From the NCBI RefSeq assembly GCF_005848555.1, contig NZ_CP040518.1, positions 991,001-1,055,000 of the forward strand: a stretch of DNA of 64,000 nucleotides, read 5' to 3'. Position 1 is the stretch's first letter; each line of letters starts with the position of its first letter. The notes beneath the pieces were generated by a model. That model searched no databases and was not told the origin of the DNA. It saw only the letters and a program-made list of their open reading frames with translations. Source of the stretch: Blautia sp. SC05B48 (GTDB lineage Bacteria; Bacillota; Clostridia; Lachnospirales; Lachnospiraceae). The translations under genes and the position numbers were made by a program. Shown here piece after piece: positions 1-64,000 of this stretch.

Positions 1-400
1 ATTCACTATCATCTAACTTAACCAAATCTTCAACACCTGATAATCTTTTCCTTTTATCTGATGTTACAGCAACATCATAGAAATATTCAATATCATAAAT
101 AGCCACACGTTTTCTTAATTGAAAAACTGTTTCATCCCACAAATAATTTAATGCTGCATCAAATAACCCTGAGGATGCAGCTGTTATGAATTTAGATATA
201 TAAACTGCACCACTAATATCTTCCTGCCTTAGCAAATCTACAACATCTTCAAAATTTCTTATTACACTTTTTCTTTCTGCAATTGGCACCAATATTCCTT
301 CTGTTGGCAATCCAAAAGAACCCACATACGCCAATAAACTATTTTCATAATTAGATAACGATGTATTTACCTCTTTCGTACTAATAATTTCTTCGCTCAT
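1..400 (-). CDS. Conserved hypothetical protein, 3' part missing
   Basis: This gene starts with ATG at 400 and runs off the left edge, so only about 133 N-terminal residues are seen. A GAAAGGAATG stretch just upstream serves as ribosome site. The protein begins MSEEIISTKEV and is soluble, with a segment SKFITAASSGLFDAALNYLWDE that looks helical. No catalytic motif or domain that I can name is visible. It follows the RloB-like pseudogene by only 36 bases on the same strand, so it probably belonged to one operon with the AAA ATPase and RloB-like genes, perhaps as a third component or as an unrelated cargo gene. Function unknown. Confidence 0.7.
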   Translation of the reverse strand, partial: MSEEIISTKEVNTSLSNYENSLLAYVGSFGLPTEGILVPIAERKSVIRNFEDVVDLLRQEDISGAVYISKFITAASSGLFDAALNYLWDETVFQLRKRVAIYDIEYFYDVAVTSDKRKRLSGVEDLVKLDDSE

Positions 401-436
401 ATTTTCATTCCTTTCATCGATCATAATTAAATTATT

Positions 437-1071
437 TTATAAATATCCATTAATCTTCTCAATCCAACTACTGTTATCACTCTCAAATAGCTTTATGAAC
501 TTTCCAAAATTACTGCTACCAGTAACAGAATCATCCGAATCCAAATCTTTCACTCGTCGACTCATATCTTTGTAATTCTCCGCAGTAACATGCTCCATAA
601 CTTTCTGAATCTGGTCTGCTCTTCCTTTGTAATTCTCAACTCCGGTTATTTCTTTATCAATGGAGCATTCACTGGTTTTGCTGGAGATTTCAGATTTTCA
701 TCGGTCCAATGCTTAGATATAATCTGCATCGTACAAGGATTACCAAACATAATCACTTCATCTGCTGCATTATCCACACCATGAAACTCATTAATTTTGC
801 GTTTAATGTCCTCATACTGCTCATGTGGTTTCTTTTCCGTATCACAGAACACAAGTACAAGTTCATCTGCTCCATTTTAATATCGATCCTGATACCTCGC
901 TGGAATATTTCCGTTTCCACCGGCATTTACCAATGAGATATCATATTGTTGGTTCCATACTTTTAAATTTTTTAATCGATTTAGATACTCATATTCCTCA
1001 TTACCTTCACAGATAATACAAATTTTATGGTTGTCAAAAAACCTAGGGAGCTTATTTGGCATCGGCATCAT
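437..1071 (-). pseudogene. RloB/TOPRIM-like partner of the AAA ATPase, broken by a stop and a frameshift
   Basis: Reading from ATG at 1071, the N-terminus contains ICIICEGNEEYEYL, an EG..E pattern typical of TOPRIM-like domains in RloB/AbiLii or DUF4435 proteins. An in-frame TAA at 877-879 interrupts it (DRY*NGADELVLVFCDTEKKP), and the same frame continues to a second stop at 646-648. The reading then continues in another frame (DKEITGVENYKGRADQIQK) to a stop at 437-439, so one nonsense and one frameshift lesion near 655 are needed to restore about 210 residues. The start overlaps the end of the ATPase gene by 20 bases, showing translational coupling. In AbiL-like and PARIS-like pairs the second gene is the effector; here it is probably dead. 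Confidence 0.75.
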
Positions 1072-2329
1072 CCCCCTTTACACCACTTTTAATGCTAAGT
1101 AAAGAGTTAATCAATTCTGGATCAGGTAAAGCTCCAAGTGCACCTTTCCTATATTTTTCCATAACATCTGTCGTATCTCGTACTCCCTGCTGTGCAGTAA
1201 AATCAGCAAGAGAATATATATATACACCTTCTTCATCCTTGTGAACAAACCAAATCTGCTCCTTGCGGAACATTCTCTTGCAATCCATAAAATTTATATC
1301 ATGTACTGTAAATATCATCTGTGCACTTGTATTCAATTCATTATTAAACATGGCAACAATCGCTCTGGTGAGCTTAAAATGAATACTGCTGTCCAGCTCA
1401 TCCACGACTAAAATTCTGCCCTGTTCAAGTGCTTCGATTACATAGCTGGCAATAGCAGCAATCTTCTTTGTTCCTGTAGAATCAAACATCATACTTGGTA
1501 CATGGACTCCTTTATAAGTGGATACCAATCTGATTTGATCCATAATGTTCTCCTGAATATCAAGCACTTTCTCATCTGGCTTTTCATCACCTTCACCAGT
1601 TTTCAGCTGTATCTTATCCATATCCACATATTCAAAATTATCCATATATAAATCAGCATTTTTTATGAATTCAACAACCTTTTGCTGCAACTGATTCTTA
1701 TTCTTCAGGAGTTCAATCGTGTGCTGCATAGGTATGTTATTCATATTGATGATATCAATTTTTTCTGCAAATCCGACAAGAATCTGCTTCATCTCGTTGA
1801 TATGTTCAAATTTACTTGTATCTATTACATAACATAGCAAATTATTTTTCGATACAACAGGAATCATAGTCTGCACAGATTCATCAATACATTCATATAT
1901 TTCACTAATTGTATCCTTTTTCAACCAGCAAACTTCTTTTTCATTGTTGTACTGATCTTTGAATATCTCAGAAAATGATTCATATATATATTCTTCTTTT
2001 TCTGCGTCATACTTAAAGTCATAAGAAAACTTTCTTCCTGATGACATAAATGTTACGCCTAACTCACAAACATCACTCTCAGTAAATATATTAGGCATTA
2101 AACCATTTTTCTTATTTAAAAGCACATTTTTTATTGCCCTAATGCACTTGATTAGACATGTTTTACCGGCATTGTTTGGTCCATATATTCCTACCGTTTT
2201 AAGGACATTAAAATTATTCTCTTTGTGAACATTTGCTCCAAATTTTTTATTTCGCATATCTGCTTTCATTGAAAATGTAATATCATCCTCAAATGCATAA
2301 CAGTTTTTTGCTCTTACCTCTATAATCAT
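1052..2329 (-). CDS. AAA_15/AAA_21-type ATPase, AbiLi/RloA/AriA-like defence protein
   Basis: A 425-residue ABC/SMC-like ATPase. Walker A is GPNNAGKT (residues 50-57), an STGTKK stretch near 284-289 may be the signature loop, and Walker B is ILVVDELD (306-313), followed by IHF as in OLD/RloA-type proteins. No signal peptide or membrane helix. The start ATG at 2329 follows GGAGGAATGAGAC. ATPases of this type paired with an RloB or DUF4435 TOPRIM protein form two-gene abortive-infection systems (AbiL, PARIS); the pairing is seen here but the partner is damaged. Whether the ATPase alone retains any function is unknown. Confidence 0.8.
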   Translation of the reverse strand: MIIEVRAKNCYAFEDDITFSMKADMRNKKFGANVHKENNFNVLKTVGIYGPNNAGKTCLIKCIRAIKNVLLNKKNGLMPNIFTESDVCELGVTFMSSGRKFSYDFKYDAEKEEYIYESFSEIFKDQYNNEKEVCWLKKDTISEIYECIDESVQTMIPVVSKNNLLCYVIDTSKFEHINEMKQILVGFAEKIDIINMNNIPMQHTIELLKNKNQLQQKVVEFIKNADLYMDNFEYVDMDKIQLKTGEGDEKPDEKVLDIQENIMDQIRLVSTYKGVHVPSMMFDSTGTKKIAAIASYVIEALEQGRILVVDELDSSIHFKLTRAIVAMFNNELNTSAQMIFTVHDINFMDCKRMFRKEQIWFVHKDEEGVYIYSLADFTAQQGVRDTTDVMEKYRKGALGALPDPELINSLLSIKSGVKGDDADAK

Positions 2330-2480
2330 GTCTCATTCCTCCAAGTCACTTTTCCTATTTACTTATCATTATTATATCATTAAATATTTTTCATGCAACT
2401 TTTTTCCATAAAAAATATTTAATTTTATAGATTTAACAATATATCATATAGCAAAAAGGTAGCCTTTCGACTGCCCCAAA

Positions 2481-2864
2481 TCACACATACACCAACTCCC
2501 TCACCACAATCTCCTCCGCACAAGCAATAATGTTATTCATCTTCCCTACCCACAGCATCTGATTCTCAGCTTTTAACTGCTCTGTCACGCCTTGTTTCTC
2601 CTTCATCTTTTCCACAATCCTGTCCAGCATCTCATGGCATTCCTCATCAATATCATGCAGATATTCATTTAGCCTTCCATCAAGCAACAGCTCCATATAA
2701 TATCCATGTTTGAACTCTTTCAGATACTCACATCTCATATGTCCAAACTTTCCAATATTATAATTTGTTCCCTCTGGCAACTGTAAATCCGGATAATAAA
2801 TATTATCCTCGCCCAGCACATAAGTAATTCCATTCTCTACAATAACTTTCTCCAATTTTCCCAT
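2481..2864 (-). CDS. tnpV: TnpV-like transposon protein (copy 1)
   Basis: A 127-residue protein of the TnpV family, found in Tn4451-like mobilizable transposons and related Firmicute elements; its role is unknown. It shares with the second copy at 6203-6580 the C-terminal pattern VTEQLK..N...W.G.MNNI.AC..E.V..EL.Y, plus a middle G(H/K)....LKE and a LLxxGKL/RL segment. Overall the two copies look roughly half identical, so they are not a recent duplication. Start ATG at 2864 follows GAAAGGTGG. The two TnpV genes flank the resistance cassette in the same orientation, which suggests modular assembly of the element. Confidence 0.8.
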   Translation of the reverse strand: MGKLEKVIVENGITYVLGEDNIYYPDLQLPEGTNYNIGKFGHMRCEYLKEFKHGYYMELLLDGRLNEYLHDIDEECHEMLDRIVEKMKEKQGVTEQLKAENQMLWVGKMNNIIACAEEIVVRELVYV

Positions 2865-2906
2865 AACTTTTATCCACCTTTCTGCGATATTTCTCGCACC
2901 TCAACA

Positions 2907-3044
2907 TCAATAATAGCCTCTGGCTCTTTTACAGCCTTTCACATACGCTCTGATTCCAACATATACTGCCTGAACTAATAACAATAAAGCAACAAGATTC
3001 AGCTTTACTAAGACCTTTATCCAATCTCCAAAATACACAGCCAT
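2907..3044 (-). CDS. Possible small single-span membrane protein (45 aa)
   Basis: An ATG at 3044 opens a 45-codon frame ending 42 bases before tnpV copy 1. The peptide has an amphipathic start (MAVYFGDWIKVLVKL), a hydrophobic core (NLVALLLLVQAVYVGI) and a basic tail (KGCKRARGYY), which fits one membrane span with a cytoplasmic positive end. The ribosome site is weak: an AAAGGA lies about 20 bases upstream. It is not recognised. It could be a genuine small element protein or chance. Confidence 0.3.
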   Translation of the reverse strand: MAVYFGDWIKVLVKLNLVALLLLVQAVYVGIRAYVKGCKRARGYY

Positions 3045-3622
3045 AGCTAAACTTATCTTTTTTATCCTTTTTTCGGACAATCTTTCCGCGCCCCTCTTTT
3101 TTTCTGTTCACTTTTTAAATCTCTTTTTCTTTTTTTCACAGACCTTTGATGCCTGATTTTTGGCTTAGTTAAGCCTTTTTTAAGGTTTCTTTCGGGTTTC
3201 TCTTCTCTTTTTTTCATTAAAAAAACCCTGTTCCAGGATTGCTCCTGAGACAAGGTTTTTGGTGGTTCTTTTGGGTTTATTTTTCTTCTTTTTGCTCGTG
3301 GCGGAAGAAGTTTGGATGAATAGGATGCACTGGTTTTTGACAAGGGATGTTACGAAAAAAATGTCAAAAGGCAGTGCGAAAAAATAATTTCATCACTCAA
3401 ACTCTACAAAGACTAACGCTTTTTGTTTAGGAATTATTCTCTGTAATGTTTCTCGTTCTTTTGATTATTTGATATATCCATATTATCCTGCCTATACGAG
3501 CTAATGTTATCATTTTGTTATCGGCATTGATAACACCTACTCGATAACTGTGGATAATAACTATATGTAGCATGTCAAATTATAAGCTATTTTGCTTAGA
3601 GATTCAACACAAAACTGAAATT
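3045..3622. other. Gap between the TnpV module and lnu: no convincing gene
   Basis: About 580 bases, strongly T-rich on the plus strand in the first half. An ORF on the minus strand at 3062-3343 is almost all Lys, Arg, Glu and Pro and reads as a product of the polypurine tract. A palindrome TGTTATC-ggcatt-GATAACA lies near 3518-3537. I see nothing else. Confidence 0.5.
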
Positions 3623-4120
3623 TTACTTTTCCTTATATTCATCTGGTATTGCTATTTGAAATGTTTCACACAACAGCATCACATCATGCACATCATTTTT
3701 ATCGTGTTCATATCCCAAATGAAGCATTACCTGACTCAATGGTTCAATACAAGAAACAGTTATATCTCCAACTTTTCCAATACCGGAAAAAGTTTTTGAT
3801 GGAAATATATCTCCCTCATAAACAATTCCGTCATCTGTAAATTCAAAACAATGTAAATCAATGATTCTTTGTTTATCATCTTTCCAGACAGTATGACCAT
3901 CCGTTGTATAATCAGTATTTACTTCCTCAAATCCATGCTGCTTAATCACATAAATATAATCATGATAATGTTTCAGTTCAACAAACAAATCAATATCATT
4001 GTGTATTCTTGATTCTCTTTTAAGAAGTGCATCAACACCCCATCCGCCATCTAAATATACTTTAATTTCGTTTTGCAAAGCATATTTTATAATTTCACAT
4101 GCATCTTCTGTACGTACCAT
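3623..4120 (-). CDS. lnu(C)-like: Lincosamide nucleotidyltransferase, Lnu(C)-like
   Basis: A 165-residue cytoplasmic enzyme with the nucleotidyltransferase fold. Near residues 22-45 it has YLDGGWGVDAL followed by HNDIDLFVE, giving the G-W-G and D-x-D metal-binding pattern of the Lnu/LinA family, which adenylylates lincomycin and clindamycin at a hydroxyl group. Start ATG at 4120 follows GGAGGATAGATT. It lies 84 bases downstream of an ABC-F gene on the same strand with no obvious terminator between, so the two are probably cotranscribed. Both target lincosamides, one by modifying the drug and one by protecting the ribosome. The exact Lnu class is a judgement from pattern only. Confidence 0.8.
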   Translation of the reverse strand: MVRTEDACEIIKYALQNEIKVYLDGGWGVDALLKRESRIHNDIDLFVELKHYHDYIYVIKQHGFEEVNTDYTTDGHTVWKDDKQRIIDLHCFEFTDDGIVYEGDIFPSKTFSGIGKVGDITVSCIEPLSQVMLHLGYEHDKNDVHDVMLLCETFQIAIPDEYKEK

Positions 4121-4204
4121 AATCTATCCTCCAAATTCAAATCTTTGTATGCTTTCCAACTCACTAAAAGCCTGAAATTTGTCAGTCTTTCATCCTTTTT
4201 GTTA

Positions 4205-5749
4205 TCAATCACCAATTAGCTGTAATCCATTAGGATTTAGCTGATATATTTTATCGCACACCTCTTCAATATACTTTCTATCGTGAGAAATGCTAATGAC
4301 AGCCCCCGGAAATTCTCGGAGCATTTTTCTTATTACCGGACCGGACAATGGTGAAAAATTTCTTGTCGGTTCATCCAGAATAAGAACATTTGCACCACTT
4401 AAGCTCATCCTCAAGAGAAGCACTTTCGCCTTTTGTCCGCCTGATAACTCCCGAATCGGATGCTCCATTTCATCTGGTGTGTATTTAAGTGAACCAAGGT
4501 ATGTTCTAATTCTTGTACGCTCTTCTTTATCTCCTGTTTTATCAAGGTAATCAACCGGTGTAACATCCAAATCCAGCAGGTCTTCATAAGTTTGAGGCAT
4601 ATATTCTGCTTTAATGTCATTCCGATTTAGGAGTTCTTCCGCTATCTTTTTTAGAAGAGTCGTTTTTCCTGCCCCGTTGGCTCCTATCATACAGATTTTT
4701 TCTGAACCTTTTATTTTTAAATGAATTCCTTCTGCTAAAATTCTTTTGCCATCCGGAGTCACAAGCTTTGAAAGTTCATATTCTATGACCGTTTTTCCTG
4801 CGGGAATGTGTGAGTTTTCATCCCCTAATTTGACAAAGATTGCTTCTTCCTGTTCCGGCATCTGAGTCATATTTTCATCTTCTTTTTCAAATCTTCGTTC
4901 CATTGCCTTAACCGTATGCATTTTGTCCTTTAAGTTTTTGGCAACAGACGGTGCTTGTCTGGTACAACTTCTTAATGCACCTTGTACACTCTGCATAACT
5001 CTTTGATATTTTTCATCGCGAATCTTTTTCTCCCTACGGTCACTCAGTGCCCGCTGTTTTTGGATTTCAAATTTATGAAGCCGTTCTTCCACATAGCGTC
5101 TATAGGGAAGCTTTGCCACGGTATATCTCGCCTTTGTTTTTCGTATAATCTGCTCGATATGTATCACCATGTTGGCAGTACGCTCTATCAGCGTTTCATC
5201 GTGTGAAATAAAAAGCACAATGTGCTTCCAGTCATTTATGATTTTTTCCAGTAATGTAAGCGTCGCAATGTCGATGTCATTGGAAGGTTCGTCCAACAAC
5301 AGCACAGAAACATCGCGAATGAAAAGCCTCATAAGTTGTGTCTTGACTTTTTCGCCTCCTGAAAGACTACCCATTGTCTGGTTACTGTAGAAAAAATCAT
5401 TTTTCATTCCAAATTTTCCCGCAATAACAGACAATTCTTTAGGCGTTTTCTCCCAGAATATTTCCTCTTCAGAAAAATATTCGTATATTGTTTTTTCCTT
5501 ATCTTCATCGAGCATCTCCTGCGGAAGATAACCAAGACGTTCGTGTCCCATTATCCTTTCCCCATCTGCTTCTATATAGTTTTCTACAAGCGACGGATTG
5601 TATATCCACTTCATTAATGTCGATTTCCCATTTCCCTCTTCTCCAATAATAACTGCCTTATCTCCATCATTTAGCACAAGGTTGAAATCATTAAGAATTA
5701 TTCTCAGGTCTTTTTTATGTGTTAAATTTAATTTTTTTATCTGCAACAT
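4205..5749 (-). CDS. ABC-F ribosomal protection ATPase (Lsa/Vga-type resistance)
   Basis: A 514-residue protein with two nucleotide-binding domains and no membrane spans, as in ABC-F factors that displace antibiotics from the ribosome. Domain 1 has Walker A GEEGNGKS (36-43), signature LSGGE (129-133) and Walker B VLLLDEP (149-155). A basic helical interdomain linker (RRYVEERLHKFEIQKQRALSDRREKK) follows. Domain 2 has GANGAGKT, LSGGQ and LILDEPTRNFSPLS; the usual NHLD after DEPT is replaced by RNFSPLS, seen in Lsa/Vga-like members. I chose ATG at 5749 (AAAAGGAG, then 7-8 bases), because an upstream TTG at 5800 lies inside the attenuator T-run. Likely substrates are lincosamides, streptogramin A and pleuromutilins; this is inference. 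Confidence 0.85.
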   Translation of the reverse strand: MLQIKKLNLTHKKDLRIILNDFNLVLNDGDKAVIIGEEGNGKSTLMKWIYNPSLVENYIEADGERIMGHERLGYLPQEMLDEDKEKTIYEYFSEEEIFWEKTPKELSVIAGKFGMKNDFFYSNQTMGSLSGGEKVKTQLMRLFIRDVSVLLLDEPSNDIDIATLTLLEKIINDWKHIVLFISHDETLIERTANMVIHIEQIIRKTKARYTVAKLPYRRYVEERLHKFEIQKQRALSDRREKKIRDEKYQRVMQSVQGALRSCTRQAPSVAKNLKDKMHTVKAMERRFEKEDENMTQMPEQEEAIFVKLGDENSHIPAGKTVIEYELSKLVTPDGKRILAEGIHLKIKGSEKICMIGANGAGKTTLLKKIAEELLNRNDIKAEYMPQTYEDLLDLDVTPVDYLDKTGDKEERTRIRTYLGSLKYTPDEMEHPIRELSGGQKAKVLLLRMSLSGANVLILDEPTRNFSPLSGPVIRKMLREFPGAVISISHDRKYIEEVCDKIYQLNPNGLQLIGD

Positions 5750-5796
5750 TAAAGTTTCTCCTTTTCGAAGTCTGAGCCAATTATTATTTTGAACAC

Positions 5797-5837
5797 ACAA
5801 AAACGAGTCTTTTTTGCATACGCAAAAATAGACTCGC
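5797..5837 (-). terminator. Attenuator terminator in the ABC-F leader
   Basis: On the minus strand the stem CGAGTCT/AGACTCG (5830-5836 with 5804-5810), extended by T/A pairs around a GCGTATGC loop, is followed by TTTTTGTGTG. It sits about 50 bases before the ABC-F start and after the leader ORF, so it would stop transcription before the resistance gene unless opened. This layout matches ribosome-mediated attenuation known for ABC-F resistance genes. Confidence 0.8.
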
Positions 5838-5969
5838 TAAATAGACCCTTATTTCTTTTCCAAAAGGAAAACAAAGGAAATGCCTCTTGCGATAATCCAA
5901 CTTAAGCGTACACAAAACAAACCTATTCTCTACAGGCTCAATAACTATATGTGTCTTACTTAAATCAAA

Positions 5970-5984
5970 TTATCTATTAATCAT
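5970..5984 (-). CDS. Leader peptide MINR upstream of the ABC-F gene
   Basis: A four-codon ORF (ATG ATT AAT AGA TAA) preceded by AAGGTGAGG. It lies about 38 bases after the predicted transcription start and about 130 bases before the attenuator hairpin. Very short leader ORFs of this kind act as sensors: a drug-stalled ribosome changes leader folding and lets transcription continue into the resistance gene. No homology can be tested for so short a peptide; the call rests on position and ribosome site. Confidence 0.55.
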   Translation of the reverse strand: MINR

Positions 5985-6028
5985 TTCCTCACCTTACACA
6001 AAATGTGCCTTTCTTTCTTCTAATGGCA

Positions 6029-6057
6029 ATACTATCATACTGTATTTTTTGTGTCAA
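6029..6057 (-). promoter_or_regulatory. Promoter of the ABC-F/lnu operon
   Basis: On the minus strand TTGACA (6052-6057), a 17-base spacer, and TAGTAT (6029-6034). This gives a leader of about 270 nt before the ABC-F start. The near-consensus promoter suits constitutive initiation with control by attenuation. Confidence 0.75.
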
Positions 6058-6202
6058 TACATTTCACCTTATGGAAGTGCAAATTAAAATTTTCACTTCC
6101 TAATTATACATCCAACCATTACGAAATTCAATCTTTCACAACCTCTTTACAACCACAACCACAGCACTCCAGCAAACGCAGGAGCACCATACCGTAAAAC
6201 GC

Positions 6203-6580
6203 TTATGTGTAAATCAACTCCGTTCCTACAACTTCCCTCACACAAGCCTGAATATTATTCATTCTTCCAATCCATTCGTAGGGATTATCTTTCTTTAATT
6301 GTTCCGTCACATCTTGTCTGTCGGCATATTCCTTTACCAGTCGAAGAAACATATCCTCTGCTTGCTTATCGACTTCTGCAAGATAACTATGCAGCTTTCC
6401 GCTTGTCAGCAGGTTCATATATAACACTTTATAGTGTTCCTTTAAATGCCTTGCATGTCGTTTCCCCCATAAACCAATCGGCTCTATTTCTTCTTCGGCT
6501 GGTACTGTGATGTTCGGCAATAAATAATCACCCACCTGTCTATAAGTTCCGCCCATTTCTTCAAAAATTGTCTTTGTCAT
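6203..6580 (-). CDS. tnpV: TnpV-like transposon protein (copy 2)
   Basis: A 125-residue TnpV-family protein sharing the C-terminal motif (VTEQLKKDNPYEWIGRMNNIQAC) with the copy at 2481-2864. Start ATG at 6580 follows GGAGGAAAAGGAAA. It lies 26 bases after the MobV gene on the same strand, the arrangement common in mobilizable Firmicute elements. The function of TnpV is not established. Together with copy 1 it brackets the resistance cassette. Confidence 0.8.
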   Translation of the reverse strand: MTKTIFEEMGGTYRQVGDYLLPNITVPAEEEIEPIGLWGKRHARHLKEHYKVLYMNLLTSGKLHSYLAEVDKQAEDMFLRLVKEYADRQDVTEQLKKDNPYEWIGRMNNIQACVREVVGTELIYT

Positions 6581-6606
6581 TTTCCTTTTCCTCCTGTGAT
6601 TTTTGT

Positions 6607-7767
6607 CTATCGTGATCGTGTATTATCACGCTTGCGACCTTTAACTGTTCTTGCCTGCTCCAACAAATCATCTATCTGTTTGCGACCAAAAACCTTACGG
6701 AGCAGGCTGTAATCTTTATTTTCTGCTTTTAGGATTTTGTTTTCTTCGGTCAATCTTTCATTGACTTTCTCCAAACGCTGATTGGTGCGGTATAACTGTG
6801 CATTCGCTGTATTCAGCCTATGATAGTTGTCCCACCCCTCAAAGCAGCGGGCAAGCACCGTTTTGACAAGTTGCTTCAATTTCCTTACAACCGGCTCTGC
6901 CATTTTGGTTTTATATGCCTTTGCAGTCATAAATTTCTCTGGTTCTGGCAACTGATATTTCGGTGCAGTATCAAGCTCTATTTCAAGATTTGACAGCTCG
7001 TCTTTTGCCTTATCATAGTTCAATACTCGTTCCGACAACACATCAAATTCAATCTGTTTCTGCTCGATTTTCGCACCTAATGCCGCCACTTCTTTTTCTC
7101 TTTCCTGCTTTTTATAATCCAAAACAGAAAGATGTTTTTCGTGTGTGCCTAAATGTTCCCACTCAATCCCATAACGTTCCATCACCGCCGCAAGCTGTTC
7201 TTTTTCGGACTGTATCCATTGCGACCACTCCGTATCGCCACGACTGCCGCCCTTAAAACCTTGCGTTGCAAGAGCCTGCTTTAGTGACACTCTTGTATCA
7301 AGTCCACGCTTGCTACCTGTGGTAAAAGGTACAAAATCTATGTGCAGATGTGGTGTAGCTTCATCCATATGCAGATGAGCCGAGAACACCCGAAGCTGTG
7401 GATTTCGCTCCTGAAAACCCTGATAGTATTCATCTAAAATCTGCTTTGCCAGTTCTCCGTTTTCCGTATCGGCGTTCATATTTCCCTTACCGCCCACCTG
7501 TAAAATGATTTCGTGGAACGGTTTTTCCTGCTTGGAACTTCGGATTTTTTCATAATAATCTTTTATCTTTCGGTCTGACCTTATCTGCTTGGCATTGTAT
7601 CTTTCCAATGCTTCATCAAACAATTCGTGATAAACTGTCTTTATATTTTCATTGCAGTAGTCGATATTGAGATGAGTACGAGTTCCGTCTACATTTTCTG
7701 CTCGGAACTTTCGGCTATTGTGATTGACCGAGCCTTTACCGACCATTGCACTTATCGTTCTCTGCAT
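6607..7767 (-). CDS. mobV: MobV/Pre-Mob family relaxase
   Basis: A 386-residue relaxase that nicks one DNA strand at oriT to start conjugative transfer in trans. The hallmark histidine cluster HLHMDEATPHLHIDF lies at residues 131-145 (H131, H133, H140, H142), the HxHxDExxPHxH motif of MobV enzymes. The N-terminus RTISAMVGKGSVNHNSRK contains the family N-H-N-x-R motif. The C-terminal third is coiled coil (RLEKVNERLTEENKILKAENKD). I chose ATG at 7767 (GGGAGATGAAAAA) rather than 7782. It encodes no coupling protein, so transfer would need a helper conjugative element. Confidence 0.88.
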   Translation of the reverse strand: MQRTISAMVGKGSVNHNSRKFRAENVDGTRTHLNIDYCNENIKTVYHELFDEALERYNAKQIRSDRKIKDYYEKIRSSKQEKPFHEIILQVGGKGNMNADTENGELAKQILDEYYQGFQERNPQLRVFSAHLHMDEATPHLHIDFVPFTTGSKRGLDTRVSLKQALATQGFKGGSRGDTEWSQWIQSEKEQLAAVMERYGIEWEHLGTHEKHLSVLDYKKQEREKEVAALGAKIEQKQIEFDVLSERVLNYDKAKDELSNLEIELDTAPKYQLPEPEKFMTAKAYKTKMAEPVVRKLKQLVKTVLARCFEGWDNYHRLNTANAQLYRTNQRLEKVNERLTEENKILKAENKDYSLLRKVFGRKQIDDLLEQARTVKGRKRDNTRSR

Positions 7768-8101
7768 TTTTTCATCTCCCATCTGTAAATTTCAACATTC
7801 TCAGGTTTTGTTACTTTTGTCAAAAGTAACGCAAAAGCACTTTTGACGGGTACACCCATCAAAAATGCGACCTGTAAACAGGTTTTGCGTTCTCCGAAGG
7901 CTCTCCGAGGGGTGAGCGTGTGCCGGTGGCACACACGCCTGCGAACCGACCGAGCCAGCAGGCGAGACCAAAGAGCCGCCTTTGAAAAGGCACTCTCTGC
8001 ACACTCCCCTAAACTTTATCCGGTGTCAAAGTGTGACGATGGTGACAATGTTTTTCACAGCGTGCTGCTCTCAAAAACATTGACACCTTTGACACCGTTT
8101 G
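7768..8101. other. Non-coding gap, candidate oriT of the mobilizable element
   Basis: A GC-rich gap between the relaxase and the helicase with several inverted repeats: GTTACTTTTG/CAAAAGTAAC (about 7809-7831), TTTTGACGGGT/ACCCATCAAAA (about 7841-7864), and CGCCTGC/GCAGGCG (about 7938-7965). Hairpins of this kind just upstream of a relaxase gene are typical of transfer origins. No nic site can be assigned from the sequence. ORFs across this region look like shadows. Confidence 0.45.
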
Positions 8102-9256
8102 TCACGCCGTCTGCTCGGTTTCTTTCCAAAGTGAAACCTTTCTTCCGTCGTGTGTGCGGCTGTTCTGATAACGGATACCGTAATCACGAAACAGCCTGCT
8201 TGCGTTGATACTGAGCCTTAAAGAAAGTACATTCGGCTTTATATCCACCGCAAGCCTTTCGCAAAGTTCCGAAGCAGTTCCTTCCCATCTGTCACTTTCC
8301 GAAAAGAGCGTATCCGCTATCTTCTCAAGCAGAGGTTCGGGCGGTTCTTTCCACATCTCCGTTTCCGATTTTGCAAAGTTCCACACCAATCGCTCGCTGT
8401 CCCTTACAAGATGGATTTTCATATCCTGCTGGTCTCTGCCAGCAACATCAAGTGTGGCATTGTTGGAAGTACGCTTGTCCTTACTGAGAACAAATGCACC
8501 GTCTGCCGCACCCATCAGACCATTCGTGCCTGAAATCATATCGAATATATCTTCCGATTTTTGTTTGCGTGTATGATGAACAATAAGCATTGAAACCTTG
8601 TAACTGTCTGCCAACGCTTTCAGCCTTGCCACAACATCATAATCACTTGCGTAGCTGTAATCTGCTCCGCCTGCTTCACGCACACGCTTTAAGGTGTCTA
8701 TGATAATCAAGCCTGTGTCTGGGTGTTCCCTCATAAACCCTCTTATCTGTTCTTCCAGTCCGCCATTGACCGTTTTACATTCCGTTGCGAAATACAGATT
8801 GCCTGTCTCCTTTGCACCGAACATCTGAAACAATCGCTTCTGCAAACGTGGGTAATCATCTTCAAGGGCAAAATAAAGCACCGTTGCCTTACGCACCTTA
8901 TACTCCCAAAGCGGTGTGCCTGTGCTGATATGATAGGCAAGCTGTGCCATCATAAAGCTCTTTCCCACTTTCGGGGAACCTACGAAAAGGTAAGTTCCCC
9001 TTTGGAGCAGACCGTCGATAAGTGGTGTCTGAACCTCAAACACCGTATCATACAGCGTTGTCATTGATACTGTTTTCAGATAGGAAGGGTCTAACTGTCT
9101 GAGTATTTCCCTTTGCATTTCTTCAAAAGATTGCTCGTACCCCTTGAAATCCGTATCCTGATTGACTATACTATTGTCAGTACATTTGGAAAGTGACTGT
9201 TCCGCATCTGTTGCCGCAGATACATTTGGAATAGTCATTTCTTTTTTATTCTCCAT
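8102..9256 (-). CDS. AAA_25/RepA-like replicative helicase of the element
   Basis: A RecA-fold ATPase of 384 residues. Walker A is VGSPKVGKSF, Walker B GLIIIDTLKR, and a MLIVHHTRK strand follows; this is the RepA/AAA_25 pattern of plasmid helicases. A winged-helix-like C-terminus (ELCERLAVDIKPNVLSLRLSINA) may bind DNA. I prefer ATG at 9256 because GGAG lies 9 bases before it; 9262 is too close. It overlaps the MobC-like gene by 11 bases, so the two are coupled. It probably aids rolling-circle or excised-circle replication of the element. Confidence 0.8.
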   Translation of the reverse strand: MENKKEMTIPNVSAATDAEQSLSKCTDNSIVNQDTDFKGYEQSFEEMQREILRQLDPSYLKTVSMTTLYDTVFEVQTPLIDGLLQRGTYLFVGSPKVGKSFMMAQLAYHISTGTPLWEYKVRKATVLYFALEDDYPRLQKRLFQMFGAKETGNLYFATECKTVNGGLEEQIRGFMREHPDTGLIIIDTLKRVREAGGADYSYASDYDVVARLKALADSYKVSMLIVHHTRKQKSEDIFDMISGTNGLMGAADGAFVLSKDKRTSNNATLDVAGRDQQDMKIHLVRDSERLVWNFAKSETEMWKEPPEPLLEKIADTLFSESDRWEGTASELCERLAVDIKPNVLSLRLSINASRLFRDYGIRYQNSRTHDGRKVSLWKETEQTA

Positions 9257-9581
9257 TCGCATCCTCTCCTTTCAAACCGCCGAGAATAATGGAAATCAGT
9301 TCTATTACACTCAGCAGTTCATCATCCACACCTTTTCCTGCTTCAATCCTTTTCAGTTCCGCAAGGACTGTGGCAAATTCCGTTTTCAACGCCTTATACA
9401 CTCTCGGATTGCCCTGTACCACCACATCCTGATTTAAGCAACGGCGGTAACAATACTCCTGTTTTGGCAATCCTGATAGAGCTACAGCTCTGTTAATGAG
9501 TTCGTTTTCTTCGGGCGATACTCGAAACCCTACTGTGATATTCCTCCAACGATTTTTGTTATCTCTGTTCTTAGCTGACAT
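9246..9581 (-). CDS. mobC: MobC-like relaxosome accessory protein (RHH type)
   Basis: A 111-residue basic-to-acidic protein starting MSAKNRDNKNRWRNITVGFRVSPEE, the ribbon-helix-helix start seen in MobC-type plasmid mobilization proteins (VGFRVSPEENELI). The rest is helical and acidic. ATG at 9581 has AAAGGAG nine bases upstream; a TTG at 9587 is less likely. Its start overlaps the integrase stop by 11 bases and its end overlaps the helicase start, so int, mobC and helicase form one translationally coupled unit. It would bind near oriT and recruit or assist the MobV relaxase. Confidence 0.7.
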   Translation of the reverse strand: MSAKNRDNKNRWRNITVGFRVSPEENELINRAVALSGLPKQEYCYRRCLNQDVVVQGNPRVYKALKTEFATVLAELKRIEAGKGVDDELLSVIELISIILGGLKGEDANGE

Positions 9582-10662
9582 TTTCAAAATCTCCTTTCCC
9601 TAAATCATCTAATTTTTCTGCCATCTCAATCTGCTTTGACGGAAAGAGGTGTGCGTACTGATAAGTAATATCAATACTTTCGTGACCAACTCGGTCAGCA
9701 ATCGCCACCGCAGAAAAGCCCATATCAATCAAGAGTGAAATGTGGCTGTGACGGAGATCGTGAATGCGGATACGCTTCACGCCTGCCGCCTTTGCCCCTC
9801 TGTCCATCTCGTGATGAAGATAGCTTTTCGTCACCGTAAAGATACGGTCTTTCTTCTTCAATCCGTAAAGCATACCGAGATATTCTTTCATTTCCTCACA
9901 CAGAAACTTCGGCATTTTAATCGTGCGGTTGCTCTTTTTCGTTTTCGGAGAAGTAATCACATCCTGCCCTTTCAAACGCTGATAGGATTTATTGATTGTG
10001 ACTGTTTCCTTATCAAAGTTGAAATCTGCCGGAGTCAAAGCTAACAGCTCGCCCTCTCGGATACCGCACCAGTAAAGCATTTCAAACGCATAAAAGGAAA
10101 CAGGCTTGTCCATCATCTCAAAAGAGAATTTCTTGTATTCTTCCTTTGTCCAGAACAGCATTTCCTTGTGTTCCTCACGTCCCATATTTCCCACCTTTGC
10201 CGCAGGATTGGAACGCAGTTCATAGTAGCGGACAGCGTGATTGAAAATGGCGGACAACTGATTGTGCAGCGTTTTCAGATACGTCTGTGAATAAGGCTTT
10301 TTCTTCTCATCACGATAGGCAAGCATTTCATTCTGCCAAGTAATAATCTCCTTTGTGGAAATCTCGCTGATTTTCAGTTTCCCGAAATACGGAAGTATCT
10401 TTGTGCGTATGATATGCTCTTTGGTAAGCCACGTGTTTTCCTTCAAACGGTTCTTCACATCATTGATATAAAGCTCCGTAAAGGCTTCAAAACTCATATC
10501 AAGGTCTGAAGAAGTCTGCAATTTGAACATTCTTTCCCATTCCTGTGCTTCTCGTTTGGTAGCAAAGCCACGCTTGCATTTCTGCTTGCGTTCCCCTTTC
10601 CAGTTCACATACCTTGCCATCACATACCAAGTACCGTTATCTTCATTCTTAAATACCGGCAT
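9571..10662 (-). CDS. int: Tyrosine recombinase integrase (Tn916-like)
   Basis: A 363-residue tyrosine recombinase. It has an AP2-like arm-binding N-terminus (GTWYVMARYVNWKGERKQKCKRGF), a core-binding SAM-like domain (residues 55-150) and the catalytic domain with R202 (CGIREGE), H301-R304-H307 (HDLRHSH), H327 (VGHES) and Y336 (QYAHLFPS). All catalytic residues are present, so it should be active. Its ATG at 10662 directly follows the xis stop. Sitting near the right end and next to guaA, it fixes that end as the attachment end of the element. Confidence 0.92.
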   Translation of the reverse strand: MPVFKNEDNGTWYVMARYVNWKGERKQKCKRGFATKREAQEWERMFKLQTSSDLDMSFEAFTELYINDVKNRLKENTWLTKEHIIRTKILPYFGKLKISEISTKEIITWQNEMLAYRDEKKKPYSQTYLKTLHNQLSAIFNHAVRYYELRSNPAAKVGNMGREEHKEMLFWTKEEYKKFSFEMMDKPVSFYAFEMLYWCGIREGELLALTPADFNFDKETVTINKSYQRLKGQDVITSPKTKKSNRTIKMPKFLCEEMKEYLGMLYGLKKKDRIFTVTKSYLHHEMDRGAKAAGVKRIRIHDLRHSHISLLIDMGFSAVAIADRVGHESIDITYQYAHLFPSKQIEMAEKLDDLGKGDFENVS

Positions 10663-10851
10663 TTACATTTCCCCCTTTCCTGCTCCGTAGAGCCTTTCGT
10701 AAAAATACTGGCGATTTACACGCCCTGCAATCGTAATAAAGCCCTTTGCTTTCAATTCCTCATTTAATTGTCTGATGAGTTTATATGCATAAGGTTTTGA
10801 TACGTTTAGTTCCTGAGCCACATCTTCGGCTCGGATAAATCTGTTTTCCAT
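10663..10851 (-). CDS. xis: Excisionase-like DNA-binding protein
   Basis: A 62-residue helix-turn-helix protein: AEDVAQELNVSKPYAYKLIRQLN is a MerR/Xis-type HTH followed by a short wing (GFITIAGRVNRQYFYERLYG). Its stop abuts the int ATG, the usual xis-int arrangement. It would bend DNA at the attachment arms and favour excision. Start ATG at 10851 has AGGAAG and AAAGGAT upstream. It is transcribed from the divergent promoter near 11166-11194 through a long untranslated leader. Confidence 0.75.
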   Translation of the reverse strand: MENRFIRAEDVAQELNVSKPYAYKLIRQLNEELKAKGFITIAGRVNRQYFYERLYGAGKGEM

Positions 10852-11137
10852 ATCCTTTTTCTTCCTTTCTTAAAATAATTTTTTGCTTGCCGCTTTCTCC
10901 GTGTTAAAGTTCCAACAGGCACTCCTGCTTGTCGGCAGGCGCTGTGCTGTCCCAATGCACCGCAGTACATCAGGCGCTCGCTCGTATAGGGGTTCCCGAA
11001 AAGTCGGAGACTTTTGGGGAAGAGGAGGAGCAGTGCAGCGAATGAGCTTTTGTGCTTGCACACAAGCGAACGATACGGAACTTGCTCCGACGAGGTCTTG
11101 GCGGTTTGGCTTTTCGGACGGTCATTCAGTTGTCGCA
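10852..11137 (-). other. Long GC-rich leader of the xis-int operon
   Basis: About 300 nt between the minus-strand promoter and xis, GC-rich compared with its neighbours. It contains an inverted repeat CCGAAAAGTC/GACTTTTGGG near 10995-11019 and other short repeats. ORFs here lack good ribosome sites. A long structured leader before xis-int suggests post-initiation control, but no terminator-antiterminator pair is clear. Confidence 0.4.
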
Positions 11138-11263
11138 TTAAGCATATTTGTTTAATTCGTAATTTATTTTACTAAACATATTTGCTATTGTCAAGTGGTT
11201 TCAAAGAAAATATTAAACATTTTTGTTTCGGTTTTTCTTGACTTCCACTAAACATTTCTGCTA
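11138..11263. promoter_or_regulatory. Four-copy operator array between the XRE gene and xis
   Basis: The motif TAAaCATwTyTG(c/t)T occurs at 11138-11155, 11173-11187, 11213-11228 and 11249-11263, always in the same orientation. The second lies in the spacer of the minus promoter and the fourth in the spacer of the plus promoter. The adjacent XRE protein is the natural binder, giving autorepression and repression of xis-int. Confidence 0.7.
11166..11194 (-). promoter_or_regulatory. Promoter of the xis-int-mob operon
   Basis: On the minus strand TTGACA (11189-11194), a 17-base spacer and TAAAAT (11166-11171). An operator copy fills the spacer, so a bound repressor would block RNA polymerase. 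Confidence 0.7.
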
Positions 11264-11267
11264 TACT
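11238..11267 (+). promoter_or_regulatory. Promoter of the XRE regulator
   Basis: TTGACT (11238-11243), an 18-base spacer and TATACT (11262-11267), with one operator copy overlapping the -10 side. The start codon is about 30 bases further on. Confidence 0.65.
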
Positions 11268-11299
11268 TATTTCACTAAATATAAAAGGAGCGTATCATT

Positions 11300-11830
11300 A
11301 TGGCTATCAGCGAAAGAATACATTTTTTCAGACTAATGCGTGGTATGACACAAAAGTATCTCGGTACAGCAATCGGTTTTCCAGAAAAGAGTGCTGATGT
11401 GCGTTTGGCACAGTACGAAACTGGTACACGCAAACCGAAAGCAGACCTTACAAATGCATTGGCACAGGTGCTTGATGTTTCTCCACAGGCTCTTGATGTT
11501 CCTGACATAGACAGCTATATCGGTCTTATGCACACTCTGTTTACCCTTGAAGATATTTACGGTCTTACTGTCAGTGAAGCAGACGGAGAGGTATGCTTAA
11601 AGGTCAACAAGGACAAAGGCAGAGAAGCATATGAACTCCTCAAAATGCTGTATGCTTGGAAAGAACAGGCAGACAAGCTATCTTCCGAAGAAATCAACAG
11701 AGAAGAATACGATAACTGGCGTTACCATTATCCAGAGTTCGACACCACACAGCGTTGGGCAAAAGTTCCATCACAGGAATTAAGTGACGCTCTCGTGGAA
11801 GCATTCAAAGACCACTTGAAAGATAAATAA
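11300..11830 (+). CDS. XRE-family repressor of the mobile element
   Basis: A 176-residue protein with an N-terminal lambda-repressor-like HTH (residues 5-65: RIHFFRLMRGMTQKYLGTAIGF, RLAQYETGTRKPK, LAQVLDVSPQAL) and a C-terminal helical region of unknown role (YELLKMLYAWKEQADKL). Start ATG at 11300 follows AAAGGAGCG. It is transcribed away from xis-int, with four operator copies between, so it very probably controls excision and mobilization. A strong terminator follows. It is the outermost gene at the right end of the element. Confidence 0.85.
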   Translation: MAISERIHFFRLMRGMTQKYLGTAIGFPEKSADVRLAQYETGTRKPKADLTNALAQVLDVSPQALDVPDIDSYIGLMHTLFTLEDIYGLTVSEADGEVCLKVNKDKGREAYELLKMLYAWKEQADKLSSEEINREEYDNWRYHYPEFDTTQRWAKVPSQELSDALVEAFKDHLKDK

Positions 11831-11886
11831 GCACCTACAGGACCTGCCACTGGCAGCTCCCTACAGATGCTTTGGCAACGACAAAA

Positions 11887-11928
11887 AAGCCCTTAACTAT
11901 GGTTATTAACCACAGCTAAGGGCTTAGT
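11887..11928 (+). terminator. Terminator after the XRE gene
   Basis: Stem AAGCCCTTA/TAAGGGCTT (11887-11895 with 11917-11925) enclosing a second stem TGGTTA/TAACCA. It is followed by AGTTTATA. It closes the rightmost transcript of the element. Confidence 0.75.
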
Positions 11929-12087
11929 TTATAATATGGAATTTGTTCAGAGCCAAGCTCCGAACTTTAGTCTGCAAGCCACCTGTTAATTGTTCCGTTA
12001 CCCATAAACCACTGGATAACAAGAATAATGGCACTTGCTATGACTGTTATCAATTTGTTATCAAAAGACTAATCGAAATCGCTGAAA

Positions 12088-12102
12088 CCCGCATAAACAC
12101 TG
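12088..12102. repeat. Candidate attachment core, copy next to guaA
   Basis: The 15-mer CCCGCATAAACACTG lies 20 bases beyond the guaA stop, at the right end of the mobile element, and occurs again at 19155-19169 beside tRNA-Lys. Both copies are followed within two bases by a T-run. It could be the recombination core of the element. The classic alternative is the last codons of guaA itself, which are a common target of such elements. Confidence 0.4.
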
Positions 12103-12122
12103 GCTTTTTTAAGCAACTCGAT

Positions 12123-13700
12123 TTATTCAAACTCAATCGTTCCAGGCGGCTTACTTGTAAGATCATAGAATACGCGGTTTACACCCTTAACCTCATTAAT
12201 AATGCGGTTCATCACCTTATTAAGTACTGCATAAGGAATCTCAGCAGACTCCGCAGTCATAAAGTCAATGGTCTTAACGGCGCGGAGCGCCACTGCATAA
12301 TCGTATGTTCTAAAGTCTCCCATTACACCTACACTTCGCATATTTGTAAGGGCTGCAAAGTACTGGTTCGGCATCCAGGACGGATCTTTTCCGTGTTCTT
12401 TCTTGTAGTCGGCGGCTGCATTGTCGACTTCTTCACGGTAGATGTAGTCTGCATCCTGTACGATGCGTACTTTTTCTTCGGTGACTTCACCGATGATACG
12501 GATTCCAAGTCCCGGGCCCGGGAATGGCTGACGGAATACCAGTCTTTCCGGAATTCCAAGCTCAAGGCCGGCTTTACGGACCTCATCTTTAAACAGGTCA
12601 CGAAGCGGCTCAATGATTTCTTTGAAATCAACGAAATCCGGAAGGCCTCCTACGTTGTGGTGGGATTTGATCACTGCGGATTCTCCACCGAGACCGCTCT
12701 CTACAACGTCCGGATAAATGGTTCCCTGTGCAAGGAAATCTACAGCACCGATCTTCTTGGCTTCCTCCTCGAAGATACGGATAAATTCCTCACCGATGAT
12801 CTTACGCTTCGCTTCAGGCTCTGTAACACCGGCAAGCTTGTCGTAATATCTCTGCTGTGCATTCACGCGGATAAAGTTCAGGTCAAACTGACCATTCGGT
12901 CCGAATACACCTTCAACCTCATCACCTTCATCCTTGCGAAGAAGACCATGATCTACAAATACGCAGGTAAGCTGCTTGCCAATCGCTCTGGAAAGAAGTC
13001 CTGCTGCTACGGAGGAATCTACACCACCTGACAGGGCAAGGAGAACTTTTCCATCACCGACTTTCTCGCGGATCTCTTTGATCGTGTGTTCAACAAAGGC
13101 ATCCATCTTCCAGTCTCCGGCACATTCGCAGACACCAAGCACGAAGTTGGACAGCATTGTCTTTCCTTCTACTGTGTGCAGTACTTCCGGATGGAACTGG
13201 ATCGCATACAGTTTCTTCTCTTCATTCTGTGCAGTTGCTACCGGACAGTCTGCAGTATGTGCAGCGATCTCAAATCCCGGTGCAGTCTGGGAAATATAGT
13301 CTGTATGGCTCATCCAGCAGATTGTTTTGTCGGATACATTTTTGAAGATCCTGGAATCTTTCTTATCGATGAGAAGCTCTGTCTTACCGTATTCGCTGAC
13401 ATCTGCCTTCTCAACTTTTCCGCCAAGGACATGCATCATGAGCTGTGCTCCATAGCAAAGTCCAAGTACCGGAATACCAAGCTCAAATAATTCCTTCTGG
13501 TAAGTCGGTGAATCTGCCTCATAGCAGCTGTTTGGTCCGCCGGTAAGGATGATTCCCTTAGGATTCATCGCTTTAATCTTCTCAAGATCTGTCTTGTAAG
13601 AATAAATTTCGCAATATACATTACATTCTCTGACACGTCTTGCAACCAGCTGATTGTACTGACCGCCAAAATCAATGACAATAACTAATTCTCTTTTCAA
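12123..13700 (-). CDS. guaA: GMP synthase (glutamine-hydrolysing)
   Basis: A complete 525-residue GuaA, which makes GMP from XMP, ATP and glutamine. The N-terminal class I amidotransferase domain has catalytic C82 (GLCYGAQ), H170 and E172 (FHPEV). The ATP pyrophosphatase domain has the P-loop SGGVDSS (224-230), and the C-terminal dimerization domain ends KPPGTIEFE. The start is TTG at 13700, 7 bases after GGAGG; no ATG fits. A promoter lies 45 bases upstream and there is no room for a purine riboswitch. The mobile element stops right after its stop codon; guaA 3' ends are a known integration hotspot. Confidence 0.97.
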
Positions 13701-13744
13701 GGCTTTCCTCCTGTTATTTATAACATCTTTAGAATCTGTTACTC

Positions 13745-13773
13745 ATTATAAATGAGTACATGCACTTTTACAA
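13745..13773 (-). promoter_or_regulatory. Promoter of guaA
   Basis: TTGTAA (13768-13773), a 17-base spacer and a perfect TATAAT (13745-13750) on the minus strand. The resulting leader is about 40 nt, so no riboswitch aptamer precedes guaA. Confidence 0.75.
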
Positions 13774-13820
13774 TGCTAATTTTATCTCCCGACGGACTTT
13801 TTATTTTCCAGAAAAATTTT

Positions 13821-15362
13821 TCACTGCTTTTTTGCCTGCTCATCCCAGTAAGCGCAGTCATTTCTTCCAATTATCTCCGATGTAAACGGAGTACCGTCAT
13901 TCTTCTTATAATGTCTGGTCGCCCGGAAAACATATTTCGCACCGACATAAACGATCGGTACGTTGAAAAATACGATCAGAATATTTCCAAGATCAGAAAA
14001 TGCCCAGAGATTTCCAAGCTCCAGTCCTGCGATATTACAGAGAATACCAAATGCGGCAACAAAAAGACCGATACAGCGTACAAAATTAATACATATCTTA
14101 TCCTTGCGGATACGGTTTGCTGCGATTTCCGAAAAGCTGATCATTCCAAGCAGACAGGTAAATGCAAACAGGCAGAAACATAAGGTTACAAGAAATGTAA
14201 CGATCCCGTTCATTGCAGTTCCCGGAGTCAGCACAGCAATGGACTCCGTATATTTGGGAAGTTTGTCAAGAGCCTGCCAGCTTTCCGCATCTGCTCCCGT
14301 CCAGCAATGTGCCATAACTACCACAAATCCGGTAAGCGTACAGATCACAATAGTATCAAGAAAAACTCCCAGAGAAGCGATCACGCCCTGCTCGCATGGA
14401 TGCTTTGCGTCAGCTGCTGCCGCTGACATGGTGATCGTTCCCTGACCAGCCTCATTGGACATCAAACCTCGTTTTACGCCCTGTGCAAGAACTGTTCCAA
14501 AAACACCTCCAAAAAATGCATCCGGCTTAAAGGCTCCTGCAAACACGCTTCCGAAGAAATACGGAATACGGGTAAAATTCAATATGATAAGAAGTAACAC
14601 TACTACCATATAGAGCACTGCCATCACCGGCACCATCATATCTGTCCATCTGGATACTTTTTTGATTCCGCCAAATGCGATAGCTGCTGTGAGAATTACG
14701 ATCAGCGTACCTACTATATAATAGAAGGCTGATCCGCTTGGAATGGTTTTTCCGGTTACGATCTCTGCCATGCGTCCTACTGATGAAACAACGTTAAAGC
14801 CCTGTGCCGGCAGACAGCAAAGCGCATACAGAATATACAATACCGAAAGAAAAACACCGATCCATACCTTATTTCCAAGAAGCTTTCTCCCATAAAAAGG
14901 AAGACCTCCTACAAACTCATCGTCCTTCTTCTCCTTGAAAATCTGAGCAAGGACACCCTCCATGTATGCAACTGCCATCCCGAAAAACGCAGATATCCAC
15001 ATCCAGAACAGGGCCCCCGGTCCACCCACTGCAATAGCACCTGTTACGCCCAGGATATTTCCCGGTCCTACACGCATAGCTGAACTCAGGAAAAACGATG
15101 CAAGCGGCGAAATTCCTGTTTCCACAACACGTTTCTCCGTCATGGTTCGGATTCCTTTTTTAAAGTAAGTCACCTGCATAAAACCGATCCTGAAACTGAA
15201 AAAAATCCCGGACCCAAGAAGTAATATGATCGCAAAGGATATATTTCCCAGAATCGGGATACTGCTGTACCAGTCAAAATTTGTGGGGAACTCCCACAGA
15301 AAATCAGACAGTGGACCGATAAAGCTGAACACTCCATTGATCGCCTCAAATACTCTCTCCAT
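13821..15362 (-). CDS. Alanine/glycine:cation symporter, AGCS family
   Basis: A 513-residue integral membrane protein with about ten or more hydrophobic spans. It carries AGCS hallmarks: MRVGPGNILGVTGAIAVGGPGALFWMW near the N-terminal third, and GLMSNEAGQGT in the middle, which line the substrate and sodium sites. These transporters import alanine, glycine or related amino acids with Na+. I prefer ATG at 15362, eight bases after GGAGG, over the ATG at 15368, which is too close. It is monocistronic: guaA downstream has its own promoter. Confidence 0.9.
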   Translation of the reverse strand: MERVFEAINGVFSFIGPLSDFLWEFPTNFDWYSSIPILGNISFAIILLLGSGIFFSFRIGFMQVTYFKKGIRTMTEKRVVETGISPLASFFLSSAMRVGPGNILGVTGAIAVGGPGALFWMWISAFFGMAVAYMEGVLAQIFKEKKDDEFVGGLPFYGRKLLGNKVWIGVFLSVLYILYALCCLPAQGFNVVSSVGRMAEIVTGKTIPSGSAFYYIVGTLIVILTAAIAFGGIKKVSRWTDMMVPVMAVLYMVVVLLLIILNFTRIPYFFGSVFAGAFKPDAFFGGVFGTVLAQGVKRGLMSNEAGQGTITMSAAAADAKHPCEQGVIASLGVFLDTIVICTLTGFVVVMAHCWTGADAESWQALDKLPKYTESIAVLTPGTAMNGIVTFLVTLCFCLFAFTCLLGMISFSEIAANRIRKDKICINFVRCIGLFVAAFGILCNIAGLELGNLWAFSDLGNILIVFFNVPIVYVGAKYVFRATRHYKKNDGTPFTSEIIGRNDCAYWDEQAKKQ

Positions 15363-15977
15363 AGCCATCTCCTCCCTTTTTATCTGAATACCTCAGAATT
15401 GAACCATTTTCCGGATATTACGTTTTCCGCCGGACATAAAATATAGATATATTCATTTATATCCCTCCGAAAAATTTCCACATCTGTTCATATGATGTTG
15501 TGTACCACATCCATCATCGTTCATTTCCCCTCCGGATTTTTATGCTATGATTTATTATACCGTATCGGCTTAGAAAAGTCTTATTTATTTTCACTATTTT
15601 TGTACAAATTTCAGAATTTCCCATCCTTACAAGCCCCCACCCACTGCTTATTGCTCTTAGCAACCCCCGTAGGGAACTTACTTGATTCGGTTAAATCACA
15701 GATTCGTCGCAACAAACACAGAGAGATTTTATAAGACTTTATAAGATATTTAGATTTTCCTCACAGATTTTTAAAACGCTTCTCACAGTTCCATCACATT
15801 TTGACGGTATATTATTAAACAAATAAAGCACATAGCTTTTTCATCTTATAGATCATTACTTATTTTTCTTTTCATACTCTGCCGGGTTCCTTCCAAGACC
15901 CGGCCCTCCTTTTTTTCTGAGGTACTTTTCCCAAACAAGAATCCATCAACTTTATAACATCTTTTAACATCTTTTTA
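15363..15977. other. Gap of about 610 bases with no convincing gene
   Basis: AT-rich sequence between the AGCS gene and the WYL regulator. A plus-strand ORF at 15492-15734 has no ribosome site and no recognisable features. The only clear signal is a terminator-like hairpin at 15881-15917. Confidence 0.5.
15881..15917 (+). terminator. Terminator-like hairpin without an upstream gene
   Basis: Stem GCCGGGT/ACCCGGC (15881-15887 with 15898-15904), then CCTCC and a T7 run. It reads as a plus-strand terminator, yet no plus-strand gene precedes it within the gap. It may end a small RNA or an antisense transcript, or be a relic. Confidence 0.5.
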
Positions 15978-17084
15978 TCAACTCTCATATGTCTTTCTGA
16001 TCTTATCCAAATACTCTGTAAATCCATCAACAACCTTCTGAGACTTTAAAATCTTAGCCTTGTTTCCAAAGCCAAGAACCCAACCATAAAACTGGTCGCT
16101 GATTTCAACAGGTGCAGTAATGCTGAAATGCTTATCATCTACCACATTGTAAAGCATTCCTTTCTTTCCGAATCTGTCAACAACCGCATCCAAAAGAGAA
16201 TTGATAAACTGAATTGTGATTCTTTCTTGTTCGCCGCCGAACATAGAAAAAACTCTCTGTGTATAATTTTTGAGATTGATTTTATTAAAGACTTCTTTTC
16301 CCTCTCGTTCAATTCCAAGGAGTTTTACATCTTTCATTCTGTCAACACGATACGTCCGCAAGCCCTTTATATAATCATTATAAGCCAAAAGGTAATAGTT
16401 TCCATCATTGATTAGAAGTGCATAGGGACTGACCTCATACCTGCTGCCATGCCGTCTTTCCACCTGCTGATTCAGATTGCTAATGGAATATTTCAGATAT
16501 TTAAAGCTGATTTTTTCGGGAACGTGTTTATTCTCTTTACTCATTGCAGCATCTATTTTTTCGATATTATTCAAAACATCAGGGTTATTCGTTTTTACTC
16601 TGTCTGTCAGAATGGCGTTGTGACGTATTTTCTTCTCTTGGAACTCACTGACAAATTCACATAGAATTTTTATCAAGCGTTCTGCCTGCGGTTCAGACAG
16701 ATATTTTGAAACATAGACACTTTCAACCAAAAGCTGAATGTCTGTATAATCATAATGCCTCTGCTGCATACAGAATCCCTTTTGGTGCTTATCGAAAATG
16801 ATATTTTTCAAGCTGTCATCTTCTTCAATCATTTCTTCTGCTTCTTCCATTGGAATCTCTTCCTCAAAAGCAAGGATAGCTTTATTTATTTCGTCAATGT
16901 CTCTGTAAATGCCTCTTCGTTCTGCTTCAATGCCGTAAATATCAGCCATTGCAGAACAAATATCTTCACCAGTAATTACGTGATTTTCGTCTGTGTGTCT
17001 CATAAGATATTGATACACAAGAAATGGCTTCATCTTCTGATTTTTCTTTTTTCCATGTCCCGAACCTTCAAATTCTTTTGTCAT
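15978..17084 (-). CDS. WYL-domain transcriptional regulator
   Basis: A 368-residue protein with an N-terminal winged HTH (residues 15-70: KPFLVYQYLMRHTDENHVITGEDICSAMADIYGIEAERRGIYRDIDEI) and a WYL domain around residues 190-270 (EVSPYALLINDGNYYLLAYND, LRTYRVDRMKDVKLL), plus a C-terminal WCX-type extension. WYL proteins bind nucleic-acid-like ligands and often control defence or mobile functions. Start ATG at 17084 follows GAGGTTAGATT. It lies in an AT-rich stretch beside an RHH gene, which suggests an acquired segment. Target genes are unknown. Confidence 0.85.
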   Translation of the reverse strand: MTKEFEGSGHGKKKNQKMKPFLVYQYLMRHTDENHVITGEDICSAMADIYGIEAERRGIYRDIDEINKAILAFEEEIPMEEAEEMIEEDDSLKNIIFDKHQKGFCMQQRHYDYTDIQLLVESVYVSKYLSEPQAERLIKILCEFVSEFQEKKIRHNAILTDRVKTNNPDVLNNIEKIDAAMSKENKHVPEKISFKYLKYSISNLNQQVERRHGSRYEVSPYALLINDGNYYLLAYNDYIKGLRTYRVDRMKDVKLLGIEREGKEVFNKINLKNYTQRVFSMFGGEQERITIQFINSLLDAVVDRFGKKGMLYNVVDDKHFSITAPVEISDQFYGWVLGFGNKAKILKSQKVVDGFTEYLDKIRKTYES

Positions 17085-17155
17085 AATCTAACCTCAAACA
17101 TTTTTCTTTTATTTAACCATTCCAAAAGCAAAGAAAAAAGAGTGGGCGCCCACTC

Positions 17156-17335
17156 TCATTCAATTTTTATATTTTCAATTCCATGTCTTAAAATAATATT
17201 TATCAATTCATTCCTTGAATAATTGCTGTCTGCGGCAAGTTGGTCTAAAGATGCTAAAATATCTTCCTTCAATCTGACTGTGATAACCCTGCTGCCATCT
17301 TCGCCATGCTTTGTTCGTTTTTCATATCGTATCAC
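17156..17335 (-). CDS. Ribbon-helix-helix (Arc/CopG-like) DNA-binding protein
   Basis: A 59-residue frame, GTG at 17335 to TGA at 17156. The core SRVITVRLKEDILASLDQL followed by YSRNELINIILRHGIENIKIE is a clear RHH fold: a beta strand, helix A, and the N-cap plus helix B. The start is uncertain: GAGGA sits directly against the GTG, while the well-spaced ATG at about 17325 opens another frame that ends after 18 codons. A one-base change near the start is therefore possible. It lies 71 bases upstream of the WYL gene on the same strand and may be its partner or an antitoxin-like regulator. Confidence 0.65.
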   Translation of the reverse strand: MIRYEKRTKHGEDGSRVITVRLKEDILASLDQLAADSNYSRNELINIILRHGIENIKIE

Positions 17336-17470
17336 TCCTCAATCTGTATTTGATTATAGAGAGTTCAATGACTGTTTTATATATTACGAATAAATATCTA
17401 TTTACAACACGATCAATTGTAAAAAAATGGACAGCATGATACTATTAAAGAAAAAGATTTAGGGAGGAAA

Positions 17471-18895
17471 ATGAGTATGAAGAGATTAAAAAAAACATCA
17501 ATAATATTATTGATGTGCATGTTACTAAGTGTGATTGTAATGCCAGTTTCAGCAAGTGCGGCAAAGCTGAACAAAAAGAGTATTTCCCTTAATATTGGAA
17601 AAACTTACATTTTGAAAGCAACAGGAACAAAGGGAAAAATTACTTGGACAAGCAGTAAAAAAAGTGTAGCAACAGTATCCTCAAAAGGCGTTGTAAAAGC
17701 TAAGAAAAAGGGAACTGCGGTAATTACTGCGAAATATGGAAAAAACAAAAAACTTACCTGCAAAGTTACTGTTAAGCAGCCAGTAAAAAGCATAAAGCTG
17801 AATAAAACATCGGCTACACTTAAAAAGGGAAGTTCTCTTACTTTAAAGGCAGCAGTAGCACCAAGCAGCGCTAACAATAAAGCAGTTACTTGGAGTTCAA
17901 GCAATAAAAAAGTAGCAACAGTATCTTCTAAAGGTGTTGTGAAAGCTGTTGGAAATGGAACTGCCACAATTACAGTGAAAGCGAAAGATGGAAGTGGGAA
18001 GAAAGCAACTTGTAAAATTACGGTAGGAACAACGAATACACCATCTAATAACACTCCAACTCATACGTCTATTATTGGAGTAAAGCTGAATTTAGGTATG
18101 ATAAATGTTGTCTATGGAAATCATGAATTACATTCCAAAATTGATCTGACAGGAGACGGAAATGCAGATCAGCTTGATCTCCAAGCCACAGGAACTGGAT
18201 GGTCTGATAATAAATTTAATGGCACGTTATCAATATCTGTAAATGGAAAAAATGCACAGAAGTTTGCATTATTGAGTGATAATGTTTGTATTTCCTATAT
18301 AGCATTAAAAAATAATATTCAGATAATACGAGTTCAAAGTGGTTATTCATATTCCGAAGATGATTTCTTTATTCAATATAATAAAGCAACTAATAAATTT
18401 CAAACAGTATTAAATGAAAAATTGGGTGGTTTTTCACATGCTTACACCACACTTGATGATATTGCATTTAATGGAAATAATACGATCAAAATAAAATACT
18501 TAATTCAACCATATCTTACAGGCGCAGTTAATGTGGAATATACTTATGTGTATTCAAATGGTATATTTAAAAGAGTGTCTGATACAGCCGCTGCAACTTC
18601 TTTATATTACAAAGACAAGAGTAAATTAACCTCAGAGTATTATCAGGATGGTTACCAAAATTATTTTTATGACAACAAATTTGTAGCAATGAAAAATCTT
18701 GTTTTTTATAGTTCTCCAAGTGGGAAAACTAACTTTACTCTAAAAAAAGGTGCTGTTGCTACTTTAGAGGGATTTTGTTCAAAAGACAATAATAACTATA
18801 TGATTTTCAAATACAATGGGCAGAGAGGATATATCAAGTTAGGTGGCAATCAGAAAGATTCTTTTTACGGAGTTTCCAAAAGGATGGTAGGTTAG
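17471..18895 (+). CDS. Secreted protein with two bacterial Ig-like (BIG2) domains
   Basis: A protein of about 474 residues exported by a Sec signal peptide (MKRLKKTSIILLMCMLLSVIVMPVSASA, cut after ASA). Two BIG2 domains follow (about 32-110 and 110-190), each with the pattern LNKxSxSL..G.., TWTSS/TWSSS..KVATVSSKGVVKA and G.A.IT.K. A Thr/Asn/Pro linker leads to a beta-rich domain with an EF-like DLTGDGNADQLDL loop, and an SH3-like end (FYSSPSGKTNFTLKKGAVATLEG). Either ATG at 17471 or 17477 may be used; spacing from GGGAGG favours 17477. No LPXTG or other anchor is present, so it is probably released or wall-associated through the SH3-like part. Function unknown. Confidence 0.85.
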   Translation: MSMKRLKKTSIILLMCMLLSVIVMPVSASAAKLNKKSISLNIGKTYILKATGTKGKITWTSSKKSVATVSSKGVVKAKKKGTAVITAKYGKNKKLTCKVTVKQPVKSIKLNKTSATLKKGSSLTLKAAVAPSSANNKAVTWSSSNKKVATVSSKGVVKAVGNGTATITVKAKDGSGKKATCKITVGTTNTPSNNTPTHTSIIGVKLNLGMINVVYGNHELHSKIDLTGDGNADQLDLQATGTGWSDNKFNGTLSISVNGKNAQKFALLSDNVCISYIALKNNIQIIRVQSGYSYSEDDFFIQYNKATNKFQTVLNEKLGGFSHAYTTLDDIAFNGNNTIKIKYLIQPYLTGAVNVEYTYVYSNGIFKRVSDTAAATSLYYKDKSKLTSEYYQDGYQNYFYDNKFVAMKNLVFYSSPSGKTNFTLKKGAVATLEGFCSKDNNNYMIFKYNGQRGYIKLGGNQKDSFYGVSKRMVG

Positions 18896-18912
18896 TAAAA
18901 TTTAAGATTGCA

Positions 18913-18949
18913 AACTATGGAGGGAGCTTTTCGGCTCCCTTTTATAGTT
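18913..18949 (+). terminator. Terminator after the Ig-like protein gene
   Basis: Stem AGGGAGC/GCTCCCT with a TTTTCG loop, flanked by AACTAT/ATAGTT and followed by TTTTA. It lies 18 bases after the stop. Confidence 0.8.
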
Positions 18950-19154
18950 GTAAGAATAATGTTAGATCACTCAGACTAAAAGACAATATTAAAATACTAT
19001 TATTTTGACACGCATACAGAAATTGAAAAGATGAATCTTATGGAAAATGCTTTAAAGATATCTTGAATACACTGTATTCAAGTTGGAATTTACTTTAAAA
19101 GATGTAAAAAAGATGTTAGAAAGTTATTTGGAGATATGCACAAGAGCCCACAAC

Positions 19155-19169
19155 CCCGCATAAACACTG
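19155..19169. repeat. Second copy of the candidate attachment core
   Basis: The same 15-mer CCCGCATAAACACTG as at 12088-12102, in the same orientation, 64 bases from the 3' end of tRNA-Lys. It bounds an AT-rich segment holding the WYL, RHH and Ig-like genes and may be the scar of a separate insertion at this tRNA. Confidence 0.4.
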
Positions 19170-19232
19170 AGTTTTTCTACACGAAAAAACACCGTCCCCG
19201 CAGCTCTATATCTGCAAAAACAGTGCCTTTAG

Positions 19233-19305
19233 TGCGTCTTCAGGGGTTCGAACCCTGGACACCCTGATTAAGAGTCAGGTGCTCTACCAACTGAGCTAAA
19301 GACGC
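19233..19305 (-). tRNA. tRNA-Lys (anticodon CTT)
   Basis: A 73-nt cloverleaf on the minus strand: acceptor GCGTCTT/AAGACGC, D arm GCTC-AGTTGGTA-GAGC, anticodon stem CCTGA/TCAGG with loop CTCTTAA, a GTGTC variable loop, T arm CAGGG-TTCGAAC-CCCTG, and discriminator A. CCA is not encoded. Anticodon CTT reads AAG. tRNA 3' ends are common integration sites, which fits the nearby repeat and AT-rich insert. Confidence 0.95.
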
Positions 19306-19399
19306 TTATTTAATTGTTTGTCTTTCGTTTTTTGTTTCGTTCGTTCCTCAAGACATGTTGTATTATACGTTATGATTTGAAGAAAGTCAACACCTTTTT

Positions 19400-19573
19400 T
19401 TAATTTTTTTTATTTTTTTCTTTTTTATTTTTTATATCTTCATTTGATGCAATTTTATCCAGCATTTTTTCCATTTCCGACAACGAATTTCTGATATGGG
19501 CAGCCTGGCTGTTAATGCTGCGGCTTACCGTATGGAGATTCTGCTGCAAGGATCTGAATTTTCTTTTTTTCAA
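19400..19573 (-). CDS. Possible small basic coiled-coil protein (57 aa)
   Basis: A TTG at 19573 with GGAGG nine bases upstream opens a 57-codon frame: an N-terminal basic stretch, a heptad-like middle (LQQNLHTVSRSI, IRNSLSEMEKMLDKIA) and a lysine/asparagine-rich tail. The good ribosome site and the regular amphipathic pattern support a real gene, but there is no ATG and the low-complexity tail lies in an A-rich tract. Unrecognised. Confidence 0.4.
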   Translation of the reverse strand: MKKRKFRSLQQNLHTVSRSINSQAAHIRNSLSEMEKMLDKIASNEDIKNKKEKNKKN

Positions 19574-19590
19574 AACTTATGGCCTCCTGC

Positions 19591-19670
19591 TTTGCGCAAA
19601 TACCTTTCCAACATCACGGATATTTTATTATATGAAAATATCCTGATCTGTTTCCTGATATTTGCGCAAA
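19591..19670. repeat. Pair of TTTGCGCAAA palindromes flanking a hairpin
   Basis: Perfect 10-bp palindromes at 19591-19600 and 19661-19670, 70 bases apart, with a GGATATTTT/GAAAATATCC stem between. The array lies between the MATE stop and the ribosome site of the small ORF at 19573. It could bind a dimeric regulator or form a folded mRNA leader. Confidence 0.45.
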
Positions 19671-19687
19671 GTATTTAAAGCGGACTC

Positions 19688-21016
19688 TTAGAAATCCACT
19701 TTTTTCCACCAGCGCCATACCAGCACCACCGCCAGCACTGCCGTAAGGAAATCCGAGATTGCCTGAGAAGCCAGAACGCCATGATACCCTGCCACCTTAA
19801 GAGCGATCATCAGTACAACCGCAAAGACCACTCCCTGTCTGCTCACTGATAACAGAAAAGCTCCCATAGCCTGTCCTGCAGACTGAAACGTACAGGTGCT
19901 GATCAGCACGATTCCCATACACAACATTCCCGCCAGCTGCAGCCGAAGCATCAGCGCGCCATTTTCCACAACGGAAGGATCGCTCATAAAGATCTTTACC
20001 ATCTGCGGGGCAAAAAATCCAAGTACCGCCATCAGTACAAGCGCCATTCCTCCCTCAAGAAGATATGCAAACTTCAAAGTTGCTTTCAACCTTGTGCGGT
20101 TTCTCGCGCCGTAATTGTATCCGGTCAGCGGCTGTCCACCAAAGGCAAAACCAACCAGGACCAACGCAGCGATCATATTAATTTTCATAACGATTCCCAT
20201 AGCTGCAACCTTATCGTCACCAAATCCCAGCAACGCTCGGTTTGTCAGCGCAATTCCGATGCTCTGCATCAGATTAGTAATAGAAGCCGGAATACCAATG
20301 GCAAAAACCGCTCCGATCTCCGACCTGGAAATGTGAAATCCCCTGGGATCCACAGAAAGATTTTTGCTCTTTTTAATAAGAAACCATACAAAGAAAATAT
20401 CGGTACAAACATTTCCGATCACGGTCGCTGTAGCTGCGCCGGCCGCACCCCAGCCCAGTACAAAGATCATGATCGGATCCAGAATAATGTTTACAACTGC
20501 GCCAAGTACAGAACCAACCATCGAAGCCGTCGCAAATCCTTCTGTTCGTAACTGATTGGACGGTGTCAGCGCAACAATGATAAACGGCGCACCCAGTGCA
20601 ATACAGGTATAATACTGTGACGCATACTCCCAGGTGGCCTCGCTTGCACCCAGAAGTCCCAATACCAGACTTCTGAAGATCATCAGTACAGCCGCAACTG
20701 CAACACCGCTGACGATCGCGCCATAAAAGCTGAATACGCTGATCCGCTTTGCGTCCTCGTATCTTTTTTCTCCAAAAAGCCTGGAAATAAAAGAACTGCC
20801 GCCAAGTCCAAAAATATCTCCCAGCGCGATCATCAGCGTAAAGATCGGCGATCCAAGGGCAACCCCCGCCACCAGATCCGTATTGCCGGTTCCTGCAATA
20901 AAATACGTATCCACCATATTATAAACAAGTGAGATAACCATACTGAACACAACCGGAAGTGCCAGCTTAAAATATGCCTTTGGTATAGGATACTTTTCAA
21001 AAATTTCTTCCTGCAT
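19688..21016 (-). CDS. MATE-family multidrug/cation efflux protein (1)
   Basis: A 442-residue, 12-span transporter of the MATE/DinF family, which exports cationic drugs or metabolites using Na+ or H+. N-terminal features are YPIPKAYFKLALPVVFSMVISLVYNMVDTYFIAG and LGGSSFISRLFGE; the second half starts at about residue 230 (IGIPASITNLMQSIGIALTNRALLGFG) with GQPLTGYNYGAR. It begins 10 bases after the trmB stop, so it is cotranscribed with trmB; a functional link is not obvious. Its specificity cannot be predicted. A distinct MATE gene lies at 31610-32941. Confidence 0.9.
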   Translation of the reverse strand: MQEEIFEKYPIPKAYFKLALPVVFSMVISLVYNMVDTYFIAGTGNTDLVAGVALGSPIFTLMIALGDIFGLGGSSFISRLFGEKRYEDAKRISVFSFYGAIVSGVAVAAVLMIFRSLVLGLLGASEATWEYASQYYTCIALGAPFIIVALTPSNQLRTEGFATASMVGSVLGAVVNIILDPIMIFVLGWGAAGAATATVIGNVCTDIFFVWFLIKKSKNLSVDPRGFHISRSEIGAVFAIGIPASITNLMQSIGIALTNRALLGFGDDKVAAMGIVMKINMIAALVLVGFAFGGQPLTGYNYGARNRTRLKATLKFAYLLEGGMALVLMAVLGFFAPQMVKIFMSDPSVVENGALMLRLQLAGMLCMGIVLISTCTFQSAGQAMGAFLLSVSRQGVVFAVVLMIALKVAGYHGVLASQAISDFLTAVLAVVLVWRWWKKVDF

Positions 21017-21026
21017 CTTATTCCCT

Positions 21027-21683
21027 CTATTTCTGTCTGATCACCATTTTACAGATCGGATTTCCCATAGAAGAAAACTTCTCCTCATATTCCGTCATGA
21101 CATTTCCCTTCACCAGCTCCTCATCATGATGAAGATCAAAGGTACACACCTCCAGATTCCAATCGGAATCCCTAACCTCTTCCAGGGAAAACTCAAACAG
21201 ACCACGGTTATCTGTCTTAAACTCTACAGTTCCTTCTTTTTTCAAAATCTTCTCATATCTTGCCAGAAATTCCTTGGACGTAAGTCTTCTCTTTGCATGA
21301 CGCGCCTTCGGCCACGGATCCGAAAAATTCAGATAGATCCCATCAACCTCATCCTTCTCAAAAATCTCCGGCAGCAATCTTGCATCCACCCTGATAAAAA
21401 CAAGATTGGAAAACTCCTCTCCTGCCGCTTCCAGTTCCTCTCTCTTCTGTAGCGCCCGAAGAAGCACACTGTCATACATCTCAATTCCCACAAAATTTCT
21501 CTCCAGATGAAGTCTTGCCATATCCATCAGAAAACGCCCCTTCCCCATACCAACTTCCAGAAAAAGCGGTCTCTTCACTCCAAAAACCTCATTCCACTTT
21601 CCTTTAAACCTCTCCGGCTCATCAATTACCCACTCACAATCCAAAATAGCATCCTTAGCACCCGGAATATTTCGTAATCTCAT
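21027..21683 (-). CDS. trmB: tRNA (guanine-N7-)-methyltransferase
   Basis: A 218-residue SAM-dependent enzyme that makes m7G46 in tRNA. The SAM site is LFLEVGMGKGRFL, followed by NFVGIEMY and VDARLLPEIF. The TrmB signature NFSDPWPKARHAKRRLTSKEFL is intact and a KTDNRGLFEFSLEE segment closes the fold. ATG at 21683 is chosen because GGAGG lies six bases upstream and family members start MRLRNIPGAK; the longer frame to 21746 is untranslated. It is the first gene of a trmB-MATE pair. Confidence 0.93.
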   Translation of the reverse strand: MRLRNIPGAKDAILDCEWVIDEPERFKGKWNEVFGVKRPLFLEVGMGKGRFLMDMARLHLERNFVGIEMYDSVLLRALQKREELEAAGEEFSNLVFIRVDARLLPEIFEKDEVDGIYLNFSDPWPKARHAKRRLTSKEFLARYEKILKKEGTVEFKTDNRGLFEFSLEEVRDSDWNLEVCTFDLHHDEELVKGNVMTEYEEKFSSMGNPICKMVIRQK

Positions 21684-21800
21684 AAACAACCTCCAATAAT
21701 CTTTCCACAATAATGTCTCAATGATTCTTATCAAACAACATTCCAATACTCAACTATACATGTAACCCCCACCCCGCCGCAAGCAAAAAATAAAAAAAAT

Positions 21801-21900
21801 CCTCAACCAAGCAACAACAAAAACGCCTCGCCGTCCACTTCCAACACCATCCGCATCCACTCAAACCCTCTCAACCAGGCGACAGCAACGCGCCTCGCCG
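21801..21900. repeat. Short-hairpin repeat related to the 49 kb and 62 kb elements
   Basis: A G-poor, C/A-rich stretch. The better copy at 21871-21900 contains stem AGGCG/CGCCT (21879-21883 with 21893-21897) around ACAGCAACG, and resembles the hairpin at 61970-61989. A decayed version with the same flank (CTCAACCAAGCAACA, CGCCTCGCCGTCC) lies about 75 bases before it, making an imperfect tandem repeat. The remaining gap from 21684 to 22231 holds a terminator and the V-ATPase promoter. Confidence 0.5.
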
Positions 21901-22021
21901 TCCGCATCCACATACATCGGCTCAACCTCACACATCCAACACCGCAGCATACATACACAAGTCAACAACCTCACACCGCCACAACCAAGAACTCCTAAAA
22001 AAAGCCCGAGGGGTGTGCAGA

Positions 22022-22060
22022 GGGGCCGTGGCTTTACGGCCCCTTTGCGGTTTTCATTTT
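22022..22060 (+). terminator. Plus-strand terminator upstream of the V-ATPase operon
   Basis: Stem GGGGCCGT/ACGGCCCC (22022-22029 with 22036-22043), then TTTGCGGTTTTCATTTTTT. No protein gene on the plus strand precedes it; the short-hairpin repeats do, so it may end a non-coding transcript from that region. Confidence 0.6.
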
Positions 22061-22160
22061 TTCCCAAAACTCAATCATCGTCTAATAAACAAATTTCTTT
22101 TTTTCGTCTCTTTTTGAACATATTTATTCAATAATTGCAAAAAATTTAACAATTTTTTAG

Positions 22161-22189
22161 TTGTTTTTACCATAAAAAAGGTGTATCAT
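22161..22189 (+). promoter_or_regulatory. Promoter of the V-ATPase operon
   Basis: TTGTTT (22161-22166), a 17-base spacer and TATCAT (22184-22189). It lies about 40 bases before the first V-ATPase gene. Confidence 0.55.
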
Positions 22190-22231
22190 ATAAAAATCAA
22201 TTATAAACTATAAACAAACAAGGAGGGCGCT

Positions 22232-22552
22232 ATGGAACAAATCCTAAATAAGCTTTCGGAAATCGAAGCTACAGCCAATGCCATCATGCAGGACGCTGCG
22301 CGACAGAAACAGGCTCTCTCGGAAGAAGCAGAAAAACAGACGAAGGAATTCGACGCTTCACTTGAAAAAGAAACCAGCGACGAGATCCGGAAGATCCGTG
22401 AAGATCTGGCCCGCGAGAAAGACGCCCGGATCAATGAGCTTCGTGCAGAAACCGAAGACCAGCTATCCAGGCTGGATGCCTATTACGAAGCCCATCACGA
22501 AAGTCTTTGCAGTGAGCTGTTTCAGAAAATAACAGGCATCACCGAAACCTGA
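22232..22552 (+). CDS. ntpF: V-type ATPase peripheral stalk subunit G/H
   Basis: A 106-residue, almost entirely coiled-coil protein rich in Glu, Lys and Ala (IEATANAIMQDAARQKQALSEEAEKQ). It matches the AhaH/NtpF-type stalk subunit that pairs with subunit E to hold the catalytic head. AGGAGG stands before the ATG. It is the first gene of a nine-gene operon; the next gene follows after 19 bases. Confidence 0.8.
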   Translation: MEQILNKLSEIEATANAIMQDAARQKQALSEEAEKQTKEFDASLEKETSDEIRKIREDLAREKDARINELRAETEDQLSRLDAYYEAHHESLCSELFQKITGITET

Positions 22553-22571
22553 AGGGAAAGGAAGTGATTCA

Positions 22572-23615
22572 ATGGGCTCTGTCCTCTCATACAGCGGACT
22601 CTCCACCAAGATCCGCGCCATGCAGAGCAGGCTTGTGACAGATGAGCAGCTGGAAGAAATCGTTCAGCTTCCCAATGTCCCCCAGGTAACAGCCTACCTG
22701 AAACGGACTCCCGAATATCAGAATATCTGGTCCGGTCTCGATGAAAATGATCTTCACCGCGGACAGATAGAAAAACTCCTGAAGAAATCCATCTTCCTGA
22801 ATTTTTCAAGGCTTTACCACTTTGCAAATCAGGAACAGCGAACGTTCCTGTCGCTTTACTCGAGGCGTTATGAGATCCGCGTCCTGAAAGAAATCATGAC
22901 GAATCTCTTTGACCACCGGGACACCGATCCCGTGGATATTTCTCCCTACCGTGATTTTTTCAGACATCATTCCAAGCTGGACATTGACAGGCTTGCCGCC
23001 TGCACCAATATGGATGAATTCATTGCGGCGCTGAAGGGAAATGATTTTTTTATTCCGCTGTCTCAGGTCAATGAACGTGGAAATGCCACGCTTTTTGACT
23101 TCGGCATGGCACTTGACCTTTCGTATTTTTCACAGATCTGGAATGTGCGGAAGAAGCTTTTCAAAGGTAACGATCTGAAACAGATCACCAGGGCTTACGG
23201 TGAAAAATTCGATATGCTGAACCTGCAGTTCATCCAGCGCTCCAAACGCTGCTTTCAGATGGAACCAGCTGCTATTTACGCATTGCTGGTCCCCATGAAC
23301 TACAAGCTCCGCAAAGAGGAGATCACCACCCTTGTGGAAGCCCCTACACCAGAAGAGTTCCGTCGTATCTTCAATGGGACTTATTATGGTAAAAAATACG
23401 AACAGCTGACCGTCGCCAGTCTGGAAGAATTTTATAACTATATTCTTCGCAGCATACTGGAACAGGAAGCACGCAAGGATCCCTATTCCGTAGCAGTCAT
23501 CTATTCCTATTTATATCACAAAGAACATGAAGTCAACCGTCTGACCATTGCCCTTGAATGCGTGCGCTATGGCGTGGACCCAGAACAATCCCTGCGTTAT
23601 ATACGCAACGGTTAA
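22572..23615 (+). CDS. ntpC: V-type ATPase subunit C (central-stalk cap, d-like)
   Basis: A 347-residue V0D/AC39-family subunit that links the rotor stalk to the membrane ring. Family features include YSGLSTKIRAMQSRLVTDEQLEEIVQ at the N-terminus, LYSRRYEIRVLKEIM and NLQFIQRSKRCFQM. Helical throughout, no membrane span. In many clostridial operons C follows E; here it stands second, before I, which is a variant order. ATG at 22572 has AAAGGAAGTG upstream. Confidence 0.88.
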   Translation: MGSVLSYSGLSTKIRAMQSRLVTDEQLEEIVQLPNVPQVTAYLKRTPEYQNIWSGLDENDLHRGQIEKLLKKSIFLNFSRLYHFANQEQRTFLSLYSRRYEIRVLKEIMTNLFDHRDTDPVDISPYRDFFRHHSKLDIDRLAACTNMDEFIAALKGNDFFIPLSQVNERGNATLFDFGMALDLSYFSQIWNVRKKLFKGNDLKQITRAYGEKFDMLNLQFIQRSKRCFQMEPAAIYALLVPMNYKLRKEEITTLVEAPTPEEFRRIFNGTYYGKKYEQLTVASLEEFYNYILRSILEQEARKDPYSVAVIYSYLYHKEHEVNRLTIALECVRYGVDPEQSLRYIRNG

Positions 23616-23633
23616 TAACCAGGAGGTAGCAAC

Positions 23634-25574
23634 GTGATTGAAAAAATGAATTTTCTGAGCATCACCGGTCCCAAGGCAGATATCGACCGGGTTGTAAACA
23701 CCTACCTGTGCAAGTACGAGATCCATCTGGAAAACGCTCTCTCAGAGCTGACCACAGTAGAAAGTCTGACGCCTTTCCTGGATGTCAACCCTTACAGAGA
23801 TGCCTTAAATTCCATCAATACCATTTATGAGGAGCTAAAAACTCCTCCGTCCACTTCCAACAGAAGCCCGGGTATTGAAACAGCACTTTCCACAGTAAAG
23901 GAGATCCGCTCCCAGGCGGATCAGCTCCAGAAGGAACAGTCCGAACTGGAAGAAAAATGTTCCTCTCTGGAAGAGTCACTGCGGATCATACGTCCCTTCC
24001 GAAATATTGATTATGATATTTCATCCATACTTCATCTGAAGTATATCCATTTTCATTTCGGACGTATCGAGAAACAGTATTATGAGAAATTCAAGAAATA
24101 TATTTACGACAATCTGAACACGATCTTCCTTAAATGCGACGAAGATGACCAATACGTCTGGGGCGTTTACTTCGTACCGAAGCATGAAGCGCACAAAATC
24201 GATGCCGCCTACTCTTCTATGCACTTTGAGAAAATCTTTGTGCCGGATAATTATACCGGAACTGCCCAGCAGGCGTTTTCAAGCGTAAGCAAACAATACG
24301 AGGATGCCCTGAAGCATCTGGAAGCACAGAAACAGAAATACCAGAGATTTCTTACGGATCAGGCAGAAGCCATCGTTACCGCCAGAAACACCCTTCTTCA
24401 GTTTTCCAGAAATTTCGATGTCCGTAAAGCGGCTGCCTGCACCGGAAAGCATGAAAATTTCTATATTCTCTGCGGCTGGATGACAGAAGCCGACACCAGA
24501 GCCTTTCAAGCCGAAATCTCATCCGACGAAAAAATCTTCTGCCTGGTAGACGGAGAAGATACCAATACGCCGGAGCACGACCAGAACCATCAGCCGCCGA
24601 CCAAGCTGAAAAACCCGAAGCTTTTCAAGCCCTTTGAAATGTATGTAAAAATGTACGGACTTCCCGCCTATGGCGAGATGGACCCCACCTGGTTTGTTGC
24701 CATCACCTACTCCTTTATTTTCGGAGCCATGTTCGGTGATGCAGGACAGGGACTCCTGCTTTTTATCGGAGGATTGCTCCTGTACAAACTAAAGCATATC
24801 GATCTTGCCGGAATCATCAGCTGCGCCGGAGTCTTTTCCACATTTTTCGGTCTGATGTTCGGAAGTATCTTTGGATTTGAGGATGTCATACCTGCTCTGT
24901 GGCTGCGGCCTGTGAACAGTATGACGACCATACCTTTTATCGGAAAACTGAATACCGTATTTATCGTTGCCATCGGCTTCGGCATGGGAATCATCCTCCT
25001 GTGTATGGTTTTCAACATCATCAATTCCTTTAAGATGCATGACGTTGAAAAAACCTGGTTTGACACCAACGCTGTGGCAGGGCTTGTATTTTATGGCTCC
25101 GCAGTTCTCTGCATCGGACTTTTTGTATCCGGGCATGCTGTTCCGGGTGGTGCAGTCCTTGCCATTATGTTTGTTTTACCGCTGCTTCTTATTTTCTTCA
25201 AGGAGCCTCTTACAAACCTGGTAGAAAAAAAAGCCGAGGTTATGCCAAAAGAAAAAGGCATGTTTATCGTACAGGGTATCTTTGAACTGTTCGAGGTTAT
25301 CCTGAGCTACTTTTCCAATACACTCTCCTTCGTGCGTATCGGTGCTTTTGCAGTCAGCCACGCAGCTATGATGGAGGTTGTACTTATGCTTGCAGGCGCA
25401 GAGAACGGCAGTCCGAACTGGATCGTCATCATTCTCGGAAACCTGTTTGTATGCGCTATGGAGGGCCTGATCGTAGGTATCCAGGTACTCCGTCTGGAAT
25501 ATTACGAAATGTTCAGCCGTTTTTACAAGGGCAGCGGACGGAAATTCGAGCCGTTCTGCTCCAAGAACAAATAA
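23634..25574 (+). CDS. ntpI: V-type ATPase subunit I (membrane stator, a subunit)
   Basis: A 646-residue subunit with a soluble coiled-coil N-terminal half (QADQLQKEQSELEEKCSSLEESL) and a C-terminal half of about seven or eight membrane spans starting at GEMDPTWFVAITYSFIFGAMFGDAGQG. The critical arginine for ion transfer is in SNTLSFVRIGAFAVSHAAMM. The start is GTG at 23634, five bases after AGGAGGTAGC. It forms the ion half-channels against the K ring, so the state of the next gene matters to it. Confidence 0.92.
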   Translation: MIEKMNFLSITGPKADIDRVVNTYLCKYEIHLENALSELTTVESLTPFLDVNPYRDALNSINTIYEELKTPPSTSNRSPGIETALSTVKEIRSQADQLQKEQSELEEKCSSLEESLRIIRPFRNIDYDISSILHLKYIHFHFGRIEKQYYEKFKKYIYDNLNTIFLKCDEDDQYVWGVYFVPKHEAHKIDAAYSSMHFEKIFVPDNYTGTAQQAFSSVSKQYEDALKHLEAQKQKYQRFLTDQAEAIVTARNTLLQFSRNFDVRKAAACTGKHENFYILCGWMTEADTRAFQAEISSDEKIFCLVDGEDTNTPEHDQNHQPPTKLKNPKLFKPFEMYVKMYGLPAYGEMDPTWFVAITYSFIFGAMFGDAGQGLLLFIGGLLLYKLKHIDLAGIISCAGVFSTFFGLMFGSIFGFEDVIPALWLRPVNSMTTIPFIGKLNTVFIVAIGFGMGIILLCMVFNIINSFKMHDVEKTWFDTNAVAGLVFYGSAVLCIGLFVSGHAVPGGAVLAIMFVLPLLLIFFKEPLTNLVEKKAEVMPKEKGMFIVQGIFELFEVILSYFSNTLSFVRIGAFAVSHAAMMEVVLMLAGAENGSPNWIVIILGNLFVCAMEGLIVGIQVLRLEYYEMFSRFYKGSGRKFEPFCSKNK

Positions 25575-25641
25575 AATGCCAGAGTCGGAACGCATTCTGA
25601 TCCGGGCATTCAATTAAACGAATATTAAGGAGGTCATCATC

Positions 25642-26074
25642 ATGACAGTCATTACACAGATCACAATCGCAGTTGCACTTGTACTCAGCATCATTCTTCC
25701 ATTTGGTTACTATCTTCTCGGCGAAAAAAAACCGTGGCCGCTACAAAACAGCTCTTGGTGTCAACGCCTTTTTCTTCTTCGGGATCATGCTTGTTGCCAT
25801 TGCAGTAACATTTGCAGGCGGAGCTTCCGTACAGGCTGCTACAGGCACTGACGCAGGCCTTGCAACAGGTATGGGTTACATCGCAGCAGCACTTGTTACC
25901 GGACTTTCCTGTATCGGTGGTGGTATTGCCGTTGCCAGTGCGGCAAGCGCAGCACTTGGAGCGATCAGTGAGGATCAGAGCATCCTTGGTAAATCTCTTA
26001 TCTTCGTAGGTCTTGCCGAAGGTGTTGCTCTTTATGGACTGATCATCTCCTTCATGATCCTTGGTAAACTTTGA
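25642..26074 (+). pseudogene. ntpK: V-type ATPase proteolipid subunit K, frameshifted at an A8 run
   Basis: The frame from ATG at 25642 gives a good first membrane helix (TQITIAVALVLSIILPFGYYLLGEKK), then loses homology and stops at 25851. The rest (NRGRYKTALGVNAFFFFGIMLV to SFMILGKL, stop at 26072-26074) lies in the +1 frame. The junction is the A8 run at 25724-25731; with A7 the protein would be a normal 143-residue, four-helix proteolipid with the ion-binding Glu in GLAEGVALYG. As written the rotor ring cannot be made without frameshifting. A sequencing or assembly indel, a real mutation, or slippage at the run are all possible. AAGGAGG precedes the start. Confidence 0.85.
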
Positions 26075-26075
26075 T

Positions 26076-26384
26076 ATGAAAATGTATCTGATCAGTGACA
26101 ATATTGATACTCTGACAGGAATGAGACTGGCCGGTGTAGAGGGTGTGATCGTTCATGAACACGACGAGCTGAAGGAAGCTCTGGAGCGCACCATCGCAGA
26201 CAAAGAGATCGGAATCATACTCCTGACCGAAAAATTCGGCCGGGAGTTTCCTGAGATCATCGATGATGTCAAGCTTCATCACAAAACACCTCTCATCATT
26301 GAGATTCCTGACAGACATGGTACCGGCCGCAGGCCTGATTTCATTACATCTTATGTAAACGAGGCTATCGGATTAAAATTATAG
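26076..26384 (+). CDS. ntpG: V-type ATPase subunit F (central stalk)
   Basis: A 102-residue Rossmann-like subunit of the rotor stalk (MKMYLISDNIDTLTGMRLAGVEG, IGIILLTEKFGREFPE, PLIIEIPDRHG). ATG at 26076 begins one base after the K stop, so translation is probably coupled to K; a TTG further upstream is unlikely. If K is untranslated to its natural stop, F initiation could fall. Named NtpG in Enterococcus hirae. Confidence 0.88.
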   Translation: MKMYLISDNIDTLTGMRLAGVEGVIVHEHDELKEALERTIADKEIGIILLTEKFGREFPEIIDDVKLHHKTPLIIEIPDRHGTGRRPDFITSYVNEAIGLKL

Positions 26385-26396
26385 GCAGGTGATATT

Positions 26397-26984
26397 ATGA
26401 CAATTGAAGAGAAGCTTAAACACTTCTATGACACCTCAGTGGACGAAGCACGCCGTCAGGCGGAAAAAGATGTCCGGGAACACAAGGAAGCCCTGGATGC
26501 CGCACTGGAGGAACATAAAAAAATGTCTCTGGGAAATGCTGCCAGTTCCCGCAAAGCCGAGATTGCAAACGCAAAGCGCGAGATCAACAAGGCACTTTCC
26601 GCAGAGCAGCTTCACATCCGGCGAAACTGGACTGCCAGGCAGAGCCGCTTAAAAGAAAAACTTTTTGCAGATGTTCGGGTACAGATCCTGAAATTCATGG
26701 AATCTCCCCGCTATGAAGAATATCTTTGTACAAAGATCGAGGAAGCTGTCTGCTTCGCGGAACACGATGAGATCCAGATCTATCTTTCAAAAGAAGATGA
26801 ACCCCGTCTGAAGTCTCTCACTGTAAAGACCGGTTTCCCGCTGAAGCTTTCCGATGAATCCTTTATCGGCGGGATCAAGGCGATAATCCCTGAAAAAAAT
26901 ATCCTCATCGACAATTCCTTTGAGGAAGGCTATCAGGCAGCTTACAGAGAATTCAAATTTGACGGAGGTCCAGCACATGAGTAA
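26397..26984 (+). CDS. ntpE: V-type ATPase subunit E (peripheral stalk)
   Basis: A 195-residue stalk subunit with a long N-terminal coiled coil (ARRQAEKDVREHKEALDAALEEHKK, AEIANAKREINKALSAEQLHIRRNW) and a globular C-terminus (FIGGIKAIIPEKNILIDNSFEEGYQA) containing the family GGI segment. GCAGGTG precedes the ATG. Its stop overlaps the start of subunit A by eight bases. Confidence 0.88.
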   Translation: MTIEEKLKHFYDTSVDEARRQAEKDVREHKEALDAALEEHKKMSLGNAASSRKAEIANAKREINKALSAEQLHIRRNWTARQSRLKEKLFADVRVQILKFMESPRYEEYLCTKIEEAVCFAEHDEIQIYLSKEDEPRLKSLTVKTGFPLKLSDESFIGGIKAIIPEKNILIDNSFEEGYQAAYREFKFDGGPAHE

Positions 26985-28746
26985 AACAGGTATTATCTAC
27001 GGTGTTAACGGTCCTGTTATCTACCTCAAGGGCGACACCGGCTTCAAGATCTCCGAGATGGTCTATGTAGGCCCCGAAAAACTGGTTGGAGAAGTTATCG
27101 GTCTCAAGAAACATATGACGACCATACAAGTTTTTGAGGAAACTACAGGACTGAAACCCGGAGAAACTGTTATCGGAACAGGAGACGCCATTTCCGTTCT
27201 CCTTGGTCCGGGAATCATCCACAATATTTTTGATGGTATCCAGAGACCTCTGGCAGAGATTGCCCAGGCCTCTGGAAAATATATTTCCCGTGGTGTCAGC
27301 GTTGACTCTCTTGACACAGAAAAAAAATGGGAAACCCACATTACCGTAAAGGAAGGTGACGTCATCGGTGCAGGCACGGTTATCGCTGAAACACAGGAAA
27401 CCGCCTCCATCCTTCACAAATCCATGGTTCCGCCCACGATCACACACGGAACCGTTATCCATGCGGTTCCTGACGGTGCTTATACCGTTCTGGAGCCCAT
27501 CGTTACCGTCCGTCTTGATGACGGAACCGAAAAAAAACTGGCACTTGCCCAGAAATGGCCGATCCGTGTTCCACGTCCGACCTACAAGCGTTTCCCGGCC
27601 AGCGTTCCGCTCCTTACCGGACAGCGAATCCTGGATACTCTTTTCCCTATTGCCAAGGGAGGCACTGCTGCAGTTCCAGGCGGATTCGGAACAGGAAAAA
27701 CCATGACACAGCACCAGATCGCCAAGTGGTCTGACGCAGATATCATCATCTACATCGGCTGTGGCGAGCGCGGAAACGAAATGACACAGGTTCTTGAGGA
27801 CTTCAGCAAGCTGATCGACCCGAAATCCGGAAACCTGATGATGGACCGTACCACACTGATCGCCAACACTTCCAACATGCCGGTTGCAGCCCGTGAGGCT
27901 TCCATTTACACAGGTGTTACACTTGCGGAATATTACCGTGATATGGGTTATGACGTAGCAATCATGGCAGACTCCACATCCCGATGGGCCGAGGCTCTCC
28001 GTGAGCTTTCCGGACGTCTGGAGGAGATGCCTGCAGAGGAAGGCTTCCCTGCGTATCTGGCAAGTAAGCTTTCCGCCTTCTATGAGCGCGCGGGAATGAT
28101 GCAGAACCTGAACGGAACAGAAGGTTCCGTATCTATTATCGGTGCAGTTTCCCCTCAGGGCGGTGATTTCTCCGAGCCGGTCACACAGAATACCAAACGT
28201 TTTGTCCGCTGTTTCTGGGGACTGGACAAGGCTCTTGCCTATGCCCGTCACTTCCCTGCCATCCAGTGGCTGACCAGCTACAGCGAATATCTGGAGGACC
28301 TGACTCCCTGGTACAGAGAGCATGTCTCCCCGAAATTCGTTTATGACAGAAACCAGATCATGGCTATCCTCAACCAGGAAAGCTCTCTTATGGAGATCGT
28401 CAAGCTGATCGGAAGCGATGTTCTTCCGGATGATCAGAAGCTGACGCTGGAGATCGCCAGGGTTATCCGTCTGGGCTTCCTGCAGCAGAATGCTTTTCAC
28501 CAGGAGGACACCAGTGTTCCTATGGAAAAGCAGTTCCTGATGATGGAAACCATCCTCTATCTCTACGAAAAATGCCGTGCCCTTGTAAACCGTGGCATGC
28601 CGGTTTCCGTGCTGAAGGAGGATAAGATCTTTGAACGTATCATCGCCATCAAATACGAGGTTCCAAATAAAGAGCCGGAGCGTTTTGATGAATATCATAA
28701 AGATATCGACCGCTTCTACGACAATGTACTGGAAAGAAACGGTTAA
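26977..28746 (+). CDS. ntpA: V-type ATPase catalytic subunit A
   Basis: A 589-residue catalytic subunit that hydrolyses or makes ATP. The P-loop GGFGTGKT and the catalytic Glu region CGERGNEM are intact, as are [13 protein letters not shown] and the A-type nonhomologous insertion after the N-terminal barrel. ATG at 26977 is used (GGAGGTCC nine bases before, [19 protein letters not shown]); the frame extends upstream to 26920 only by reading inside subunit E. A large antisense ORF here is a shadow. Confidence 0.96.
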
Positions 28747-28761
28747 AGGAGGGATCAGTTT

Positions 28762-30144
28762 ATGGCAATCGAATATCTTGGCCTGAGTGAAATAAACGGC
28801 CCTCTTGTTGTCCTTGAGGGTGTAAAAAATGCATCTTACGAGGAGATCGTGGAATTCCACATGGAGGACGGCACTCAGAAGATCGGCCGTATCGTGGAAA
28901 TCTATGAGGACAAGGCCGTTATCCAGGTTTTTGAGGGAACTGACAATATGTCCCTCGGCAATACACACACACGTCTTACCGGACATCCTATGGAGATCGG
29001 GCTTTCCCCTGAGATCCTGGGACGTACCTTTAACGGTATCGGCCAGCCCATTGACGGGCTTGGCGAGATCACACCGGAGGTCAGCCTGAACATTAACGGG
29101 CTTCCGCTGAATCCGGTAACCCGTGAATATCCACGAAACTATATCAACACCGGTATCTCCGCTATCGACGGACTGACAACACTGATCCGCGGCCAGAAGC
29201 TGCCGATCTTTTCCGGTAACGGTCTTCCACATGATAAGCTGGCTGCACAGATCGTTCAGCAGGCTTCCCTGGGAGCAGATTCCGATGAAAAATTCGCCAT
29301 TGTTTTTGCGGCAATGGGCGTCAAATATGACGTAGCTGAATTCTTCCGCAGAACCTTTGAGGAAAGCGGTGCCTCCGACCACGTTGTGATGTTTTTGAAC
29401 CTTGCAAACGATCCGGTTGTAGAACGTCTTCTGACACCGAAGATCGCCCTCACTGCCGCTGAGTATCTTGCTTTTGAAAAAGGCATGCACATCCTGGTAA
29501 TCCTTACAGATATCACCTCCTTCTGCGAGGCCATGCGAGAGGTTTCCTCCTCCAAAGGTGAAATTCCTTCCCGAAAGGGTTATCCTGGATATTTGTACAG
29601 TGAGCTTGCAACTCTTTACGAGCGTGCGGGAATCGTCCGTGGCGGCACCGGTTCTGTAACCCAGATCCCAATCCTGACCATGCCAAACGACGACATCACA
29701 CACCCGATCCCAGACCTTACCGGATATATCACAGAAGGCCAGATCGTACTGGACCGCCAGCTTCACGGTCAGGCGATCTATCCGCCGATCAATGTTCTGC
29801 CATCTCTGTCCCGTCTGATGAAGGACGGTATCGGTGAAGGCTTCACACGTGCCGATCATCAGGATGTTGCCAACCAGCTCTTCTCCTGCTACGCAAAGGT
29901 AGGCGACGCAAGAGCTCTGGCATCCGTTATCGGTGAGGATGAGCTTTCTCCGCTGGATAAGCAATACCTTGTATTCGGAAAAGCCTTCGAGGCAGAGTTT
30001 GTAGGACAGTCAGAAACAGAGAATCGAAGCATCATCGAAACTCTGGATAAGGGCTGGGAGCTTCTTGGTCTTCTTCCAAGAGAAGAGCTCGACCGTATCG
30101 ATACCAAAGTTCTGGATCAGTATTACAGAGAAACCGTCCGTTAG
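28762..30144 (+). CDS. ntpB: V-type ATPase regulatory subunit B
   Basis: A 460-residue non-catalytic subunit alternating with A in the head. It has the alpha/beta fold without a functional P-loop ([10 protein letters not shown] replaces the Walker A) and the [20 protein letters not shown] and [32 protein letters not shown] blocks. AAAGGAGGG lies before the ATG. It stands 15 bases after subunit A. Confidence 0.96.
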
Positions 30145-30156
30145 TGAGGTGATTTT

Positions 30157-30780
30157 ATGGATCCGAATACCTTTCCTACCAAGGGAAATCTTATACTTGC
30201 AAAAAACTCTCTGGCTCTTTCCAAACAGGGCTATGAGCTTATGGACAAAAAGCGTAATATCCTGATCCGTGAAATGATGGAGCTGATTGATCAGGCAAAA
30301 GACATCCAGTCCCAGATTGATGAGACCTTCCGTACCGCTTACGCGGCTCTTCAGAAGGCAAATATGGAAATTGGAATCGCTTTCGTAGACCAGATTTCTC
30401 ATACCGTTCCTGTGGAAGATTCCATCCGGATCAAAACCAGAAGCGTTATGGGAACCGAGATCCCTCTTGTGGAATATGACAAAAAAGCAGGCAACACGCC
30501 GACCTACGCCTACTACAGCACCAAGCTGTCCCTGGACGAGGCCAAGGCAGCCTTCGAGCGTGTAAAGGAGCTGTCCATCCAGCTCTCCATGATCGAAAAC
30601 GCCGCCATCCGTCTTGCTACCAACATCAAGAAAACCCAGAAGCGTGCCAATGCGCTGAAAAACATCACCATCCCCAGATATGAAACCCTCACCAGAGATA
30701 TCACTAATGCTCTGGAGGAAAAAGAGCGCGAAGAGTTTACACGTCTGAAGGTGATCAAGCGTATGAAACAAAACAGTTAA
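30157..30780 (+). CDS. ntpD: V-type ATPase subunit D (rotor shaft)
   Basis: A 207-residue long helical hairpin forming the central shaft. Typical are PTKGNLILAKNSLALSKQGYELMDKKRNIL at the N-terminus and KKTQKRANALKNITIPRYETLTRDITNALEEKEREEF at the C-terminus. It is the last gene of the operon, followed at once by a strong terminator. Confidence 0.95.
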   Translation: MDPNTFPTKGNLILAKNSLALSKQGYELMDKKRNILIREMMELIDQAKDIQSQIDETFRTAYAALQKANMEIGIAFVDQISHTVPVEDSIRIKTRSVMGTEIPLVEYDKKAGNTPTYAYYSTKLSLDEAKAAFERVKELSIQLSMIENAAIRLATNIKKTQKRANALKNITIPRYETLTRDITNALEEKEREEFTRLKVIKRMKQNS

Positions 30781-30822
30781 AAAAATCCTCCGCAGATCTT
30801 TCCGGTTCTGCGGAGGATTTTT
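30781..30822 (+). terminator. Terminator of the V-ATPase operon
   Basis: Stem AAAATCCTCCGCAGA/TCTGCGGAGGATTTT with a ten-base loop, ending in TTTTT, directly after the ntpD stop. Confidence 0.92.
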
Positions 30823-30825
30823 GGG

Positions 30826-31259
30826 TTATCCACACTTATCCACATCTGAAAATAACTTTTCAACACCTTGCAGTGACCGTTTTAACTGGGCACTGTTCTT
30901 TTTTATCCTCATTTCCATACATCCGATAATCCCCCTTTTAAATAGATTAGTTTTTCAAGAATTTACTCACTATTATCTGATTATTTGTTTTTATTCTTTT
31001 ATATTATGTCTTTTTTGCAATAAATTTTATGATATTTAGAATTTAAAAATGTCAATAGTTTTAAGAACTTTTTTCCCACTTTTTACAATTTTATCATTTT
31101 ACACAAAACATATGTTTAAATTTATTTATGTAAATCAGCTCATCCACATGGTTATCCTTGTGGATAATGTGGATAAATTTGTGCATAACTTGATTATTAG
31201 CGGATTTGCGGATTTTTGTCATGTGGAAAACTTTTTGGAAAGTTTTTCACTTATCCACC
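30826..31259. promoter_or_regulatory. Cluster of DnaA-box sequences in an AT-rich gap
   Basis: Perfect TTATNCACA boxes at 30826-30834 and 30836-30844 (plus strand) and at 31159-31167, 31168-31176 and 31180-31188 (minus strand), with near matches at 31140-31148 and 31251-31259. The stretch between is AT-rich. No dnaA or dnaN gene is nearby, so this is more likely a DnaA-titration or regulatory cluster than the origin. The remaining gap to 31493 holds no convincing gene. Confidence 0.6.
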
Positions 31260-31493
31260 ATAGTTCGACAGGTTTTGTGCATATTGCCAGAACGACCTTT
31301 TCAAGGCTGATATTGCCCGTATCCGCACGCACCTGCCTAACGTTGCCAATCCTCTCCGATGTTTATATCAAGCCTTTCTTTTTGCAGCTTTTTATGGTGT
31401 TTCTCCTGCGTGCAGTCTTGACATCAGCACTGTTTTTTTGTTAAGGTGAAAACGCTAAAACAACGTGTGGATTTTTCAGTTCCGACTTTTTTC

Positions 31494-31541
31494 GCCACAC
31501 AATCTGCCTTCACCAGTAAGACAGATTGTGTGGCTTTTATT
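31494..31541 (+). terminator. Terminator-like hairpin before the second MATE gene
   Basis: A perfect 13-bp stem GCCACACAATCTG/CAGATTGTGTGGC (31494-31506 with 31522-31534), followed by TTTTATTAT. With no plus-strand gene just upstream it may be an attenuator in the MATE leader or the end of a non-coding transcript. Confidence 0.65.
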
Positions 31542-31609
31542 ATGCACAAAAAGCACACCTTTTTTCCCATGATCTACATTGTGAATTCTGATATAAAGGA
31601 GGATTTTTC

Positions 31610-32941
31610 ATGAACGACACATTTATGAAGGAGAAGCCTGTCGGCCCGCTGCTGGCGTCCATGGCGCTGCCTATGGTCTTTTCCATGCTTGTAAACTCAC
31701 TATACAACATTGTGGACAGCTTCTTCGTGGCACAGATCAGCGAGCAGGCCATGACCGCCCTGTCCCTTGTCTATCCGGTCCAGAACATGATCAACGCCGT
31801 TGCCATCGGCTTCGGGATCGGAATCAACGCCAGAGTTTCCTATCACCTTGGCGCAGGGGACAAAAAAATGGCAGACACCGCCGCAACCCACGGATTTTTT
31901 CTGTCTGTGATCCATGGAATCCTGATGACTGTGATCAGCATCGCTGTTATGCCCGTATTCCTTCAGATGTATACCCAGGATGAAACCGTGATCCGGATGG
32001 GGCTGGAGTATTCTACCATCGTTTTCATGTTTTCCACAGTAATTTCCATCAGCCTTTTCTTCGAAAAACTTTTCCAGGCTGTAGGACGGATGAAAGTATC
32101 TATGATCGCCCTGCTGGTGGGATGTACCAGCAACATCATCCTGGACCCGTTCCTGATCTGGGGAATCGGTTTTTTTCCGAAGTTGGGTATCCGGGGCGCA
32201 GCTCTGGCTACTGGCATCGGCCAGATGCTCACCATTGCGGTCTATATGGTCTTTTATATCCTGAAAACTATTCCTGTACATGTAACGCCCAAAGCCCTGA
32301 AAACAAGCAAAGAAACGGATCTGAGCCTGTATGCCATCGGTGTTCCAGCGATCCTGAACCTGGCACTGCCATCGTTCCTGATCTCTTTTCTGAACTCCGT
32401 GCTGGCCGCTTACTCAGACAGCTATGTGGTGATCCTTGGCATTTATTATAAATTGCAGACCTTCCTGTATCTCCCGGCCAACGGAATCATCCAGGGAATG
32501 CGCCCGCTGATCGGTTATAACTTCGGTGCCCGTGAAATGAAGCGTGTGAAAAAAATCTTCCGGCTGACCCTGGAGTCCAGCTGTGTGATCATGCTCTTTG
32601 GAACCGTTATCTGTCTCCTGGCATCCGGACAGCTTATGGGACTTTTCACAACTACCCCGGAAACCATTGCCGCAGGTTCCAGAGCACTGAAGAGCATCAG
32701 CGCCGGCTTCCTGATTTCCGCAGTATCCGTCACCACCTCCGGTGCCATGGAAGGCCTTGGAAAAGGTACCCAGTCCCTTGTTATTTCTCTTTTCCGCTAC
32801 GTGGTCGTTATCATGCCCACCGCATATCTTCTGTCCCGTTTTATGGGTCCTGATGGCGTATGGAACGCATTCTGGATCACAGAAGTGTTTACTGCCATCG
32901 TTTCTGTCATGGTTTATCACAACACGTTGAAAAAAGCCTGA
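31610..32941 (+). CDS. MATE-family efflux protein (2)
   Basis: A 443-residue, 12-span MATE transporter distinct from the one at 19688-21016. It starts MNDTFMKEKPVGPLLASMALPMVFSMLVNSLYNIVDSFFVAQI and carries GIGINARVSYHLGAGDKK and GMRPLIGYNFGARE, the usual sites in each half. AAAGGAGG lies before the ATG at 31610. It is monocistronic: hairpin upstream, bidirectional terminator downstream. Substrate unknown. Confidence 0.9.
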   Translation: MNDTFMKEKPVGPLLASMALPMVFSMLVNSLYNIVDSFFVAQISEQAMTALSLVYPVQNMINAVAIGFGIGINARVSYHLGAGDKKMADTAATHGFFLSVIHGILMTVISIAVMPVFLQMYTQDETVIRMGLEYSTIVFMFSTVISISLFFEKLFQAVGRMKVSMIALLVGCTSNIILDPFLIWGIGFFPKLGIRGAALATGIGQMLTIAVYMVFYILKTIPVHVTPKALKTSKETDLSLYAIGVPAILNLALPSFLISFLNSVLAAYSDSYVVILGIYYKLQTFLYLPANGIIQGMRPLIGYNFGAREMKRVKKIFRLTLESSCVIMLFGTVICLLASGQLMGLFTTTPETIAAGSRALKSISAGFLISAVSVTTSGAMEGLGKGTQSLVISLFRYVVVIMPTAYLLSRFMGPDGVWNAFWITEVFTAIVSVMVYHNTLKKA

Positions 32942-33007
32942 GAATGCAAATGCCCATCCCACCGACCTGCTTGCAGCCGCCTGCAGGTTTACGTCCCAAA
33001 AGCACAA

Positions 33008-33073
33008 AAAGCTTCGATCCACTCTCTGAGCACATCGCTCATCGATGAGAGTTGAATCGAAGCTTTCTTTTTT
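33008..33073. terminator. Bidirectional terminator between MATE (2) and nagB
   Basis: Stem AAAGCTTCGAT/ATCGAAGCTTT (33008-33018 with 33056-33066) enclosing CTCTC/GAGAG, with T-runs on both outer sides (CTTTCTTTTTT on plus, GCTTTTTGTGC on minus). Confidence 0.8.
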
Positions 33074-33178
33074 AACCAAATCCGGAAAATCCCATGAGTG
33101 ATCGCTGATATCCGCCTGCTTCAAACGGATATCCATGATCTGCGTTCATTTAATTCGCGGAAATTTCCTCTGTATCTC

Positions 33179-33922
33179 TTACAGCAGCCCCTTCTCACGG
33201 ATCAGCTTTAAAGCGCCTTCATCTGCCACTACCGTCACATCCGGGTGGAGCTGCAGGATAGATGCCGGCACGTTGGGCGTGATCGGTCCGTAGAGAGATT
33301 TGTAAAGGGCATCTGCCTTTGCCTCTCCGGTAGCGACCAGAAGGATCTTCTTTGCAGCCATGATGTTTTTGATACCCATGGTATACGCCTGCTTCGGCAC
33401 ATCATCCATAGTTTCAAAGAATCTTGCATTTGCCTTGATGGTGCTCTCTGTAAGGTCTACGCAGTGAGTCTCCTTTTCAAAAGCTGCTCCTGGCTCATTG
33501 AATCCGATATGACCGTTTCCGCCGATTCCAAGCAGCTGCATGTCGATACCGCCTACGCTGCGGATAATCTCATTGTAATCCGCACAGGCTTTCTCACTGT
33601 CCTCTTCCAGTCCGTTTGGCACATAGGTTCTTGTCTTATCGATATTTACATGATCAAACAGATTTGTGTTCATAAAATAGCGATAGCTCTGATCGTTATC
33701 TCCGGAAAGTCCTTTGTATTCATCAAGATTTACGGATGTGATCTGTGAAAAGTCCAGATCTCCTTTTTTATACCACTCGATCAGCTGCTTGTACATTCCC
33801 ACCGGTGTGGAGCCTGTAGCAAGTCCGAGAACAGCATTTGGCTTCATGATGATCTGTGCAGACATGATGTTTGCCGCTTTTCTGCTTACGTCATAGTAAT
33901 CTTTTCCTGTATAAATGATCAT
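33179..33922 (-). CDS. nagB: Glucosamine-6-phosphate deaminase
   Basis: A 247-residue enzyme converting glucosamine-6-phosphate to fructose-6-phosphate and ammonia. Hallmarks are LGLATGSTPVGMYKQLIEWYKKG, TSVNLDEYKGL (catalytic Asp) and LLGIGGNGHIGFNEPG. ATG at 33922 is used; a longer frame reads through the terminator. It is the last gene of the fucosidase/ABC cluster, though a hairpin separates it. Its presence suggests that GlcNAc or GlcN-containing glycans are the source of carbon released by the fucosidases. Confidence 0.95.
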   Translation of the reverse strand: MIIYTGKDYYDVSRKAANIMSAQIIMKPNAVLGLATGSTPVGMYKQLIEWYKKGDLDFSQITSVNLDEYKGLSGDNDQSYRYFMNTNLFDHVNIDKTRTYVPNGLEEDSEKACADYNEIIRSVGGIDMQLLGIGGNGHIGFNEPGAAFEKETHCVDLTESTIKANARFFETMDDVPKQAYTMGIKNIMAAKKILLVATGEAKADALYKSLYGPITPNVPASILQLHPDVTVVADEGALKLIREKGLL

Positions 33923-33946
33923 AATCTTTTCCCTTCTCCTTATGGT

Positions 33947-34009
33947 AAAAAAGAACAACCGGATAACTGAGATTCGCATATCTCCTGCTTTTCCTGTTGT
34001 TCTTTTTTT
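33947..34009 (-). terminator. Terminator between the fucosidase operon and nagB
   Basis: On the minus strand AAAAAAGAACAAC pairs with GTTGTTCTTTTTT (34009-33997 with 33959-33947), ending in T6. It lies 17 bases after the fucosidase stop and would reduce read-through into nagB. Confidence 0.75.
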
Positions 34010-34025
34010 ATTATTGATTAGTTTT

Positions 34026-35336
34026 TTACTCAGCCATCTCTACTTCGAGAACATAGTCTACCGGGTCAGGAAGTACCGGGTCAGGTCCCAGATCAACGAA
34101 TGCGATATCCGGGTAATCGCTGTGCATCCATGCATTGGAGATCGGCACCTCATGTCCGTCATCCAGTGCACGCACCTTCACGATCTTATCCTTATCAAAT
34201 CCCAGAAGCGGAAGTGGTCCCAGTGTATTCTCATAAATATGCACATAGTATTTGTTTCCGTTTCTGGTGATACGTCCGTAATCCGGCTTCGGAATGTTTT
34301 CAGCCGGTACACAGCCGTAGATACTGTCATGATTCTTATCCATCCAGCGGCCGATCTCAGCCAGGATCGCAGAAGATTCCTTCGGGAATTTACCTTTTGC
34401 ATCCGGTCCTACGTTCAGGATCATATTTCCGCCCTTGGAAACACACTCTACCAGCTTCTTGATCAGCATGGAAGCCGGTTTGTAATAATGGTCGTTTGCA
34501 CAGTATCCCCAGTTGTTGTTCATGGTGAAGCATGCTTCCCAGACCATCGGGTTGCCTTCCTTATCACAGATTCCTTCCGGCGGGATGATCTGCTCAGGGC
34601 TTACGAAATCGCCATGGTACGGTGTCGGATCACACTCATACAGGGATCCTCTTCCCTCTCCACTGGCTTCCAGACGGTTATCGATGATAACCTGCGGCTG
34701 TAAGCTGCGCACCATGTTGATCAGCTTGGTTGCGCCCCATTTTTCCCCTCTCATATCGTCGTAGGAGAAATCAAACCAGATGATATCGATCTGTCCGTAG
34801 TTTGTACAGATCTCTTCTACCTGATTATACAGATATTCTGTATAACGTGAGAAATCACGGTTCTCATTTCCGCACTCTTTGTGGTTTCTCATCGGATGGA
34901 TACGGTCTCCGTAATGCGGATAATCCGGATGATGCCAGTCAAGCAGTGTGAAATAGATTCCAACCTTAAGGCCTTCCTCACGAAGTGCCTCTACATACTC
35001 CTTGATCAGGTCTCTTCCTGCCGGTGTGTTTGTTACCTTGTAGTCTGTGTATTTGCTGTCAAAGAGGCAGAATCCGTCGTGATGTTTTGCTGTCAGGACT
35101 ACATATTTCATACCTGCAGCCTTGGCCTCTTTTGCCCACTGCTTCGGGTTGTAGTCTCTTGCATCAAACTCTTTCATAAACGGAAGATATTCTTCCTCAG
35201 GTATTTCCTCTACACTTCGTACCCACTCGCCTCTTGCAGGGATAGAATATAATCCCCAGTGGATAAACATTCCAAAGCGGGCATCCTGGTACCACTCCAT
35301 ACGTTTTTCATATTCTTTTCTGTCAAACTGATACAT
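34026..35336 (-). CDS. Alpha-L-fucosidase, GH29 (1)
   Basis: A 436-residue cytoplasmic GH29 enzyme that removes alpha-linked fucose. The N-terminal barrel shows FGMFIHWGLYSIPARGEW and VVLTAKHHDGFCLFDS, the GH29 substrate-binding histidines, and the nucleophile is D189 in IIWFDFS. No signal peptide, so it acts on oligosaccharides taken up by the adjacent ABC transporter. A short C-terminal beta domain follows. It is clearly different from the fucosidase at 38659-39927, which may divide linkages between them. ATG at 35336 follows an AGGAGG. Confidence 0.93.
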   Translation of the reverse strand: MYQFDRKEYEKRMEWYQDARFGMFIHWGLYSIPARGEWVRSVEEIPEEEYLPFMKEFDARDYNPKQWAKEAKAAGMKYVVLTAKHHDGFCLFDSKYTDYKVTNTPAGRDLIKEYVEALREEGLKVGIYFTLLDWHHPDYPHYGDRIHPMRNHKECGNENRDFSRYTEYLYNQVEEICTNYGQIDIIWFDFSYDDMRGEKWGATKLINMVRSLQPQVIIDNRLEASGEGRGSLYECDPTPYHGDFVSPEQIIPPEGICDKEGNPMVWEACFTMNNNWGYCANDHYYKPASMLIKKLVECVSKGGNMILNVGPDAKGKFPKESSAILAEIGRWMDKNHDSIYGCVPAENIPKPDYGRITRNGNKYYVHIYENTLGPLPLLGFDKDKIVKVRALDDGHEVPISNAWMHSDYPDIAFVDLGPDPVLPDPVDYVLEVEMAE

Positions 35337-35366
35337 GATTTTTTCCTCCTGTTTAGATTAAAAGCA

Positions 35367-36212
35367 TCAGCCTTTGATAGCTCCGGAAAGCATACCTTTT
35401 TCAATCTGTTTATGGAACACGATGTAAATGATAATCATCGGAATTACAGACATTACTACATATGCAAACTGGCTTCCGATCTCCTGTGTATGCGCGGAAG
35501 AGAAGTTCAGCATCGCACGTGAAACTGTGAAATATTTGGTATCTGTCATCAGGATCATGGAGAATACAAGTTCACTGTATCCATAGATGAATACGAAGAT
35601 CGCCTCTGTTGCGATGATCGGCTTGCAGACAGGGAAAAGGATCTTCCACAGCAGCTGCCAGTTGTTACATCCATCAATGATCGCCGCCTCATCCAGGTTC
35701 CTGGAGATTCCATCCATGAATCCTGTATAAAGGAATATCGCCTGGGACATGCCAAACGCAACATAGATCAGGATCAGGAAGAACAGGTTGTTCTTTGCAT
35801 TTAATGCTGTTGCAATGTTGTTGATCGGGATCAGTGTACAGTGAACCGGAACCATTACTCCGATCATAAAGAATACATATACCCATTTCAGGAATTTGTA
35901 ATCTTTTCTTGATAAGATGTATGCTGCCATCATTCCGACTACAGTATTAAATACAGTTGTCAGAGTTGCTACAACCAGGGAGTTCTTGATGGTATTCAAT
36001 GCATCCGCTGTTTTGTTTGCGCTGATATAGTTCTGGAACATAAGCTTCTTAGGTAAGCTCAGCAGGTTCAGGTAGATCTCTGAGTTTGTTTTGAAGGAAG
36101 CCATTACGGTCACTACTACCGGAAACAGTGTAACAACTGTCCACAGGATCGCGATAACGTACAGTGCTATCTTTCCTCCGTGCATTTTCTGTTTATTAGC
36201 TGTTTTTTCCAT
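35367..36212 (-). CDS. Sugar ABC transporter permease, MalG/CUT1 type
   Basis: A 281-residue, six-span permease. The EAA motif that contacts the ATPase is EAAIIDGCNNWQLLWKILFPVCKPI. It follows its partner permease by 20 bases and precedes the GH29 gene. AAGGAG precedes the ATG at 36212. No ATPase gene is in the cluster, so a shared MsiK-like ATPase elsewhere is expected. Confidence 0.93.
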   Translation of the reverse strand: MEKTANKQKMHGGKIALYVIAILWTVVTLFPVVVTVMASFKTNSEIYLNLLSLPKKLMFQNYISANKTADALNTIKNSLVVATLTTVFNTVVGMMAAYILSRKDYKFLKWVYVFFMIGVMVPVHCTLIPINNIATALNAKNNLFFLILIYVAFGMSQAIFLYTGFMDGISRNLDEAAIIDGCNNWQLLWKILFPVCKPIIATEAIFVFIYGYSELVFSMILMTDTKYFTVSRAMLNFSSAHTQEIGSQFAYVVMSVIPMIIIYIVFHKQIEKGMLSGAIKG

Positions 36213-36232
36213 ATTGTCTCTTCTCCTTCCGC

Positions 36233-37153
36233 CTACATTGCAAGATCTTTATCTTCACGGAACAAATGATTAGTTATAAGACTCAGTGCAACACCCAGTA
36301 CTAACAGAATAACGCCGTATGCACTGCTTCGTCCAAACAGCTTATAGGAGAATCCCTGTGTATAAAGCATGATTGAAGGTGTGGAGCTGATATCGTTCGG
36401 GCCTCCTCTTGTCATCGCCCAGATAATATCGAATACTTTCAGACATCCTGTGATACACAAAATAGAGAATACCTTGAAGGAGTTTTTCATCAGAGGCAGG
36501 GTAATGTAACGAACTCTCTGCCATCCGGTAGCTCCATCCAGTGCTGCTGCCTCATTTAACTCATCCGGGATCGCCACCAGACCCGCTGCAAATATCAGCA
36601 TGTTATATCCGGCATACATCCACTCATTTACCAGGATAACGATCCAAACGTTTACAGTCTTTATCGTCAGCACATCAGGGATCGTACCATGAAGGCCGAA
36701 AATATTTTCAATGGTATTAAAGATACCAAAGTTCGGATTTAACATAAATGTCCACATCAGGGCTACTGCTGTTGTTCCTAACATATTCGGAAGGAAGTAA
36801 CAGGTTCTGAAGAATCCGGTTCCCTTGATCTTTGCAGTTACCAGCATTGCGAGACCAAATGAAAGTGGCATCAGGATAACGAAACCACCGATCATAAAGT
36901 ACACGCTGTTGAGCATTGCATTCCAGAACAGCTTATCTGAAAAGATCTTCTGATAGTTCTCAAGTCCTACCCACTGCTTTGCTGCACCAAACATACCGTT
37001 CCATTTGCGGAATGATAAGCCTACGGTGTCAAAAACAGGGTAGATAACAAAAATAACAGTTATTAAAATTGCCGGAAGAAGGAACGCTAAAGAAAGCGTA
37101 AGATCTTTTTTGTCCAGCTTCTGTTTTACCTTTGGTACAGATTTACCTGCCAT
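36233..37153 (-). CDS. Sugar ABC transporter permease, MalF/CUT1 type
   Basis: A 306-residue, six-span permease with EAA motif NEAAALDGATGWQRVRYITLPLM. ATG at 37153 is chosen because GGAGG stands seven bases upstream (MAGKSVPKVKQ); the frame extends to 37216 without a ribosome site. It pairs with the permease at 35367-36212. Confidence 0.93.
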   Translation of the reverse strand: MAGKSVPKVKQKLDKKDLTLSLAFLLPAILITVIFVIYPVFDTVGLSFRKWNGMFGAAKQWVGLENYQKIFSDKLFWNAMLNSVYFMIGGFVILMPLSFGLAMLVTAKIKGTGFFRTCYFLPNMLGTTAVALMWTFMLNPNFGIFNTIENIFGLHGTIPDVLTIKTVNVWIVILVNEWMYAGYNMLIFAAGLVAIPDELNEAAALDGATGWQRVRYITLPLMKNSFKVFSILCITGCLKVFDIIWAMTRGGPNDISSTPSIMLYTQGFSYKLFGRSSAYGVILLVLGVALSLITNHLFREDKDLAM

Positions 37154-37174
37154 ATGTATACCTCCGTAATAAAC

Positions 37175-37204
37175 AAGGGGAAGCAGATGATGCTTCCCCC
37201 TGTT
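37175..37204 (-). terminator. Intercistronic hairpin between binding protein and permease genes
   Basis: Stem GGGGAAGC/GCTTCCCC with an ATCATCT-type loop, followed by TTGTTTATT on the minus strand. Such hairpins raise the level of binding protein over permease by partial termination or mRNA protection. Confidence 0.6.
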
Positions 37205-37243
37205 TCTCTTATCCACACATCATGCGTTCAGTCAAAATTCTCT

Positions 37244-38599
37244 TTATTCGTAAGCAGACATTTTGTCAACGATATCGTCTCCAACTTCCTGTGCACTTGC
37301 GCCTGTCGCTAATGCCTGAAGAGAATTACGGATTGTGTCCATAGCTGCTGTGTTGCTGTCATATGTAGGAATCTCAAGTTTAGACTCTGTATTCTCAGCC
37401 ATGATCGCATTTACATCGTCAAGCAGATAGTTACCTGTATCGATTGTAACCTTCTCAGCATATGTTGTCGGGCTGGATTTGCACATTTCGTTGATGGAAT
37501 CTACACTTGTAAGGTATTTGATGAATTTAACAGTTGCTGCGATTTCCTCATCACTCTTGTTTAATGTAGTGATGTAGTATGTATCAGAACCGCCACCCAT
37601 CTCTACAGTCTTGTTTGCTTCGTCGATATAAGGAATTCTTGTAACACCGATCTTCTGAGCATCGAAGAGAGTTGTATCGGAGTCATTCTGGAAGTTACCG
37701 CAGTTCCATGTTCCGTCAACTGTGAATGCAGCTTTTCCTGCCTCGAACATATTTCTCTCTGTGTTGAAGTCTGTGCTGAGGATTCCGTCTCCCCAGTATC
37801 CTGCATCGATCATATCTTTCATCTTCTGATAGATTGCAACCATCTTCTCGCCGTTGTAAGCTTCTTTGTCGCTTGCAAGATCATCTGCGATGCTTGTTCC
37901 GTAAGCTTTCAGAGCAAGAGCACTCATCAGATGCTCGAAGTGATAGTTATCTTTGTCAGAGTAGTTGAATGGCTGGATTCCTGCATCTTTTAATTTCGCG
38001 CAGGCATCAACAAGATCATCCCAGGACTCCGGAACATCTACGCCAACCTGATCAAGGTAATCTTTGTTGTAGTAGAGGCAGAGCTGATAAGCGGACCACG
38101 GAATACCATAGGTTCCTTCAATGCCGTCAAACTGTGTTGTCTCCCATGCAAAATCCTGAACTCCCTCTTTCCATTCCGGATACTGCTCGAAGTATGGTGT
38201 CAGATCCAGTATATATCCTGCATCTACATACTCTCTTGTACGGCTTCCGCCATACTGAAGGAATGCGTTCGGTACATTACCGGAAGCAAAATCTGTTGTA
38301 AGCTTCTCTTCGTAATCAGACTCTGTAGAAATACTCTCATCTGTTACATGGATCTTTCCTTCGTTCTCTTTATTGAACTCTTCAAGTGCTTTGTAATACC
38401 ATTTAGCCTGTCCGTCTGTGTCAGATCCGTTGTTAAATCTGAATGCTACACGAAGCTCAACGTTTTCAAAATCCATACTCTCTACGTCGTAGTTTGTGTC
38501 ACCCTTTGCAAATACAGCGCTTCCTGTTACGCCTACTGTAGACATTGCTGTTACACCGGCGAGACACAGTGTTGCAACTTTTTTCATTCGTTTCTTCAT
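37244..38599 (-). CDS. Sugar ABC transporter substrate-binding protein, CUT1 type
   Basis: A 451-residue extracellular binding protein. The signal peptide is MKKRMKKVATLCLAG followed by TGSAVFA, with likely cleavage after VFA. The mature part has the type I fold (VELRVAFRFNN, LTTDFASGNVPNAFLQYGG, GTYGIPWSAYQLCLYYNKDYL, AAFTVDGTWNCG). No lipobox Cys occurs at a cleavage site, which is odd because Gram-positive binding proteins are usually lipoproteins; anchoring is therefore unclear. Genomic context (two GH29, nagB) points to fucosylated GlcNAc-containing glycans as ligands. Confidence 0.9.
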   Translation of the reverse strand: MKKRMKKVATLCLAGVTAMSTVGVTGSAVFAKGDTNYDVESMDFENVELRVAFRFNNGSDTDGQAKWYYKALEEFNKENEGKIHVTDESISTESDYEEKLTTDFASGNVPNAFLQYGGSRTREYVDAGYILDLTPYFEQYPEWKEGVQDFAWETTQFDGIEGTYGIPWSAYQLCLYYNKDYLDQVGVDVPESWDDLVDACAKLKDAGIQPFNYSDKDNYHFEHLMSALALKAYGTSIADDLASDKEAYNGEKMVAIYQKMKDMIDAGYWGDGILSTDFNTERNMFEAGKAAFTVDGTWNCGNFQNDSDTTLFDAQKIGVTRIPYIDEANKTVEMGGGSDTYYITTLNKSDEEIAATVKFIKYLTSVDSINEMCKSSPTTYAEKVTIDTGNYLLDDVNAIMAENTESKLEIPTYDSNTAAMDTIRNSLQALATGASAQEVGDDIVDKMSAYE

Positions 38600-38658
38600 G
38601 AATAAATCCTCCCTTAATATGATTTTATTTATATAGTTTACCCATTGATGCTCTTAAG

Positions 38659-39927
38659 TTAATCGATGATCGCCTCAAAGATCGGCTCCTCTTCCTCAAG
38701 CTCCAGGCATACACAGTAGTTCTTTGCTCCCTGAAGTTTCTCCGGAAGTTCAACCTCTACCATGGAGTTTCCTTCGCAGCACTTTAATGCGCGGCATGGA
38801 AGTTTCTCTCCTGTGCTTACCACATATGCACCTTTTAACTGGTTGCCGATGTTCAGCAGCTCTACACGATATCTCGGTGCAAGTACATGTACATAAAGTT
38901 TATGTGGTCTCTTGGTAAATTCAATGCTCGGAATCTCATACGGATAGATACCAACATTCTTGGTTCCGTAAATTGCTTCCGCATTCTCAGTCACGTATTT
39001 ACCAACCTCATTCATAACCTCGACACAAGCTTCCGGAACAGTTCCGTCTGCCATTGGTCCTACGTTCAGCAGGTAATTTCCGCCTCTGCCGACGATCTTG
39101 AGAAGAAGGTTCAGGATATCATCCGGATTCTTCCAGTTTGTATCGTATTTATTGTAACCCCATGTGTCATTTACAGTTGCCGGTACTTCCCAGTCACCGT
39201 CGTATGGAAGACGTGGGATAAAGTTATCACCGGTGGTCATGTAATCGCCCTTCTGGTGTCCGATACGTCCGCTGATGATGCAGTCAGGCTTAATACCCTT
39301 AACCCAGTCTCTTAATTCCTGAGCCTCGTCTGCGGTCATTCCCATCGGAGTATCAAACCAGATCAGGGAAATATTATCGTAATTCTCAAGAAGCTCTTTT
39401 AACTGCGGCTTGCATTTCTCATCGAAGTATGTACGGAATTCCGGCTTCCACTCGTTCTTGTCTTCGTAATCCTTCTTATAGGCATTGTCATCATCCCAGT
39501 CCTGAGCCTGTGAATAATAGATACCCATAGTCATGTCATATTTCTTACAAGCATCGGAAAGCTCTCTTAAGATATCTCTTCCTGCAGCCTTCACTACATT
39601 AAAATCACTGACCTTGGAATCGTACATTGCGAATCCCTCGTGATGCTTGGAAGTAAGAACGATATATTTAACACCCCACTGCTCTTTCGCTCTTTTCACA
39701 AACATGTCCGCGTCAAATTTGTCCGGATGGAACTCATCTTTCAGCTTTCTGTAATCTTCCTTGTCAATGTTGAGATTGTTCTCGATCCACTCTGCAATAC
39801 GGTCTGTCTTGGTGACCTCGCCGGTCTTCGGATCTTTCCATTCTCCTGCAAGGATGGAATAAAGTCCCCAATGGATGAATAATCCGTATTTGGCATCTTT
39901 ATACCACTGCTGCTTTGTGTCTGCCAT
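38659..39927 (-). CDS. Alpha-L-fucosidase, GH29 (2)
   Basis: A 422-residue cytoplasmic GH29 enzyme. It has YGLFIHWGLYSILAGEW, IVLTSKHHEGFAMYDS and nucleophile D192 (LIWFDTP), with DDILNLLLKIVGRGGNYLLNVGPMADG typical of the family. ATG at 39927 is used (AAGGAGAAGG just upstream); the frame upstream runs through the promoter. It is the first gene of the operon, behind a promoter with an AAACGTTT operator, and is followed by the binding protein after 59 bases. Confidence 0.93.
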   Translation of the reverse strand: MADTKQQWYKDAKYGLFIHWGLYSILAGEWKDPKTGEVTKTDRIAEWIENNLNIDKEDYRKLKDEFHPDKFDADMFVKRAKEQWGVKYIVLTSKHHEGFAMYDSKVSDFNVVKAAGRDILRELSDACKKYDMTMGIYYSQAQDWDDDNAYKKDYEDKNEWKPEFRTYFDEKCKPQLKELLENYDNISLIWFDTPMGMTADEAQELRDWVKGIKPDCIISGRIGHQKGDYMTTGDNFIPRLPYDGDWEVPATVNDTWGYNKYDTNWKNPDDILNLLLKIVGRGGNYLLNVGPMADGTVPEACVEVMNEVGKYVTENAEAIYGTKNVGIYPYEIPSIEFTKRPHKLYVHVLAPRYRVELLNIGNQLKGAYVVSTGEKLPCRALKCCEGNSMVEVELPEKLQGAKNYCVCLELEEEEPIFEAIID

Positions 39928-39970
39928 AACCTTCTCCTTGTTTCGTATAGCTGATTTTCTTGTTGTGTAA

Positions 39971-40023
39971 AACGTTTCGTTTTTTGTTAAGACTATCTTA
40001 CCGCATCCGAAGCAGTTTTTCAA
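39971..40023 (-). promoter_or_regulatory. Promoter and LacI-type operator of the fucosidase operon
   Basis: On the minus strand TTGAAA (40018-40023), a 16-base spacer and TAAGAT (39996-40001). The operator AAACGTTT (39971-39978, within GTAAAACGTTTCG) lies just downstream of the expected start, where a LacI-family repressor would block elongation. A catabolite-repression site is an alternative reading. Confidence 0.65.
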
Positions 40024-40106
40024 GTAAAATCATGGGTTAAAAATCATTTTTCCTATTTTTTACAATTATTCCATCTTGTTTTTGTGTATTTTTTCGTATC
40101 AGGTTT

Positions 40107-40122
40107 TGTTAAACGTTTCATT
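40107..40122. promoter_or_regulatory. Second AAACGTTT operator
   Basis: TTAAACGTTTCA centred on 40111-40118, 140 bases from the first copy (about 13 helical turns), in the divergent region. Two like operators allow looping by a tetrameric or paired LacI regulator. Confidence 0.6.
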
Positions 40123-40189
40123 TTTATCAATTTTCTGTACAATATACTCGTTTTTTCTGATAGTTTATGTGTAAAAAATGCCTTATGTG

Positions 40190-40218
40190 TTGAGGCGTTT
40201 TCTTTTTCATGATATAAT
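40190..40218 (+). promoter_or_regulatory. Promoter of the tandem LacI genes
   Basis: TTGAGG (40190-40195), a 17-base spacer and a perfect TATAAT (40213-40218), about 50 bases before the first lacI-type gene. Confidence 0.7.
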
Positions 40219-40266
40219 ATGAGAATACTCTATTATCTGTAAATGTATCAGAACCGGAGGTTTTAC

Positions 40267-41331
40267 ATGAACGTTACGATCAATGATATCGCCCGTGCGA
40301 CAGGCCTGTCCACCGCAACGATCTCAAAATATATAAACCACAAAAAAATACGGGAAGAAAATCGTATCATTATAGAAAAGGCAATTCAGGAGCTTGGATA
40401 TACCCCAAACCGGAATGCCCAGCTTCTCCGTGCCAAAAACACACATACCATCGGTATCCTGATCTCAGATCTTGGTAATTATTTCTGGGGCGAGCTTGTC
40501 AATTCCATTATCAAGCATTTCACGGATCATGGTTATACAGTTATTGTCTGTTCTTTCTTTTTTGAACATCAGAAGGAGATCGATACGATACAGGATATTA
40601 TCTCCCAGCACTTTGACGGAGTTATCATGCTCCCATCCTGCTGGCATGATGATCTGTACCAGCTTTTACAGAATGCCAGCATACCGGTTGTGATGCTCGA
40701 TCAGATTCCTGCTTCCATGAGACATTTTCCTGTAGACTGTGTTATTTCTGATAATTACAAAGGCGGTGCACTGCTGGCAGAGCACCTTTTGGAAAAAGGC
40801 CACACAAAGGTCTGGATCATGGAACAGTATCTGGACGCCTACACGATCGAGCAGCGGATTCAGGGCTTTGTGGATGTATACCAGAAAAATGGCATTGACC
40901 TTCTGAAACAGCAGGATTCTTTTCCCCCTGTTTCTTTTGGTTCCACTGCAGAAACCATCACCCAGAGCAACCTGCATTTCCAGAAGCTTATTGATTCTTC
41001 CGATCCCCCTACTGCTGTTTTTTTTGACTGCTATCTCTCCGCAATGGGTGGTTTAAGCGCTGCCAGCCAGGCACGGATTTCCGTTCCTCAGGATATTTCC
41101 TTTGTGTGCTTTGATGATGATCCGCTTTTCAAGACCATGAGTGCGACTATGACCTGTGTCTCACAGGATCTGACAAACATAGGGAAACATGCTGTGGAAT
41201 TACTTTTAAAAAGGATCCATGGAGACTATACGGATTTTCCAAAAATAGACATGCTGGATGTTGTATTCCACCCGCGACTCTCTGTAAAAGACCTGTCCGG
41301 GCACAACAGTGCAACATCCGGAAAGGATTGA
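40267..41331 (+). CDS. LacI-family regulator (fucosidase locus, 1)
   Basis: A 354-residue regulator with N-terminal HTH (VTINDIARATGLSTATISKYINHKK) and hinge, then a periplasmic-binding-like effector domain (HTIGILISDLGNYFWGELVNSI, GVIMLPSCWHDD, FVCFDDDPLF). ATG at 40267 has CGGAGG six bases upstream. Divergent from the fucosidase/ABC operon and cotranscribed with a second LacI gene three bases later. It probably senses a fucosylated sugar or its product. Confidence 0.88.
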   Translation: MNVTINDIARATGLSTATISKYINHKKIREENRIIIEKAIQELGYTPNRNAQLLRAKNTHTIGILISDLGNYFWGELVNSIIKHFTDHGYTVIVCSFFFEHQKEIDTIQDIISQHFDGVIMLPSCWHDDLYQLLQNASIPVVMLDQIPASMRHFPVDCVISDNYKGGALLAEHLLEKGHTKVWIMEQYLDAYTIEQRIQGFVDVYQKNGIDLLKQQDSFPPVSFGSTAETITQSNLHFQKLIDSSDPPTAVFFDCYLSAMGGLSAASQARISVPQDISFVCFDDDPLFKTMSATMTCVSQDLTNIGKHAVELLLKRIHGDYTDFPKIDMLDVVFHPRLSVKDLSGHNSATSGKD

Positions 41332-41334
41332 TTT

Positions 41335-42351
41335 ATGAGTGCAACCATCAAGGACATTGCCAAAGAAACCGGCCTGGCACTGGCCACCATTTCAAAATAT
41401 ATCAACGGCGGAACTGTACGGCCGCAAAATAAAAAACAGATCGACGAAGCGATCCGGAAACTGAATTACGTTCCACGAAACACGGCCCGGGGACTTCGTT
41501 CCTCCAAGACTTACCGTATCGGTCTGATATCCGGTCCTCCCAATAATCCGCATAATGCTTTTCTTCTGAGCAAAATAGAAAACACCATGCGCGCTCACGG
41601 TTATTCTCTCACATTTATGAGCGGTGACAAATATAATGATCATGTCAATAAATTTATCCCCCATATGCTCCGCTCAGGGATCGACGGTCTTATCATTTCT
41701 TCTTTCTGTCTGAGCAAAGACATCTGTTCCGCCGTGGAACATACCAGGATCCCTGTTGTGGAGCTGGAAGAGCATAGTCATTTCCACCGTACAGACTGTG
41801 TACAGACCAGCTGTACCTCCGGGGCCTATGAGATCGTGGAGCATCTGATAAAAATGGGGCATCAGAAGATCGCCCTTGTCACCGGTCCTCCTGCATCCTA
41901 TACCGCATGCGAACGAAAAAAAGGATATCTCCGGGCACTGGAAGATTACAATATTCCTGTTAACCCCGATTATATCATCGCTGAAAATTACGCAAACGAC
42001 TTTGGATATCAGGCAATGCAGAAATTATGGAATCTTCCGGAACGTCCGACTGCCGTATTTTCTGCGAACTATACACTATGCCTCGGTATTTATGAAGCGA
42101 TCTACAGCCTTGGCATCCGTATCCCGGAAGACCTGTCTGTTGTCTCCTTTGATGATTTTGAACTGTCCATGCTGCTTTCTCCTCAGCTGACCGCTGTCCG
42201 TCAGCCGCTGGCCGGTCTGGCAGAGCAGGCCTGTGATCTGCTGCTTCGCAGAATGAACGGAGACTACTGCGATTTTCCAAGGACGATCCGCCTGAAGCCG
42301 GAATGCATTTACCGGGATTCTGTGCGTAATCTCTATTCTGATGGTAAGTAA
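41335..42351 (+). CDS. LacI-family regulator (fucosidase locus, 2)
   Basis: A 338-residue LacI regulator (HTH: ATIKDIAKETGLALATISKYINGG; effector domain: YRIGLISGPPNNPHNAFLL, VVSFDDFELSMLLSPQLTAV). Its ATG lies three bases after the stop of the first regulator, so they are translated together. The two share the HTH recognition stretch ATISKYIN, which suggests that they bind the same operators, perhaps as heterodimers or with different effectors. Having both side by side is unusual. Confidence 0.88.
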   Translation: MSATIKDIAKETGLALATISKYINGGTVRPQNKKQIDEAIRKLNYVPRNTARGLRSSKTYRIGLISGPPNNPHNAFLLSKIENTMRAHGYSLTFMSGDKYNDHVNKFIPHMLRSGIDGLIISSFCLSKDICSAVEHTRIPVVELEEHSHFHRTDCVQTSCTSGAYEIVEHLIKMGHQKIALVTGPPASYTACERKKGYLRALEDYNIPVNPDYIIAENYANDFGYQAMQKLWNLPERPTAVFSANYTLCLGIYEAIYSLGIRIPEDLSVVSFDDFELSMLLSPQLTAVRQPLAGLAEQACDLLLRRMNGDYCDFPRTIRLKPECIYRDSVRNLYSDGK

Positions 42352-42535
42352 TGCAAAACAACTTTTATTACGGCAATTTCGGGAAGCACAACAGGCATTC
42401 TCATTCCGATCTGCTTTCATATTCTGAGCATCTGAACCACTGCAATAATTTCACAGCTTTCACAGGGGCACAGACCGTCACCGACACAGTCGATGATACG
42501 GCCTGTGTTCCTTCTATATATATCCGATATATCTG

Positions 42536-45019
42536 TCACATCAGTCTCAACAGCATATCTCCGGTTCCCACATTGTATCCACTGGTTGCATAAATCCCAT
42601 TCAGGCTTTTGTTTGTCACAATGATCAGCGGAAGCTTATCCGGATCTACATACATTCTTCTTCCCAGCGTATTGATGATCTCTGAAAAATCATCATATAA
42701 GATCTGAACATTTCCAAGCTTGCCCAGTGCTCTTGAAAGGGTAGGTGTCTCCAGCGCTTTTTTGCTTTTTACTACAAAAATGATCCTCTTCGCATATCTG
42801 GAAAAAGCTTCTTCCTGCTCCATCATCTCATTTAAGATATGCTCCGTCGGTTCTTTCTCCTCTTCCAGAAACGCCAGGATATGCTTCCCATCCGCCGTCA
42901 GCTCCGATGCCTTCACAGTGCTTCCATCCTCTTTTCTGAGAGTAAATTCCGGTATGGAAATATTCTCCAGCATGTCTTCCAGGTTTGCATTCCGAAATGC
43001 CAGCTCCACCCTCTTCATTTCTCCGATCTGAACCTCAAAATAATACTCCGCGGCAAATATATTTCCATTTGGCAGTCTGTTTGAGGTAAGGATCCTGTAA
43101 TTTCCCGCTTCCAGTGGCAGCTTCATCATCTGATCTCTGAAATTTTCGGCTTCCAGCTTCAGTGTGCTGTATTTTCCGGCTTCCAGTTTTGCGATGCTCC
43201 AGTTCTGGAAATATTTCCACTGTGTATCCTCACTTGCCTTCAGAAGGATCGATGCGTTTTTCTCCGTTTCCGCAGATACCGGGATGAATTTTCCGTTTTT
43301 CATATACTCCATGGAACGGTCATGAGGGTTCAGGCGTGCCGGAATTCCCAGTGTTCTCGCCATTGCCACAAAAAGGATCTTCTTTGACAGAAGGCTTCCT
43401 GTTCCCGTTTTCAGACATCCGGACGGCGTGGTGATCACACTGCTGCGTTCTTTCTCCGGGCTGGAAATGATCTTATCCTCAATCCATTTCCAGATCTTTG
43501 CCGGCTCCTTTTGCAGCATATTTTTCTCTTCTTCCGACAGCTGCTCAAGGATCGCTTTTCTGTATTTCTGCAAAACTTCATCGTCAACTCTCGGGTTCAG
43601 TACATATGGTACAAAAATATCTGCATCCATGTTTTTTTCATACGGTAATGCAAATTTCAGATGCTCCTCCAGAACCTGGCTGATGCAGTCTGTTCTGTCT
43701 TTCTCTGTGAGGACTTCAAGGAGTTTTTTTCTCATTGAAGAATCTCCGGTTTCTTTTTCCAGGAATTTCCGGCACTCCGGATTGCTCAGGTTTCTTACCT
43801 TCTGTTCCCTGTAAGCGTTTGCCTCTGCCAGACGTCTGCTGCCTCTTTCCTTCTGCTCCGGTGTCGGCATATCTTTATTTACAGGCGCATCATGAGGTGC
43901 GATCATATCGTTCTCTGCCCACTCCTCATAAAAAATACCATTTTCCTTTCCCACGGGCATCAGACAGATCTCGCAGCAGTCCTCTGTTTTTGTATCCATG
44001 CTGTTTTCTGCATGCAGCCATTCTCCATCTGCATACATCCTTGCAGAAATATGGATACTTCCAAGCCCTGTTGTCAGGCGGACTTTTCCCAGACTGTCGG
44101 TTTTCAGTTCTGCGATCGGGGCATATTCTGAATAATTCAGCACCTCAAAAGAAACTTCTGCACCTTCTGCCGGTTTTCCATGTGAATCCTTTACGGACAC
44201 AGTGATCTCTTTTGTCAGCGCATATCGTTTCAGCTCGTTGAGCATAGTCACCATACCATCTTTGCCGATCACTTCTCCCTCCGGGATCATGGTATCAAAA
44301 ACTCTTGAATGGACCATCATGGCCCTTGAGGAAGCATTGGTAAACCATCCCTTATTCAGGATCTCCTCCGGCTCACAGGCTCCCAGAAAATACCAGTTTC
44401 CATCGCACCAGATTTCCACCCAGGCATGATTGTCATCACAATGAGACCACTTTGGTGCATATACCTGACGGGCAGGTACACCAACACTTCTCAGTGCATT
44501 AACGGTAAATACAGATTCCTCTCCGCATCTTCCGTTTCCTCTGCGGTATACGGCAAGTGCAGACAGGGTACGATCATCTGTACAATGATAGGTAGCCTCC
44601 TGTGCACACCAGTAGTTCACCTCCAGGGCAGCTTCTCTGAAGCTCATTCCCTCAGTTCTCTCTCCGATCTCCCTGCGGAAAAATGTACGGCAGGGTGCGA
44701 TCTCCTCCTCATTTACTCTGTGAAACAGCACATAATTCAAAAAGATCTCTTCCGGCAGCTCTGCCACCCCGGAGTTTTCCTTCCATAAATGTACGCCATT
44801 CTCCGCATAATCCAGAAATACTTCAAACGCGTAATTTCCGATATCACTGTACGGCATGAACGCATATAAATATTTGCACGCCAGAGCCACTTCGTCTGTG
44901 CATTCTGCAAGCTTTTTATCAATATCCGCAAAAGCCTGCGGTAACCCCATCACCTGCTCCCGATATTTTTTTTCGATCCGATCACGGTTTCCTTTCAGAA
45001 AAATCTTCCCCTCAGCCAT
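42536..45019 (-). CDS. Large transglutaminase-like domain protein
   Basis: An 827-residue protein with no signal peptide or membrane span. A transglutaminase/protease-like core lies at 130-220: C165 in GRCGEESVF, H198 in DDNHAWVEIW, and GACEPEE where an Asp is usual, so Glu may complete the triad. A beta-sandwich region follows (ITVSVKDSHGKPAEGAEVSFEVLNYSEYAPIAEL, carboxypeptidase-regulatory-like), and a second transglutaminase-like remnant near 550-590 (TPSGCLKTGTGSLLSKKILFVAMARTLGIPARL). Its start overlaps the cutC stop by one base. Role unknown; it could be a cytoplasmic peptidase or amidase. Confidence 0.75.
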   Translation of the reverse strand: MAEGKIFLKGNRDRIEKKYREQVMGLPQAFADIDKKLAECTDEVALACKYLYAFMPYSDIGNYAFEVFLDYAENGVHLWKENSGVAELPEEIFLNYVLFHRVNEEEIAPCRTFFRREIGERTEGMSFREAALEVNYWCAQEATYHCTDDRTLSALAVYRRGNGRCGEESVFTVNALRSVGVPARQVYAPKWSHCDDNHAWVEIWCDGNWYFLGACEPEEILNKGWFTNASSRAMMVHSRVFDTMIPEGEVIGKDGMVTMLNELKRYALTKEITVSVKDSHGKPAEGAEVSFEVLNYSEYAPIAELKTDSLGKVRLTTGLGSIHISARMYADGEWLHAENSMDTKTEDCCEICLMPVGKENGIFYEEWAENDMIAPHDAPVNKDMPTPEQKERGSRRLAEANAYREQKVRNLSNPECRKFLEKETGDSSMRKKLLEVLTEKDRTDCISQVLEEHLKFALPYEKNMDADIFVPYVLNPRVDDEVLQKYRKAILEQLSEEEKNMLQKEPAKIWKWIEDKIISSPEKERSSVITTPSGCLKTGTGSLLSKKILFVAMARTLGIPARLNPHDRSMEYMKNGKFIPVSAETEKNASILLKASEDTQWKYFQNWSIAKLEAGKYSTLKLEAENFRDQMMKLPLEAGNYRILTSNRLPNGNIFAAEYYFEVQIGEMKRVELAFRNANLEDMLENISIPEFTLRKEDGSTVKASELTADGKHILAFLEEEKEPTEHILNEMMEQEEAFSRYAKRIIFVVKSKKALETPTLSRALGKLGNVQILYDDFSEIINTLGRRMYVDPDKLPLIIVTNKSLNGIYATSGYNVGTGDMLLRLM

Positions 45020-45765
45020 TATAATTCCTCCAGAACTTTCTTTGCAGCACGAACATTTTCAATATCTGTACGCCATATCTCATATTCACTGAATGTCGGA
45101 AGTCCCATATTGACACCTTCCTTGCGAAACTGCATCGCACTGTCCGTTACAACCTTGCCGCTCATATGATAAGCCTTGATCCCGGTAAGGGGATAAAGCT
45201 GGCGGATCACTTCCGCACCGACGCCACTCCCCGCCTGGATGGTAATACGCCCCCGGCTCCTGGTTTCCAGTTCCTTCAGAAGCTCCGCGCCCTGAAGGCA
45301 GGTATTCTTCTGTCCGGAGGTAAGGATAGTATCGATTCCCAGCGAGATCGCCTGTTCCATAGCCTCGATCGGATCTGCACACACATCAAAAGCCCTGTGC
45401 AGCGTAACAGACATATCTCCCGCAGCATCCATCAGTTCTTTCATCTGTTCCATATTCAAGGTGCCATCCGGTTTCAGGATACCTACCACAACACCCTCCG
45501 CTCCCATTTTGCGGAAATCCTTTACCGCATTCCTTATCATGGAAAATTCCGCATCTGTATAACAGAAATCTCCAAACCGCGGACGGATCAGCGCATGGAT
45601 CCTGATATCTGAACGCTTCCTTATTTCCTCAAAAAGCCATGGGCCGGGAGTTGTCCCCCCGATGATCAGATTGCTGCAAAGCTCCAGTCTATCCGCACCA
45701 CCCTCGGCTGCTGCCATGGCGGATTCCACAGAATCCACACAGGTTTCCAGAATGTAGTCTTTCAT
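45019..45765 (-). CDS. cutC: CutC family protein
   Basis: A 248-residue TIM-barrel protein of the CutC family, linked historically to copper homeostasis; the real reaction is unsettled. Family blocks: LETCVDSVESAMAAAEGGADRLELCSNLIIGGTTPG, IHALIRPRFGDFCYTDAEF, VTLHRAFDVCADP and ILTSGQKNTCLQGAELL. The start has AAAGGGGGA upstream. It is coupled to the transglutaminase-like gene and lies 28 bases after the DeoR gene, so it acts in the same unknown pathway. Confidence 0.9.
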   Translation of the reverse strand: MKDYILETCVDSVESAMAAAEGGADRLELCSNLIIGGTTPGPWLFEEIRKRSDIRIHALIRPRFGDFCYTDAEFSMIRNAVKDFRKMGAEGVVVGILKPDGTLNMEQMKELMDAAGDMSVTLHRAFDVCADPIEAMEQAISLGIDTILTSGQKNTCLQGAELLKELETRSRGRITIQAGSGVGAEVIRQLYPLTGIKAYHMSGKVVTDSAMQFRKEGVNMGLPTFSEYEIWRTDIENVRAAKKVLEEL

Positions 45766-45793
45766 GTAAAAATCCCCCTTTGTTACCGTCTGC

Positions 45794-46555
45794 TCAGAGT
45801 AATTTCACTCCGGCATTCCTCAATGTATTCACAATGGTATCATCCGGAAATTCATCGGTAATGATCCCACTGATATCATCAAAATGTGTATATTTATAAG
45901 ATTCGTTAAAATAAAACTTCTCTCTCTCCATAACCACATATTTATGTCTGCTGCTCTGCACTGCCGCCTTCTTGGTCAGCCCATCCTCCACTCCGGATGT
46001 GGTAACTGCAAGATCTGTCATATCCACGCCACAGCTTCCCAAAAATGCCCGGTCAAAGCTGTACTGCTTGATCACCTCAATAGCCGCAGCTCCCATAAAT
46101 CCATTCACCGAACGGTACATAGTTCCCCCTGTGCCTATGGCCGTGATGGACGGATTCGCAGCAAGGATCTGCAGGATATCGATCATATTGCTGATAACCA
46201 CAACATGCATGCCCGACGAAGCGATAAGCCTTGCCAGCTCTATATTTGTAGTGGAAACATCCAGAAAGATCGTTTCGTTATTTTTGATCAGCTTGAAGGC
46301 TTTCGCAGCAATCACTTTCTTCTTATCAAGATTGTACATACGCCTGTCTACTACGTTTCTCTCCAGAGGATACTCCTGTGACAGGATCGCTCCGCCGTAA
46401 GTCCTCTTTAATCTGCCTGCATTTTCAAGGATCTTGAGATCCTTGCGGATACAGTCCTCCGTAACCTGAAACATCTCACTTAATTCTTTGACTCTGACTT
46501 TTCCTTTTTCACGGAGACATTTCTCTATTGCATTCTGTCGTTCTTCTGTAAACAT
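45794..46555 (-). CDS. DeoR-family transcriptional regulator
   Basis: A 253-residue regulator: N-terminal winged HTH (KVRVKELSEMFQVTEDCIRKDLKILENAGRLKRTYGGA) and a DeoRC sugar-phosphate sensor (NETIFLDVSTTNIELARLI, AIGTGGTMYRSVNGFMG, FLGSCGVD). It heads the transcript containing cutC and the transglutaminase-like gene and probably controls it in response to a sugar phosphate. GAGGAGATAGG lies before the ATG. Confidence 0.92.
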   Translation of the reverse strand: MFTEERQNAIEKCLREKGKVRVKELSEMFQVTEDCIRKDLKILENAGRLKRTYGGAILSQEYPLERNVVDRRMYNLDKKKVIAAKAFKLIKNNETIFLDVSTTNIELARLIASSGMHVVVISNMIDILQILAANPSITAIGTGGTMYRSVNGFMGAAAIEVIKQYSFDRAFLGSCGVDMTDLAVTTSGVEDGLTKKAAVQSSRHKYVVMEREKFYFNESYKYTHFDDISGIITDEFPDDTIVNTLRNAGVKLL

Positions 46556-46732
46556 GATCCTATCTCCTCATTCCTGATTTTTCTGTGATAAAAGTTCCAG
46601 GAATCAATGCTCCGCAAAACAATATCCGGCGCATTGGTCCCTGGAAAGCCTGTGATTTCAGTATAACAGTTCGGCATCTTACTGTCAATTATTTAGTATT
46701 ATTTTTTATTGTTTTAGCGTATTTTGATCAAA

Positions 46733-48046
46733 TCATCTGCACATATATTCATCCAGCTCTCTGATAAATTTCTCCGGCATCTTTCTCTCAAACGGGAAAA
46801 CCTCCGCATTCCCAAGCGCATCCGCAATGCATCCCAGAAGGATCGCACTTCTCTCCAGCGACCAGGCAGACAGCAGATCAATAGTATCATAACGGGTATG
46901 CATGCCAAAACCATCCCGGTTCAGAGTCATGGCCGGAATTCCCTTCCATGCAAAAGAATTGGAATCACTTCCCCAGATCTGATTCTTGACAGACGCTCCG
47001 ATCCCTGCTCCGTCAGCAACCTCAAGAAGCTTATCACAAACTGAAGTCTCTCCCGTCACTCCCAGAACATTTCCTCCGATCAGCTGCCCGGCCAGATCTA
47101 CATTCATATTAAAACGATGCGCTCCAAGCTCGCTCTCATGAACTCTGATGTAATCCCGGCTGCCCAGCAAGCCCTTCTCCTCAGCACCAAACCACACAAA
47201 CTCCATAGTCCTGCGCGGTCTGTACTGCTGAAAATATCTGCAAAGCTCCATGATAATCGCCGCCCCGGACATATTATCATAGGCCCCCGGTCCCTCCGGC
47301 ACCGAATCATAATGCGCAGTGATCGTTAAGATCTCATCTTTCTTATCCGTTCCCTCAATCCTTGACACTACATTTCGGGATGTACATGCTGTCACTTCCT
47401 GTTCTACAGTCAGGCACACCACAGCTGCACCCTCCGTCACCAGCTCCACTGCATCCTTATAATGAAGATTCGCCCCCGGAATCCTGCCACTATATTTTTC
47501 CTGCATCTTGTGAATATCCTCTGCAGACTCCGACAATCCTTCTGTCTCTTCTGCTGCATCCCCCGGAAAGATCGTCGGCAGGCTGCGCTGACAGGGAACC
47601 CTGTCCACTCCTTCATCCAGCGGAGAACCCTCCACACTGATAAAACCAACAGCTCCGGCGCTCACCAGTCTCTGATACACATCACCACTCACCCGGCCAT
47701 TCACCATAACGATCTTGCCCTTCGCACGGGAAAGGCTGACAGCATCCCCGTTCTCTACATACAAAAAAGGGGCTTTCAGACCTTCTTCTCCAGTATTTCC
47801 ACATCTTCCATACCCGGTCACCACATACTCCTTCTGATAAGGCTCCATAACCTTAAGCACTGCTCTGTTGATCCGAAAGCCCCAGAAATCAAACTCCTCC
47901 ATCCAATTCTTCGCTCCGAAGCTGTCCAAAGTATCCCGGATCATCTTCGCCGCCTTCACTTCCCCCGCAGTACCCGCTTCTCTGACAAAATCAAACCCGG
48001 CCAGAAACTCCATCTGCCGCCTGCCGCTGAACTCTTTTGTATTCAT
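46733..48046 (-). CDS. M28-family metallopeptidase
   Basis: A 437-residue aminopeptidase-like protein with no signal peptide. The zinc site is built from H in ITAHYDSVPEGPGAYDNMSGAA (with D), E in WFGAEEKGLLGSRDY, D in NVDLAG, and a late H (GMHTRYDTIDLL). A PA-like insert lies at residues 110-190. ATG at 48046 is used with AAAGG upstream; a TTG at 48055 is less likely. It stands alone between the DeoR promoter region and a MITE-like repeat. Confidence 0.87.
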   Translation of the reverse strand: MNTKEFSGRRQMEFLAGFDFVREAGTAGEVKAAKMIRDTLDSFGAKNWMEEFDFWGFRINRAVLKVMEPYQKEYVVTGYGRCGNTGEEGLKAPFLYVENGDAVSLSRAKGKIVMVNGRVSGDVYQRLVSAGAVGFISVEGSPLDEGVDRVPCQRSLPTIFPGDAAEETEGLSESAEDIHKMQEKYSGRIPGANLHYKDAVELVTEGAAVVCLTVEQEVTACTSRNVVSRIEGTDKKDEILTITAHYDSVPEGPGAYDNMSGAAIIMELCRYFQQYRPRRTMEFVWFGAEEKGLLGSRDYIRVHESELGAHRFNMNVDLAGQLIGGNVLGVTGETSVCDKLLEVADGAGIGASVKNQIWGSDSNSFAWKGIPAMTLNRDGFGMHTRYDTIDLLSAWSLERSAILLGCIADALGNAEVFPFERKMPEKFIRELDEYMCR

Positions 48047-48077
48047 ACCCCACAACCTTTCTGAATTTTTCTGAGTA

Positions 48078-48236
48078 GTACAGCGAAAATTAAGTTTCTG
48101 CTATATTGACGCAAGATGATTTCTTCATCTGCAAGGCGGAGGAATGAGGCGTAGCGGTGGCTACGACGATTGACGACAACGCAGCAGATGAAAAATCAGA
48201 CAAGTCAATATGGCGGTTACTTAATATTCGCTGTAC
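48078..48236. repeat. MITE-like palindromic repeat, 159 bp
   Basis: Ends GTACAGCGAA (48078) and TTCGCTGTAC (48236) begin imperfect inverted arms of about 55 bases each that share ATTAAGT, ATATTGAC and TTCATCTGC-like blocks. The centre holds CGTAGC-ggtg-GCTACG (48150-48165). It encodes nothing and resembles non-autonomous element remnants. A clear target duplication is not visible. The rest of the gap to 48355 is empty. Confidence 0.75.
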
Positions 48237-48355
48237 CAGATTATACACTATTTTTCTGCAAAAAAACTGCCTGCAGCTATTTTTCAGCCTATCCGGCCAG
48301 AAAATCTCCTCAGACAGTTTATATTTCATATCAGTAAATCATTTATATCTATATC

Positions 48356-49045
48356 CTAAGCCACAAACGAACCAACCGCAGCCGGAGCCCGGTAATCATA
48401 GTCGGAAACCTTGATCCCTGTAGCCGCTGTACTGGCGTGAACGATCTTGCCATCACCAATATAAAGAGCCACATGATCAATGCCGCCATCACCATAAAAA
48501 ACCAGATCACCAGCCCCAATATCCGCAACACTCTTCTTCTCAGAAGCCGCACACTGAGCCGCAGCAACACGAGGAAGCTCATACCCAAACTCCGCAAACA
48601 CGGACATCACAAATCCGGAACAATCTGCCCCGTTAGTCAGACTCGTACCACCATAAACATAAGGATTCCCCACAAACTGCAGCGCAAAATCCACAATCCC
48701 CTGCCGCTTCTCCAGACGCGCCTCCTCAGCAGCCTTACGCTCCTCTTCCGCCTTACGCGCAGCCTCAGCAGCCGCTTCAGCCTCAAGCCTCTCCTGTGCG
48801 ATCACCTCAGCCTCAGCCTTCGCCTCCTGATACCCCTGAACCTCAGAAACCGTCTTATCCGCCAGAGCGCTGGCAAAAGCAGAAATAGAATCCGCATCAT
48901 CCGAGAAATCATCCTCAATAGAAAGCTCCTCCACATCCCCATCAGACACAACACTGACACCATCCACATCCGCAAAAATAACAGAAGGAACCACACCCAC
49001 AAGAACAACACTCAGAACAACAGCAGCAACTTTCTTATAAAACAT
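48356..49045 (-). CDS. Secreted NlpC/P60 peptidoglycan endopeptidase
   Basis: A 229-residue exported protein. The signal peptide is MFYKKVAAVVLSVVLVGVVPSVIFA. An acidic linker and an Ala/Glu-rich coiled coil (about 75-115) lead to the NlpC/P60 domain with catalytic C142 (ADCSGF), H191 (DHVALYIG) and H203 (IVHAST). It cleaves peptide stems of the wall, probably in remodelling. ATG at 49045 is preferred; the frame extends upstream without a ribosome site. It is downstream of the multi-hairpin element on the minus strand. Confidence 0.88.
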   Translation of the reverse strand: MFYKKVAAVVLSVVLVGVVPSVIFADVDGVSVVSDGDVEELSIEDDFSDDADSISAFASALADKTVSEVQGYQEAKAEAEVIAQERLEAEAAAEAARKAEEERKAAEEARLEKRQGIVDFALQFVGNPYVYGGTSLTNGADCSGFVMSVFAEFGYELPRVAAAQCAASEKKSVADIGAGDLVFYGDGGIDHVALYIGDGKIVHASTAATGIKVSDYDYRAPAAVGSFVA

Positions 49046-49236
49046 AAACAATAAAACTCCTCTCAGAAAACCACGCAGCAGCACCCACCCATTCAGGCAG
49101 ACATTCGCAATCCACTTCGCCACGCTCCTCGCTCACTAATTTGTTACAATTTTATTAATTTTGTTACGCAAGTGTGTATCCTACCATAAAAACCCCCACC
49201 TGTCAAACCCTTTCACAAAACCTTCACACACCAATC

Positions 49237-49331
49237 AGCCATCCAGCGCAGCGACGATGGCTCATCCCTCACCTTCAGACCACAGGAAACTCAGCCTTTC
49301 CTCCCAGCCATCCAGCGCAGCGTTGATGGCT
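49237..49331 (+). repeat. Multi-hairpin element copy A: short hairpins with CAGCGCAGC loop
   Basis: Two hairpins, AGCCATC/GATGGCT at 49237-49262 and 49306-49331, each with loop CAGCGCAGCGAC or CAGCGCAGCGTT. The linker CACAGGAAACTCAGCCTTTC (49281-49300) is shared with copy B at 62012-62032. The strand is chosen because the copy-B counterpart lies in the same order before its own long hairpin. Confidence 0.75.
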
Positions 49332-49435
49332 CATCCAACTCCCGGGAATCCACTCAATCCTCCAACCCTCATCAATCCCCACTTCCGCCAGTCGCCCCAC
49401 ACCCCCACCACTATCTCCCGCCCGGAACCGAACAG

Positions 49436-49644
49436 CCTGGGAGACGGGTGCCGGTTTGCTACGACTCTGCAGGAGGGGAGCTGATTCTTGGCTGGCGGAA
49501 ATCTGCGTTGTTTTTAAAAAGTTCGCTGTCTGAGCGGCAGCAAGCCGCGAGTTCGGACTTTTTAAAAACGGTTTTAGCAGAATTCCGGCAACCTAGAAGC
49601 AGCCCCCGACGAAGCCCGGAGCAAACCGGCACCCGTCTCCCAGG
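49436..49644 (+). repeat. Multi-hairpin element copy A: long hairpin with conserved core
   Basis: A perfect 25-bp inverted repeat (49436-49460 with 49620-49644) encloses 159 bases. Next to the arms lie core blocks at 49465-49496 and 49603-49616, which match copy B almost base for base. Between them a further nested hairpin of about 100 bases is inserted (GCGGC-agcaa-GCCGC tip near 49536). No gene occupies 49046-49783. Confidence 0.85.
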
Positions 49645-49783
49645 CGTCCGTCATCCACCATCCACCACAAAGAAAGAGCGCTCCCGCAGCCCATCCAGCC
49701 CACAAAGAACGCTCTCCTCATTTCCATCAGCTTACAATCATACACGATCGCCTGCGATCAGCATACAATCCCATACGATTGCA

Positions 49784-50641
49784 TCAAATATAACTCATAA
49801 ACCCCTTCCCAATAACCTCACTACTCTTAGTAACCATCAAAAACGCCTGCGGATCCACCTCATCAATAAACCTCTGCAGCAGCACCGCCTGCCTCACATC
49901 AACAACCGTCAGAATAATCTTCTTATCCTTATGCGAATAAACACCCTCCCCATGATAAACCGTAGCACTCCGATCCAACCCATTCATAATAAACTCACAG
50001 ATCTCATCCGGTTTACTGGAAATGATCGTAAAATACTTATTCAGCTTCATCCTCTCAATAGACTTATCGATCAGCAACGTCTTAGCTATAAGCCCCAGTA
50101 CAGAACAAAGCCCCGTAGTAAGATCAAACACCATAAACGAAACAACAACGATCACACAATCCACCGCAAACAACGCACCCGAAATATTCATCGTAGAATA
50201 CTTCTTAATGATCATCGCCACAATATCCGTGCCACCACCCGAAGCATTCTCAAAAAACAGCAGCGCCGCAGCCAACGCCGGCAAAATGATCGCAAAGCAA
50301 AGCTCTAGCATAATATTCCCCGTCAGCGCTCTGTCCATAGGAAAAACCTTCTCAAACACATTCAGAAGCAAAGAAGAAACAACCGTAACATAAGCCGTCT
50401 TCACTCCAAAATCCCGGCCAAGAACAATAAACCCGATCATCAGCAAAATCAGATTGATCACCAGGTTGATCTGCGCAGACGTCATCGGAATAAAATGCGA
50501 AAACACAACTGCCATACCCGAAACACCACCAAAGGAAAAATTATTCGGAAACTTAAACACATAAATCCCCACATCCATCAGAACAACGGCAAATGTGATA
50601 ATGATATACTCCATCACACGCTTTGGTATCAGATTTTTCAT
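49784..50641 (-). CDS. YitT-family membrane protein (DUF161 + DUF2179)
   Basis: A 285-residue protein with about five or six N-terminal spans (IIITFAVVLMDVGIYVF, FGGVSGMAVVFSHFIP, FFENASGGGTDIVAMIIKKY) and a soluble C-terminal DUF2179 domain (FTIISSKPDEICEFIMNGLDRSATVYHGEGVYSHKDKKIILTVV). The GGG/GGT loops are typical. It is a common Firmicute protein of unknown, possibly transport, function. ATG at 50641 has AGGAGG upstream. Confidence 0.88.
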   Translation of the reverse strand: MKNLIPKRVMEYIIITFAVVLMDVGIYVFKFPNNFSFGGVSGMAVVFSHFIPMTSAQINLVINLILLMIGFIVLGRDFGVKTAYVTVVSSLLLNVFEKVFPMDRALTGNIMLELCFAIILPALAAALLFFENASGGGTDIVAMIIKKYSTMNISGALFAVDCVIVVVSFMVFDLTTGLCSVLGLIAKTLLIDKSIERMKLNKYFTIISSKPDEICEFIMNGLDRSATVYHGEGVYSHKDKKIILTVVDVRQAVLLQRFIDEVDPQAFLMVTKSSEVIGKGFMSYI

Positions 50642-50753
50642 TAAAAATTATCCTCCTGATCTCCTCAAATAATTTTCACCGGTAACTACCGGTCAAAACC
50701 GGCAATCCCCGTATCCTCTTCGTTTATCATACCTTATATCACCAAAAATGGAA

Positions 50754-50790
50754 ATAAAAAAAGACAGAGAAAAATACATTTCCCTGTCCC
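50754..50790 (-). terminator. Terminator after the Cof hydrolase gene
   Basis: On the minus strand GACAGGGAAA pairs with TTTTTCTCTGTC around TGTA and is followed by TTTTTTT. It lies 30 bases after the stop. Confidence 0.75.
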
Positions 50791-50819
50791 TTATATCAAC
50801 GATCACGATCAACCACAGC

Positions 50820-51662
50820 TTACAACCCGAAAAACCTCTCCAGAAATTCCGCCACACCATCATGATCATTATCTCCGGTCACCTCATTAGCAGCATCCTT
50901 TACATACTGTTTGGAATTGCCCATAGCAACACCGATACCTGCTCCCTCCAGCATTTCCAGATCATTCTCATTATCTCCGAAAGCGATCACATGCATCCGG
51001 TCAATACCAAGCTTTGTGCGAAGCATGGCAAGACCCACACCCTTGTCCACGCCTGCTGCATTAAACTCCGCATTGCCGCTGATGGAAGTAGTCACTGCCA
51101 CATCATCCAGATCCTTCCATTTTTCACGAAGTGCCCTGCTGGTCTCCATATCATCAAAATAAATATTGATCTTCTCTGCCTGATCCAGAATATCTTTCTG
51201 ATGATAAAAATCCTTAACATATTCATGTCTGCTGAGAAAATAATCTACAAAAGTTTTTTCCAGCAGATCTTTATCCGCTACAGATGCCACATAATCTCTG
51301 GCGTCCGCATCAGAATAGGCGATTCCGTTTGCATAAGCCTCTGCAATCCAGCCTTTTGTACCGCTGTTTTCCACCTCTTTCAGGATTTTTCTTACCATTC
51401 CTTTTGGCATGGTTTTTCGCCAGATCATCTCATTTTTATCGTAATCCCAGACAACACAGCCGTTTTCCACGATTCCCCATTTCACACCCCGGAGCACAGA
51501 AAACTCCTGGGGAATCAGCTCTCTGGTCCTTCCGGTTGCCGGCACCACATAATGTCCGTCATCGATCAGACGCTGCAGAACATTTTTGTTCCTCTCGGAA
51601 ATCTTATTTTCACTGTTCAGAAGAGTTCCATCCATATCCACTGCAATGATATATTTTTCCAT
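50820..51662 (-). CDS. HAD-superfamily Cof-type sugar phosphatase
   Basis: A 280-residue HAD IIB phosphatase: motif I AVDMDGTLLN, motif II PATGRT, motif III near GVDKGVGLAML, motif IV AFGDNENDLEML. These enzymes dephosphorylate sugar phosphates or cofactors. ATG at 51662 has AGGAGGAAATT upstream; the longer frame is not used. Confidence 0.92.
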   Translation of the reverse strand: MEKYIIAVDMDGTLLNSENKISERNKNVLQRLIDDGHYVVPATGRTRELIPQEFSVLRGVKWGIVENGCVVWDYDKNEMIWRKTMPKGMVRKILKEVENSGTKGWIAEAYANGIAYSDADARDYVASVADKDLLEKTFVDYFLSRHEYVKDFYHQKDILDQAEKINIYFDDMETSRALREKWKDLDDVAVTTSISGNAEFNAAGVDKGVGLAMLRTKLGIDRMHVIAFGDNENDLEMLEGAGIGVAMGNSKQYVKDAANEVTGDNDHDGVAEFLERFFGL

Positions 51663-51807
51663 AATTTCCTCCTGTTTGTCTTTTCCCCACAGGCAAAAAG
51701 CGCATCTGCACTGCACCCGGATATCCTTTGACAGTACAGATACGCACAAATACTCATACCTGCTCTCTGTATTCTTCCACTTTACTACATATACAACAGC
51801 TCAGGAA

Positions 51808-53490
<1,683 letters not shown>

Positions 53491-53625
53491 TTATGTCTCC
53501 TTTATTTTGCATTGAGCAGATATTTATAATCCGTATTTGCCGCTTATTTATATCCCGTCAGATACTCTTCAACTGCCCTTTTTACGATCAGTTATTTCAA
53601 TATAACTTTTTTCAGGTTTTTTATA

Positions 53626-53650
53626 GGCGGACCACCCGAGGTCCGCCTTT
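53626..53650. other. Intercistronic hairpin between PTS IID and the alpha-glucosidase
   Basis: Stem GGCGGACC/GGTCCGCC (53626-53633 with 53640-53647). On the plus strand it ends in TTTT; on the minus strand, in the direction of the operon, no T-run follows, so it is more likely an mRNA stabiliser than a terminator. Confidence 0.5.
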
Positions 53651-53678
53651 TCATAGTTCTGATCTTTATCCTTAAGGT

Positions 53679-54509
53679 TTATGCAATTCCAAGAAGAGAG
53701 AGAATGATACTAAGGATGATAACACCGATGATCAGAACTGTGATGCTGATATTTTTCTTTTTCAGCAGATAGTAGCACAGAAGAGTCAGTCCAAGAGGAA
53801 CGATGCCGATAAAAATCTGGTCCAGCATGTTCTGGAGGTTCAGAACAGATTCCCCCTTCATGGTAAGCTCATAAGTAGAATTAAAGGTTACCATGCTGGC
53901 AGTCATGCCGCCGACCATGATCAGACCTACTATGCTGGCAGCCTTTGTCAGGATATTCATAAGACCGCTTGCATAAACCTTCTGGATGTATTCGGAACCA
54001 AGCTTGTAGCCCAGGAATGTTCCATAATATTTCACAAGAATAGACGGAATGTTGAAAAGAAGCAGGAACACGATCGGTGCCAGAACGTTTCCGGATGCAC
54101 CAAGACCTACTGCGATCCCGGCCGCGATCACACGGAGAACGCCCCAGAAAATGGAATCACCGATGCCGGCCAGAGGTCCCATCAGAGAGGATTTGACTGC
54201 ATTGATAGAGCTTGCATCAAAATCCTTCTGCTCGCTGTTTTTCTTCTCCATGGAAGCTACAAGACCCATAATGAAAGTGGAACAGGTGATGGTTGTATTG
54301 AAATAGGACATACTTCTTGTGAGGGCTGCTTTTTTGCCCTCCTCATCGTTTTTGTAAAATTTGTTGATAAACGGCATCAGGGAATAACAGAAACCGGAAG
54401 CTCCCTGTTTTGCCGGGCTTACTGCCGCATACAGAGTGAAGGAACGCCAGAACGCTTTTCTCAGCATTTTTCTTTCATCTGCAGGAATGGATTTCGTTAA
54501 ATTACTCAT
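53679..54509 (-). CDS. PTS mannose-family IID component
   Basis: A 276-residue membrane component (LRKAFWRSFTLYAAVSPAKQGASGFCYSLMPFINKFY, SLMGPLAGIGDSIFWGVLRVIAAGIA). IIC and IID together form the transport channel of this family. Its start overlaps the IIC stop by four bases (ATGA), so they are coupled. Confidence 0.92.
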   Translation of the reverse strand: MSNLTKSIPADERKMLRKAFWRSFTLYAAVSPAKQGASGFCYSLMPFINKFYKNDEEGKKAALTRSMSYFNTTITCSTFIMGLVASMEKKNSEQKDFDASSINAVKSSLMGPLAGIGDSIFWGVLRVIAAGIAVGLGASGNVLAPIVFLLLFNIPSILVKYYGTFLGYKLGSEYIQKVYASGLMNILTKAASIVGLIMVGGMTASMVTFNSTYELTMKGESVLNLQNMLDQIFIGIVPLGLTLLCYYLLKKKNISITVLIIGVIILSIILSLLGIA

Positions 54510-55321
54510 GAGAAAAATTCCTCCTCTTCTTCATCAAGATATTCGTCAGAACCACCGGCTGGTGAAGCTGCCACTCTCTGTGCCGCAAGCTGGTTCAGCT
54601 TGTAATCGTTCATACCAATGGAAATGGCAATGATCACACCGATCACGGCAAGGGCGATCAGCGGAAGCTTTAAGTATGCTGCAAGAACAAAGCCCAGGAA
54701 ATAAAACATACAGATCTTGTTGTCCCAGAGCATCTTCATCAGCATTGCCATACCTACTGCCGGAAGAAGTCCGCCGCAAACTGTCAGACCATTCATAACA
54801 ACATCCGGGATGGCATCCAGAAGTGCGCTGACTGCGTCAGATCCGAACAGGATCCCGAAGAATGCAAACAGAGAATATAAAAACCAGTTTACAGCCCAGA
54901 GCCCATAGTGAAGAGCAACGATCTGTTTTTCTTTTCCTTCTGCTGCCAGGCGGTCAAAGGTTTTTGCAAACATACCTACAATAAAGATATAAAGAACTGT
55001 TTTGATCTGAAGACCAAGGATACCGATAGGAAGTGCCAGTGTCAGGGCAACCTCAGAGCCTTTGCCAAGCATGATGGCAAAAGCAGTTCCTACAGCTGTG
55101 GCGATTCCGGGCTCTGCCGCAGAAGCACCGCCGATATTTACAACTCCCATGAATACAGCTTCCAATGAAGCTCCGATGATAACTCCTGTATGAAGATCTC
55201 CAAGCAACAGACCTACCAGCGGTCCGATGACGATCGGACGGTTCAGCATGGTAAATCCGATCAGCTCTGCACCGCCGACACAGATAAATACGGCAAGTGC
55301 TACAAGAAATGCATTTAACAT
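54506..55321 (-). CDS. PTS mannose-family IIC component
   Basis: A 271-residue, many-span component (VCVGGAELIGFTMLNRPIVIGPLVGLLLGDLHTGVIIGASLEAVFMG is the family hallmark; read from residue 15). The C-terminal tail is acidic (DEYLDEEEEEFFS). GGGAGG precedes the start. It lies between IIAB and IID. Confidence 0.92.
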   Translation of the reverse strand: MLNAFLVALAVFICVGGAELIGFTMLNRPIVIGPLVGLLLGDLHTGVIIGASLEAVFMGVVNIGGASAAEPGIATAVGTAFAIMLGKGSEVALTLALPIGILGLQIKTVLYIFIVGMFAKTFDRLAAEGKEKQIVALHYGLWAVNWFLYSLFAFFGILFGSDAVSALLDAIPDVVMNGLTVCGGLLPAVGMAMLMKMLWDNKICMFYFLGFVLAAYLKLPLIALAVIGVIIAISIGMNDYKLNQLAAQRVAASPAGGSDEYLDEEEEEFFS

Positions 55322-55371
55322 TTTTTTCTTTCCTCCCTTTTTTGTGCTACGTTTTATTTATTCAGTGGATG

Positions 55372-56403
55372 TCAGTCAAGCTTGTCCAGTACATCCTTCA
55401 CAAGCTTCTGCTCATCATTGGGTACCTGCTGCATACAGGCCTTCGGATCAAGAGCCACCAGCTCTTTCAGTGCCTGCTGTTCTGCTTTTGTCAGCATGAT
55501 AGTCGGGGTCAGGACAAGCTTCTCGGAAACATCGATTCCATCAAAACGTCCCGTATTTCCTACATTGAGGAATCCGATCTCACCAACACTTTGTCTTATC
55601 TTCAGAGCATCCTTTACCGTTCTTGTCAGAACCAGAATACGCATCCTGGATGCCTTCGGATTGTTTAAAATACGAATGGCTTCATCCACCGGTTTGATCA
55701 GCGATTTGATTCCGCCCGGTACGGCCATTTTCAATGCCATCTTCTGGGTGTTATCGTTAGCTGCCTCGTCGTTAGCTACCACGATTCCCTGTACAGCCAG
55801 CTGTTTGGTCCAGGTCATGGCAACCTGTCCGTGGATCAGACGGTCATCTACACGAAGTGCGGTGATCTTTGCTGTGGAATTGTCATAGGACTGGGGAGCC
55901 AGAGCTTTTTTCGGTGCGGATTTTTTTGCATACGATGCAGCACCTTCTGAAATCTGCGCAGTATTTTCGATACCCTGTGCAGTATCTTCTTCAGCATTTT
56001 TTTCAGATGTGGATTTCTTTCCACCGCCAAGGTCTACCATCTGAAGCTCTTCTCTGGCATCATCGATGAACTCCTGGATCTCCTCCTCTGTCACATCGTC
56101 ATCTGCCATCATGACCTGCATCAGGACCGGAAGGTTGGTTCCTGTGATCAGTGTGACATTTTCTTTCTGGCTGTATCCCAGAAGCTTCTGATTTACGCTT
56201 CCTCCCATCAGATCTGTGAAAACGAAAATCCTGTCGTTTTCATGCTGTGCGAAATATTCTTCAAACTTTTTCTCCACATTGTCTTCCGGTGTCACATATG
56301 CGTCGATGGTTGTGATCTCATCCATTTTTCCAACGATCAGCTCTGCTGTATAACGAATGCCGGAGGCCATTTTTCCATGTGTGGCGATCAGAATCTGTTT
56401 CAT
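55372..56403 (-). CDS. PTS mannose-family IIAB fusion protein
   Basis: A 343-residue cytoplasmic fusion: IIA (1-130) with phosphorylated H9 (ATHGKMASG) and FTDLMGGS, an Ala/Lys/Glu linker (130-175), and IIB (176-343) with H191 (DDRLIHGQV). Phosphate passes HPr to H9 to H191 to the sugar. ATG at 56403 is used with AAGGAG upstream. Fused AB with separate C and D is the ManX-type layout. With the GH13 gene the substrate may be an alpha-glucoside; this is inference. Confidence 0.93.
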   Translation of the reverse strand: MKQILIATHGKMASGIRYTAELIVGKMDEITTIDAYVTPEDNVEKKFEEYFAQHENDRIFVFTDLMGGSVNQKLLGYSQKENVTLITGTNLPVLMQVMMADDDVTEEEIQEFIDDAREELQMVDLGGGKKSTSEKNAEEDTAQGIENTAQISEGAASYAKKSAPKKALAPQSYDNSTAKITALRVDDRLIHGQVAMTWTKQLAVQGIVVANDEAANDNTQKMALKMAVPGGIKSLIKPVDEAIRILNNPKASRMRILVLTRTVKDALKIRQSVGEIGFLNVGNTGRFDGIDVSEKLVLTPTIMLTKAEQQALKELVALDPKACMQQVPNDEQKLVKDVLDKLD

Positions 56404-56436
56404 CTGGTATTCACTCCTTCTGTACTTTTTCCCTTT

Positions 56437-56512
56437 GGTTATGTACCTAACCTTTATGTTCACACTATAGCATCAAAGTTAGGCTGTGTAAATAGGTTAT
56501 GTACATAACCTA
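56437..56512 (-). promoter_or_regulatory. PTS promoter flanked by two palindromic operators
   Basis: Minus-strand promoter TTTACA (56487-56492), 17-base spacer, TATAGT (56464-56469). A perfect 20-bp palindrome TAGGTTATGTACATAACCTA (56493-56512) abuts the -35 and a second copy, GGTTATGTACCTAACC (56437-56452), lies just downstream of the expected start. The adjacent LacI-type gene is the obvious binder, but the central TGTACA differs from the usual LacI CG centre. Confidence 0.7.
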
Positions 56513-56637
56513 TTATTGCAACAAGTTCAAAATCATGGTTTTGTGCAGGTTTCACATAGAACAGCAAATGCTTATTATCCACATCTTCAGCACGGACCTA
56601 CACAGGATAACTCTTTTACGATTTCAGGTAAATTTAC

Positions 56638-56698
56638 AAAAAGCCGAAAATACTCTGACTGTCAGACACTGACAGTTCCCGTATATTTCGGCTTTTGA
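56638..56698. terminator. Bidirectional terminator after the LacI gene
   Basis: Outer stem AAAAGCCGAAA/TTTCGGCTTTT (56638 to 56696) enclosing CTGTCAG/CTGACAG. On the minus strand, CGGCTTTTTGT follows the LacI transcript; the plus strand ends in CTTTTGAT. It separates the LacI gene from the PTS promoter. Confidence 0.75.
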
Positions 56699-56823
56699 TA
56701 TCTTTATATCTCAGATTCTCTGTACTCTTACTATATTGAAAGTCCCGATTTTCTATTTTTCACAGTTCTGCAGTGACTTCTCGTATCTACCCCCTGATCA
56801 GATCAGGTACATTCTCTGCAGAC

Positions 56824-57861
56824 TTACTTTTCCTCATGCTGCGGCTGTACAGATCTCCTGGGGATCAGCGTGACCGGAAGCATGATCTCATTTTCACGCT
56901 CTTTTTCCACTCCATTGATCCGTTCCATTAGAATTTCCACTGCAAGAGACGCCTTCTGCTCCACATTCTGGCTGATAGTAGTCAGACGAGGCACGGAAAA
57001 TTCCGCATAGCTGATGTTATCGTATCCTGCAATTCCGATCTCCTCCGGAATCTTTACTCCACGACTGCTGAAAAAGCTGATAGCCTCCAATGCATAGAGG
57101 TCCGACAGGAAAAACAGTGCGGCCTTTGGTTTTTTCCGCTGGAGCAGCCACGCATAGCTTTCTTTTCGTTTGGCGTAGTTCATTCCAAGAGCAGTAAACT
57201 GCACCTTCTGCTTTTTCTTTGCAAAATCCTTCGCCGCCCGCTGAGCGCCCATGTAACGAAGATGATCCACACCATTATCACGGCCTGCACAAACCTGGAT
57301 ATGCTCATAGCCGCATTCCAGAAGATATTTTGTCATGAGATAGCCGCCACTTTCGTCGTCCAGTCCGATATTCAGGACATGGTTTTCCTGGCCTGCATCA
57401 AGCTCACCGTATGCATCAATAGAAACGATCGGTTTGTTGATCAGCTGATAGATTTTTTCGCAGTTGCTTTTGCTGAAGGAAATGGCAATAACACCATCTA
57501 CATCCCAACCCATGACCATCTGGAATATCTTATCTGTATCCTTTGCAGAATACAGCATCAGATAATATCCCAGTTCCTGCACGTATTTCTCGATAAAACC
57601 GATGATCTTTCCATAAAAAGGATCTCCGATGATAGAATCCTTGAAGTCTTTATGATAATTGATCACAACTGCGATCAGCTGGGATTTTTCTTTATTCAGA
57701 ACTCTCAGTCCCATTTTCTGGACATACCCCATCTCCCGGATAAGATTCTCGATCTTCTGAATATTGGCAGGAGATACTTTTTTTGTTTTTCCATGTATGA
57801 CGTTGGAAACAGTTGTTGTACTCACGCCTGCTCTTTGCGCGATTTCCTTAATCGTTGCCAT
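56824..57861 (-). CDS. LacI-family regulator (PTS locus)
   Basis: A 345-residue LacI regulator: HTH ATIKEIAQRAGVSTTTVSNVIHGK, hinge and effector domain (VIAISFSKSNCEKIY, KAALFFLSDLYALEAISFF, GIAGYDNISYAEFSVP). ATG at 57861 has GGAGG seven bases upstream and lies inside the last codons of the reductase gene, so the two are coupled (14-base overlap). It stands upstream of the PTS operon and probably controls it through the two palindromes at 56437-56512. Confidence 0.88.
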   Translation of the reverse strand: MATIKEIAQRAGVSTTTVSNVIHGKTKKVSPANIQKIENLIREMGYVQKMGLRVLNKEKSQLIAVVINYHKDFKDSIIGDPFYGKIIGFIEKYVQELGYYLMLYSAKDTDKIFQMVMGWDVDGVIAISFSKSNCEKIYQLINKPIVSIDAYGELDAGQENHVLNIGLDDESGGYLMTKYLLECGYEHIQVCAGRDNGVDHLRYMGAQRAAKDFAKKKQKVQFTALGMNYAKRKESYAWLLQRKKPKAALFFLSDLYALEAISFFSSRGVKIPEEIGIAGYDNISYAEFSVPRLTTISQNVEQKASLAVEILMERINGVEKERENEIMLPVTLIPRRSVQPQHEEK

Positions 57862-58786
57862 TATCTTTCCTCCAGAGATATTTCTGTGCGGAAGCCACTG
57901 CATTGGCTCCGTCTGAAACAGCAGTTACTATCTGGCGAAGTGCCTTGGTACGAATATCCCCCGCTGCAAAAACCCCAGGTGCGCTGGTAACACCCTCTTC
58001 TCCTGCACATATATATCCATTTTCATCCAGCTTGAGCTGGTCCTTTACAAGTGTCGTATTAGGAACGATCCCCACAGCAATGAAAACACCTTCTGCGGTC
58101 AATTCCCTCTCTTCATTTGTTTTTATATTACGGATCTTAAGACCGGTCACTTCATCCTGTCCCAGGATCTCAAGGGGAACACTGTCCCACACCATTTCTA
58201 TATTCTCACAGGCAAAGACTTTCTCCTGAAGTGCCTGATCTGCTCGAAGCGCATCACGGCGATGAACAAGATATACCCTTTCACAGAGGCCGGAAAGAAA
58301 AACTGCATCCTCTGCTGCCACGTTTCCTCCCCCCACTACCACTGCGGTCCGATCCTTATAAAAAGCTCCGTCACAGGTAGCGCAGTAGGAAACACCAAGG
58401 CCGCTCAGATCATCCTCTCCCGGGATATCCAGCTTCCGGTGCTCTGCCCCAAATGCAAGGATCAGGGCTTTCGCCTGATATTCATGCTTTTTTGTACGAA
58501 TCGTCTTGATCTCTCCGGAAATATTTTCCAGGGAAAGGATCTTCTCTCGCTGCGGTTCCAATCCCAGCTTCCGGGCATGCTCCCCGAAGGCTTCTCCGAG
58601 ATCCATGCCCGACATCCCCGGCATTCCCGGATAATTATCCACCTCATAGGTAGCTGTGACCTGGCCGCCCGGTGCAAAGTTTTTATCGATCCATATGGTA
58701 TTTAACCTGGCCCTGGACGCATAGATCGCCGCCGTGATCCCTGCCGGGCCTCCGCCTAAAATTGCAAGATCATAAATATCACTCAT
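57848..58786 (-). CDS. trxB: Thioredoxin-reductase-like flavoprotein
   Basis: A 312-residue FAD/NAD(P)H disulfide reductase. The FAD site is LGGGPAGITAA, the redox pair C135-C138 is in SYCATCDGAFY, the NADPH site is VVGGGNVAAEDA, and the second FAD contact is GVFAAGDIRTK. ATG at 58786 has GGAGAAATAAC upstream. Overlap with the downstream LacI gene is unusual, since there is no evident shared function. A thioredoxin gene is not in the window; a related ferredoxin-dependent or alternative role is possible. Confidence 0.88.
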   Translation of the reverse strand: MSDIYDLAILGGGPAGITAAIYASRARLNTIWIDKNFAPGGQVTATYEVDNYPGMPGMSGMDLGEAFGEHARKLGLEPQREKILSLENISGEIKTIRTKKHEYQAKALILAFGAEHRKLDIPGEDDLSGLGVSYCATCDGAFYKDRTAVVVGGGNVAAEDAVFLSGLCERVYLVHRRDALRADQALQEKVFACENIEMVWDSVPLEILGQDEVTGLKIRNIKTNEERELTAEGVFIAVGIVPNTTLVKDQLKLDENGYICAGEEGVTSAPGVFAAGDIRTKALRQIVTAVSDGANAVASAQKYLWRKDNGND

Positions 58787-58954
58787 GTTATTTCTCCATT
58801 TTTGTATATTTCCGCTCACATAATATCATAGATTCCGTAATTTTCCAATATGATAGAACAAAGCGCCACTCTGAAAGGACGTTACTGTTTGCTTCGAGAC
58901 CATCAGCACTCTCCACATGGCATATGTCTGTAAACAGTAACGAAAGACTGTCGT

Positions 58955-60766
58955 ATGTCTCTTAAAATCAGGAAAAATAAATCTCCTATTTTCATCACTC
59001 TGCTTCTTATCCTGGCACTTCTCACCGGCCTTACTGCCGGTTATTTTTCCGCTCACGGGATCACAGAAAACGGAAAATTCGAAGCTTTTTCCAGAAAAGT
59101 TTTTCAAAATGAAGTTTCCGGCAGCACCCTTACCCTCCATTATACCCTGGCACATCCGGGAAAACAGGGCATCCGGCGAAAAAAAGCTTCTCTTGGCACT
59201 ATCCCCACAGATATGAAAAATACATACCAGATCTGCAGCCAGTACGAAAAAAAACTGAAATCCTTCCGCTACAGCCGTCTTTCCACGGAAAATCAACTGA
59301 CACTGGACTCCATGCTCCTCTATTACCACACAGAAAAATCACTGGGTGACAATTATCTGCTTCAGGAACCCCTTGGTCCAAGTCTTGGTATTCAGGCTCA
59401 GCTTCCGGTGCTTCTGGCGGAATATGCCTTTTATGAAGAACGTGATATCACCGACTATCTCACTCTTCTCACCACCATCCGCCCATACTTTCGGAGTATC
59501 CTGGAATTTGAGAAAAAGAAATCCGAAGCTGGTTTTTTTATGAGTGATACCACGCTGGACCGGATCCTGGCACAATGCAGTTCTTTTATCCGAAACCCCG
59601 ACAACAGCTATATGCTGAATATCTTTCAGAAAAAACTCTCCGAATACGGAAAGCTTTCCGTGTCAGAGCAGAACGCTCTGATCCTGACTCACCAAAATCT
59701 TATGAAAACAGAAGTCATCCCAGCCTATCAGGAACTTATGACCGGTCTGGAAGCTTTACGCGGCACAGGAAAAAACACTCGTGGCCTGACTTATTTCAAG
59801 GGAGGAAAAGCCTACTATCTCTATCTTCTTCAGAGTCAGACCGGCTCTTACGTTCCTGTAAAGCAAATGGAAAAACGACTCTCCAGACAGCTTTCCGACG
59901 AGATCGGCATCGCAGGAACCATGCTTCGACAAAACCCAGAGCTTCTGACTACTCTCAGCCGGGGAATCACTTTCAAAAAAATGAAGCCTGCCCGGATGCT
60001 GAATGCCTTACAGCAGAAGATCCAAACAGACTTCCCACCTCTCACAGATGTCACCTTTGAGCTCCGCACAGTCCACGATTCCATGAAAGAATATCTAAGC
60101 CCCGCCTTTTATCTCACCCCACCTGTGGATACCGGAACCCCCAATGTGATCTACATAAATCCGGCTGCCAGTTACCAGGGTCTGGAGCTTTTTACCACAC
60201 TGGCACATGAAGGATTCCCGGGGCATCTTTACCAGACTGTCACCTTCCAGCGCCAAAATTCCTCCAACATCCGAAATCTTCTCTGCACCTCCGGCTTTGC
60301 GGAAGGATGGGCCACCTACATTGAACCCTATGCCTACCAGTACGCCGCCGATTATATTCAGGATCCTTCTGCCACAGAGCTTGCCAGGATCTCCTGGCTG
60401 AACCGAAGCATCAATTTATGCATGTACTCCCTTCTGGACATTGAGATCCATTACAACGGCTGGACTCAGGCCGAAGCTGCCAGCTTTCTGAAAGCCTTTG
60501 GTATCGAAGACAGCGCCGTTGTCTCCGAGATCTACCAGTATATCCTGGAAACCCCGGGAAATTATCTGAAATACTACTGGGGCTACTTAAGCCTTCTGGA
60601 CTTACGCACTTCCGAACAGAACCGCCTTGGCCAGGACTTTGATCTGAAAGCTTTCCACAGCCAGGTACTGAAGATCGGTGGTGTACAGTTCCCGGTGCTG
60701 GAGAAGTATATTGATGCGGAATTGAATTCCATTTTTTATTCCAACCCGGCAAAAAACAATTCATAA
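58955..60766 (+). CDS. DUF885-family metallopeptidase, membrane-anchored or secreted
   Basis: A 603-residue protein. A membrane segment at 11-33 (PIFITLLLILALLTGLTAGYF) is a signal anchor or uncleaved signal. The DUF885 catalytic signature is AHEGFPGH (417-424), which binds zinc, and FAEGWATY (449-455), which supplies the Glu. It is probably a carboxypeptidase- or dipeptidase-like enzyme acting outside the membrane. It is divergent from the TrxB gene; the ribosome site is weak. Its 3' end overlaps the convergent Nif11-like gene by 31 bases. Confidence 0.85.
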   Translation: MSLKIRKNKSPIFITLLLILALLTGLTAGYFSAHGITENGKFEAFSRKVFQNEVSGSTLTLHYTLAHPGKQGIRRKKASLGTIPTDMKNTYQICSQYEKKLKSFRYSRLSTENQLTLDSMLLYYHTEKSLGDNYLLQEPLGPSLGIQAQLPVLLAEYAFYEERDITDYLTLLTTIRPYFRSILEFEKKKSEAGFFMSDTTLDRILAQCSSFIRNPDNSYMLNIFQKKLSEYGKLSVSEQNALILTHQNLMKTEVIPAYQELMTGLEALRGTGKNTRGLTYFKGGKAYYLYLLQSQTGSYVPVKQMEKRLSRQLSDEIGIAGTMLRQNPELLTTLSRGITFKKMKPARMLNALQQKIQTDFPPLTDVTFELRTVHDSMKEYLSPAFYLTPPVDTGTPNVIYINPAASYQGLELFTTLAHEGFPGHLYQTVTFQRQNSSNIRNLLCTSGFAEGWATYIEPYAYQYAADYIQDPSATELARISWLNRSINLCMYSLLDIEIHYNGWTQAEAASFLKAFGIEDSAVVSEIYQYILETPGNYLKYYWGYLSLLDLRTSEQNRLGQDFDLKAFHSQVLKIGGVQFPVLEKYIDAELNSIFYSNPAKNNS

Positions 60767-61017
60767 AAATCATCCTCACCCTCAAGCATCGGAGAATTCT
60801 CTCCACCACCATTGGTACTCCTCTTCATCGCTGCATAAAATTCCTCACCAGCTGCGATCAGATCCATCTCATAAACCGGAACCCCAAGCTCCCGGCACTT
60901 CTTACAGAAAGCAGCCAGCGGCTCTTTCTCCCTGCGGGTAGCAAGCAACATCTCCCGAAGCGCCGGGTCCCTGCGGGCCTTTTCCTTCAGATTATCAAGC
61001 ATCTCCACAACTTCCAT
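60736..61017 (-). CDS. Nif11-like small protein with a GGG motif
   Basis: A 93-residue protein starting MEVVEMLDNLKEKARRDPALREMLLATRREKEP, the helical Nif11-type leader fold (x-x-L-x-DPxLRExLLxT). The C-terminal 30 residues contain NGGGENSPMLEGEDDFYELFFAGLE, with a GGG after KRSTN, like the double-Gly cleavage site of Nif11-type peptide precursors. No modifying enzyme or exporter is adjacent. Its ATG at 61017 lies five bases after the thioesterase stop with GGGGGA inside that gene, so the two are coupled. Precursor, regulator or a folded small protein are all possible. Confidence 0.6.
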   Translation of the reverse strand: MEVVEMLDNLKEKARRDPALREMLLATRREKEPLAAFCKKCRELGVPVYEMDLIAAGEEFYAAMKRSTNGGGENSPMLEGEDDFYELFFAGLE

Positions 61018-61022
61018 CAAAC

Positions 61023-61436
61023 TCAATCCCCCTTCACACAGCTTCTGAACAGCACATCCAGTTCCGGAATCTCCTTTTTCAGAGAAACCAGCTCCCCATT
61101 CCTGGTAAAACAATGCTTCGAGGAAGCTTCTGTACAAACCTCACTTCTGGTCACATTAAAAAACTCATAAGCCAGCTCCAGAACCACACCACTGTACTTC
61201 TTCACCGAAACTGAAATCTCCACTACATCATCAAAAAGCACCGGCTTCTTATAAGAAACCGAAACCCCTGCAACCGGAGAAACAATTCCCCGCTTCTCCA
61301 CCTCACCATAACCAAAGCCCAACTCCTTCATGAAATCGATCCGGGCCTCTTCCATCCATTTCACATAATTGGAATGATGGATGATCCCCATCTGATCCGT
61401 CTCATGATACTGTGCCTTACGCCTGTAAACACCCAT
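61023..61436 (-). CDS. Acyl-CoA thioesterase, hot-dog fold (YbgC/4HBT-like)
   Basis: A 137-residue hot-dog thioesterase. The active motif is HETDQMGIIHHSNYVKWMEEARIDFM, with D14 as the catalytic residue. ATG at 61436 (GAGAGG eight bases upstream) gives the normal family N-terminus MGVYRRKAQYH; a longer start at 61469 adds 11 residues. It releases acyl groups from CoA or ACP. It is coupled to the Nif11-like gene. Confidence 0.9.
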   Translation of the reverse strand: MGVYRRKAQYHETDQMGIIHHSNYVKWMEEARIDFMKELGFGYGEVEKRGIVSPVAGVSVSYKKPVLFDDVVEISVSVKKYSGVVLELAYEFFNVTRSEVCTEASSKHCFTRNGELVSLKKEIPELDVLFRSCVKGD

Positions 61437-61502
61437 GTCTGTATCCTCTCTTCTGTAAAAATCTGACATTTGCCACCAGTAACAAAATATCTTCTTTATT
61501 TC

Positions 61503-61792
61503 TCACAAACCATACTCTTTATACAACTCCCTGCACGCCTCCGCACTGTCTATTATTCTTCCAATCTCATCCATCCGGCCATCTGCGATCAGACGATTGA
61601 TCAGCATTCTCACTCGTGCTTCCCCAATGGCCTCACCTTCTGCCTTTCCTTCCGCTTTTCCAATAATTTTCCCACGTGCTTCTCCCAGCTCAAGCAAGCG
61701 TTCCGATTCCAGCTGTAAAACCTTTCCACCCATAATTTCATCTACTCCATCATCGTCCGAAAAACATCTTCAAATATAGTATTATTGGTCAT
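61503..61792 (-). pseudogene. Remnant of a Rpn/PD-(D/E)XK recombination-promoting nuclease
   Basis: From ATG at 61792 the frame reads TNNTIFEDVFRTMME and stops at 61742-61744; this is the typical N-terminus of the Rpn/PDDEXK transposase family. Shifted by one or two bases, the frame from 61733 gives the family's C-terminal tail: GEARGKIIGKAEGKAEGEAIGEARVRMLINRLIADGRMDEIGRIIDSAEACRELYKEYGL. The whole nuclease core (about 250 residues) is deleted. The gene was lost by an internal deletion. Confidence 0.75.
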
Positions 61793-61969
61793 TAACACTC
61801 CTACTGGTATATACGAATTATACCACACAAACAAAACATGAAAACACCATAAACCAGCTTTTCACAAAATACACAGTAACAAAAATGGAAAACGCTTCAG
61901 AATCCAAAGCTCCGGAAATGTCCATACAGACAAAAAGATCTTATAAGATATACCAACCCCATCACTACC

Positions 61970-62062
61970 AGGCCGACAGCGAAGCGCCTCAGCCCATCCA
62001 CTCCGTCAGGCCACAAGGAAACTCAGCCTTTCGCCCCAGGCATCCAGCGCAGCTCTGATGCC
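61970..62062 (+). repeat. Multi-hairpin element copy B: short hairpins
   Basis: A weak hairpin AGGC/GCCT (61970-61989) and a stronger one GGCATC/GATGCC (62039-62062) with loop CAGCGCAGCTCT. Compared with copy A the stem has a compensatory C-G to G-C change. The linker 62012-62032 matches copy A at 49281-49300 with one extra A. The gap 61793-61969 is otherwise empty. Confidence 0.7.
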
Positions 62063-62147
62063 CCATCCCCTACCGGAAAACCACTCAACCTACCACTCCA
62101 AATAAACCTACCGCCCTACCACCCTACCGTCCTGAACCTCACAGCCC

Positions 62148-62242
62148 GAGCCGGGGATGCTGCCTGGTCTGCCTCTGCAGGAGAGGAGCTGATTCTTGGC
62201 TGGCCCCCGACGAAGCCGCAGACCAGGCAGCATCCCCGGCTC
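62148..62242 (+). repeat. Multi-hairpin element copy B: long hairpin with conserved core
   Basis: A perfect 25-bp inverted repeat (62148-62172 with 62218-62242) encloses 45 bases: core block 62173-62204 and block 62204-62217, nearly identical to copy A. The arm sequence is unrelated to that of copy A. Flanks ACAGCC before and AGGCGT after are shared. It lies just upstream of the promoter region of the CapA gene (TATAAT at 62293-62298). Confidence 0.85.
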
Positions 62243-62421
62243 AGGCGTACGTTCAATCCCCACCCCCTCTTCCCACCAAAATAAAAATCTGCTATAATAC
62301 AACCACACAACAAAAAATCAAACAACAAAGTGGCATTCACATTCCACTACACCAAACACTCATGAATGCAATCACCAATCAATCGCATTCAGAATCCAAA
62401 GAAAGACAAGGTAAAACATAA

Positions 62422-64000
62422 ATGAAATTTCCACCCAACATCAACATCCCCGACTCCCTCAAAGGAGTCTTCAAAAAAAGCTCCACCCCGGATCCCCTCA
62501 GAGAACCCCGGCGCAACCCCAAGGACAACATTCCCCTGAACTTCCGCGAACGCAGCAACGCCCGCGTAAGTCTTATGGCATCCGTCATCGTCCTTGCGAT
62601 CCTAGTCCTCTTCTTCAATCAGCTGGACTACCGCCTCATCCGCAAACCAGCCATAGACGCACAGAAAAAAGCCGCGGCAGCCAAAACCAAAGCCGATCAG
62701 GAAGCAGCCGACACCACTGCCGAAACTACCACCGCCTCCGTCATCGCAGTAGGCGACAACCTCTATCACCAGAGTCTCATCGACGCAGGCGCATCCTCTG
62801 ACGGCAACTGGAACTACGACAAGATCTACACCCACATCCAGGACGCCATCAAGGACGCAGACATCAAAATGATCGATCAGGAAACCGTCTTCACAACCGA
62901 CCATGACAGCGTAAGCTCCTACCCATCCTTTGCAACACCCACAGAAGTAGGAGACGCCATTATAAAAGCCGGATTCAACGTAGTAGAATCCGCCAACAAC
63001 CACATTGATGACTTCGGAGAGGGCTTCCTCACAGACACACTGAACTTCTGGAAAACCAAATATCCGGATGTCACACTTCTGGGAATCCACGATTCCCAGG
63101 AAGATGCCGACACCGTAAAGATCCGCGAAATAAACGGTATCAAGATTGCATTTCTGGATTACACCTACGGTACAAACGTAGGCGGCATTGAAGGAAAAGA
63201 CTACATGATCGACATGATCCGCAAAGACAAGATCACAGCCATGATCCAGAAAGCAAAAAAGCAGGCCGACTGTATCATCTTTGTAGCACACTGGGGTACC
63301 GAAGGCGAAACCATGCCAAACGAATATGAAAAACAGTGGGCAGCCTACCTTATGGAGCAAGGCGTAAATGTCATAATCGGCGGACATCCACATGTACTCC
63401 AACCATATGGCCGTCTTACTGATGACAAAGGCAATGAAACTGTAGTCTTCTACTCTCTGGGAAATTTCGTATCCACCCAACAGAAGCTGGAAGAACTTCT
63501 CGGCGGAATGGCAAAATTCACCATTCAGAAAACCGTACAGAACGGCAAGACCTCAATTGAGATCCTGACTCCTACAGTGGAACCTCTGGTCATGCATTAC
63601 AACAGCGATGCCGGTGAATTCGGACCATATATGCTTTCCGATTACACAGAAGAACTTGCATCTCAGAATGGTGTACAGTCATACATTGGTTCCGGTGTAT
63701 TCACTCTTGACAATCTGAAAAAGAAGTTCAACGAGATCATGTCCATGAATGTCACTCCATCCACAGGAACCAACCTCCTGGATGTGACCATTGACACAGA
63801 CCTGAACATGATCGATGCATCCGGAAATATCGTAGAAGATACCGACTCCATCACAGCAGAAAAATATTACGCAGATAAAGGCATTGACATCACTTCCGAA
63901 GACTTTAACTCTGCTGATAATAACTCAGGCAGCACAGACGACTCCTCGGATGACGGTTCCTACGATGATGGTTCCTATGATGACGGTTCCTACGATGATG
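62422..64000 (+). CDS. capA: CapA-family poly-gamma-glutamate-type capsule protein (3' end missing)
   Basis: A gene starting at ATG 62422 and running off the right edge, at least 526 residues. It has a proline-rich cytoplasmic N-terminus, one membrane segment (ARVSLMASVIVLAILVLFF), a coiled-coil/Thr linker, then a PGA_cap metallophosphatase-like domain: IAVGDNLYHQSLI, ESANNHIDDFG, FVAHWGTEGE and GGHPHVLQP are the metal-site blocks. The visible C-terminus is acidic with repeated SYDDG units. The role is in capsule or cell-surface polymer handling. The ribosome site is weak. The repeated SYDDG stretch is a low-complexity tail. Confidence 0.87.
   Translation, partial: MKFPPNINIPDSLKGVFKKSSTPDPLREPRRNPKDNIPLNFRERSNARVSLMASVIVLAILVLFFNQLDYRLIRKPAIDAQKKAAAAKTKADQEAADTTAETTTASVIAVGDNLYHQSLIDAGASSDGNWNYDKIYTHIQDAIKDADIKMIDQETVFTTDHDSVSSYPSFATPTEVGDAIIKAGFNVVESANNHIDDFGEGFLTDTLNFWKTKYPDVTLLGIHDSQEDADTVKIREINGIKIAFLDYTYGTNVGGIEGKDYMIDMIRKDKITAMIQKAKKQADCIIFVAHWGTEGETMPNEYEKQWAAYLMEQGVNVIIGGHPHVLQPYGRLTDDKGNETVVFYSLGNFVSTQQKLEELLGGMAKFTIQKTVQNGKTSIEILTPTVEPLVMHYNSDAGEFGPYMLSDYTEELASQNGVQSYIGSGVFTLDNLKKKFNEIMSMNVTPSTGTNLLDVTIDTDLNMIDASGNIVEDTDSITAEKYYADKGIDITSEDFNSADNNSGSTDDSSDDGSYDDGSYDDGSYDD

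Follow-up and report, generated by a model that had tools for sequence, protein, structure and literature searches.

A family of structure-conserved interspersed palindromes with freely varying helices in Blautia and related gut Clostridia

The window considered here is a 64,000-nt stretch of Blautia sp. SC05B48 (contig NZ_CP040518.1, positions 991,001 to 1,055,000). It carries two members of a dispersed palindrome family, the full-length copy A and the truncated copy B, with short hairpins upstream of each (Table 1).

Table 1. Elements of the two family members and their upstream hairpins, in positions of the window.
Feature	Positions	Strand	Remarks
Short hairpin 1, upstream of copy A	49237..49262	+	Loop CAGCGCAGCG
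Short hairpin 2, upstream of copy A	49306..49331	+	
Copy A, full-length rod	49433..49649	+	5′ CAGCC ... GGCGTCC 3′; covariance-model match G000:C1:1040431-1040650; ends as in other copies
Outer helix P1 of copy A, 5′ arm	49435..49463	+	Sequence variable; 29 nt, 97% complementary to 49617-49645
Loop I of copy A, 5′ side CTCTGCAGG	49465..49473	+	Conserved among the copies compared
Loop motif GCGTTR of copy A, 5′ side	49505..49510	+	Faces YGNNTTTAGC
Fixed-length inner helix of copy A, 5′ strand	49510..49525	+	16-17 bp in the copies measured
Apical motif of copy A, CTGTYTGAGC - variable hairpin - GCGAGTTY	49526..49554	+	Tandem G.A/A.G beside a GC clamp
Fixed-length inner helix of copy A, 3′ strand	49554..49569	+	
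Loop motif TTTAGC of copy A, 3′ side	49573..49578	+	From motif-pattern matches
Loop I of copy A, 3′ side CCCCCGACGAAGCC	49603..49616	+	CCGAMGAAGCC or CCGAAACCGC in other copies
Outer helix P1 of copy A, 3′ arm	49617..49645	+	Pairs with 49435-49463
Short hairpin upstream of copy B	62039..62062 (approx.)	+	Loop CAGCGCAGC
Copy B, truncated rod	62142..62250	+	Arms 62144-62172/62218-62246; ~108 nt of the inner domain gone

A family member, hereafter called a rod, is a palindrome of ~210 nt that folds into one long rod-shaped hairpin. From the outside in, it is formed by a variable outer helix of ~25 to >50 bp, loop I (CTYTGCAGG opposite CCGAMGAAGCC or CCGAAACCGC), T.T-mismatch motifs of the CTTAG/CTTAG kind, a loop in which GCGTTR lies opposite YGNNTTTAGC, and a helix of 16 or 17 bp topped by the apical motif. 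The rod starts with CAGC at its 5′ end and has GCGTCC or GCGTACC directly after the stem at its 3′ end. The conserved part of the rods is the set of internal-loop motifs, while almost every paired base changes. The spacing of the motifs is fixed, and a reversed control pattern gives zero matches.

Copy A is a single rod-shaped hairpin of −133.3 kcal/mol (z = −11.3, folded as plus-strand RNA), and none of its shuffles folds as well. The minus strand is nearly as stable (−130.9 kcal/mol), as expected for a palindrome. The apical motif pattern has one match in the window and none in 100 shuffles. A first-pass annotation of the window had described inverted-repeat arms around copy A; these are present and can be extended to the 29-nt arms of Table 1, and the extended arms of copy B are likewise 29 nt long and 97% complementary. 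The core blocks at 49465-49496 and 49603-49616 are also found again in copy B, as first described. On the other hand, the arms of the two copies, which had been called unrelated, are alignable diverged homologues. Copy B shares its ends and loop I with copy A but has no inner domain. In Blautia massiliensis, the orthologous site (L203), with flanks that are 92% identical, holds a full-length rod, and copy B is therefore an internal-deletion derivative. One arm pair at this site is C-G in the present genome and T-A in B. massiliensis.

The same annotation had also placed a CTCT-GCAGG-AGRG hairpin in both copies and read the plus strand from a single pair in it, A-U in copy B and G-U in copy A. 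Only the truncated copy B folds into this hairpin. Full-length copies have CTCTGCAGG on the 5′ side of a large internal loop, opposite CCGACGAAGCC, and the one-base argument fails as a result; the plus strand is instead favoured by the mismatches of the inner helix described below. The short upstream hairpins are real, two of them before copy A and one before copy B. The loop CAGCGCAGC occurs four times in the window against 0.28 expected. Blautia rods usually have co-oriented short hairpins with the loop CAGCGCAGCG just 5′, and ~14 of the 20 such hairpins in the present genome lie immediately upstream of a rod.

Searching the present genome with 19 core bases yields 8 genuine copies. A covariance model built from seven of them finds ~17 places in this 3.73-Mb genome, reverse-strand echoes left out, and rods in 12 of the 25 genomes of the genus, the present one included, with similar copy numbers in related Blautia. 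Across Blautia and related gut bacteria, the rods range from a few to ~90 dispersed copies per genome. The loop-motif pattern CTGTYTGAGC..GCGAGTTY..TTTAGC matches at least 120 stretches of named genomes. Among the matches listed are many Blautia species, Fusicatenibacter, Mediterraneibacter, Coprococcus comes, [Ruminococcus] faecis, Clostridium sp. chh4-2, Candidatus Scatomonas, and others, and the matches from Clostridia that were folded are mostly rods. In an order-wide model search, only hits of ~100 bits or more were trusted and lower ones were left out, since any long palindrome scores from its pairs and the reverse strands of rods reach 97 bits. This search underestimates the copies because just 6 candidates were scored per genome.

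Two genomes illustrate how abundant the family can be. The Lachnospiraceae genome G049 has 93 motif matches and none for the reversed control pattern. The metagenome-assembled genome (MAG) G042 has ~22 full-length copies that are 93-97% identical and lie in unrelated flanks, together with many short forms that share one internal deletion junction, which indicates that the truncated form itself has spread. The family has no match in plasmids, phages, or 2.9 million viral contigs (IMG/VR). Rfam gives no match at the gathering score and chance-level matches only in a permissive search, and the literature searched for the motif or for Blautia repeats holds no description. The early remark that no named family fits thus stands for Rfam and the literature searched. 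The rods form a real family of interspersed palindromes in which structure is conserved and sequence is free, and the sources searched contain no account of it.

Several further arrangements were observed. Near-identical rods lie ~0.9-1.3 kb upstream of three 16S rRNA genes (L192, L193, L194; G000:C1 near 3.723, 0.263, and 1.137 Mb), and several of these are followed by tandem copies of the 3′ arm and a spacer. Rods frequently come in close inverted pairs, separated by a few hundred bp and with the 5′ ends face to face (L301, L307, L310, L314, L058, L061, L041, L207). At the G049 loci L299-L329, many rods sit inside further nested inverted repeats (GTTACTnTTCAC...GTGAAnAGTAAC; CAATGTCAGTnAGTTAAG), which look as if several palindromic families were stacked. 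The pattern matches in Methylotenera, Deltaproteobacteria, Elusimicrobia, and Phormidium differ in architecture and are not counted as family members. A different dispersed element, with TGTYTGAGC..GCGAGTTT and TTTAGC, is found in Methylotenera and another proteobacterial MAG (L143, L151, L152). A shorter dispersed hairpin of Alkaliphilus peptidifermentans (L070, L096, L177, L180, L182) shares the apical motif, CTGTTTGAGC..GCGAGTTT, and TTTAGC, and is possibly a distant relative.

The helices covary strongly. In an alignment of 34 diverse copies, both sides have changed in 71 of 78 base pairs and 96.4% of the cells are paired, compared with 37-48% when the partner is slid by 1-3 columns. The covariation score is 0.827, against 0.217 for shuffled and at most 0.171 for slid alignments, so compensatory change, as expected of a structure-conserved RNA or folded DNA, lies well above the controls. 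Since this alignment had been fitted to the model, the innermost helix was retested without it. In 101 distinct sequences, 1540 of 1634 positions are Watson-Crick, and the helix is 16 bp long in 83 and 17 bp in 18, with no other length. Its mismatches are G.T more often than A.C (43 vs 17, p = 0.001), which indicates that the plus strand is of some importance; in helices 6 and 7 of A3, the corresponding counts are 55 G.U and 9 A.C. By comparison, 97.8% of the 813 cells of the outer helix are Watson-Crick, and wobbles and A.C mismatches number 6 each, so that there is no wobble excess. In 20 copies of G049, the arms are 96.2% complementary within a copy and 75.8% between copies, and core identity is 92.3% compared with 75-77% for the arms. 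The proposal of a dispersed structured RNA or folded-DNA repeat under selection for structure is thus upheld by many copies in related genomes, not just two, and by massive covariation that is far stronger than the one-base argument. These data do not, however, fully distinguish selection for structure from correction of the arms by template switching.

This covariation could in principle be purely mutational, with template switching rewriting one arm from the other and neither function nor specific recognition involved. Template switching has been documented to create and maintain perfect hairpins (PMC8794818), and the match of arms within but not between copies, the near absence of wobbles in the outer arms, and the frequent deletions are all consistent with such a process. 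However, correction alone would erase the internal loops, yet the loop motifs and the 16-17 bp ruler persist over several genera, and the amplification to ~22 similar full-length copies is left unexplained. We consider a purely mutational origin improbable. The arm changes at short divergence are single-sided and double in ratios of 2:0, 5:3, and 10:10, and double changes prevail at larger divergence, a pattern that fits selection, template-switch correction, or both. Since double changes do not outnumber single-sided ones at short divergence, template switching is not proven.

With dnaA at 1.493 Mb and the terminus taken as opposite to it, 15 of the 17 copies in the present genome oppose the replication fork (p = 0.002), copies A and B among them. 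On the main contig of B. massiliensis, with coordinates read by hand, 17 of 18 copies behave similarly, although these are mostly orthologous copies and not independent. Judged by local GC skew, 78 of 115 loci agree with the fork-opposing orientation (p = 2e-4). The bias is 44 of 52 in five Blautia groups, which were picked out afterwards, and it is absent in two lineages (6 of 12 and 8 of 14). The gene on the 3′ side converges on the element more often than not (60 vs 25). The genes around the copies are arranged as +− in 33 cases, −− in 20, −+ in 13, and ++ in 12, an excess of convergent spacing with no clear preference for co-transcription.

The rods could also be transcribed as a plus-strand structured RNA, for example as a dispersed RNA or mRNA-tail element whose internal loops are bound by a protein and which affects transcript processing, stability, or termination. 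The plus-strand wobble preference of the inner helices points in this direction, and the conserved non-canonical loop motifs and the fixed helical ruler resemble an RNA-protein module. However, wobbles make up only ~2.6% of inner-helix pairs and <1% of outer-arm pairs, which we consider low for an evolving RNA, and the copies occur in all gene arrangements. The young copies in G042 have no common upstream sequence able to serve as a carried promoter, as a stand-alone non-coding RNA gene would have with each copy, and around copy A there is neither a plus-strand promoter match nor a terminator match. Also, most copies face the fork, and transcripts running on from co-directional genes would thus give chiefly the opposite strand. 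Action as RNA is therefore a possible but rather unlikely reading. We rate action at the DNA level as the more likely of the two.

Rods are both lost and gained. At the site of copy A, only the start of the 5′ arm is left in B. massiliensis and only the 5′ end and the 3′ arm in B. luti, while G005 has neither the rod nor the short hairpins. These deletion scars show loss, and the young G042 copies show gain. The dispersal of the young copies, the outer inverted repeats GTTACTnTTCAC...GTGAAnAGTAAC around some G049 copies, and the defined ends (5′ CAGC and 3′ GCGTCC/GCGTACC) would suit a miniature transposon of a classical DDE or Y1 transposase in which the conserved rod is incidental. In terminal-repeat elements, however, the ends are the conserved part, whereas conservation in the rods is highest in the core and lowest at the ends. 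There is also no resolved target-site duplication, no linked transposase was found, and the family is missing from the plasmids, phages, and viral contigs searched. A classical miniature transposon is thus very improbable.

Candidate protein partners were considered individually. No Y1 gene, the mark of a Y1/IS200 transposase, was found in the carriers G014, G017, G048, G051, G052, G054, and G055. No rod motif lies within ~4.5 kb of 10 RAYT-like or Y1-like matches, which removes RAYT from the candidates. The RVT_1 reverse transcriptase was not found in the carriers G042, G048, G050, G013, and G017, and is therefore not required. Among the genomes and loci examined, no transposase or recombinase is tied to the rods, and no target-site duplication is evident by eye in the G042 or G049 flanks, where the outer arms have decayed. 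One IS605-type element (tnpA of 149 aa and tnpB of 418 aa) does lie inside a rod, just after CTGATTCTTAG (L190 ~6100-8060; G000:C1 ~3119100-3121060). The B. massiliensis orthologue of this rod is uninterrupted, so the IS605 element is a secondary insertion.

Taken together, we give an even chance to the reading in which the rods are a new family of interspersed non-autonomous palindromes that act as a folded single strand, probably DNA, whose loops are read by a putative protein. The working form would most likely be a folded single strand, probably of DNA that becomes single-stranded at replication or within a cruciform. The protein would recognise the conserved internal loops at their fixed helical spacing and not the helix sequence, which could then drift because pairing alone matters. 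Template switching during replication (quasi-palindrome correction) and selection may each have a part in restoring arm complementarity. Copies would spread by a putative transposition route and later be lost through palindrome-driven deletion, leaving truncated forms such as copy B. This folded-strand reading is favoured by the covariation, the fixed spacing, the amplification, the arm match within copies, and the lack of a wobble excess in the outer helix, as well as by the lack of a shared upstream sequence in young copies, the opposition to the fork, the deletion scars, and the convergence of 3′ genes. Counted against it are the lack of a linked transposase or recombinase among the genomes examined and of an evident target-site duplication, the G.U tolerance of the inner helices, which also fits an RNA, the single-sided arm changes at short divergence, and the two lineages without orientation bias. 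More tentatively, the rods may be a chromosomal, fork-opposed, structure-only element in which a folded DNA strand is read by its bulges at fixed helical spacing by a putative dedicated protein and the helices are rewritten by template switching. Such an element may serve gut Clostridia as a new signal for recombination, replication, or chromosome organisation, or the rods may be a new class of dispersed RNA.

Long palindromes are normally unstable in bacteria. The rods show that abundant gut species keep tens of them, with near-complete sequence turnover and a preserved architecture. As a natural experiment they are unusually clean for asking whether selection or template switching produces compensatory change, and they point to a putative protein that reads structure and not sequence. 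If they act as RNA, the human gut would have in them a large class of RNA that is not annotated. Fremin and Bhatt (2021, PMC8040213) reported 250 palindromic candidate structured RNAs from gut metagenomes. Some of these could be pieces of the rod family, although the main text of that paper names none from Blautia or the Lachnospiraceae.

One close comparison is with the REPs tagged GTAG or CGTC, as described in the main text of Di Nocera et al. (2013, PMC3733652). Both REPs and rods are dispersed intergenic palindromes that are rich between convergent genes, form oppositely oriented pairs, vary in their stems, and carry an unpaired tag beside the stem (in the rods, the 3′ GCGTCC/GCGTACC). The CGTC REPs are, like the rods, without a dedicated transposase. 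By that account, REPs are 20-40 bp long with stems of 5-13 bp, whereas the rods are ~210 nt long and have, besides a ruler helix of fixed length, several conserved internal loops. The CGTC REPs have the tag at one end and a CCA-like tail at the other, whereas in the rods the tag follows the stem and no such tail is seen. Firmicutes or Clostridia are not mentioned in the main text of PMC3733652. In Blautia, the 3′ tag of the rod contains CGTC, though placed otherwise than in the CGTC REPs. REP/RAYT membership is ruled out by the ~210-nt size and by the absence of rods flanking the RAYT-like genes examined.

MITEs, ERIC, Correia, and BOX elements are interspersed, non-coding, 100-300 bp long, and able to fold, and they keep conserved terminal or internal sequence. 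The rods are likewise interspersed, non-coding, and foldable, but their helix sequence is free and their loops are conserved. The conserved terminal inverted repeats of MITEs also have no counterpart in the rods, where arm identity between copies falls well below that of the core. Integron attC sites have variable stems, and they are recognised not by sequence but by structure, through the extrahelical bases that a folded single strand presents. Their likeness to the rods is an analogy of mechanism only. Members of neither the REPs nor any Rfam family, the rods appear to work most like a folded-strand recognition element such as attC or REP.
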